Part shown: positions 1-27,617 of the stretch, in pieces
Numbering within the stretch: position 1 is the stretch's first letter
Layout of the letters: every line of letters starts with the position of its first letter
Virus record (IMG/VR): IMGVR_UViG_3300037493_002582
Location: 1 to 27,617 of that record
DNA length: 27,617 nucleotides
Source of the DNA: a virus
Reading direction: 5' to 3' (one strand)
The notes under the pieces: generated by a model
Databases searched by the model: none
Told to the model about the DNA's origin: nothing
Seen by the model: only the letters and a program-made list of their open reading frames with translations
Program-made: the position numbers and the translations under genes

Positions 1-54
1 GGTTGCAATACCTAGCGTCAAAAAACGGAACCAGCTCAAAACCCATTCTTCCGA

Positions 55-546
55 CTGAAAACGCAAACCGATAGCGCCAAGCTGACGCAAGAGGAGCTGG
101 CGCGGGCGCTCGGTACAACGACTCGGACGCTGCGCGAGTGGATCAAGCGCGACGACTACCCGGCGGGCGCGAGCGTCAAGGATCTGATCGCCTGGCGGGA
201 CGCGGCTGGTCTCGGCAAGATCAAGGACGGCAGCATCAACGGACTCAAAGCCGAACTGATGCGCCGCGACATCGCCTTGCGCGACTTGAAGCTCCAGCGC
301 GAGCGCGCCGAGGTCGTCGAGCGCGAGACGGTCCGCGAGATGCTGCGCCTGCTCGGCACGAAGCTCGATCTGCTTCTGCGCCTAAAGCTTGAGGTCGAAC
401 TCGGTCCGCGTGTTGCAGGCAAGTCTGCCGCCGAGGCGAACGTCGAGGGGGCGCTGATTCTCGACGAGATCCGCGAAGTGGTGAACGGGAATCTTGCGCG
501 CTTCGAGGCGGACGCCATTAAAGCGACGATTACTTCCGATGGCTGA
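55..546 (+). CDS. Terminase small subunit, Nu1-like (start uncertain)
   Basis: Probable DNA-recognition subunit of the packaging terminase. The N-terminal part reads as a helix-turn-helix (LTQEELARALGTTTRTLREW, about residues 10-29 from the CTG at 55), followed by a spacer and a long charged helix (roughly residues 75-125) that in this family mediates oligomerisation and contact with the large subunit. The frame is open from a stop at 13-15 to the TGA at 544-546. It has no ATG, GTG or TTG before the ATG at 259, which would delete the helix-turn-helix. I therefore give CTG 55 as a provisional start; CTG 82 is another. A sequencing error or a start outside the window, joined by a frameshift, would also explain this. 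The gene overlaps the large subunit by 8 bases, the usual terminase pair arrangement. The function is a good family guess from the motif and the neighbour; the start is not secure. Confidence 0.7.
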   Translation: MKTQTDSAKLTQEELARALGTTTRTLREWIKRDDYPAGASVKDLIAWRDAAGLGKIKDGSINGLKAELMRRDIALRDLKLQRERAEVVERETVREMLRLLGTKLDLLLRLKLEVELGPRVAGKSAAEANVEGALILDEIREVVNGNLARFEADAIKATITSDG

Positions 547-2323
547 CGACGTCGACCTCCTTGCGGATCTGCGCCTGCCTCGGCCAGATCGCGCGCCGAT
601 CTACGATTGGGCCCGGCGGCACCTTCAGTTACCGGAAAGCTACGCCACGCCGGGGCCGTTTAACGTCAGACTATCGCCGTGGCTAATCCCGATCTTCGAC
701 GCGCTTCAGAATCCGCTCGTGCGCCGCGTCCACTTCCGCAAAGCGGTGCAGGTCGGCGGCACACTGGTGGCGGATGTCTGGTTGCCGTGGATAATCGCGA
801 ACGATCCCGGCCCGATCTCGTGGACGATGCAGACGGACGAGATGGTCGAGAAGCACGCGAAGACTCGCCTCTGGCCTCTGCTTGAGCGGTGCCGTCCGGT
901 GGCCGCGATGTTGCCGAAGCCGGGGCCGCACCGGACGACGACCGAGATCTACTTCGGCGGCTTCTTCCTGACGCTCAACGCGGCGAACCTTTCGACGCAG
1001 CAGTCGCAGTCGATCCGGTACAAGATCAACGACGAGCTATGGCTCCCGCGGTGGCAAGAGATCTACGGGCACGCCATCGCCCGCGTCTCAAAATTTGAAG
1101 AGGTCGGGCGGTCGAAGATCTACAACTCAAGCCAAGCGCCGATGATGGACGCTGAGACTGGCAACGTGGAGGACACGAGCTTTCGCGGCGGCGATCAGTC
1201 CGAGTGGCTGGCTGAGTGTCCGGCGTGCCGGAAGCTGCACCCAGTGACGTTCACGCAGGTGAACGAGGCGAAGGAGCGCGGCGGCGTAGTCTGGGCGCGG
1301 GACGCCAAGCGCGACGATGACACCTGGGACATTGCCCGCGTCGTCGAGACTTGCCGCTTTCGCTGCATTTCCTGCGGCCACGAGTCGCCGGACAACGACG
1401 CGACCCGCGCCAACTGGGCGAAGACTGGACGCTACGTTGCCGAGAATCCGAAGGCGCCGCGGGAGTTTCGCAGTTTCCGCATCGAGGCGCTGGTCACGCG
1501 GCCGATGCGGCTTCTGGTCGAGGAGTGGGCGCAGGCGGAAAACACTTGGGTTCGCACGGGGGACGACCAGCAGAAGATTGACTTCAGGACGAAGCGCGAA
1601 GCGCGGCCGTGGATCGTCGAGCGGAAGTCGGTCAACCTCCTCGTCAAGGACAGCGGCTACAAGCTCGCGGATTACTCGGACGGCCAGCCGATCCCCGACG
1701 AGGCGATCCGCTTTCTCGCCATCGACCGGCAGCAGGATCATTTCTGGTGCGAGGTCGGCGCGTTCTCGACGGCGCAAGGGCCGCGATACCGCCAGCTCTG
1801 GTTTGGCCGCATCAATACGCGGGATCAGCTACGGGCGCTCCAGCAGCGGTACAAGGTGTCCGATGCCTGCACGGCCCAAGACCGCGGCTACCGCCCGGCT
1901 GATGTGGACCGCGACTGCGCCGAATTCGGGTGGCGCTCGATGCGAGGCTACGGTCGGAGGACGTGGACGATGCGGGACGAGGGCACGGGCGCGATGATCA
2001 ACTTCCCATTCTCTGACCCGCAGATCAGCGACTACCGCGGCGGCGACGTTTACTTTTACAACTGGTCCGGCGATTACTTCAAGGATTTGCTCGCTGCGGC
2101 GCTCGAAGGCAAAGGCGATCTGCGCTGGGAGATGCCGAGCGACGTCAATCCCATGTACCTTGAACACTTGAGGGGCGAGCACAAGGTCGAGGTGCGAACG
2201 GGCGTCTGGGAGTGGCGCGAGGTCAGGGGCAATGCGCCGAACCACGGGCTCGATACATCGGCGATGCTGCTCTGCATGGCGACCATCGCCGGCATAATCA
2301 GGTACATGCCGCCGAAGCCGTAG
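539..2323 (+). CDS. Terminase large subunit, lambda gpA family
   Basis: ATPase and nuclease that cuts the concatemer and pumps DNA into the prohead. With the ATG at 539 the protein is 594 residues, close to the usual size of the family. Visible elements in order: a deviant Walker A KAVQVGGT with the lysine first (K68), as in lambda gpA; a Walker B end NDE with D165-E166; zinc-type cysteines C227/C230 and C276/C279, a pattern common in gpA homologues; and an RNase H-like nuclease with acidic residues D396 (in AIDRQQD), D448 (in AQDRGY) and D572 (in HGLDTSA). A start 45 bases upstream at 494 is possible, but the 539 ATG gives the normal 8-base overlap with the small subunit. It should act with the small subunit at the portal vertex. 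The assignment is secure. Confidence 0.95.
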   Translation: MADDVDLLADLRLPRPDRAPIYDWARRHLQLPESYATPGPFNVRLSPWLIPIFDALQNPLVRRVHFRKAVQVGGTLVADVWLPWIIANDPGPISWTMQTDEMVEKHAKTRLWPLLERCRPVAAMLPKPGPHRTTTEIYFGGFFLTLNAANLSTQQSQSIRYKINDELWLPRWQEIYGHAIARVSKFEEVGRSKIYNSSQAPMMDAETGNVEDTSFRGGDQSEWLAECPACRKLHPVTFTQVNEAKERGGVVWARDAKRDDDTWDIARVVETCRFRCISCGHESPDNDATRANWAKTGRYVAENPKAPREFRSFRIEALVTRPMRLLVEEWAQAENTWVRTGDDQQKIDFRTKREARPWIVERKSVNLLVKDSGYKLADYSDGQPIPDEAIRFLAIDRQQDHFWCEVGAFSTAQGPRYRQLWFGRINTRDQLRALQQRYKVSDACTAQDRGYRPADVDRDCAEFGWRSMRGYGRRTWTMRDEGTGAMINFPFSDPQISDYRGGDVYFYNWSGDYFKDLLAAALEGKGDLRWEMPSDVNPMYLEHLRGEHKVEVRTGVWEWREVRGNAPNHGLDTSAMLLCMATIAGIIRYMPPKP

Positions 2324-2331
2324 CAGACCAA

Positions 2332-2353
2332 CTCGTCAAAAGCATTTGACGAG
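2332..2353 (+). other. Perfect 9-bp hairpin before the gpW-like gene
   Basis: CTCGTCAAA (2332-2340), loop AGCA, TTTGACGAG (2345-2353): a perfect inverted repeat in the 42-base gap between the terminase and the connector gene. CTCTTTT follows seven bases later, so this is not a textbook terminator. It could be a weak terminator, an RNA-processing site or a translational control hairpin. Its 3' arm contains the TTTGACG element described separately. Confidence 0.5.
2345..2351 (+). promoter_or_regulatory. TTTGACG element, copy 1
   Basis: TTTGACG ends exactly 14 bases before the ATG at 2366. The same heptamer lies 14-15 bases before three other starts in the window (10523, 12893, 19123). The function is unknown; regulatory is an inference from the constant spacing. 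Confidence 0.35.
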
Positions 2354-2365
2354 GGCCGCTCTTTT

Positions 2366-2605
2366 ATGGCGGCTGACAATCCATTTCTCGACGTTGACGC
2401 GGCGACGCTTGCCGCGCTGAAGACCAAGGTTCTGGACGCTATACAAGCGTGCTTGCTCAACACGAGTTACTCGCTCAACGGCAAGTCGGTCACGCGCGCG
2501 GATCTCAACACGCTCAACCAGATGCTCGGCAACATCGTCGACGCCATTGAGTACCAGAGTGGCAACACGACCGACACGACGTTCGTCAGCTTCACAGGCA
2601 ATTAA
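2366..2605 (+). CDS. Head-tail connector, gpW-like
   Basis: A 79-residue protein with the size, composition and position (between large terminase and portal) of lambda gpW, the small connector that closes the filled head at the portal and lets the tail-joining proteins bind. A helix-rich N-terminal half (residues 10-30) is followed by the short segment SYSLNGKSVTRADLNTL and a second helix, matching the two-helix-plus-hairpin plan of the family. It follows the hairpin at 2332-2353 and ends 2 bases before the portal gene. No Shine-Dalgarno sequence is visible. The name rests on family resemblance and gene order, since proteins this small carry few invariant residues. Confidence 0.8.
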   Translation: MAADNPFLDVDAATLAALKTKVLDAIQACLLNTSYSLNGKSVTRADLNTLNQMLGNIVDAIEYQSGNTTDTTFVSFTGN

Positions 2606-2607
2606 CC

Positions 2608-4962
2608 ATGCAGACGTTCGACCCGGCACGAGTAATCGCGCAGCGTCCTTGGTTCGAGCGTGCGCTCGAGGTCGTCGCGCCCGGCATCGCGCTCAAGCGG
2701 ATGCAAGCGCGGGTCGAGGCGGCATTGTTTTCTTACAACGCGGCGCAGACCAATCGCATTTATGCGCCGATGACATACGGTCAGCCGAGCGAATCGGCGC
2801 AGACGGTGCGCGAACGCATCGTGATGATGTGGGAGGCGCGGAATCTCGTCGAGAATTGCCCAGAGGTTAAGGAGATCAGCCGAAAGTTCGGCAACTACCT
2901 GACGCCGACGGAATATTCGCCGAGCACTGGTGACCGTGACTACAACCTCATGGTCGGCGAATACTTTCACGACTGGTGCAAGCGGGCCGACGTCACTGGG
3001 CGAAATTCGTTTCGCAAGCTCGTGCAGATTGCCGCCGAGAGTCGACCTGTGGATGGCGACTGCGGCTTTGTGATTCGGCGCGTCAGCGAAGGACTCAAGG
3101 TACAGCTCGTGCCAGGCACGCGCATCGGCAACCCCAACGATAGCGGGCTCAACTCCGAGAACTACTTCGAGGGAGTGATTGTTGATGACTTCGGAATTCC
3201 GACCGCCTATAGAATCTATCGCGTCACGCGCGAGGGCGTATATTTCGGTGCCGAGGATGTTTCGGCGCGGAATTTCGTGCATTACTTCGACCCATTTCGC
3301 GTCGATCAGTATCGTGGCGTTACTGACTTCCATGCGGCGATCCAAACGGCTCGAATGCTGCATGAGATACTGCAAGCAGAGAAGGCCGGCGTTCGCTTTT
3401 CCTCGCAGCAGTCTGCGCTGGTCTTTACGGATCGTGGCACCGCGAACTCGCGCAATCTGTTTTCGCCGAATCCCGCAAATACCCTGGCGAATGGGCAGAC
3501 GCAGAAAAATGAACTGTCTGAGGTCGGGATGATCAAATATCTCGGACAAGCGGATCGCGTCGAGACCATGCCAGCGCGTCCCAGCGCGGCGTTCACTGGA
3601 TTTGTCGAGCATCTGATGCACGAGTTGGCGATTGCAGTCGGCATCCCTGAAGGCGTGCTTTTCGGCACGCAGAATTATAAAGGACCAAGCGTCCGCGCGG
3701 AGTTCGCCGCGGCGGATCGAGTCTTCACGCGACATCAGGGTGTCCTCGTCGACAAGGTTCTTGATCCGATCAAGAACGCTGTGATTCTGGACGGTATCGC
3801 GCGCGGCGAGATTTCGGCGCCAGAGATGCAGGCCGGCGAGACGCCAGTGCAGGCGCTCAAGCGCGCGACCCGCGGCGAATGGAGATTCCCGCCCAAGCTA
3901 TCCATCGACGTGGGCCGGGACTCAGCGGCGAACCTCAACGAAAACCGACAGGGCGCGAAATCGTTGCAGGAGATCGCCGCGGAGCAAGGCACCGACGCAT
4001 TCACGCGCCTTGAACAGATCGCCGCCGAGGCAGCCTACGTGGGAGAACTCTCCAAAAAGTACGGTATTCCTGAGACAGCGATCCGCCTCGTCACGAACTC
4101 CTTGCCAAGTACGCCGGTTGCCGCTGCCGCAGTTGGCGATCAAGTCGGTGCATCCGCTGCGCAGGCCCAGCAAGCCGCGTCGTCGACACAACCTGCGGCC
4201 GAGAACACCACCGCAGCCGCCTCGGTCGAAACTCCCGTTGAGCAGTTGAACGCTTCGGCAGACCTGATCACGATTAACTTCGCGGCAGATTCCTACGTTC
4301 CCAACGACCGCATGGCTGCGAACGCGCGCCGGGCGCTTGAAGTGCGGGACAAAAAGCCGATCTTGCAGCGAGGGATGACAAGCGTGGGCATCGCACGCGC
4401 TCGCGATATCATGAACAAGCGCCCACTGTCGGCCGATACGGTGCGCCGGATGAAGGCATATTTCGATCGGCACGAGATCGACAAACAGGGAGAGACTTGG
4501 GACGAGCAGGGGAAGGGGTGGCAGGCATGGCACGGCTGGGGTGGAGACGCTGGCCAGACGTGGGCTAACGCTATCGTCGAGCGTCTGAATAAACAGAGGA
4601 CCGAAAATTCCGACAGGAGCGAAAGACGACAATTTAGCGCCGCCACCGAAGTCGCCCTCGCGATGAAGCAGGCTCCGGTTGATGTAAACGAATGGCTCCC
4701 CGCCGTCGCGCAATATCGCCGTGAGCTAGATCAGCGTGCGCTTAAATCAAGCTCTCCGATCATAGCCGGGAAGATAGCTGCTGACTTGGTTGCATCGAAA
4801 AATTTCGATCTGCCGACTCCGATGCCAGGAGAGAGCCAAGAGAATTTCATGGCACGTTGCATGACTAATCCTATCGCGACGGAGGAATTTCCAGACACCG
4901 CACAACGCACGGCAGTCTGTATGCATCAGCACGAAAACAAGTTTGCGAAGAGCCAACAATAA
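2608..4962 (+). CDS. Portal protein, lambda family, fused to a C-terminal extra domain
   Basis: 784 residues, much longer than the roughly 500-550 of lambda gpB-type portals. Residues 1 to about 490 are the portal: a gpB-like start with a crossing-helix region, YKGPSVRAEFAAADRVF near residues 353-369 (a stretch typical of lambda-family portals) and the segment GEWRFPPKLSIDVGRDSAAN. An Ala/Thr/Gln-rich linker follows (about 505-550). The last 230 residues are a separate domain: GMTSVGIARARDIMNKRPLS with KAYFDRHEIDKQG and WHGWGGDAG, then a tail with GESQENFMARCM and EEFPDTAQRTAVC. I know these two stretches from phage head proteins, often prohead-protease or minor capsid proteins, where their function is not settled. 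The portal forms the dodecameric DNA channel. No frameshift is visible across the junction, so the fusion looks genuine. Confidence 0.92.
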   Translation: MQTFDPARVIAQRPWFERALEVVAPGIALKRMQARVEAALFSYNAAQTNRIYAPMTYGQPSESAQTVRERIVMMWEARNLVENCPEVKEISRKFGNYLTPTEYSPSTGDRDYNLMVGEYFHDWCKRADVTGRNSFRKLVQIAAESRPVDGDCGFVIRRVSEGLKVQLVPGTRIGNPNDSGLNSENYFEGVIVDDFGIPTAYRIYRVTREGVYFGAEDVSARNFVHYFDPFRVDQYRGVTDFHAAIQTARMLHEILQAEKAGVRFSSQQSALVFTDRGTANSRNLFSPNPANTLANGQTQKNELSEVGMIKYLGQADRVETMPARPSAAFTGFVEHLMHELAIAVGIPEGVLFGTQNYKGPSVRAEFAAADRVFTRHQGVLVDKVLDPIKNAVILDGIARGEISAPEMQAGETPVQALKRATRGEWRFPPKLSIDVGRDSAANLNENRQGAKSLQEIAAEQGTDAFTRLEQIAAEAAYVGELSKKYGIPETAIRLVTNSLPSTPVAAAAVGDQVGASAAQAQQAASSTQPAAENTTAAASVETPVEQLNASADLITINFAADSYVPNDRMAANARRALEVRDKKPILQRGMTSVGIARARDIMNKRPLSADTVRRMKAYFDRHEIDKQGETWDEQGKGWQAWHGWGGDAGQTWANAIVERLNKQRTENSDRSERRQFSAATEVALAMKQAPVDVNEWLPAVAQYRRELDQRALKSSSPIIAGKIAADLVASKNFDLPTPMPGESQENFMARCMTNPIATEEFPDTAQRTAVCMHQHENKFAKSQQ

Positions 4963-4969
4963 GTCGACA

Positions 4970-6598
4970 ATGGATACCCAGACCCAGATTGACAGACTGA
5001 TTGAACTTGCGATCATACAGCGGAGCGAACTGAAGCAGTTGGTCGAGCAACTTCCCGAGCTGCGTGAGCATCTCAATAACGAGATACAGAGCATTTTTGA
5101 GCAGACTGAACCCGAGATCCGGCAGGAACTCGAAACCTTTTTTGAGAAGCAGACGACCGAACTTGGTTTGAAGCTCAGTGCAAGTTTGGAGGCGAAAGTA
5201 GCGGCGCTTGCCTCGGATCTCAATAGGTCAACGCAAGCGCGTTACAATGTGCTTAAAGAGCAGGAGCAGAAGCTGGAGACACTGCGCAGTAACGCGAAAG
5301 AGAACTTGGCCAATGAGGTTGCAGGACTGCCGGAAAAGGTAAAGGACTTGGTCGAGCAACAACTGGCCAAGTTCCCGATAGCCGGCGAAATTGAGCAGCT
5401 CCGACGCGAATTTGCTGAACCCAAAACGATAACGCCACGCGGGCGTTGGGAAGCCGGGATGACATACAACAAGCTCGAGCTGGTCTCCTACGCGGGCGAG
5501 AGTTATATTTCCAATGGAGACGGCAATCAGGAAAAGCCATCTCGTTCTTCTTCGAGATGGACGTTGGTCGCAGCGCGAGGAGGTCATTCTTTTTCGCAAG
5601 GAGGCAATGCTGGAGGCGGCGCAAGCGTCGCCGTAGTGTCTGTGCAGGATGACGCAGCCCGCTATGCGTTGACGGCGACGCAGGCTCCGGTCGGGACGAT
5701 TGTGCGCGTCGCGAGCACCTCTCAGGATTATCTCGTCATTGACACATCCGCACTCGGCACCGACTTGGGATATTCAAATCTGAATCCTGCCGGACCCGCG
5801 CAGATCATTTTGCGGCGCGGCAACACTTCCGAATTGGCAGCGATCACGCCGGCAGAAGCGGAGCCGGTGTATGATACTGAAAAGAAATTCTTGCGCATGG
5901 GTGACGGTGCAACATTGGCTGGAAACATTCCGCCGGCTGCTGAATTGGTCGGCGCAGATGGCAGACCGTGCGCTGTCAGTGTCACCACTGCTTCTGATCG
6001 CGGTTTATGCATTGCGGCAGATGGGGCTGGTGTGGGCGTCCCGACATACGGGGCAAATAAGATTACATACTCTGAAAACGGCCCAGATGCATCTCCTTAC
6101 GTTTTTTTTGATAGCAGTGGAGGCGCAGCATTTCTTTATCCTCCTTCATCTGGAGGAATCATCGAAATACCGGCGACAGGATTCCGGTATGTAGAACAAA
6201 ATGATGTATCCAAATCGAATACGACGTTTCTCTCTATCTCAGCGGCAAGTCTTCCCGGTAACGTTGCCTTTTCCTTCGATGCCTTGCTCTATTTCACGGC
6301 AGATGCGTCGGGGGGCGTCAAGGTAAGCGTCACCAGTTCATCGGGAGCAGACATATTGGGTCTCTTCTACAAAGTCGAAGCTCGGAAAGGCGATGGCAAT
6401 CTTGAGGTGTTCAATATCAGAACCTCTCTGACAGTTGATGCGAACACGGGCCATACAAACTACGTTTTCGATATTCGAGGCGGCTTTTATACTGACAATG
6501 CAACCGATTTCGGAATCAGTTTTGCCAAGAACGCGGCTGCTGGCGGCAATACTACACTGAAGAGCGGAAGTTACATTCGGTTGTTTCGAGCCGCATGA
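4970..6598 (+). CDS. Fibre-like adhesin: coiled coil, CBM-like and Mtd-N-like segments
   Basis: 542 residues from the ATG at 4970; a TTG at 4943 is less likely because it overlaps the portal gene. Residues 1-150 are a heptad-rich, charged coiled coil, as expected of a trimeric fibre shaft. Residues 158-200 have the pattern GRWEAGMTYNKLELVSYAGE...SRWTLVA, resembling small carbohydrate-binding modules found in phage fibres. Residues 225-320 (QIILRRGNTSEL...EPVYDTEKKFLRMGDGATL) resemble the N-terminal domain of the major tropism determinant and other phage adhesins. The rest is beta-rich and probably the binding head. A host-surface adhesin or head-associated fibre is likely. Its position right after the portal, rather than after the tail-tip genes, is unusual. 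The gene overlaps the next by four bases. Its AT content looks higher than that of the head genes, which suggests transfer. Confidence 0.75.
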   Translation: MDTQTQIDRLIELAIIQRSELKQLVEQLPELREHLNNEIQSIFEQTEPEIRQELETFFEKQTTELGLKLSASLEAKVAALASDLNRSTQARYNVLKEQEQKLETLRSNAKENLANEVAGLPEKVKDLVEQQLAKFPIAGEIEQLRREFAEPKTITPRGRWEAGMTYNKLELVSYAGESYISNGDGNQEKPSRSSSRWTLVAARGGHSFSQGGNAGGGASVAVVSVQDDAARYALTATQAPVGTIVRVASTSQDYLVIDTSALGTDLGYSNLNPAGPAQIILRRGNTSELAAITPAEAEPVYDTEKKFLRMGDGATLAGNIPPAAELVGADGRPCAVSVTTASDRGLCIAADGAGVGVPTYGANKITYSENGPDASPYVFFDSSGGAAFLYPPSSGGIIEIPATGFRYVEQNDVSKSNTTFLSISAASLPGNVAFSFDALLYFTADASGGVKVSVTSSSGADILGLFYKVEARKGDGNLEVFNIRTSLTVDANTGHTNYVFDIRGGFYTDNATDFGISFAKNAAAGGNTTLKSGSYIRLFRAA

Positions 6599-7836
6599 AA
6601 CTCAACGGAGGAGTCGCAACGGCGCAACCGCCGAAATCGGTGGATTTTGGATTTGGCAAACCATCGTGGTTCGAGGCCAGTCTTGAGACTATTGTGCCAA
6701 ATCGCGTTGTCAGCGGCTCGGCGAGCAGCACAACCACGGTCGATGACGCGAACCTTAACGTTTTCACCGGGGCCACGACGGCAGTGGATAAGTCTCTCAA
6801 TCTCGAAATTCTTCAGCCACGAACCTACGGAACAGCGCCAACGAAGACATTGACCGGAAATGGATTCGTCCAATTCGGAGACACCGCGCAAACGATCCTT
6901 CAGTCCGTTGGAAACGGAGCGGCCAGTTTGTCGCTCGTTTCCCCGACGCGAACACTTGTCCTGCCGGTCATTGGCCAAGTCTCGACAAGTTCGACAACCG
7001 CTCTTACGTCATGGGTGAGCGGCTCACTTGCTCGGCACATTTACGACAGCATGACGACGCTAGCCACCGGCATCACTCCGCCGAATGGTCTAACCGCAAA
7101 CACATTTATTGAGCAAGCCTCGCTATTTACTACGAAGGAAAACGGCGGAGGAATAGCGGTGCGCAACACCGCTCACTGGCTATCCTCAATAGCCCTATCG
7201 GGAATATCAACATGGAACAGCGCATATGGTAATCCTTGGCAGGCGATAGCCGTATCTACTCGCCACCTGATCAATGCGGCTCACGTAGCATACCCGCCTG
7301 GGACCAATATTTGGTTTTGCTCGGCCGATGGAAATAACACTCGAGTGTCTCGCACCATTACGAGTTATCAGACATTCAATTATCTCGGAGCTGCCACGGA
7401 TATCGGACTCGCTACGCTGAATCAAGATTTGCCGGCGTGGGTGTCTATCGCCAAGGTCATGCCGGCGAATTGGGCGACGGTAAAGTGCCCCGATCTGTCA
7501 TATACTTTACCCTTCATTTTCGTCACTCAGGATCAATTCGCATCAATCCGATCTGGCGCAACTGATGGCCAGATTGTAATGACCACGCGAGCAGCCGTCT
7601 CGGCAGACATCGGATACAGCAACTGGAATCCTTACGCCATCACTCCGCGCTCTGGCGACTCTGGAATGCCATTCCTCACGGTCGTAAACAATGAACTGGT
7701 TCTGCTTGCTGTTGGCTCCAGTGTTTCAGACGCGCGGTGCATCAGCCCAATCATCAGTCAACTCAACACGGCGATGGCCACCGCAGGAGCGTATTCACTG
7801 AGTCAGGCAAATTTGTCCTCGTTCCCCTCGTACTAA
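6595..7836 (+). CDS. Putative trypsin-like serine protease of the virion
   Basis: 413 residues. The C-terminal half reads as a chymotrypsin-fold protease: His230 in LINAAHVAYPPG, Asp269 in ATDIGLATLNQ and Ser356 in SGDSGMPFL. The intervals of 39 and 87 residues are close to those of chymotrypsin (45 and 93), and G354-D355-S356-G357 gives the classical oxyanion-hole motif. The N-terminal half (to about residue 170) is Ser/Thr/Gly-rich and beta-prone, like fibre sequence. There is no signal peptide or zymogen-type cysteine pattern. The start ATG overlaps the fibre stop (ATGA), so the two proteins are probably made together and may assemble together. Possible roles are cutting a host surface protein during adsorption or processing the fibre. 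Head maturation is less likely because a normal prohead protease is present at 10523. The fold call is from motifs read by eye; the substrate is unknown. Confidence 0.7.
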   Translation: MKLNGGVATAQPPKSVDFGFGKPSWFEASLETIVPNRVVSGSASSTTTVDDANLNVFTGATTAVDKSLNLEILQPRTYGTAPTKTLTGNGFVQFGDTAQTILQSVGNGAASLSLVSPTRTLVLPVIGQVSTSSTTALTSWVSGSLARHIYDSMTTLATGITPPNGLTANTFIEQASLFTTKENGGGIAVRNTAHWLSSIALSGISTWNSAYGNPWQAIAVSTRHLINAAHVAYPPGTNIWFCSADGNNTRVSRTITSYQTFNYLGAATDIGLATLNQDLPAWVSIAKVMPANWATVKCPDLSYTLPFIFVTQDQFASIRSGATDGQIVMTTRAAVSADIGYSNWNPYAITPRSGDSGMPFLTVVNNELVLLAVGSSVSDARCISPIISQLNTAMATAGAYSLSQANLSSFPSY

Positions 7837-7840
7837 TCAT

Positions 7841-8260
7841 ATGAAACTTGTAAGCCCGATATCTCTCTTTTGTGCCCTCGTCTTGATGGCTGCTCCCGCC
7901 ACGGCTCTCGCTGTATCCGTCAACCTGATTTGCACTTTTGATCCTCCCGTTGATGTAATCAATCAAGCCGGGATTGAATACGCAGTGGAAGCGCGGCGCA
8001 GTGATGGTTTGTGGGTCGAGGTTGCCCGAGGGCCGGGTTCTCCGAATATCGGGTCGGGCATGACAGGATCTTTGCTTATTACGTTCAACGACAACGTTCC
8101 TTTCGGAGTCTATGCCGTGCGTGTCGTCGTAATTAAGCCCATTCGAGGTCCAGAGAGCGAGATTGCCACGACCGACATCGTTCCTGGAAAACCGATGAAT
8201 CCTAAAATAAACGCAACGCGACCACCGACGTCGAACACGACTACGGCAAACCCGCGCTGA
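7841..8260 (+). CDS. Small secreted protein, possible fibronectin III-like domain
   Basis: 139 residues. Residues 1-24 are a clear signal peptide: MKL, a hydrophobic core SLFCALVLMAAPA, then a likely cleavage after TALA. The mature part has alternating hydrophobic strands (GIEYAVEARRSDGLWVEVA, then GVYAVRVVVIKP), compatible with one fibronectin III-like beta-sandwich, and a Pro/Thr/Asn-rich C-terminal tail. Export suggests action in the periplasm or at the cell surface during infection, not a place in the capsid. It follows the protease gene by four bases and precedes the DUF1353 gene by seven. No closer family is recognised. A superinfection-exclusion or lysis-accessory role is conceivable but unsupported. 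Confidence 0.65.
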   Translation: MKLVSPISLFCALVLMAAPATALAVSVNLICTFDPPVDVINQAGIEYAVEARRSDGLWVEVARGPGSPNIGSGMTGSLLITFNDNVPFGVYAVRVVVIKPIRGPESEIATTDIVPGKPMNPKINATRPPTSNTTTANPR

Positions 8261-8267
8261 TTAACCA

Positions 8268-8687
8268 TTGAGCTTCAAGGCACATTTCAGCGGCAACACG
8301 CTCTTTCGTGCGTTCACGCCAGAGCAACTGCTTGTTCGTTTCGGTTCTTCACGGTATCAACTGTACGAGCTGATGGAGCCTCTTGCTTTTGAGTCGATTC
8401 GTTTGAGAGATATAATCACCGTGCCAGCCGGTTTCGTGTCTGATTTCGCTTCTGTACCACGGGCGCTTCGGAGCATTATCGACAACGACGATCCAGGCGT
8501 CGTCATGCCGAGCATCGTCCATGACTATTTGTACAGGCACTCGGGAAAAGTTCCAGGGGGTCCATTCAGTCGACTTGAAGCCGACGACCTCATGCTTGAG
8601 GGCATGGAGGTTTGCGGCTTGCCGCCTACCAAGCGCCGGCTTGTATACATTGCGATTCGCGTTGGAGGCGCGTTCACATGGCGTTAA
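8268..8687 (+). CDS. DUF1353 family protein
   Basis: 139 residues starting with TTG at 8268 (CCATTGAGC); no closer ATG keeps the N-terminus. The sequence VPAGFVSDFASVPRALRSI followed by PSIVHDYLYR and, later, EADDLMLEGME is the hallmark of DUF1353, a family common in tailed phages. The conserved acidic and His residues (FVSDFAS, VHDYLYR, ADD) suggest a metal or catalytic site, but I know of no established activity. It lies upstream of lipoprotein and holin-like genes, so it may belong to a lysis or envelope-related set. The last 10 bases overlap the next gene if that starts at 8678. Confidence 0.85.
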   Translation: MSFKAHFSGNTLFRAFTPEQLLVRFGSSRYQLYELMEPLAFESIRLRDIITVPAGFVSDFASVPRALRSIIDNDDPGVVMPSIVHDYLYRHSGKVPGGPFSRLEADDLMLEGMEVCGLPPTKRRLVYIAIRVGGAFTWR

Positions 8688-9040
8688 AAAATGGAGGATA
8701 CGGGTTAAGTCGCAAAAAACGTGTCCGCCGCCGGCTTTGGTGGATTGGTCGTGGTCTGGCACCGCACCAATCCGATCCCGAATCCGTTCCGCCGGTCGGA
8801 CCAAATGCTTCTGCCGATTCTCAACTCATCTTCTATGCCATGAAACGCCTCGTACTGCTTCTCCCGCTCATCAGCGCCGGCTGCATGTCACACAAGCTGC
8901 CGGCGAACTCCTTCATGCAAGACGTGGAGTCCAAGATCAGCACGCCCTGGGGCTCGCACACGCTTGTAATCGGCATGGCCGCGACGGGCGAGGCAGCCAA
9001 GAACGTGTCGCTACCCGAGCCGGTGCCTAAGAAAAAATGA
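8678..9040 (+). CDS. Small lipoprotein, possible outer spanin; start 8678 or 8840
   Basis: The C-terminal 66 residues, from the ATG at 8840, are a typical lipoprotein: MKRLVLLLPLISAGC with lipobox ISAGC, then a short polar mature part ending PEPVPKKK. Size and position just before a holin-like gene fit an Rz1-like outer spanin that helps disrupt the outer membrane. The mature part is not strongly proline-rich, so the match is loose. The same frame is open upstream to an ATG at 8678 preceded by GGAGG (8666-8670 region), which would add 54 residues containing the very basic stretch SRKKRVRRRLWW. A leader that long in front of a lipoprotein signal is unlikely to be exported normally, so the two starts may give two products or the upstream one may be spurious. 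The end overlaps the next gene by four bases (ATGA). Confidence 0.55.
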   Translation: MALKNGGYGLSRKKRVRRRLWWIGRGLAPHQSDPESVPPVGPNASADSQLIFYAMKRLVLLLPLISAGCMSHKLPANSFMQDVESKISTPWGSHTLVIGMAATGEAAKNVSLPEPVPKKK

Positions 9041-9270
9041 GCTACGACCCGAACAGTCCTGACTCGATGTTCACTCGCATCATGGAGAAGCTCGATGCCA
9101 TCGACGAGCGCACGACGCGGATCGAGACCCAGGTTAATGTTACCAATGGCCGTGTCAGCGATTTAGAGCGATGGCGGGACATAATCAAGGCGCACACAAA
9201 ACTTGTTTCTGCTGCGACATCAGCGGTCATCGCGGTCATCATCTGGATTGTGGATGAACTACTGCGTTAA
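9037..9270 (+). CDS. Holin-like membrane protein, XhlA-like
   Basis: 77 residues with the XhlA plan: an N-terminal amphipathic coiled coil (FTRIMEKLDAIDERTTRIET, then VSDLERWRDIIKAH) and one C-terminal membrane helix (SAATSAVIAVIIWIV) ending in a short charged tail. XhlA-type proteins associate with the inner membrane and assist holin-endolysin lysis in phages of several hosts. This protein has only one membrane segment, so it may be the holin itself, an accessory, or a simple membrane anchor. It overlaps the lipoprotein gene by four bases, which supports a shared lysis role. No endolysin gene is recognised next to it. Confidence 0.65.
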   Translation: MSYDPNSPDSMFTRIMEKLDAIDERTTRIETQVNVTNGRVSDLERWRDIIKAHTKLVSAATSAVIAVIIWIVDELLR

Positions 9271-9283
9271 ATTGAATTCAAAT

Positions 9284-10249
9284 ATGAAAAAACCAGAGCT
9301 GCATGACTGGTCGAATATTCATCGCGAGGAGACTAAAAAACTGCACGAGGCCGAGATTGGGTCGCTGAAGAAGCAATTGGAAGTTGCGAAGGCCGCGCTC
9401 GACCACGCTACGAAAGCGCGCAAGACGCAGATCCCTGCGCCTGCGGTCACCCGAAAGCGGAAATCTGGCGACTCGGTACGAATCGTGATTCCAGACACGC
9501 ATGGATGCTTGATTGACCAATCGGCGCTCGGCGCATTGCTAGCAGATCTCAGGGCGCTTGATCCAGATGAAATCATCCTTCTCGGCGATCATGTCGATTG
9601 CGGCGGATTTTTGGCGCAGCACCATGTGATGGGATATGTCGCCGAAACCGATTACACGTATGAAGAAGATTTGTCCGCTGCGAAAGGTTTCCTCGATGCG
9701 ATCCAAGCAGCGGCTCCGCGCGCAAAGATCGAATATCTCGAAGGCAATCACGAGCGGCGCGTCGAAACGTGGTGCGTGACGCAAGTGCTCCGACACAAGA
9801 AGGACGCCGAGGGTCTGCGCCGACTGCTTGCGCCGGAGTTCCGACTTGGGCTGGAGGAGCGTGGCATTTCGTACTACCGCCAGAGCGAGTTCTACGACGA
9901 CCTTCCCGTGCCGGGAGTAATCAAGCGCGGGAAGTGCTATTTCTTTCACGGCGTTTCGACCGCAAAGAACGCGACGGCGACGACCATTGAGAAGATCGGA
10001 GGCAATTGCGTCTTTGGTCACACGCATCGCGCACAAAGCAACATCGTGCGCCGGATCTCGGCTGGCATTATCGGCGCGTGGAATCCCGGCTGTCTTTGCA
10101 AACTCCAGCCGCTTTGGCAGCATACGGCTCCGACCGATTGGTCGCACGGCTATGCCGTCCAGCTTGTGGCACAAAGCGGATCCTTCCTGCATTTAAATAT
10201 TCCCATCATCGACGGCGAATCTCACTTCGCCGCGCTTCTCAAACTATGA
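9284..10249 (+). CDS. Calcineurin-like metallophosphoesterase
   Basis: 321 residues from the ATG at 9284; a longer frame from 9203 would overlap the holin-like gene. Residues 1-60 form a charged helix rich in Lys and Glu. The catalytic domain carries all the metal-binding motifs of the family: D71-x-H73 in IPDTHG, D102 in LLGDHVD, N155-H156 in LEGNHERR, H222 in FFHGVS and H246-x-H248 in FGHTHRA. Such enzymes use two metal ions to hydrolyse phosphomonoesters or diesters, including nucleotides, DNA ends and RNA. The substrate cannot be told from the sequence. The gene sits among late genes and overlaps the next by four bases, so it is made late. A nucleotide-signal-cleaving (anti-defence) role or a DNA-processing role are both open. 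Confidence 0.88.
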   Translation: MKKPELHDWSNIHREETKKLHEAEIGSLKKQLEVAKAALDHATKARKTQIPAPAVTRKRKSGDSVRIVIPDTHGCLIDQSALGALLADLRALDPDEIILLGDHVDCGGFLAQHHVMGYVAETDYTYEEDLSAAKGFLDAIQAAAPRAKIEYLEGNHERRVETWCVTQVLRHKKDAEGLRRLLAPEFRLGLEERGISYYRQSEFYDDLPVPGVIKRGKCYFFHGVSTAKNATATTIEKIGGNCVFGHTHRAQSNIVRRISAGIIGAWNPGCLCKLQPLWQHTAPTDWSHGYAVQLVAQSGSFLHLNIPIIDGESHFAALLKL

Positions 10250-10491
10250 ACTGGCGCCAACTTGTAGAGACGCAGAATCGAAAAACGTATGTTTTGCCGC
10301 CAGGCTGGGATGCGCGCGAAAAGATCGCGGAGCAACTTGAGTGTTCGGTGGATAATGTCCGAGTACTGCTCGGGCCAGCAATCAGGGCGAAGACCGTAGA
10401 AGTGAGCCAGTTCCCTGTATGGGATGATATTACCAAGAAGGTCATCCGAGTAACTGCATACAGGCGCCGCGCACAAGATTCACAGAAGTAA
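10246..10491 (+). CDS. Small protein of unknown function, HTH-like segment
   Basis: 81 residues, overlapping the phosphoesterase stop by four bases (ATGA). The segment DAREKIAEQLECSVDNVRVL looks like the first part of a helix-turn-helix (a helix, a turn at CSVD and a second helix). The rest is basic, with KTVEVSQFPVW, a short strand region and a final RRRAQDSQK. A small DNA- or RNA-binding protein is plausible. Translational coupling suggests it acts with the phosphoesterase, perhaps as a partner or regulator. No family is recognised. Confidence 0.6.
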   Translation: MNWRQLVETQNRKTYVLPPGWDAREKIAEQLECSVDNVRVLLGPAIRAKTVEVSQFPVWDDITKKVIRVTAYRRRAQDSQK

Positions 10492-10493
10492 TG

Positions 10494-10520
10494 TGGGGGA
10501 TTTGACGAATCTCCCATTTT
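10494..10520 (+). terminator. Terminator-like hairpin before the prohead protease gene
   Basis: TGGGGGATT (10494-10502), loop TGACG, AATCTCCCA (10508-10516), then TTTT. This is a 9-bp stem with one G-U pair. It ends 2 bases before the ATG at 10523 and would bury the alternative GTG start at 10493. It may reduce read-through between the accessory block and the head genes, or act on translation. The U-tract is short, so termination is at best partial. Confidence 0.45.
10501..10507 (+). promoter_or_regulatory. TTTGACG element, copy 2
   Basis: TTTGACG ends 15 bases before the ATG at 10523 and spans the 5' arm and loop of the hairpin at 10494-10516. See the other copies at 2345, 12872 and 19102. 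Confidence 0.35.
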
Positions 10521-10522
10521 AC

Positions 10523-11464
10523 ATGGGTGGTGCCTCAATCTCTTTTTCTGCGGCGTCTATTGTCGCCGATCAGATCGACGCCAAGGCGGGCGTGATTCGT
10601 GGCGTGTCTTTGATCACGCAGGGTCCGGCGCTCGGGCATGGAGTAATGGTCGATGCCATTACGCTTCAGCAGGTCAAGTACGCCGCTGAAAAGTATGAAG
10701 GAGGGTTGAAGGTAAAGCTGGATCACGCAGGTGGTGCCGGCGACATAATTGGATTCATCGACGGGCTGCGTATCGCTGACGGGAAACTTCTCGGCGATCT
10801 TCATCTGCTGAAGACGTCGCCGCATCGAGATTACGTGCTAGAACTAGCCGAGAAAATCCCCGATACGATTGGTCTTTCAATCGCTTTTTCCGGGCCGGTC
10901 GAAATGGCCGAGGACAAGCGCACACTGCTGCAACGTTGCACCGAAATCTACTCCGTTGATTTGGTCAGCGAACCTGCGGCGAACGAAGCGGGACTTTTTG
11001 CGCGCCTGAGCCGCAAATACTACGAATCAGGAGTCTCTATACAAATTGAACCAAATGAAGAAATGACTGACGACCTCAAAAAAACCATCAGCGGCATGAT
11101 CGAATCGGCCATGATGAGCATGGGTGAACGCCTCGCCAAGCTCGAAGCCGGTGTACTGAAGCCCGAAGACAAGAGCGCCACTATGTCAGCGCAGCAAGAA
11201 CTCGTGAAGCTCGCGGCCAAGCATGCTGCCGAGGAAACCCTCAAGGAATTCGCGAAAACGCTCGGTGCGCCTGCTGCTAACGGCAGCAGCTCTGACGCTG
11301 CGCCTAAACAGGACAAAAAGTCATTTGAGGCTGTCGTAGCCGAGAAGACCGTCGAACTCAAGGGTAACAAGGCCGCGGCCATCGCCGACGCTATCAAGCA
11401 ACATCCCGATCTCTATGCCGCCTATCGCACCCGCGTGCAGGGCGGTGAAATCATCAAGCTTTAA
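10523..11464 (+). CDS. Prohead maturation protease with C-terminal scaffold
   Basis: Protease that shapes and then matures the capsid shell. From the ATG at 10523 the protein is 313 residues; a GTG at 10493 would add 10 but lies in the hairpin at 10494-10516. Residues 10-165 are the protease: GVIRGVSLITQGPALGHG, then LKVKLDHAGG with His68, then IGLSIAFSG with Ser119, and IYSVDLVSEPAANEAGLF. The His, Ser and conserved VDLVSEPA stretch match the herpes-assemblin-like prohead proteases of phages. The C-terminal half (about residues 180-290) is charged and helical, like a scaffold domain, ending in a short basic segment. Fused protease-scaffolds of this type are normal. It precedes the decoration and major capsid genes, which confirms the role. 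Confidence 0.88.
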   Translation: MGGASISFSAASIVADQIDAKAGVIRGVSLITQGPALGHGVMVDAITLQQVKYAAEKYEGGLKVKLDHAGGAGDIIGFIDGLRIADGKLLGDLHLLKTSPHRDYVLELAEKIPDTIGLSIAFSGPVEMAEDKRTLLQRCTEIYSVDLVSEPAANEAGLFARLSRKYYESGVSIQIEPNEEMTDDLKKTISGMIESAMMSMGERLAKLEAGVLKPEDKSATMSAQQELVKLAAKHAAEETLKEFAKTLGAPAANGSSSDAAPKQDKKSFEAVVAEKTVELKGNKAAAIADAIKQHPDLYAAYRTRVQGGEIIKL

Positions 11465-11469
11465 AACTC

Positions 11470-11820
11470 ATGGCTACTCAATATATCGGCGCGGGGACGT
11501 TCCTCGCCAACGAATCGATCACCGCCTTTCGTATGGTGACGATCTCCAACAATCGCGGTGTTGGTCTGTCCGCCACGGCCACCCGTCCTGATGGCGTCGC
11601 GCAGAACGATGCCGCTTCCGGCGACTTGGTCACGGTCAAGTTTATGACCGGGCCTGGCACCCAAAAGGGCCAACTGGTCGCCGGTCCTATCACGATTGGC
11701 GACACCGTGTTCGCCGGCGCCAGCGGTCAGATCTCGCTCAACGGCACCGTGACAGTCGGCAAAATCCTCACCACGTCTACGACGGCGGCGGTCGTCGAGT
11801 ACATCCCTAAGAACTTCTAA
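11470..11820 (+). CDS. Capsid decoration protein
   Basis: 116 residues, beta-rich, with no charged clusters and many Gly, Thr and Ala: FRMVTISNNRGVGLSATA, GDLVTVKFMTGPGTQKGQLV, GDTVFAGASGQISLNGTVTV, ending in TTAAVVEYIPKNF. This is the pattern of the DUF2190/cement-type proteins that bind the outside of the expanded shell and stabilise it. Its place directly between prohead protease and major capsid gene is the usual one for lambda gpD-type proteins. The gap to the capsid gene is 17 bases. It could be a target of the downstream glycosylation genes because it is surface-exposed, but that is an inference. Confidence 0.8.
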   Translation: MATQYIGAGTFLANESITAFRMVTISNNRGVGLSATATRPDGVAQNDAASGDLVTVKFMTGPGTQKGQLVAGPITIGDTVFAGASGQISLNGTVTVGKILTTSTTAAVVEYIPKNF

Positions 11821-11837
11821 CCTAACCCGCTTTAACA

Positions 11838-12803
11838 ATGTATTCCAATGCTGCTGCCGTTTACCGCGGCGATATCGCAGGCGTCCTCGAACAAGCTAAA
11901 GATTGGGAGACGACCCTGATTGGCACGCGCGTGATGCCGATTCTCAATGTGCCGGTGCGCGCCGGTCAGTATCCGTCGTTTAAGCTCCGGGAGGGCCAGC
12001 TCCTAAAGAGCGAAGTCAAGGTGCGCGACCCTTATTCCTCGTTTGCGCGCGGCACTCGCGCGTTCACGCAGGAGACTTTCAACGCGCTTGAATATGGCTA
12101 CGAGGAGGCCGTCGACGATACCGTTAGCGCAGAGATGGCGCGATTCTTCGACGCGGAGGTGATCTCCGCAAAGCTCGCGCGCCGGAAGCTACTTCTCGCG
12201 CACGAAATCCGCGTTGCTGCTGAAATCTTCAGCACGGGCAACTTCACCTCTACGAACTCGGGCACGGCCTACACGACTGGAAACATCGCGAGCTTCGACG
12301 TCGGCGAGGACGTGCAACTGGCGATTGATCGCCTGCTGTCGAAGGGTGAAACCACGACCAATCTGCGCGTGGTTATCCCATACCCTGTGTGGACCCGAAT
12401 CCGCGCTTCGACGAAGTTCCAGAACCGCCTTCGCGGCGCTGGCATTAGCTCAGATACGATCCTGAATGCGAGCACGCAAGCCGCCGCCGAGGTCTTCGGC
12501 GTCTCCGAGGTGCTCATCGGACGCAGTGCTTACGACAGCGCCGCTGAGGGCGTCGCGTTCTCGGCCACACAGGTCTGGGCCAATACCTACATCTGGGTCG
12601 GATCTGTAACGGAGGGTGGCGCAGGGTTCTTCGGTGGCGGCGCCGGATTCACGCTCAACTGGTCCGAGTACGGCCCGGCGGTCGGCGTGTTCACCTACCG
12701 CGACGAGAGCATCAAGAGCAACATCGTGCGCGCCTCGCAGTACACGAGCGAAAAGGTCGTAAACACGAACGCGGGCGAGTTGATCGCTACCCAGTATAGC
12801 TAA
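11838..12803 (+). CDS. Major capsid protein
   Basis: 321 residues, a normal size for an HK97-fold shell protein without its own scaffold domain. The N-terminal arm ends in VPVRAGQYPSFKLREGQLLK, followed by a helical spine (EYGYEEAVDDTVSAEMARFF and KLARRKLLLAHEIRVAAE). Then come the domain TTNLRVVIPYPVWTRIRAS and AEVFGVSEVLIGRSAYDS, and the late strand region GFTLNWSEYGPAVGVFTYRD. Segments of this type, such as PVWTRIRAS...FQNRL and the FGV-x-EVLIG stretch, are typical of lambda gpE-like and related capsid proteins. It is followed by a strong intrinsic terminator, consistent with a need for high expression of this gene. No Shine-Dalgarno sequence is seen (ACAATG). Confidence 0.92.
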   Translation: MYSNAAAVYRGDIAGVLEQAKDWETTLIGTRVMPILNVPVRAGQYPSFKLREGQLLKSEVKVRDPYSSFARGTRAFTQETFNALEYGYEEAVDDTVSAEMARFFDAEVISAKLARRKLLLAHEIRVAAEIFSTGNFTSTNSGTAYTTGNIASFDVGEDVQLAIDRLLSKGETTTNLRVVIPYPVWTRIRASTKFQNRLRGAGISSDTILNASTQAAAEVFGVSEVLIGRSAYDSAAEGVAFSATQVWANTYIWVGSVTEGGAGFFGGGAGFTLNWSEYGPAVGVFTYRDESIKSNIVRASQYTSEKVVNTNAGELIATQYS

Positions 12804-12815
12804 TCCTAATCCCGA

Positions 12816-12828
12816 CGGATGGCATCCG
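12816..12828 (+). other. Small palindrome after the capsid gene
   Basis: CGGATG-G-CATCCG, perfect 6-base arms around one centre base, lying between the capsid stop codon and the terminator. It is too tight a loop for an RNA hairpin. A protein-binding operator is possible; chance is also possible. Confidence 0.25.
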
Positions 12829-12837
12829 CCAGATCGA

Positions 12838-12874
12838 CCCGCGCCTCGTAACAGGGGCGCGGGTTTCTGTTTTT
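12838..12874 (+). terminator. Intrinsic terminator after the major capsid gene
   Basis: CCCGCGCC (12838-12845), a 10-base loop, GGCGCGGG (12856-12863) and then TTTCTGTTTTT. The 8-bp all-GC stem followed by a T-rich run is a standard rho-independent terminator. It separates the high-level capsid transcript from the glycosyltransferase genes, so those probably receive only read-through or have their own promoter. Confidence 0.85.
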
Positions 12875-12878
12875 GACG
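12872..12878 (+). promoter_or_regulatory. TTTGACG element, copy 3
   Basis: TTTGACG overlaps the end of the terminator T-run and ends exactly 14 bases before the ATG at 12893. See the other copies at 2345, 10501 and 19102. Confidence 0.35.
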
Positions 12879-12892
12879 AGTTGCGCAGCCTC

Positions 12893-14608
12893 ATGCGTGT
12901 TTCCCTCTGCGTAATCTGCGGCAACGAGCAAGAGCATATCGTCACGATGCTCTCTTCCTTTCGACACTTCTTCGATGAGTTCTCGCTTGTCCGAGCCATC
13001 GGCGCCAAGGAGCCCGATGCGACTATCGAGCTTGCAGCGACGTGGTGCCGCGAGAATGGCAAGGTGATGCTCTCGACCGACTATTGCAACGGCCCCGGCG
13101 CGGAGCGGTGGGACCACGTCGACAGCTTTGCCAATGCGCGCAACGCCGCTTTCAAGTTGGCAAGCGGCGACTGGCTGATCTGGGCGGACTGCGACGACGT
13201 CCTTGAGGACTCAAGCGAGCCCGCGGCAATGGCATTTCGCGCCACGCTCGGCGCGCTACCAGAAAGCGTGTCAATGATCCGCTGCCAGTACGACGTGCGC
13301 GGAACGAACAAGAAACTGTACCGAGAGCGCGTGATCCGCGCGTCGCTCTTCGCAGCGGGACGCCGCTGGCATCACGACGTTCACGAGAATCTACTTTTGC
13401 TTGCTGGCGACAAGCACGAGGATCACGCGACCCCGATTTGGGTTCATCAACCCAAGTCCGTTAAAGTTGAAAACAGACGTCGAAATTTGCGAATCCTCGG
13501 ACACTCAGTGAAGGAGACGCCGACTCAGTATTTCTATATCCACCAAGAACACGTTTGCGCAGGAAATCGGCAGGCTGCTGAGCAGTTCGGCAAGATTGCA
13601 ATCAGCTTTCCAAATCTTGAGGCATCTTTCCGGTACGAAGCTTTGCTCAATCTCGCGAAGCTGTGTAACGATCACCGCGAGTCGCTGAACTACTCGCTGC
13701 AAGCACATGCCGTCTTCCCGTGGTGCCGAGAGGCTTACGCCGCGATCATCCTTTTGGCCTTCGAGAAGAACGATGGGCGTCGCGCCCGCTGGTGGGCCGA
13801 GGAGATGCTACGACTCCCCGAGCCTACCGGCGCAGATCGGCCGTGGACTACGGAGGATAAATATTATAAGTGGGCCGGCTATGATCTGGCTGCGCGTGCT
13901 TTTCGGCTCGACGGATACGAGGCTAGAGCCGAGATCCTGCAATGTCAGTTCCACCAGGGTCATAAACCGCGAATTTCGCTCCTCCACGCGACGCGCGGGC
14001 GCACATCGAAGGCAGTCAACGCTCGCGATGTCTGGCTGCAACTAGCCGAGCGACCGGAGCAAATTGAGCATATTTTCTCAGTCGACGCGGACGACAATGA
14101 AAGCGTGCAAATGGCGAAACAGTTCGTTTCGGTCACATCAGACAAGCGTTCGTGCGTCAGTGCGTGGAATTTGGCCGCGAAAAAGGCTCGCGGCGATCTG
14201 CTCGTGCAGTTCTCTGACGACTGGATTCCGCCGCCTAACTGGGACACGAAGCTCATGTCGCTTGTAGAAGGCCGAGACCTTGAGCGCGAGTCGGTCGTCA
14301 TCGCGGTCTCAGACGGCCATCGAACCGACAATCTCCTCTGTATGGCGATCCTGTCGCGCGCACGCCTGGAGGCGCAGGGCGAATTGTTTTTCGAGGGCTA
14401 CGAGTCCGTATTCAGCGACAACGAGTTCTCGCACCGTGCGTGGCGAGATGGCATTGTGATCGACGCGCGCGACCGCTTGAAATTCGAGCATCAGCATCCG
14501 GCTTTTGGCAAGGCGCAGATGGACGCGACCTACGCGCACAACAACTCGCGCGACCGCTACGTGGCCGGCGAGGCGATCTTCAAGATCCGAAACCCTGACG
14601 CGCAATGA
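12893..14608 (+). CDS. Two-domain family 2-like glycosyltransferase
   Basis: 571 residues from the ATG at 12893; a TTG at 12881 would add four. The N-terminal domain (1 to about 200) begins MRVSLCVICGNEQEHI, typical of GT2 (GT-A fold), and has the metal/nucleotide-sugar motif D99-C-D101-D102 followed later by HHDVHENLLL. A helical TPR-like stretch (about 205-320) follows. The C-terminal domain (about 357-571) is a second GT-A-like unit starting PRISLLHATRGRTSKAV, with D398-A-D400-D401 and D442-D443 in FSDDWIPP. Two transferase domains in one chain often add sugars in sequence. It is the first gene of a five-gene glycan cluster with 4-7 base overlaps. The cytosolic acceptor is unknown: virion protein, host surface precursor and DNA are all possible. 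Donor sugars cannot be read from the sequence. Confidence 0.85.
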   Translation: MRVSLCVICGNEQEHIVTMLSSFRHFFDEFSLVRAIGAKEPDATIELAATWCRENGKVMLSTDYCNGPGAERWDHVDSFANARNAAFKLASGDWLIWADCDDVLEDSSEPAAMAFRATLGALPESVSMIRCQYDVRGTNKKLYRERVIRASLFAAGRRWHHDVHENLLLLAGDKHEDHATPIWVHQPKSVKVENRRRNLRILGHSVKETPTQYFYIHQEHVCAGNRQAAEQFGKIAISFPNLEASFRYEALLNLAKLCNDHRESLNYSLQAHAVFPWCREAYAAIILLAFEKNDGRRARWWAEEMLRLPEPTGADRPWTTEDKYYKWAGYDLAARAFRLDGYEARAEILQCQFHQGHKPRISLLHATRGRTSKAVNARDVWLQLAERPEQIEHIFSVDADDNESVQMAKQFVSVTSDKRSCVSAWNLAAKKARGDLLVQFSDDWIPPPNWDTKLMSLVEGRDLERESVVIAVSDGHRTDNLLCMAILSRARLEAQGELFFEGYESVFSDNEFSHRAWRDGIVIDARDRLKFEHQHPAFGKAQMDATYAHNNSRDRYVAGEAIFKIRNPDAQ

Positions 14609-15126
14609 AACTGCAAATAGGCTGTGGGGACATCCGCCTCGAAGGCTGGGTAAATATAGATACGCGGAAGACATCGGCGACAGATCTTGTCTGCGACGTG
14701 ACGCGCATCCGAGATCATATCGCGGAGCCGGTCGAAGCAATCTATGCATGTCACGTCCTTGAGCATTTTGGATTCGGCATCTGTGAACCGCGAGCAGAAG
14801 ACGTTCTTCAAGGATGGGTCGATATGCTTGCACCGTCAGGAACGATCTTTCTCAGCGTTCCCGATTTAAAACAGATAGCCATCGGAATTCTGACATCTGA
14901 CGGGAGTTTCGCGGCAGAATACAATTTCATGCGCTGCCTGTATGGTGGCTCTGAATACGCCGAAAACCGGCACTTTGTCGGATTTACTCGGACGTTATTG
15001 AGAACGTTGATGAAGCGCGTCGGCTTGCGCCATGTTCGGCCGTTTGAATCTTTCGTCGATGATACTTCGCGCTTTGTACTGCACGGCGTGCCCATTTCGC
15101 TCAACCTGATGGGGATGAAGGCGTGA
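14605..15126 (+). CDS. SAM-dependent methyltransferase, class I
   Basis: 173 residues. LQIGCGD at residues 3-9 is the S-adenosylmethionine-binding motif I right at the N-terminus, followed by GWVNIDT (the acidic end of strand 2), CDVTRI and the post-motif HVLEHF (residues 50-55). This order is seen in small methyltransferases associated with glycan clusters (Methyltransf_11-like, predicted from a missing N-terminal helix). DMLAPSGTIFLSVPDL is the usual strand-5 region. The ATG overlaps the glycosyltransferase stop by four bases, so it is coupled to the cluster. O-methylation of a sugar is the simplest reading; a protein or small-molecule target is possible. Confidence 0.85.
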   Translation: MKLQIGCGDIRLEGWVNIDTRKTSATDLVCDVTRIRDHIAEPVEAIYACHVLEHFGFGICEPRAEDVLQGWVDMLAPSGTIFLSVPDLKQIAIGILTSDGSFAAEYNFMRCLYGGSEYAENRHFVGFTRTLLRTLMKRVGLRHVRPFESFVDDTSRFVLHGVPISLNLMGMKA

Positions 15127-15692
15127 AGATTTGCACGGCATGGATTAACGACGGCGACGCGCGGACGACAGTTGCGCAGGGAATGATGATGCGCAGCGTC
15201 CTTGGCCTCGGGCTTGAGCCAGTCATTTTCGAGGGATTTCCGCGCCCGCTACTCTCGGAGATGCTCACCAAGACGCGCGCCATCAGCACCGCGCCGGCTT
15301 TCCTGTGGGTCAATTCGGATTGCGTATTCTCTCCTGTTCTCGTCCGGTCTACGCTTGATCGGATGATCGAGGCCGACTGTGTCTGGGGATTTCGCCGCGT
15401 GGAGTCCGACGGCTCTGGCATCTGTGGCGGAGTGGATGCCTATCTATTCCCGATGCATCTATGGGATTCAATCTACGCCGATGATGTGCCGAAAATGTAC
15501 GTCGGGGGAACGCACGTTGACTGGTGGCTGACGCGCGCCGCGCAGAAGGCAGAACGCTACCGCGAGGCGGTCATGCTGATCCACGAGTCGCACGCGCGAT
15601 CCGAAACCAGCAAGGGCACCGACGTCTCAGGCCAACAGAATTTGATAAACTATAACTCGTGGGCCGACCGACACAGCATCTCGAAATGCTAA
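15123..15692 (+). CDS. Glycosyltransferase-like protein
   Basis: 189 residues, GTG start overlapping the previous stop (GTGA). The sequence MKICTAWINDGDARTTVAQG, then FLWVNSDCVF with N64-S65-D66 in the place of a DXD motif, then YVGGTHVDWWLTRAAQKAE and a His-rich end (LIHESHARSE), resembles compact GT-A-fold transferases found in phage and capsule clusters. It is shorter than usual GT2 enzymes (about 230-300), so it may be a minimal or partner-dependent enzyme. The alternative is a related nucleotide-sugar-binding protein without activity. It overlaps the next gene by seven bases. Confidence 0.6.
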   Translation: MKICTAWINDGDARTTVAQGMMMRSVLGLGLEPVIFEGFPRPLLSEMLTKTRAISTAPAFLWVNSDCVFSPVLVRSTLDRMIEADCVWGFRRVESDGSGICGGVDAYLFPMHLWDSIYADDVPKMYVGGTHVDWWLTRAAQKAERYREAVMLIHESHARSETSKGTDVSGQQNLINYNSWADRHSISKC

Positions 15693-16459
15693 CTATATTT
15701 ACTCTGGTGCTCAACGGTATGCCGCGTATCACGCAGCATTTTGAAACATTTCGCCAGCTTACGATCCCGTGGCGCTGGCGCATCGTTGAGGGCGTTTCCG
15801 ATCCCCTCAACTGCACTGCATGGTGTCGCCAGGTTCCGCCGAACTTCCATCGCGACGGACTGAGCATCGATGGCACAAGCGAGTACTTGGATGGCCTTGA
15901 GGATGCGCGCGTAACGGTCATTCGTTCCGACCGTCCTTGGGCTGGGAAGATCGCGATGATTTCTGCGGCGCTTGAGGGACTCGACGATGGCGTGGTGATG
16001 GAGATTGATGCAGATGAGATGTGGACCGCGTCGCAGATAGCAACGATTCATCGGACGCTGGCCTCAAGGCAACCCGGCGACGCGATGCAGTTCGCATGCC
16101 GTTACTTTGTCGGCCCGCGGAAGATGGTAACGACGGATGTGGGATTTGGCTCCATGCCTTATGAATGGTTCCGCGCGTGGCGTTGGGGGCCGGGCGTGGC
16201 CTTTATAAAACACGAGCCGCCGCAACTAAATAGAGAGGGCGCGATCTGCCCGAGGGAGGAAACCGTTCGCGCTGGGCTGGTCTTCGATCATTATGCATAC
16301 GAAACCGAGGAACAGGCTCGTTTCAAAGAGGCTTTCTATGGCTATGCAGGCTTGACAACAAGTTGGCAACGATTGCAGGCCACGCCAGGCGAGGTGCAAC
16401 TTTGCCGCTTTTTCCCGTGGCTAGAAAAACAACCTTGGGTAACCGCTAACGACATTTGA
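15686..16459 (+). CDS. Glycosyltransferase-like protein, GT-A type
   Basis: 257 residues from the ATG at 15686; an upstream GTG at 15659 would overlap the previous gene by 34 bases. The N-terminus MLTIFTLVLNGMPRITQHFE is the strand-turn-helix of GT2-like enzymes that act on glycans (compare FTLVLNG...M). The acidic motif D108-A-D110-E111 in VMEIDADEMW is the expected metal-binding DXD. Aromatic-rich stretches (EWFRAWRWGPGVAF and HYAYETEEQARFKEAFYGY) may form the acceptor site. It follows the previous gene with a 7-base overlap and is 5 bases before the next. Same pathway as its neighbours; the sugar is unknown. Confidence 0.7.
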   Translation: MLTIFTLVLNGMPRITQHFETFRQLTIPWRWRIVEGVSDPLNCTAWCRQVPPNFHRDGLSIDGTSEYLDGLEDARVTVIRSDRPWAGKIAMISAALEGLDDGVVMEIDADEMWTASQIATIHRTLASRQPGDAMQFACRYFVGPRKMVTTDVGFGSMPYEWFRAWRWGPGVAFIKHEPPQLNREGAICPREETVRAGLVFDHYAYETEEQARFKEAFYGYAGLTTSWQRLQATPGEVQLCRFFPWLEKQPWVTANDI

Positions 16460-16464
16460 AATCC

Positions 16465-17178
16465 ATGAGGGTATGTCTCGTTTACCACATGCGGCTGGGC
16501 GACATCATTCGCATTCTGCCAATCGCGCGATGCCTCGCGAGTCATGGGCACTTCGTCTACATCGAGTGCCTCGAGCAGTATTGGGGCATATTCGATTGCG
16601 TGAGCTACGCACGCCCAGCTCGACCGGAGGACCGTGCAACGATGCGCTACGGCCGAGTGATTGAGCTTCAAATCTGGCCTGACCGATACGCTGCCTTTAG
16701 GCGCAGCGGAGAATCGTGGGAGGACTTCGTGTTCAAGATTCATCCAGAATTTGCCGGGCTCGACCGCCGCCCAGTATTCGACCGAATCCATGAACAGCCG
16801 ACTCTTGCAGACTATGGATTCGCCCATCCGATCTGCCTTTTCTCGGCATTTGGTTACTCTCAGGCAAAGCGATACTCGGTTGAAGTTCTATTTGCCGCCT
16901 GCGTAGATCGCACACAATTGCCAATCGTTTTTCTCGTCGATCAGTCTCATCGAGATCATTTGATACGATCCGGCGTGGATGATAGGCACATGATTTGCGC
17001 TCGCTCTGCGGGTCATCTGCCTCGTTTAATCCGCGATGCCGCAGATTTCTTCACGATCAATTCAGCTCCAGCAATCATCGCAGCCTCCGTCCGAAAACAG
17101 TTCTGGCACGTTCTTTCCGGCAATGCGCAGGACGACACCATCTCGGATGCCTCGCAGATTGTTACAGTCGACCAATAA
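16465..17178 (+). CDS. GT9/heptosyltransferase-like protein
   Basis: 237 residues from the ATG at 16465; a TTG at 16456 would give a four-base overlap with the previous gene and add three residues. MRVCLVYHMRLGDIIRILPI is the glycine-rich start of GT-B-type family 9 transferases (ADP-heptose:LPS heptosyltransferase-like), and the C-terminal FFTINSAPAIIAASVRKQFW resembles their nucleotide-binding end, where an S-x-P/A-x-x-x-A segment is normal. It is shorter than a typical heptosyltransferase (about 330-350 residues), so a sub-domain may be missing or reduced. The gene ends 2 bases before the head-tail connector gene, closing the glycan cluster. Confidence 0.6.
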   Translation: MRVCLVYHMRLGDIIRILPIARCLASHGHFVYIECLEQYWGIFDCVSYARPARPEDRATMRYGRVIELQIWPDRYAAFRRSGESWEDFVFKIHPEFAGLDRRPVFDRIHEQPTLADYGFAHPICLFSAFGYSQAKRYSVEVLFAACVDRTQLPIVFLVDQSHRDHLIRSGVDDRHMICARSAGHLPRLIRDAADFFTINSAPAIIAASVRKQFWHVLSGNAQDDTISDASQIVTVDQ

Positions 17179-17180
17179 AT

Positions 17181-17498
17181 ATGGCCCTCCGCGATTTTGA
17201 TCCAATTCAGCTTGAGGCCGATCAATCTGCAATTCTTGCGCAAGCAGGCATCACGTTTTCGTATTTCGGCACCGCGATCACGGGCATCTGGTCTTCGAGC
17301 CGAACAATGTTCGGCGACTTTGAGGATCAGCGACGCGACGACGTGCGCTTCACGGTCTTCTTTACGACATCGCAGATCAGCGGCACGCCTGCGCCTGCGA
17401 CGACTTGCGTACGGGCGGGCGTGACCTACTTCGTCGAGCAAGTCCGGTTCGATGCGGAGGGAACGGGCTGCGAAATTGACGTCGCGAAAGTGATATGA
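17181..17498 (+). CDS. Putative head-tail joining protein, FII-like position
   Basis: 105 residues, starting with the ATG at 17181, 2 bases after the glycosyltransferase gene. It is beta-rich (ITFSYFGTAITGIWSSS, DDVRFTVFFTTSQ, TCVRAGVTYFVEQVRFD), a composition expected of the FII-type stopper that lies between portal ring and tail tube. Its place before the gpZ-like and gpU-like genes supports this. No invariant motif is available to confirm it, so the name depends on gene order. The last four bases overlap the next gene. Confidence 0.65.
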   Translation: MALRDFDPIQLEADQSAILAQAGITFSYFGTAITGIWSSSRTMFGDFEDQRRDDVRFTVFFTTSQISGTPAPATTCVRAGVTYFVEQVRFDAEGTGCEIDVAKVI

Positions 17499-18292
17499 TC
17501 GCGATCACCTTAGAAAATGAACGCCTTTCGGCGGCGCTGACCGAGCTGTCGCGCACATCGAAATTTGGTCTCGGATCCATTATCAAGGAGGAGGGCCGCT
17601 ACCTGACGCAACTTTTCATAAAGTTCACGCCTCCAAAAAGTAAAAAGGAAGGCGTTAACGCAGTCCGCAAGGATATAGGCAATATGGCGGCTGTGCTGGA
17701 TTACAACTCGCTCAAGGCCAAGGCGGCGCCAGGTAGTCTGTACGAGTCTATGGCGCGAATGGTGCGCAAGCGCGAGACCGAGAAGCTCAACAACCTTCTT
17801 CGGAACCCAGCCATTTCATACTGGGGAGGGCGCCGAGTCCTTGCCGACATCACTCAGGTTGCGGAGCTGCATCTGCGGGCGCGAAACAAGTACGGGCGCA
17901 TCAAGAGGGATCAAGGCTATGCTGCTTATAAGGCCGACCTGGGGCGTTACCGCAAGGCAATCGAGGATCGCGTGGGCTGGACGGTAGCGGGCTGGATTCC
18001 ATCAGCACGCGCGACTGGCGCTCGTTATAAAAAGTTTGCCGAGAGGCTGGCTGATAATGCCGGAGAGGTCCGGTTTTGGTTTGGCCGCGCCGACCAGCGT
18101 CCTGCGTTTATTTCTGCGCGCAACCGAAACGTGAAAATCCCGAATTACCAACGAATGATCGATGGCGCGTTCAACTCGCGCATTGCAACGACTCAAAAGA
18201 AAATCCAGCGCCTTCTCGCTGGGAAGGCTGTCAACCTCGGATTCGCAAAGGTACAAGGAACTCAAGCAATCCCAGAACTTCTCGCCGAGTGA
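17495..18292 (+). CDS. Tail completion / minor tail protein, gpZ-like
   Basis: 265 residues, basic and helical, with a conserved-looking N-terminal part (SIIKEEGRYLTQLFIKFTPP) and a C-terminal half rich in Arg and Lys. The length, charge and location immediately before a gpU-like terminator match lambda gpZ/HK97 gp10-type proteins, which act at the head-proximal end of the tail. The stretch FIKFTPPKSKKEG is typical: the tail-completion domain commonly has a TPP motif. The ATG overlaps the previous stop (ATGA). It ends with a GTGA overlap with the next gene. Confidence 0.75.
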   Translation: MIAITLENERLSAALTELSRTSKFGLGSIIKEEGRYLTQLFIKFTPPKSKKEGVNAVRKDIGNMAAVLDYNSLKAKAAPGSLYESMARMVRKRETEKLNNLLRNPAISYWGGRRVLADITQVAELHLRARNKYGRIKRDQGYAAYKADLGRYRKAIEDRVGWTVAGWIPSARATGARYKKFAERLADNAGEVRFWFGRADQRPAFISARNRNVKIPNYQRMIDGAFNSRIATTQKKIQRLLAGKAVNLGFAKVQGTQAIPELLAE

Positions 18293-18726
18293 GCACACGT
18301 ACCAACATCCGCAACGCCATCGGGCTCAAGCTGACGCAGGCTGGCGTCGTGCCGACGATCAATCTCATCAAGGGCCGAAACAATACGCTGACGTCGGTCA
18401 GCTTCCCGGCTGCGGCCGTCTACGCCGCGCGCGAGGAAATCGACGTGCGGACACTGGCACCAACAAATCGAACGCAATATCGGCAGCTCCAGGTAAACGT
18501 CGATTACTTCACAGCCGAGGCAATAAATTCGCCAACCATCATCGACGACTTATTCGACGCTGGCTCTGATGCGGTCGAGGCTGCAATTCTGGCCGACGTC
18601 ACGCTCGGTGGAGTCTGCCGAGATCTTATTTTACAATCGGTGGAGTATATAATAGAGCCCGACGAGGAGCGTCATTGGGGCGTAGCTCGACATACTTTCA
18701 ACTGTATCTATTTAACCACTGACTAA
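18289..18726 (+). CDS. Tail terminator, gpU-like
   Basis: 145 residues from the GTG at 18289, which overlaps the previous stop (GTGA). It reads RNAIGLKLTQAGVVPTINLI near the start, then YRQLQVNVDYFTAEA and, at the end, ERHWGVARHTFNCIYLTTD. The alternation of a short helix with strands and the final strand pair fit the hexameric tail terminator that caps the tube and joins it to the head. Position (between gpZ-like and tube genes) is exact for this role. It ends one base before the tube gene ATG. Confidence 0.75.
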   Translation: MSTRTNIRNAIGLKLTQAGVVPTINLIKGRNNTLTSVSFPAAAVYAAREEIDVRTLAPTNRTQYRQLQVNVDYFTAEAINSPTIIDDLFDAGSDAVEAAILADVTLGGVCRDLILQSVEYIIEPDEERHWGVARHTFNCIYLTTD

Positions 18727-18727
18727 T

Positions 18728-19114
18728 ATGGCTAACCATCTTGGCCGCGAAGGCACTTTTAGAATTTCCTCAACGACGGTCGGCGAGCTGCGTAATTACG
18801 CGCTTTCCCATTCGGCAGATGTCGTCGAAGACACTGCGCTCGGCGATACCTATCGCACGAAAAAGATGACGCTTCGTACCTGGAACGTGAATGCGGATGT
18901 TTTTTGGGATGAGGTTGATTCCGGCCAGATCTCGCTCACGGTAGGGTCAAGTGTGACGGTCAATTTGTATCCCGAGGGCACTTCCTCAACGTCCACGTAC
19001 TACTCGGGTGGAGGAATCGTAACCAAGTTTGATATCACTGCCGCTTTCGATGGGATGATTGAGGGATCTGTTTCCATTGAGGGAACTGGCGTTTTGTCCA
19101 CTTTGACGGTCTGA
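18728..19114 (+). CDS. Major tail tube protein
   Basis: 128 residues, a beta-rich protein (GTFRISSTTVGELRNYALSH, then DTYRTKKMTLRTWNVNADVF, then GQISLTVGSSVTVNLYPEG, FDITAAFDGMIEGSVSIEGT). This fits the gpV/TP901-1-type tube protein that stacks as hexamers along the tail: strands, the GSVSIEGTG end, and a Ser/Thr-rich turn near residues 83-92. Position after gpU-like and before the G/GT chaperones is diagnostic. There is no additional C-terminal immunoglobulin-like domain, so the tail is probably smooth. The stop lies 8 bases before the next ATG. Confidence 0.88.
   Translation: MANHLGREGTFRISSTTVGELRNYALSHSADVVEDTALGDTYRTKKMTLRTWNVNADVFWDEVDSGQISLTVGSSVTVNLYPEGTSSTSTYYSGGGIVTKFDITAAFDGMIEGSVSIEGTGVLSTLTV
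19102..19108 (+). promoter_or_regulatory. TTTGACG element, copy 4
   Basis: TTTGACG ends exactly 14 bases before the ATG at 19123. Here it lies inside the last codons of the tube gene, so it could be chance from coding sequence. The spacing equals that at 2345 and 12872. Confidence 0.3.
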
Positions 19115-19122
19115 TGTGGTAA

Positions 19123-19446
19123 ATGGACGCCATCGAACTAGTTCGCGAACACTTCGCATCTCTCGGCACTCGGAAGATCGAGGTGCCTGAGTGGAAGCTG
19201 ACTATCTATTCCGGGCCGGTAACGCTGGCTGAAAAAAACCGGCTTTACCGCAAAGGCAAGGACAACGATATGGAGCTTCTCGTGGATCTCCTAATCTTGA
19301 AAGCCTGCGATGCGAACGGGCAAAAGCTGTTCACACTGGAGAATAAGCCGATTCTGCTCAACAAGGCGGACTCAAACGTGGTCGGCCGCGTCGCCAACGC
19401 GATCTTGGCCGAGGAGGCGCCAAAGGCCGATGAACTAAAAAACTAG
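19123..19446 (+). CDS. Tail assembly chaperone, gpG-like
   Basis: 107 residues, acidic and helical, with VPEWKLTIYSGPVTLAEKNR near the start and a Leu-rich helical part (MELLVDLLILKACD). This is the size and composition of lambda gpG-type chaperones, which bind and keep soluble the tape measure protein before the tube polymerises. It ends at a TAG right after a slippery heptamer (19437-19443), so a fraction of ribosomes should continue in the -1 frame (see the fusion entry). It lies between tube and tape measure genes, as always in this family. It is not a virion component. Confidence 0.85.
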   Translation: MDAIELVREHFASLGTRKIEVPEWKLTIYSGPVTLAEKNRLYRKGKDNDMELLVDLLILKACDANGQKLFTLENKPILLNKADSNVVGRVANAILAEEAPKADELKN

Positions 19447-19604
19447 CTGGCGGCGAGGATGGAGCCGATCTCCTCGCCGTCTATGCACTCGCGGAAAAGC
19501 TCGGTAAGTTCGCGCACGAAGTTCTGGATATGCCGGCCGAGGAAATGCAGGGCTGGGTCGCTTACTACCACCACCAAAACCGAGTGAGAAAATCAAATGG
19601 CTAG
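19123..19604 (+). CDS. G-T tail assembly chaperone fusion made by -1 frameshift
   Basis: The product of a -1 shift at A AAA AAC: frame 0 to 19443, then reading CTA at 19443 to the TAG at 19602-19604. It adds 53 residues (starting LAGGEDGADLLAVYALAEKL and containing MQGWVAYYHH) to the 107 of the gpG-like protein, about 160 in all. The added part has the tape-measure-binding composition of lambda gpT. It has no start codon of its own, which is expected for a T part made only by frameshift. Its end overlaps the tape measure start (19597) by 8 bases. The frameshift is predicted from the signal and the open frame, not seen experimentally. Confidence 0.8.
19437..19479 (+). promoter_or_regulatory. 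-1 programmed frameshift signal
   Basis: Slippery heptamer A-AAA-AAC (19437-19443) in frame with the gpG-like gene, a 7-base spacer that includes the TAG (19444-19450), and a stem CGGCGAGGA (19451-19459) / TCCTCGCCG (19471-19479) with an 11-base loop. The stem is 9 bp, perfect and GC-rich. Heptamer, spacer and structure all match the standard layout for -1 frameshifting. Confidence 0.88.
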
Positions 19605-20952
19605 CGCGAGTTTTACACTTCGGGCGGTGGATGCGACGCGGGCGGCGTTCGCAAGCGTGCAGGCGTCGCTTGGTCGACTGGAGAAATCCACTCTTTCGAT
19701 TTCAAAGGTGACCAAGCTGGCCTTCGGTGGCGAAGCGGCGCTCGGGGCGCTCAATATGATGCGTCAGCGTATCGACAAGGTGATTGAGTCGGGGAATCAG
19801 ATGGGATTTAGCGACGAGCAGATTGCGACTGCCTTGCGATTTGAAGACGCAATAAATGGCATACTTAAGACGCTGACCGTAATTCCGCTTGTGCTGGCGA
19901 AAGTAGGCTTCCAAGTGGCGGGCTCGTTCTCTCCGTTGACCGAGGGCCAGATCGAGGAACGCATCAGGCAGTTAAAATTTGACCGGGCGCAGAAGGAGAT
20001 CCTCGGCACCGTAGAAGCCACCAAAAAACTGCAAGCCGAGTTTGACCTGATTGGAATGAGCGCGGGCGCCGCCGCCGATCAGGCAAGTCGGATGGCAATC
20101 GCGCTTTTCGAGCAGGCAACCGCAACATTTGCGACTAACCCTGAAAAGGGATTTCAACTCCAGCAGCAGGCGCTTGAGACGCTCAACCGTGCAAAGCAGG
20201 GCACGGTCAATCTCGACAAGGAGATAATCGAAGCGCAACAGGAACTCAACAAAACCCTGCCTGAATCGCAGCGCGTCGGGCTTTCGCAGGCCAATCTGAT
20301 TGAGTCACTGCGGAACAAGTACGCCAAACTGACTTACGAAGTCGGTCAACTAAATGTGCGGCTTTCGGCTTTTCGCGAATTCGGCGGACCTCTCGGCGAA
20401 ACGCAGGACGAGATCATTGCCAAGATCAAGGAACAGACGGTTGTGTCCGCACAGCTTAACAACCTTCTCGACGATCAAGGAAAAGTCGCGCGCGAAGCCG
20501 GCGACATCACGGCAAGCGCGTTCGAGAACGCGATCCTTTCTGGCGAGAAGCTGCGCGACTCGTTGCGAGCACTCGCGCAAGATCTCCTCAGCCTACTATT
20601 CCGTCAGCAAGTAACTGAGCCGCTGGCGAAGGGTATCGGATCATTCTTCAATGCGATGTTAGCCGGTCGAGCCAATGGCGGACCCGTGAATAGCGGCACG
20701 CCTTATATCGTGGGCGAGCGCGGGCCGGAATTATTCGTGCCGTCGAACTCAGGAAAGATCATCGCCAACTCCGCGATGCGCTCTGGCGGCAACGCGCCTG
20801 CGATGGGCGGCGTCACGGTCAACTACAACATCGCTGCCGGCGTGACTCGGGGAGAACTTGTGCCGATCCTTGATGCCGAGCGGAAGCGCCTCAAGGCCGA
20901 GATCCCCGATATGGTGCGCCGCGGTGGCGCCTATCGCGCAGCTTTCGCCTGA
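19597..20952 (+). CDS. Tape measure protein (short)
   Basis: 451 residues, short for this family. Long helical stretches cover most of the chain: residues 1-60, a hydrophobic segment near 85-110 (ILKTLTVIPLVLAKVGFQVA), then charged coiled coil to about 330. The C-terminal part has GRANGGPVNSGTPYIVGERG followed by PELFVPSNSGKI, the well-known C-terminal signature of tape measure proteins in lambda-like and related phages. It sets tail length and is ejected with the DNA. At the usual 1.5 Angstrom per residue the tail would be about 65-70 nm; this is only a rule of thumb. It overlaps the T part of the chaperone by 8 bases and ends 3 bases before the tail-tip gene. Confidence 0.93.
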   Translation: MASASFTLRAVDATRAAFASVQASLGRLEKSTLSISKVTKLAFGGEAALGALNMMRQRIDKVIESGNQMGFSDEQIATALRFEDAINGILKTLTVIPLVLAKVGFQVAGSFSPLTEGQIEERIRQLKFDRAQKEILGTVEATKKLQAEFDLIGMSAGAAADQASRMAIALFEQATATFATNPEKGFQLQQQALETLNRAKQGTVNLDKEIIEAQQELNKTLPESQRVGLSQANLIESLRNKYAKLTYEVGQLNVRLSAFREFGGPLGETQDEIIAKIKEQTVVSAQLNNLLDDQGKVAREAGDITASAFENAILSGEKLRDSLRALAQDLLSLLFRQQVTEPLAKGIGSFFNAMLAGRANGGPVNSGTPYIVGERGPELFVPSNSGKIIANSAMRSGGNAPAMGGVTVNYNIAAGVTRGELVPILDAERKRLKAEIPDMVRRGGAYRAAFA

Positions 20953-20955
20953 ACC

Positions 20956-21534
20956 ATGCCCCTTACTTATCCCCTAACGCCGCCTTCGCCGTTCCGCATC
21001 GCGCGGCTTTCGCTGACAGGCTTGAGCGCGACTTCACGCAACGTCTCTCCGTTCACTTTCCAAATCCAGCAGTACAACTGGCCGGGGCAGGCGTGGCTCG
21101 GCCAGGTAGAATGTCCGCCTATGGTGCGTGCCGACGCTGAGTCCGTCGTCGCGTTTCTTTTGGCGGCTCAACGCGGCACGTTCTATTTCCAAGACTACGC
21201 CAATACCACTAACCGTGGAGGCGTGACTGGCACGCTAACCGTCACCAGCGCGACGGCCAACACCTCGACGCTCACCTTCGGCGGGGCAACCGGCTCATTC
21301 GCGTTAGGAGACTGGCTCGAGATCTCGACGTCGCTATACAAGGTCGTGCAAGTGAACTCCTCGAGCAGCGTTGATCTTTTCCCGGTGCTCCGCTCAAGCT
21401 ATGCCGGCGGAACCTCAATCACCTATTCAAATGCAAAGGGCGTCTTCCGGCTGGCCGAGCCCAAGACGGACTGGTCAATCGATCTTGCGTCAATCTACGG
21501 CGTGAACTTCGGAATCGTGGAGGACGTCGCCTGA
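20956..21534 (+). CDS. Minor tail / distal tail protein
   Basis: 192 residues, beta-rich. It reads FTFQIQQYNWPGQAWLGQVE in the N-terminal half and KTDWSIDLASIYGVNFGIVE at the end, with a Ser/Thr-rich hairpin region in the middle (residues 85-160). This is the pattern of the gpM-like or distal-tail protein that forms the first ring of the tip, with the GQ-W-G core near residue 40. Located just after the tape measure gene and before another tip protein, as expected. The stop shares one base with the next ATG (TGATG). Confidence 0.75.
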   Translation: MPLTYPLTPPSPFRIARLSLTGLSATSRNVSPFTFQIQQYNWPGQAWLGQVECPPMVRADAESVVAFLLAAQRGTFYFQDYANTTNRGGVTGTLTVTSATANTSTLTFGGATGSFALGDWLEISTSLYKVVQVNSSSSVDLFPVLRSSYAGGTSITYSNAKGVFRLAEPKTDWSIDLASIYGVNFGIVEDVA

Positions 21535-22175
21535 TGAGTATCACGACCCCAGGCCGCACGCTCTCAGCGTCAATGGTCACCGAGGTGACCGCAACGCAGC
21601 TCGCGCCGATCCTGCTCGCCAATCTCCAGTTCTCTACGCCGGTTTATCTTTGGTCTGGATATGGCTCGTTGGGCTACAGCGGCGTGACTTATCTCGGGAT
21701 CGGCACGTTGGGCGACATCTCTCCCATAGAGGAGACCACCGACCTCGCGGCTCGTGGCATCTCGATGCGTATATCGGGTGTACCGACGGCCAATGTCGCG
21801 TTGGCACTGACCGAGAATTACCAAGGCCGCGCCTGCACGATCCTATTCGGCGCGCTATCGCCCACTGCTGGCACGCTGATCTCGTCGCCAGTCACCGTGT
21901 TTCAAGGTAAAATGGATGTGATGCAGATCAGCGACGACGGCCAGAGCGCCGAAATCACGATGACCGCGGAGTCCAGGCTGATGGACTTCAAGCGACCGCG
22001 AGAGATCCGCTACACCGACGAGGAGCAGCAGAACCTTTTCACGGGCGATGTCGGGCTTGAGTTTGTGAACGACATTCAAGAAAAGCCGATCTACTGGGGT
22101 AATCCGAACCAGACACAGGCAACAAACTGGGATGGCGGCGATAAGACCGGAGTAGATGGAGATGGCTACCGATGA
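21534..22175 (+). CDS. Minor tail protein, tip (gpL-like position)
   Basis: 213 residues. The sequence VYLWSGYGSLGYSGVTYLG then DISPIEETTDLAARGISMRI and FQGKMDVMQISDDGQSAEIT, ending with a cluster YTDEEQQ and DVGLEFVNDIQEKPIYWGN, is a pattern I recognise from tip proteins of many siphoviruses; a Pfam name is not certain. Position between the M-like and NlpC/P60 genes is that of lambda gpL. It contributes to the tip hub beneath the tape measure. The gene starts one base before the previous stop ends and overlaps the next by four bases. Confidence 0.75.
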   Translation: MSITTPGRTLSASMVTEVTATQLAPILLANLQFSTPVYLWSGYGSLGYSGVTYLGIGTLGDISPIEETTDLAARGISMRISGVPTANVALALTENYQGRACTILFGALSPTAGTLISSPVTVFQGKMDVMQISDDGQSAEITMTAESRLMDFKRPREIRYTDEEQQNLFTGDVGLEFVNDIQEKPIYWGNPNQTQATNWDGGDKTGVDGDGYR

Positions 22176-22567
22176 TGACGACCGACAGACCCGCGTTGCT
22201 CGCCCGCTTCATTGAGGATCGTAGGCGGATGCCATTCGCGTGGGGCTCAAACGACTGCTGTCTGTTCGCGGCAGACTGGATTTTGGCAGCGACCGGGCGC
22301 GATATCGCGACGGACTACCGCGGGCGTTACTCGAGCGCGCTGGCCGCGCTGCGTTTCGTCGAGGCTGGCGGCGGCGTTGAGGCGATGATTGAGCGCGCTG
22401 GTGGAACTCCGGTGCATCCGTTGCTAGCGCGTCGCGGAGATGTCATAGCGCGCGAGGTCGGCAACGGCATGGGTTTGGGCGTCTGCCTCGGGGCGCTCGC
22501 CGCGTTCGTCGCGGAGGACGGACTGCGCTTTGTGGATTTCAGCAATGCATCCTCTTGGCGCTTTTGA
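22172..22567 (+). CDS. NlpC/P60-like tail protein (DUF6950-like)
   Basis: 131 residues. PFAWGSNDCCLFAADWILA (residues 21-39) has the active-site cysteine of the NlpC/P60 fold in D-C-C (Cys29), and LLARRGDVIAREVGNG with GVCLGALAA is the second conserved block, in the style of the DUF6950 and gpK C-terminal domain. These are cysteine peptidases that cut peptidoglycan, and in lambda the gpK domain acts during tail-tip assembly or entry. A catalytic histidine is not obvious by eye, so activity is unproven. It overlaps the previous gene by four bases and is 3 bases before the tip gene. Confidence 0.82.
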   Translation: MMTTDRPALLARFIEDRRRMPFAWGSNDCCLFAADWILAATGRDIATDYRGRYSSALAALRFVEAGGGVEAMIERAGGTPVHPLLARRGDVIAREVGNGMGLGVCLGALAAFVAEDGLRFVDFSNASSWRF

Positions 22568-22570
22568 TAT

Positions 22571-25500
22571 ATGCCGCAACTTGCAATAGCTCAAGTCATC
22601 CTAAAAGCCGCGTATGCTATCGGGTTCAATCTTTCTGTGGGCGCTGCCATGGCCACGGCTAGCATCGTGCAGTACGTCGCTTTCACTGCGGCTTCGATGG
22701 CTGCTAGCAAGCTGCTACAGAAAAAGCCTCCGGGATTTGGCGATGCCGCTTTAGCTGATCGAACCCAAATGGTGCGGTCTCCCGTAGCTGCGCGCCAAAT
22801 CGTGTATGGAGAAACGCGCGTTTCCGGCACGCTCGTGTACATCTCCACGACCGGGACAAAAAATCAATACCTCCATCTTCTCATCGCGCTCGCCGGTCAC
22901 GAGGTGGAGGAGATCGGCGATGTTTACTTCAACGATGAGCTTGCGCTTACAGGCGCAGGCTCCGCGGCCAGCGGGCGCTTCGCCGGCTATGGTGAAATTT
23001 ACAAGAAGCTTGGTGGAGACACTCAAACCGTTGAGACGAATCTTCAAACAGCGACTTCAAGTCTCGCGAACGGTGCATGGACTACCGATCATCGCTTGCG
23101 AGGGATAGCCTATCTTTACGTGCAGTTGATTTGGAGCGAAGAGATTTGGGTCGGAGGAATCCCCAATGTTTCGGCGATGGTGAAGGGGAAAAAAGTGTAC
23201 GATCCACGAACGACCACGACTGCTTATTCTGCGAATGCTGCGCTCTGTCTGCGCGATTATCTATTGGATGCTCGTCTAGGAATGGGCATGGCATCGAGCG
23301 AGATGAACGACACCGCCTTCATTGCAGCAGCCAACATCTGCGACGAGGACGTTCCGACGCTTCCCTCATCGGTAAATGAAAACAGATACGAGGCCAACGG
23401 CGTTTTGTATACAAGCGCATCACCGGACGAAAACATTGGAAAGCTCCTGTCGGCGATGGGCGGCATGATCGCTTACAGTGGGGGCACCATTGTGCCCTAC
23501 GCGGCAGGATACCGCATACCAACTGTCACCCTTAACGAATCAGACTTCGCTGGCGGCGTGCAAGTGCAGACAAAGATCAGTGCGCGCGACCGTGTCAACG
23601 CAGTCAAGGGCGTGTTTGTGTCGGCAAAGTCTGAGTGGCAACCGACTGACTTTCCTCCATTGGTCTCCGCGACCTACTACGCGGAGGATGGCAATATTCG
23701 TTATTACCGAGACGTGGTGCTACCGCTAACGACATCAAGCTCCTGCGCCCAGCGACTCGCACGTATCGAACTGCGCCGCGCCCGGCAGGAGATCACCATG
23801 ACTGCTCGCTTCAAGTTGGAAGCAATGCAAGTTCGCGCTGGCGACTCGGTCAAAATTACCAACGCTAAATTTGGATGGACGGATAAAGTTTTCGAGGTGA
23901 TGGATTGGCACTTCTCCAGCGACGGCCAGCCGCCGCAACTGGTCATTGAAATGACGCTGCGAGAGACGGCCAGCACAGTGTACGATTGGAGTATCACTGA
24001 CGAGATTGAGATGCCAACGACGCCGACGACGACGTTGCCGAATCCGTTCGCGCTTTCCGCTCCAACCAATCTCGCGTTGACCGCGGATGGAACGACGCAG
24101 CTCATACAAGCCGATGGCACTGCGATTCCTCGAATCAAAGTATCTTGGTCTGCGCCCGCGGAGGAGTTCATTCAAGCGGGCGGCTCGGTGGCAATTGAAT
24201 ACAAGGAGACCACGAGCACGACTTATCTCACATGGGCCACTGTGCCAGGTGATCGCACGCTGGATTATATCTCGTCCGACGTTAAGATTGGCCTGGGCTA
24301 CAACGTGCGGATTTATGGTCTGTCCTACTTTCAAGTCTCGACGAGCTATGTCAACGCGGTCGTGACCGTGGCCAAAGACACGACCGCTCCATCCGCGCCA
24401 ACCTCGCTCACAGCGAACGTCGGCACGGGTCGCGCCATCTCGCTGGATTGGGCCGACAATACTGAAGCGGACTTTTCAGAGTACGGAGTCTACCGCAATA
24501 CGACCAGCGTCACGCCGGCAGACGCGAACACGAACAAACTCGCCGAGGTTCGGGCTTCGCGCTTTGTTGACACCGAAATCGCGACCGGGACGACCTATTA
24601 TTATTGGGTGACGGCATACGACGCGCTTGAAAACGTAAGCGGCTTCTCGAACCGCGCACAGGCAATCGCGACCGGCATCACCGCAGGATCTGTAGACACT
24701 AGCGCGCCGAGCACGCCGAATGCTCCGACCTACTCTAGCGAGGCGACATATCTGGCCAGCGACGGAACGGCGCTCGCCCGCATCACGCTGACCGCTCCTG
24801 CGATGCCGGCCGGCGGCGCGCTTCTGACGATCTTGTTCCGCCGCTCTGGCTCGAGCGAGTGGCAGATCGGCAATCAGATCGGCAGCGGCTCAATCGCTGT
24901 CACCATCGACGACCTCACACCTGGACAGGCTTACGAGTTTGCCGCGCGAGCCCTCAGTAATTTCGACGTGCCGTCGTCGGTCTCGACGACGCTCTCGCGC
25001 ACGGCGCCCAACTACTCGGGGACAGTCACGGCGCCGACCGGCGCGACCCTCTCGACCGATGGCGTCAAGCCGAAGTACGTTCCAAACACGACAGTATTTC
25101 ATTTCGGCACGCGCGTCAGTTGGACGACAAACGCCGACAGCGATTTCGCTTATTACGAGATCAAGGCCACCGCCACGAACAGCGACGGGGCGGTCGATTA
25201 CACATGGGGATCAGATAGCTCCGTGGGGGGGGTCACGAGGACTCGGGAGAACTTCGTTTTCCTGTACAACGCCACCCTGCAAGCTGGTCATGTTCGCGTG
25301 CGTGCGGTCAACCGTACTGGCACAGCCTCATCGTGGACTAGCGTCGGCAATGCCAACGGCACTGCGACTGTCGGAACTGGCACCATCTCAAAGTATCTTG
25401 ATTCAGACGTTACGACCACCGGCATTAAAACAGGAAGCGGCTCTAGTGTCCGACAGGTCAATGTCATTTACGAGACGAACGAAGTGATCACGATCTCGGG

Positions 25501-25729
25501 AGGATCGACGAGCGAGAACGTCAACATTTCGCTTACGAATCGCGGCTTTTCGGCAAAACCGGATGAAGGACTGGTGGTCGTCGAAGACGTGCTTTATCAG
25601 GGATTTTACGACTCCGTAGCAGGCGGATCAACGAGCACGAATGCAGTAATCAAAATCTTCCGCAACGACGGCGGCACGCTGGGCTCGGGCAATCTGCGAT
25701 TGTCTGCGCGCTTTATCGATTACAACTAA
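22571..25729 (+). CDS. Tail tip / host specificity protein, gpJ-like
   Basis: 1052 residues. Residues 1-45 are hydrophobic and small-residue-rich, as in J-type tips. Residues 50-490 form the tip body: MVRSPVAARQIVYGETRVSG near 70, HEVEEIGDVYFNDELA, a middle hub domain with MVKGKKVYDPRT and ARIELRRARQEITMTARFKL. From about residue 495 come three or four fibronectin III-like units: about 495-600, 605-706 (APSAPTSLTANVG start and YYYWVTAYD end), 710-816 and 817-936. The last 115 residues are a separate beta-rich domain, probably the receptor-binding end. J proteins form a trimer that decides adsorption. Repetition of the fibronectin unit is common and often changes by recombination. The gene ends one base before the next ATG. 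Confidence 0.93.
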   Translation: MPQLAIAQVILKAAYAIGFNLSVGAAMATASIVQYVAFTAASMAASKLLQKKPPGFGDAALADRTQMVRSPVAARQIVYGETRVSGTLVYISTTGTKNQYLHLLIALAGHEVEEIGDVYFNDELALTGAGSAASGRFAGYGEIYKKLGGDTQTVETNLQTATSSLANGAWTTDHRLRGIAYLYVQLIWSEEIWVGGIPNVSAMVKGKKVYDPRTTTTAYSANAALCLRDYLLDARLGMGMASSEMNDTAFIAAANICDEDVPTLPSSVNENRYEANGVLYTSASPDENIGKLLSAMGGMIAYSGGTIVPYAAGYRIPTVTLNESDFAGGVQVQTKISARDRVNAVKGVFVSAKSEWQPTDFPPLVSATYYAEDGNIRYYRDVVLPLTTSSSCAQRLARIELRRARQEITMTARFKLEAMQVRAGDSVKITNAKFGWTDKVFEVMDWHFSSDGQPPQLVIEMTLRETASTVYDWSITDEIEMPTTPTTTLPNPFALSAPTNLALTADGTTQLIQADGTAIPRIKVSWSAPAEEFIQAGGSVAIEYKETTSTTYLTWATVPGDRTLDYISSDVKIGLGYNVRIYGLSYFQVSTSYVNAVVTVAKDTTAPSAPTSLTANVGTGRAISLDWADNTEADFSEYGVYRNTTSVTPADANTNKLAEVRASRFVDTEIATGTTYYYWVTAYDALENVSGFSNRAQAIATGITAGSVDTSAPSTPNAPTYSSEATYLASDGTALARITLTAPAMPAGGALLTILFRRSGSSEWQIGNQIGSGSIAVTIDDLTPGQAYEFAARALSNFDVPSSVSTTLSRTAPNYSGTVTAPTGATLSTDGVKPKYVPNTTVFHFGTRVSWTTNADSDFAYYEIKATATNSDGAVDYTWGSDSSVGGVTRTRENFVFLYNATLQAGHVRVRAVNRTGTASSWTSVGNANGTATVGTGTISKYLDSDVTTTGIKTGSGSSVRQVNVIYETNEVITISGGSTSENVNISLTNRGFSAKPDEGLVVVEDVLYQGFYDSVAGGSTSTNAVIKIFRNDGGTLGSGNLRLSARFIDYN

Positions 25730-25730
25730 C

Positions 25731-26057
25731 ATGGCCTTTCAAAAAACCATCGAGCTACCGAGTGGAGTTTCGGGTAATTACATTCGGCTAACCGCGCATC
25801 GCTGGGATCGGCAATCGCGCGAGGCGGTTGCGTGGTTCTCGCTGTACGTTGATGCGGCAGCGGCCAGCTCGGGCAAAGCGGCGCTGACGCCGTGGATTGC
25901 GAAGCTCTGGCTCACTGGCGCTAAGTTCGATGAGTACCTGAGCAACCCCGCGCTCGCGTCGTCGGGCGTGCTCGCGCAGTTGTACGCCGCAAGCAAGGCC
26001 GAGCCGATTTCATGCGACTTAGGCAGCGACGCCTTCGCCGACGCGCTCGACGTTTAG
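25731..26057 (+). CDS. Small tail-tip-associated protein of unknown function
   Basis: 108 residues, starting one base after the J-like gene stop. It has IELPSGVSGNYIRLTAHRWD and EAVAWFSLYVDAAAASSGKA, suggesting beta strands, then a helical end (FADALDV). Position after the tip gene and the tight spacing suggest a chaperone or a minor component of the tip. A similar arrangement of a small gene behind J exists in other siphoviruses, but I recognise no named family. No signal peptide or membrane segment. Confidence 0.75.
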   Translation: MAFQKTIELPSGVSGNYIRLTAHRWDRQSREAVAWFSLYVDAAAASSGKAALTPWIAKLWLTGAKFDEYLSNPALASSGVLAQLYAASKAEPISCDLGSDAFADALDV

Positions 26058-26130
26058 CTGAGAAAAGATTTCGCAAGAAAATAGTTTTTTAGAGTTGACT
26101 TGAGTTGTTTGCAGGGTAGCCGTGGACCGC
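26058..26130 (+). other. AT-rich intergenic gap
   Basis: 73 bases between the last tail gene and the small accessory genes, much more AT-rich than the rest (AAATAGTTTTTTAGAGTTGACT). It contains TTGACT at 26095-26100 with no -10 box at the usual distance. A promoter for the following genes is reasonable here but not readable; no terminator stem is visible. Confidence 0.3.
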
Positions 26131-26331
26131 ATGGCAAAAACGGAAACACCACTGCAAATCCGGCTCAAGTGCCTCAGAAAACCTTTTGAGCGCGCGGTCG
26201 AAAAGACGGGCATCGGCCAGAATGAAATGGTCCGGCTCGCGGTCGATGAGCTGCTGGAAAGCTACTCGACGTCCGAGCAGTTCATTGCGGCGCACGTTCG
26301 CTCCCGTGCAAAGCAAAACCGAGCGGCCTAG
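26131..26331 (+). CDS. Small ribbon-helix-helix-like protein
   Basis: 66 residues from the ATG at 26131; a GTG at 26122 (three codons longer, AGGG spaced five bases) is also possible. TPLQIRLKC is a short N-terminal strand, then two helices (RKPFERAVEKTGIGQNEMVR and LAVDELLESYST) with a turn of the type TGIGQNE between them. This is the Arc/MetJ-type ribbon-helix-helix plan; such proteins are DNA-binding dimers. It begins a group of small genes after an AT-rich gap, consistent with a regulator of this group. The target site is unknown. Confidence 0.6.
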   Translation: MAKTETPLQIRLKCLRKPFERAVEKTGIGQNEMVRLAVDELLESYSTSEQFIAAHVRSRAKQNRAA

Positions 26332-26338
26332 CCTTTCC

Positions 26339-26479
26339 ATGAAAAAAGCCCTCACAGTAGCAGTTGTCTCGACCGGCGCATTTTTACTTTTCGCCGTGAT
26401 GTTCCTCGCCGCGCTCGGTGAAACTATGTTGCGCGGGAATAAGGTGCTCGACTTCGGACTCGACGAGGACGCGAAGTGA
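26339..26479 (+). CDS. Small single-pass membrane peptide
   Basis: 46 residues. MKKALTVAVVSTGAFLLFAV is a membrane segment or uncleaved signal after two lysines, followed by FLAALGETMLRGN and an acidic end DFGLDEDAK. It starts 7 bases after the previous stop and overlaps the next small frame (GTGA). A membrane-bound small protein of unknown role; a lysis or exclusion function is possible. The real start at 26339 is chosen because it gives the membrane segment at the N-terminus. Confidence 0.5.
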   Translation: MKKALTVAVVSTGAFLLFAVMFLAALGETMLRGNKVLDFGLDEDAK

Positions 26480-26652
26480 ACAAATTCCCAAGCATTACGC
26501 TAGCGTCATGGCCGGCCGCAATCCGAATGGCGCGGGCCGAGCGTAACGAGATTCGCGAGAAGATAGCGGCGAAGATTTTGCAGCGGGATGGAGCGCAGGC
26601 AGGGGAATCTGCGCGTTCCGTAAAGAATATGCGGCCCGCTGCAACCAACTGA
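26476..26652 (+). CDS. Small unknown protein, GTG start
   Basis: 58 residues (MNKFPSITLASWPAAIRMAR, then ERNEIREKIAAKILQR), not helped by any recognised family. The GTG overlaps the previous stop by four bases (GTGA), the same coupling used elsewhere in this window, which supports a real gene. The chain is basic and helical, perhaps a small nucleic-acid- or partner-binding peptide. It is short enough to be chance. Confidence 0.4.
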   Translation: MNKFPSITLASWPAAIRMARAERNEIREKIAAKILQRDGAQAGESARSVKNMRPAATN

Positions 26653-26724
26653 GGACGCATACCTCGTTAAAACAGCCACCGAGCGCGACCGTGCGCGTGC
26701 GAAAATACGCGGTCAAATTTAGCT

Positions 26725-27012
26725 ATGAAAAACAAATATGTTATCGTTAGGGCAAGTTCTGCGGGCGTTTTTGCCGGCACGTTGGTAAGCTATAAGGCGG
26801 GTGAGGCTACGTTGAAAGACGCGCGTCGCATTTGGTATTGGTCGGGCGCGGCTTCGTTGAGCCAGCTCGCGCTTGATGGCACGTCAAAGCCGGATGCGTG
26901 CAAGTTTCCTGCGCCGGTTCCGTCAATCTTGGTCACTGGAGTTATCGAAGTAATCCCCACGACGCCAAAAGCGCGGCAGTCGATTGAAGGCGTGAAGGTG
27001 TGGAGCGCATGA
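26725..27012 (+). CDS. DUF6948-like protein
   Basis: 95 residues. YVIVRASSAGVFAGTLVS, then DARRIWYWSGAASLSQLAL and, near the end, EVIPTTPKARQSIEGVKVW, form the pattern of a small phage protein I know as DUF6948 (conserved RRIWYW and GAASL-x-QLA). The function is unknown. In other phages it is found among small late or accessory genes. The stop overlaps the ATG of the repeat protein (ATGA), so the two are coupled. There is no Shine-Dalgarno sequence before the ATG. Confidence 0.8.
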   Translation: MKNKYVIVRASSAGVFAGTLVSYKAGEATLKDARRIWYWSGAASLSQLALDGTSKPDACKFPAPVPSILVTGVIEVIPTTPKARQSIEGVKVWSA

Positions 27013-27233
27013 GCAACGACGGCTACGGCGACGGCTCCGGCTTAGGCTTTGGCGACGGCTCCGGCGAGGGCTCCGGCTTAGGCTCCGGCTTAGGCTTTGG
27101 CGACGGCTCCGGCGACGGCTCCGGCTTAGGCTCCGGCTTAGGCTCCGGCTTTGGCTTTGGCTTAGGCGTTGGCTTAGGCTTTGGCGACGGCTCCGGCGAC
27201 GGCTCCGGCGACGGCTACGGCTCCGGCGAATAA
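27009..27233 (+). CDS. Gly-X dipeptide repeat protein
   Basis: 74 residues from the ATG at 27009, ATGA overlap with the previous gene. After MSND the whole chain is 35 Gly-X pairs, X being Ser, Asp, Leu, Phe, Tyr, Glu or Val. No other composition occurs, so a normal globular fold is unlikely; a disordered, gel-like or beta-solenoid structure is more likely. The gene is in frame, coupled to a recognisable gene and ends with an ordinary TAA. The function is unknown. See the repeat entry for the DNA-level pattern. Confidence 0.65.
   Translation: MSNDGYGDGSGLGFGDGSGEGSGLGSGLGFGDGSGDGSGLGSGLGSGFGFGLGVGLGFGDGSGDGSGDGYGSGE
27021..27230 (+). repeat. Hexanucleotide GGC-NNN repeat, 35 units
   Basis: 35 successive hexamers GGC-NNN. 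The second codon is TCC, GAC, TTA, TTT, TAC, GAG, GTT or GAA. All 35 glycine codons are GGC, every repeated Leu is TTA, every Ser TCC and every Phe TTT, with no synonymous change. Larger units such as TTA-GGC-TTT-GGC-GAC-GGC-TCC recur. This fits recent growth by slippage or recombination, and length variation between relatives is expected. Confidence 0.85.
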
Positions 27234-27242
27234 CACAATACG

Positions 27243-27569
27243 ATGAACACTCAAATCACAGACGAACAAGTTAAGGCATGGCTGCACGAACAGCGCAACG
27301 CGGCGGGCATTCCGTCGCTGGTGCTGGGTTTTTTGACAGAATACAAGGACGATCCTTTCGTCGCGAAGATCACAGGCACTTCGCAATACTATGGCTTCGG
27401 CTCTAAGTTGTCGGAGGCAATCGAGCGTCTGCGGCGCCAGTTGCCAGATGCCAAGGCGCACGCGAAAAAGCTGCGCGAAGAGGCGGCGCGCAAGGTGGCC
27501 GAGGCAGATGCGATTGACGCGGTAGTTCCTGCTGCGGTGATCGCCGATAAAGAGGGGAGGGCGGCATGA
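27243..27569 (+). CDS. Small helical protein of unknown function
   Basis: 108 residues, starting 9 bases after the repeat gene. MNTQITDEQVKAWLHEQRNA is an amphipathic start, followed by GIPSLVLGFLTEYKDDPFVA and, in the second half, Leu/Arg/Ala-rich coiled coil (SEAIERLRRQLPDAKAHAKK, then LREEAARKVAEAD). It could be a small structural or partner-binding protein. No family is recognised. The ATG of the next gene overlaps the stop by four bases. Confidence 0.65.
   Translation: MNTQITDEQVKAWLHEQRNAAGIPSLVLGFLTEYKDDPFVAKITGTSQYYGFGSKLSEAIERLRRQLPDAKAHAKKLREEAARKVAEADAIDAVVPAAVIADKEGRAA
27554..27560 (+). promoter_or_regulatory. Shine-Dalgarno sequence of the last gene
   Basis: GGGGAGG five bases before the ATG at 27566. 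It is the clearest ribosome binding site in the window, unlike the many starts without one. Confidence 0.65.
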
Positions 27570-27617
27570 GCACGGCAACCACGCAGCTCGACATGGGGCT
27601 ACACGAGGGTATCCCGG
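27566..27617 (+). CDS. Gene start, cut by the window edge
   Basis: Reads MSTATTQLDMGLHEGIP and continues beyond the window. The ATG overlaps the previous stop (ATGA) and has a strong Shine-Dalgarno sequence. The fragment is too short to name. Confidence 0.6.
   Translation, partial: MSTATTQLDMGLHEGIP

Follow-up and report, generated by a model that had tools for sequence, protein, structure and literature searches.

Five genes on a fragment of phage DNA probably form a modular protein-glycosylation set that decorates the phage's own virion; we put the probability of this reading at about 0.7. The fragment (the window, 27,617 nt, IMG/VR record IMGVR_UViG_3300037493_002582) carries this set, here called the cassette, at positions 12893-17178, and the arrangement is the standard layout of an uncultured freshwater phage group. 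The genes and their surroundings are as follows:

11838..12803, + strand: major capsid protein (MCP), phrog_1005 (PHROG E 9e-28)
12836..12875, + strand: intrinsic terminator at the boundary of MCP gene and cassette (a GC stem of 12 pairs followed by TTTCTGTTTTTG)
12893..14608, + strand: gene 1, 571 aa, GT-A/TPR-like helices/GT-A (Pfam GT2, AlphaFold model, PDB fold matches, GmaR profile)
14605..15126, + strand: gene 2, 173 aa, probable SAM methyltransferase, slot occupant (weak Methyltransf_23 match, LQIGCGD)
15123..15692, + strand: gene 3, 189 aa, second occupant of the slot, resembling GT-A in its motif only (N-S/G-D)
15686..16459, + strand: gene 4, 257 aa, GT2-family glycosyltransferase (Pfam GT2, D-A-D-E; start from alignment)
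16465..17178, + strand: gene 5, 237 aa, compact GT9-like (GT-B) glycosyltransferase (AlphaFold and Foldseek; start from alignment)
17181..17498, + strand: head-tail connector/attachment protein, bordering the cassette on the right (weak Phage_attach match, E 0.013)

The five cassette genes are real and intact. Their positions, order and strand agree with the original prediction, except that the alignment of relatives very likely moves the start of gene 4 from 15659 to a conserved ATG at 15686, and that of gene 5 from 16456 to 16465. The cassette is beyond chance on account of the Pfam GT2 match of gene 1 (PF00535, E 2.8e-12, 47.3 bits against a cut-off of 23.3, in two stretches), of same-place homologues in more than 100 distinct contigs, and of purifying selection, i.e. 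dN/dS values of 0.07-0.20 when genes 1, 4 and 5 are compared with relatives (almost every comparison falls within 0.04-0.20). These values are far below 1, which rules out decaying or parasitic genes. The predicted coupling by overlaps and short gaps holds within the cassette, where genes 1-2 and genes 2-3 overlap by 4 nt and genes 3-4 by 7 nt, provided that gene 4 starts at 15686; the end of gene 5 and the connector ATG at 17181 are 2 nt apart, and the connector gene is conserved as the right border among relatives. The coupling does not extend to the MCP gene, which is separated from gene 1 by an 89-nt gap with a strong terminator. All-against-all hhalign of the cassette families gave only weak links (every probability <25%).

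It is conspicuous that in two uncultured phage lineages that diverged deeply a gene 1 homologue follows the MCP gene in every distinct junction (88/88 and 49/49). The MCPs of these lineages are 65-91% and 37-38% identical to that of the window, respectively; overall there are more than 100 distinct capsid-cassette junctions. The cluster had been described as unusual, but related phages carry it at this same boundary, which shows that it is the rule in this group. The identical order in these junctions also rules out a misassembled contig. Among 50,697 phage records no cultured relatives of the MCP or of gene 5 were found, and gene 1 has distant, domain-level matches only.

The AlphaFold model of the gene 1 protein (pLDDT 90.3) comprises a GT-A domain (residues 1-190), TPR-like helices (192-353) and a second GT-A domain (361-571). 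Its nearest solved structures are the protein S-glycosyltransferases SunS and ThuS (7msp matches at 3.8 A across about 300 columns, with about 17% identity), and its profile matches GmaR, a flagellin O-glycosyltransferase (E 1.3e-11). The succession of a GT-A and a TPR-like helical domain that is found in SunS/GmaR-type enzymes is thus present in the model and in the Foldseek matches, and the proposed two-domain GT2-like enzyme does have glycosyltransferase folds. The DXD-type motifs named in the original prediction are all present, although not equally conserved: D99-C-D-D102 of gene 1 is invariant across 20 relatives and D108-A-D110 of gene 4 (D-A-D-E) in seven sequences, whereas of D398-A-D-D401 in gene 1 only D401 is invariant. 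A 461-aa class of gene 1 shows erosion of its second GT domain, and here a GT-A-like protein fills the slot behind the gene. Judged from model and sequence, gene 1 likely encodes an initiating protein glycosyltransferase combined with a transferase for a second sugar.

The region behind gene 1 is an exchangeable slot. Its alternatives are unrelated to each other, i.e. methyltransferases, glycosyltransferase-like proteins, nothing at all, or gene 2 plus gene 3 as in the window, and the occupant families include Methyltransf_23, Methyltransf_24/TylF, DUF5672 and GT2. Six or more slot states are seen across the two lineages, some of the occupant kinds being common to both. Rampant shuffling within lineage 1 is ruled out, as the capsid tree requires six changes for seven states; slot types M2-M5 are each confined to one clade, and the state of the window is a recent change inside an M1 clade. 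The original prediction does not mention slot swapping.

Gene 2 is a probable SAM methyltransferase: it carries the predicted LQIGCGD motif and resembles Methyltransf_23 below the cut-off (E 0.0086, 16.2 bits against 27), and no relatives of it were found in viral contigs. The slot methyltransferases of relatives clear their Pfam cut-offs (61.9 against 27 and 61.0 against 26.3 bits), and the proposed methylation step is supported by the fact that unrelated methyltransferases fill the same slot. Gene 3 has no match in Pfam or PHROG, and its relatives occur only in two lineage 2 contigs (L161 and L238), located behind a methyltransferase gene. Its N64-S-D66 motif reads N-S-D or N-G-D in both; on this motif alone it is possibly GT-A-like and a candidate transferase.

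The GT-A-like character of gene 4 was borne out by the Pfam GT2 profile (PF00535), which the window sequence matches below the cut-off (E 0.0012, 19.3 bits against 23.3) and the relative L123 above it (E 1.5e-7, 31.9 bits). The gene 5 model (pLDDT 94.3) has a compact GT9 fold, with GT9 structure 3tov, TibC and WaaC as the top Foldseek matches in the PDB (E 1e-7 to 5e-6, TM-score by query about 0.66-0.69). The GT9-like start noted earlier is also present. As the window sequence does not match PF01075 even at E<=10, we call the protein GT9-like rather than GT9. Searching PDB sequences with profiles of genes 4 and 5 yielded no credible match. On the whole the enzyme assignments of the original prediction largely hold, and its interpretation is supported in part.

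A conserved, covarying intrinsic terminator separates the MCP gene from the cassette (12836-12865 plus a T-tract; folding energy of 12831-12880, -26.4 kcal/mol). It is kept in 70 of 73 intergenic regions of lineage 1 and in 44 of 55 of lineage 2, and 7 of 10 stem pairs are altered on both sides with pairing retained. This element, too, is absent from the original prediction. A promoter downstream of the terminator was considered and rejected: TTTTTGAC is conserved there, but its three occurrences in the window are close to what chance would give, and the region behind the terminator showed no sigma-70 site. With the MCP gene insulated in this way, production of the cassette enzymes would depend on read-through and stay below that of the capsid.

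We propose the following mechanism. In gene 1, the N-terminal GT-A domain would transfer a first sugar from a host nucleotide-sugar to a Ser/Thr (or Cys) residue of the virion protein that the helical repeat domain grips, and this step would take place in the cytoplasm without a lipid carrier. The C-terminal GT-A domain may add the second sugar. Gene 4 (GT2), gene 5 (compact GT9) and perhaps also gene 3 may extend the chain, which the slot enzyme, here the gene 2 methyltransferase, would O-methylate or otherwise cap. Exchange of the slot occupant would alter the outer glycan. The decoration could serve to shield the particle from a receptor, a predator or a competitor, or to present variation against one of these. 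A protein, as originally proposed, is the best reading of the acceptor in comparison to lipid or DNA, given the SunS/GmaR-type initiator, the lack of membrane segments and the lack of a general base-hydroxylation pathway. A bolder formulation, to which we give somewhat less than even odds, is that a constant, capsid-tied bidomain initiator lays the core while a plug-in slot swaps unrelated caps from a pool shared by distant lineages, i.e. a lipid-independent phage protein O-glycosylation with serotype-like variation of the virion.

Which virion protein is modified was approached by mirror-tree comparison of gene 1 with candidate acceptors, which gave no clear winner (r 0.80 for the cement protein, 0.77 for the tail terminator, 0.76 for the connector, 0.53 for MCP). 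In a variant of the virion reading that we regard as rather unlikely, the glycan sits on a tail or adhesion protein instead of the head, serves host recognition, and the slot is swapped with the host receptor type. Among phages with nearly identical capsids, the connector/neck protein of the same operon exists as several divergent alleles, the operon includes a variable Mtd_N fibre region (with a reverse transcriptase of a diversity-generating element in 0/27), and part of lineage 2 has LamG lectin-like genes between the MCP gene and gene 1. However, gene 1 is always behind the MCP gene, and no clear link was found between neck alleles and slot type.

Two weaker rivals place the glycan outside virion proteins. 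Glycosylation of the phage DNA, in which a cytosine methyltransferase and TET would provide 5-hydroxymethylcytosine for a methylated glycan that blocks restriction, is improbable in our view. C5 cytosine methylases are present in genomes of relatives, and published work describes viral transferases that build DNA glycans of several sugars (Pyle et al. 2024, as listed among the references of PMC12619734 and PMC13216743). Nevertheless, the cassette occurs in every relative, whereas TET (PF12851) exceeds the cut-off in 2/38 relatives, with one more weak match, and the TET-associated glycosyltransferase TAGT (PF20691) is found in 3/38, at loci outside the cassette; these counts refer to relatives, as the window itself lacks early genes, and since most contigs are incomplete an absence is weak for any single genome. 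Cassette-bearing contigs of 37-47 kb have neither, and a thymidylate-synthase-type hydroxymethylase was found in 0/27 relatives. Together these counts speak against a general DNA modification, and gene 1 is akin to protein glycosyltransferases, not to DNA ones. Modification of host surface sugars (LPS/O-antigen), leading to superinfection exclusion or receptor change, appears very improbable. Temperate phages commonly modify sugars for exclusion, and the fold of gene 5 is that of GT9, i.e. of LPS heptosyltransferases. On the other hand, none of the five proteins has a membrane-like segment (max KD19 1.43), the cassette contains no flippase-like gene, its place in a late morphogenesis operon is late for exclusion, and the tight linkage with the capsid gene that both lineages show speaks against a role at the host surface.

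If the cassette does decorate the virion, it provides a natural series in which the last glycan step varies on a nearly constant particle, so that close relatives can be compared to test which selective force acts on a phage's outer sugar. Moreover, the family offers biochemists a set of protein glycosyltransferases and sugar methyltransferases that are compact and soluble.

The cassette can be compared with several known systems. The glycocin S-glycosyltransferases SunS/ThuS (PDB 7msn, 7msp, 7msk) share the GT-A plus helical-repeat layout with gene 1 and have a protein or peptide acceptor, as proposed here, and SunS is prophage-derived (SPbeta); gene 1 differs in its second GT-A domain, its location in a morphogenesis operon and the low identity mentioned above. 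GmaR (PDB 22ao), the Listeria flagellin O-GlcNAc transferase, which also acts as an anti-repressor, distantly resembles the first GT-A domain, the match being limited to the GT domain. Gene 5 shares its fold with the WaaC/WaaF heptosyltransferases and with TibC, a protein heptosyltransferase, but it is shorter than GT9 enzymes (237 against about 320-400 aa) and 10-13% identical to them. Serotype conversion by Gtr relies on a membrane-bound GtrA-GtrB-Gtr(type) set, and the cassette lacks such a membrane-bound flippase/glucosyltransferase. TAGT glycosyltransferases of TET-phage DNA hypermodification clusters occur in a minority of genomes of this phage group, whereas by Pfam none of the cassette proteins is a TAGT. 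Few cases of glycosylated phage particles are known. In Mycobacterium phages (Che8, Rita and others; Freeman et al. 2023, as cited in PMC11256854 and PMC12619734), phage-encoded glycosyltransferases act on major virion proteins, and glycans are reported on the C-termini of capsid and tail-tube subunits. Maravista has its two GT genes near the 3' end of the genome, whereas the cassette consists of 2-5 genes fixed directly behind the capsid gene and has, besides a bidomain initiator, methyltransferases and a slot with exchangeable occupants. No sequence relatives of the cassette were detectable in the phage collection. Although glycosylation of virions is already known, the modular, capsid-linked layout was found neither in the 50,697 phage records nor in the literature searched.

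The five-gene cassette between the major capsid protein (MCP) gene and the head-tail connector gene is standard in two deeply diverged lineages of uncultured phages. Relatives were gathered by scans with the MCP (225 related stretches) and with gene 1 (277). In lineage 1, to which the window belongs (MCP 65-91% identical), gene 1 lies next to the MCP gene in 88/88 distinct MCP junctions having enough sequence; the same holds for 49/49 distinct junctions of lineage 2, which was found by way of gene 4 and whose identity is 37-38% for the MCP and about 32% for gene 1. At the right-hand border the connector follows. The original prediction had suggested looking for the cluster at this boundary in related phages, and a gene-1 homologue is present there in both lineages; its view that such a cluster is unusual inside the head-to-tail order does not hold for this phage group. 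Among 50,697 phage records no homologue of the MCP or of gene 5 was found, and gene 1 gave distant domain-level matches only. The sole match in genome collections, L185, shares 15.5 kb of identical sequence with L128, an IMG/VR contig of the group, and the binning of L185 in a betaproteobacterial MAG weakly suggests such a host.

The window record is linear (27,617 bases, IMG/VR virus) and its late operon is siphophage-like, i.e. large terminase, lambda-type portal, fibre-like region, metallophosphoesterase, head protease, cement protein, MCP, the five-gene cassette, head-tail connector, neck protein, tail terminator, tape measure, distal tail and J-like tail tip. All five cassette ORFs are intact and neighbours abut or overlap; alignment of relatives places the start of gene 4 at 15686 and that of gene 5 at 16465. 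No clear Shine-Dalgarno sequence precedes most late genes (MCP, genes 1, 2, 4, 5 and connector).

The position behind gene 1 is an exchangeable slot, and its five lineage-1 families (M1-M5) show no mutual alignment.

Slot states in lineage 1
M1, Methyltransf_23: 49 loci
M2, GT-A-like by motif: 23 loci
M3, GT2: 10 loci
M4, DUF5672: 9 loci
M5, Methyltransf_24/TylF: 6 loci
Empty, nothing behind gene 1: 2 loci
Gene 2 + gene 3, the state of the window: 1 locus

On the lineage-1 MCP tree six changes suffice for these seven states, and that of the window is a recent change within an M1 clade. Lineage 2 also has M1- and M5-type occupants, together with its own methyltransferase and GT-like alternatives; two of its contigs repeat the window's arrangement with another methyltransferase beside a gene-3 homologue. 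Gene 4 and gene 5 are each optional.

Other genes vary as well. Several phages carry an HNH-type ORF between MCP and gene 1: ORFs of one family, F6, occupy this junction in L003, L004, L008, L021, L058, L095 and L138, and scans of three of them gave HNH endonucleases or matches near the cut-off. In part of lineage 2 (L166:1135-2194, L171, L186, L192) the interval between MCP and gene 1 encodes a LamG protein (concanavalin-like lectin) and another of 98 aa, possibly a decoration or glycan-binding pair. The neck protein gene beside the connector (17495-18292) has about nine or more divergent alleles, and since phages with 99-100% identical MCPs carry different ones, it is swapped on its own. The region from portal to metallophosphoesterase/protease (4943-9030) is strongly variable among relatives and includes a protein with an Mtd_N (major tropism determinant) domain; a reverse transcriptase was found in 0/27 relatives.

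The 89-nt gap after the MCP gene holds a 12-pair GC-rich hairpin with a T-tract (12836-12875; -26.4 kcal/mol for 12831-12880). Terminator-like elements occur in 70/73 lineage-1 gaps, as against 3.6% of mononucleotide shuffles, and in 44/55 lineage-2 regions. Across 22 diverse gaps, 7/10 pairs changed on both sides with pairing kept. The capsid gene is thus insulated, and the cassette would be expected to be expressed by read-through, below capsid level. The T-tract leads into a conserved TTTTTGAC (12870-12877); TTTTGAC stands there in 68/73 lineage-1 gaps, about 15 nt upstream of gene 1.

Gene 1 (571 aa) has two Pfam GT2 matches, and its model (pLDDT 90.3, from 20 sequences) has a GT-A domain on either side of a helical-repeat domain. 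Among solved structures its fold is nearest to the peptide-glycosylating enzymes SunS and ThuS (7msp, a shorter SunS chain: 3.8 A over about 300 columns). Used as a profile, gene 1 has as its top PDB sequence GmaR (1.3e-11), a flagellin glycosyltransferase. Gene 1 is a putative protein-glycosyltransferase-like initiator. In a class with a short gene 1 (461 aa) the second GT domain is eroded and M2 fills the slot, as would be expected if M2 replaced that step.

Gene 5 lacks any Pfam match, PF01075 included, but the fold of its model (pLDDT 94.3) is matched by GT9 structures that include WaaC and the protein heptosyltransferase TibC. Judged by its relatives, gene 4 is a predicted GT2; gene 2 is a probable methyltransferase, its match lying under Pfam's cut-off. 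The glycosyltransferase folds originally proposed are thus recovered for gene 1 (GT-A) and gene 5 (GT9), while gene 3 is called GT-A-like by its N-S-D motif only, which is kept in its two known relatives.

Soluble enzymes, a protein-GT-like initiator, capsid linkage, the late-operon place and a slot filled by sugar- or methyl-transferring kinds of enzyme together favour a virion protein as the probable target of glycosylation. Among candidate acceptors, correlation with the distances of the first GT domain is highest for cement (0.80), with tail terminator (0.77) and connector (0.76) close behind. That the cassette glycosylates phage DNA instead is unlikely: TET was found in 2-3/38 relatives (G005:27879-28343; G007:36812-37276), TAGT in 3/38 (G013, G015, G017) and the thymidylate synthase family in 0/27. 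A hydroxylated base is accordingly no general feature, though most contigs are fragments. Some of this minority may glycosylate DNA as well as carrying the cassette. Modification of the host surface seems less probable still, as the membrane proteins expected for that role are missing from the cassette.

Compared with known systems, glycosylation of a virion protein has precedent, being established in Mycobacterium phages (via PMC11256854, PMC12619734). In the literature searched no capsid-linked modular cassette was described, and within that scope this layout is new. The flagellin transferase FlmG grips its acceptor with helical repeats (PMC7591256), a role that those of gene 1 may share.
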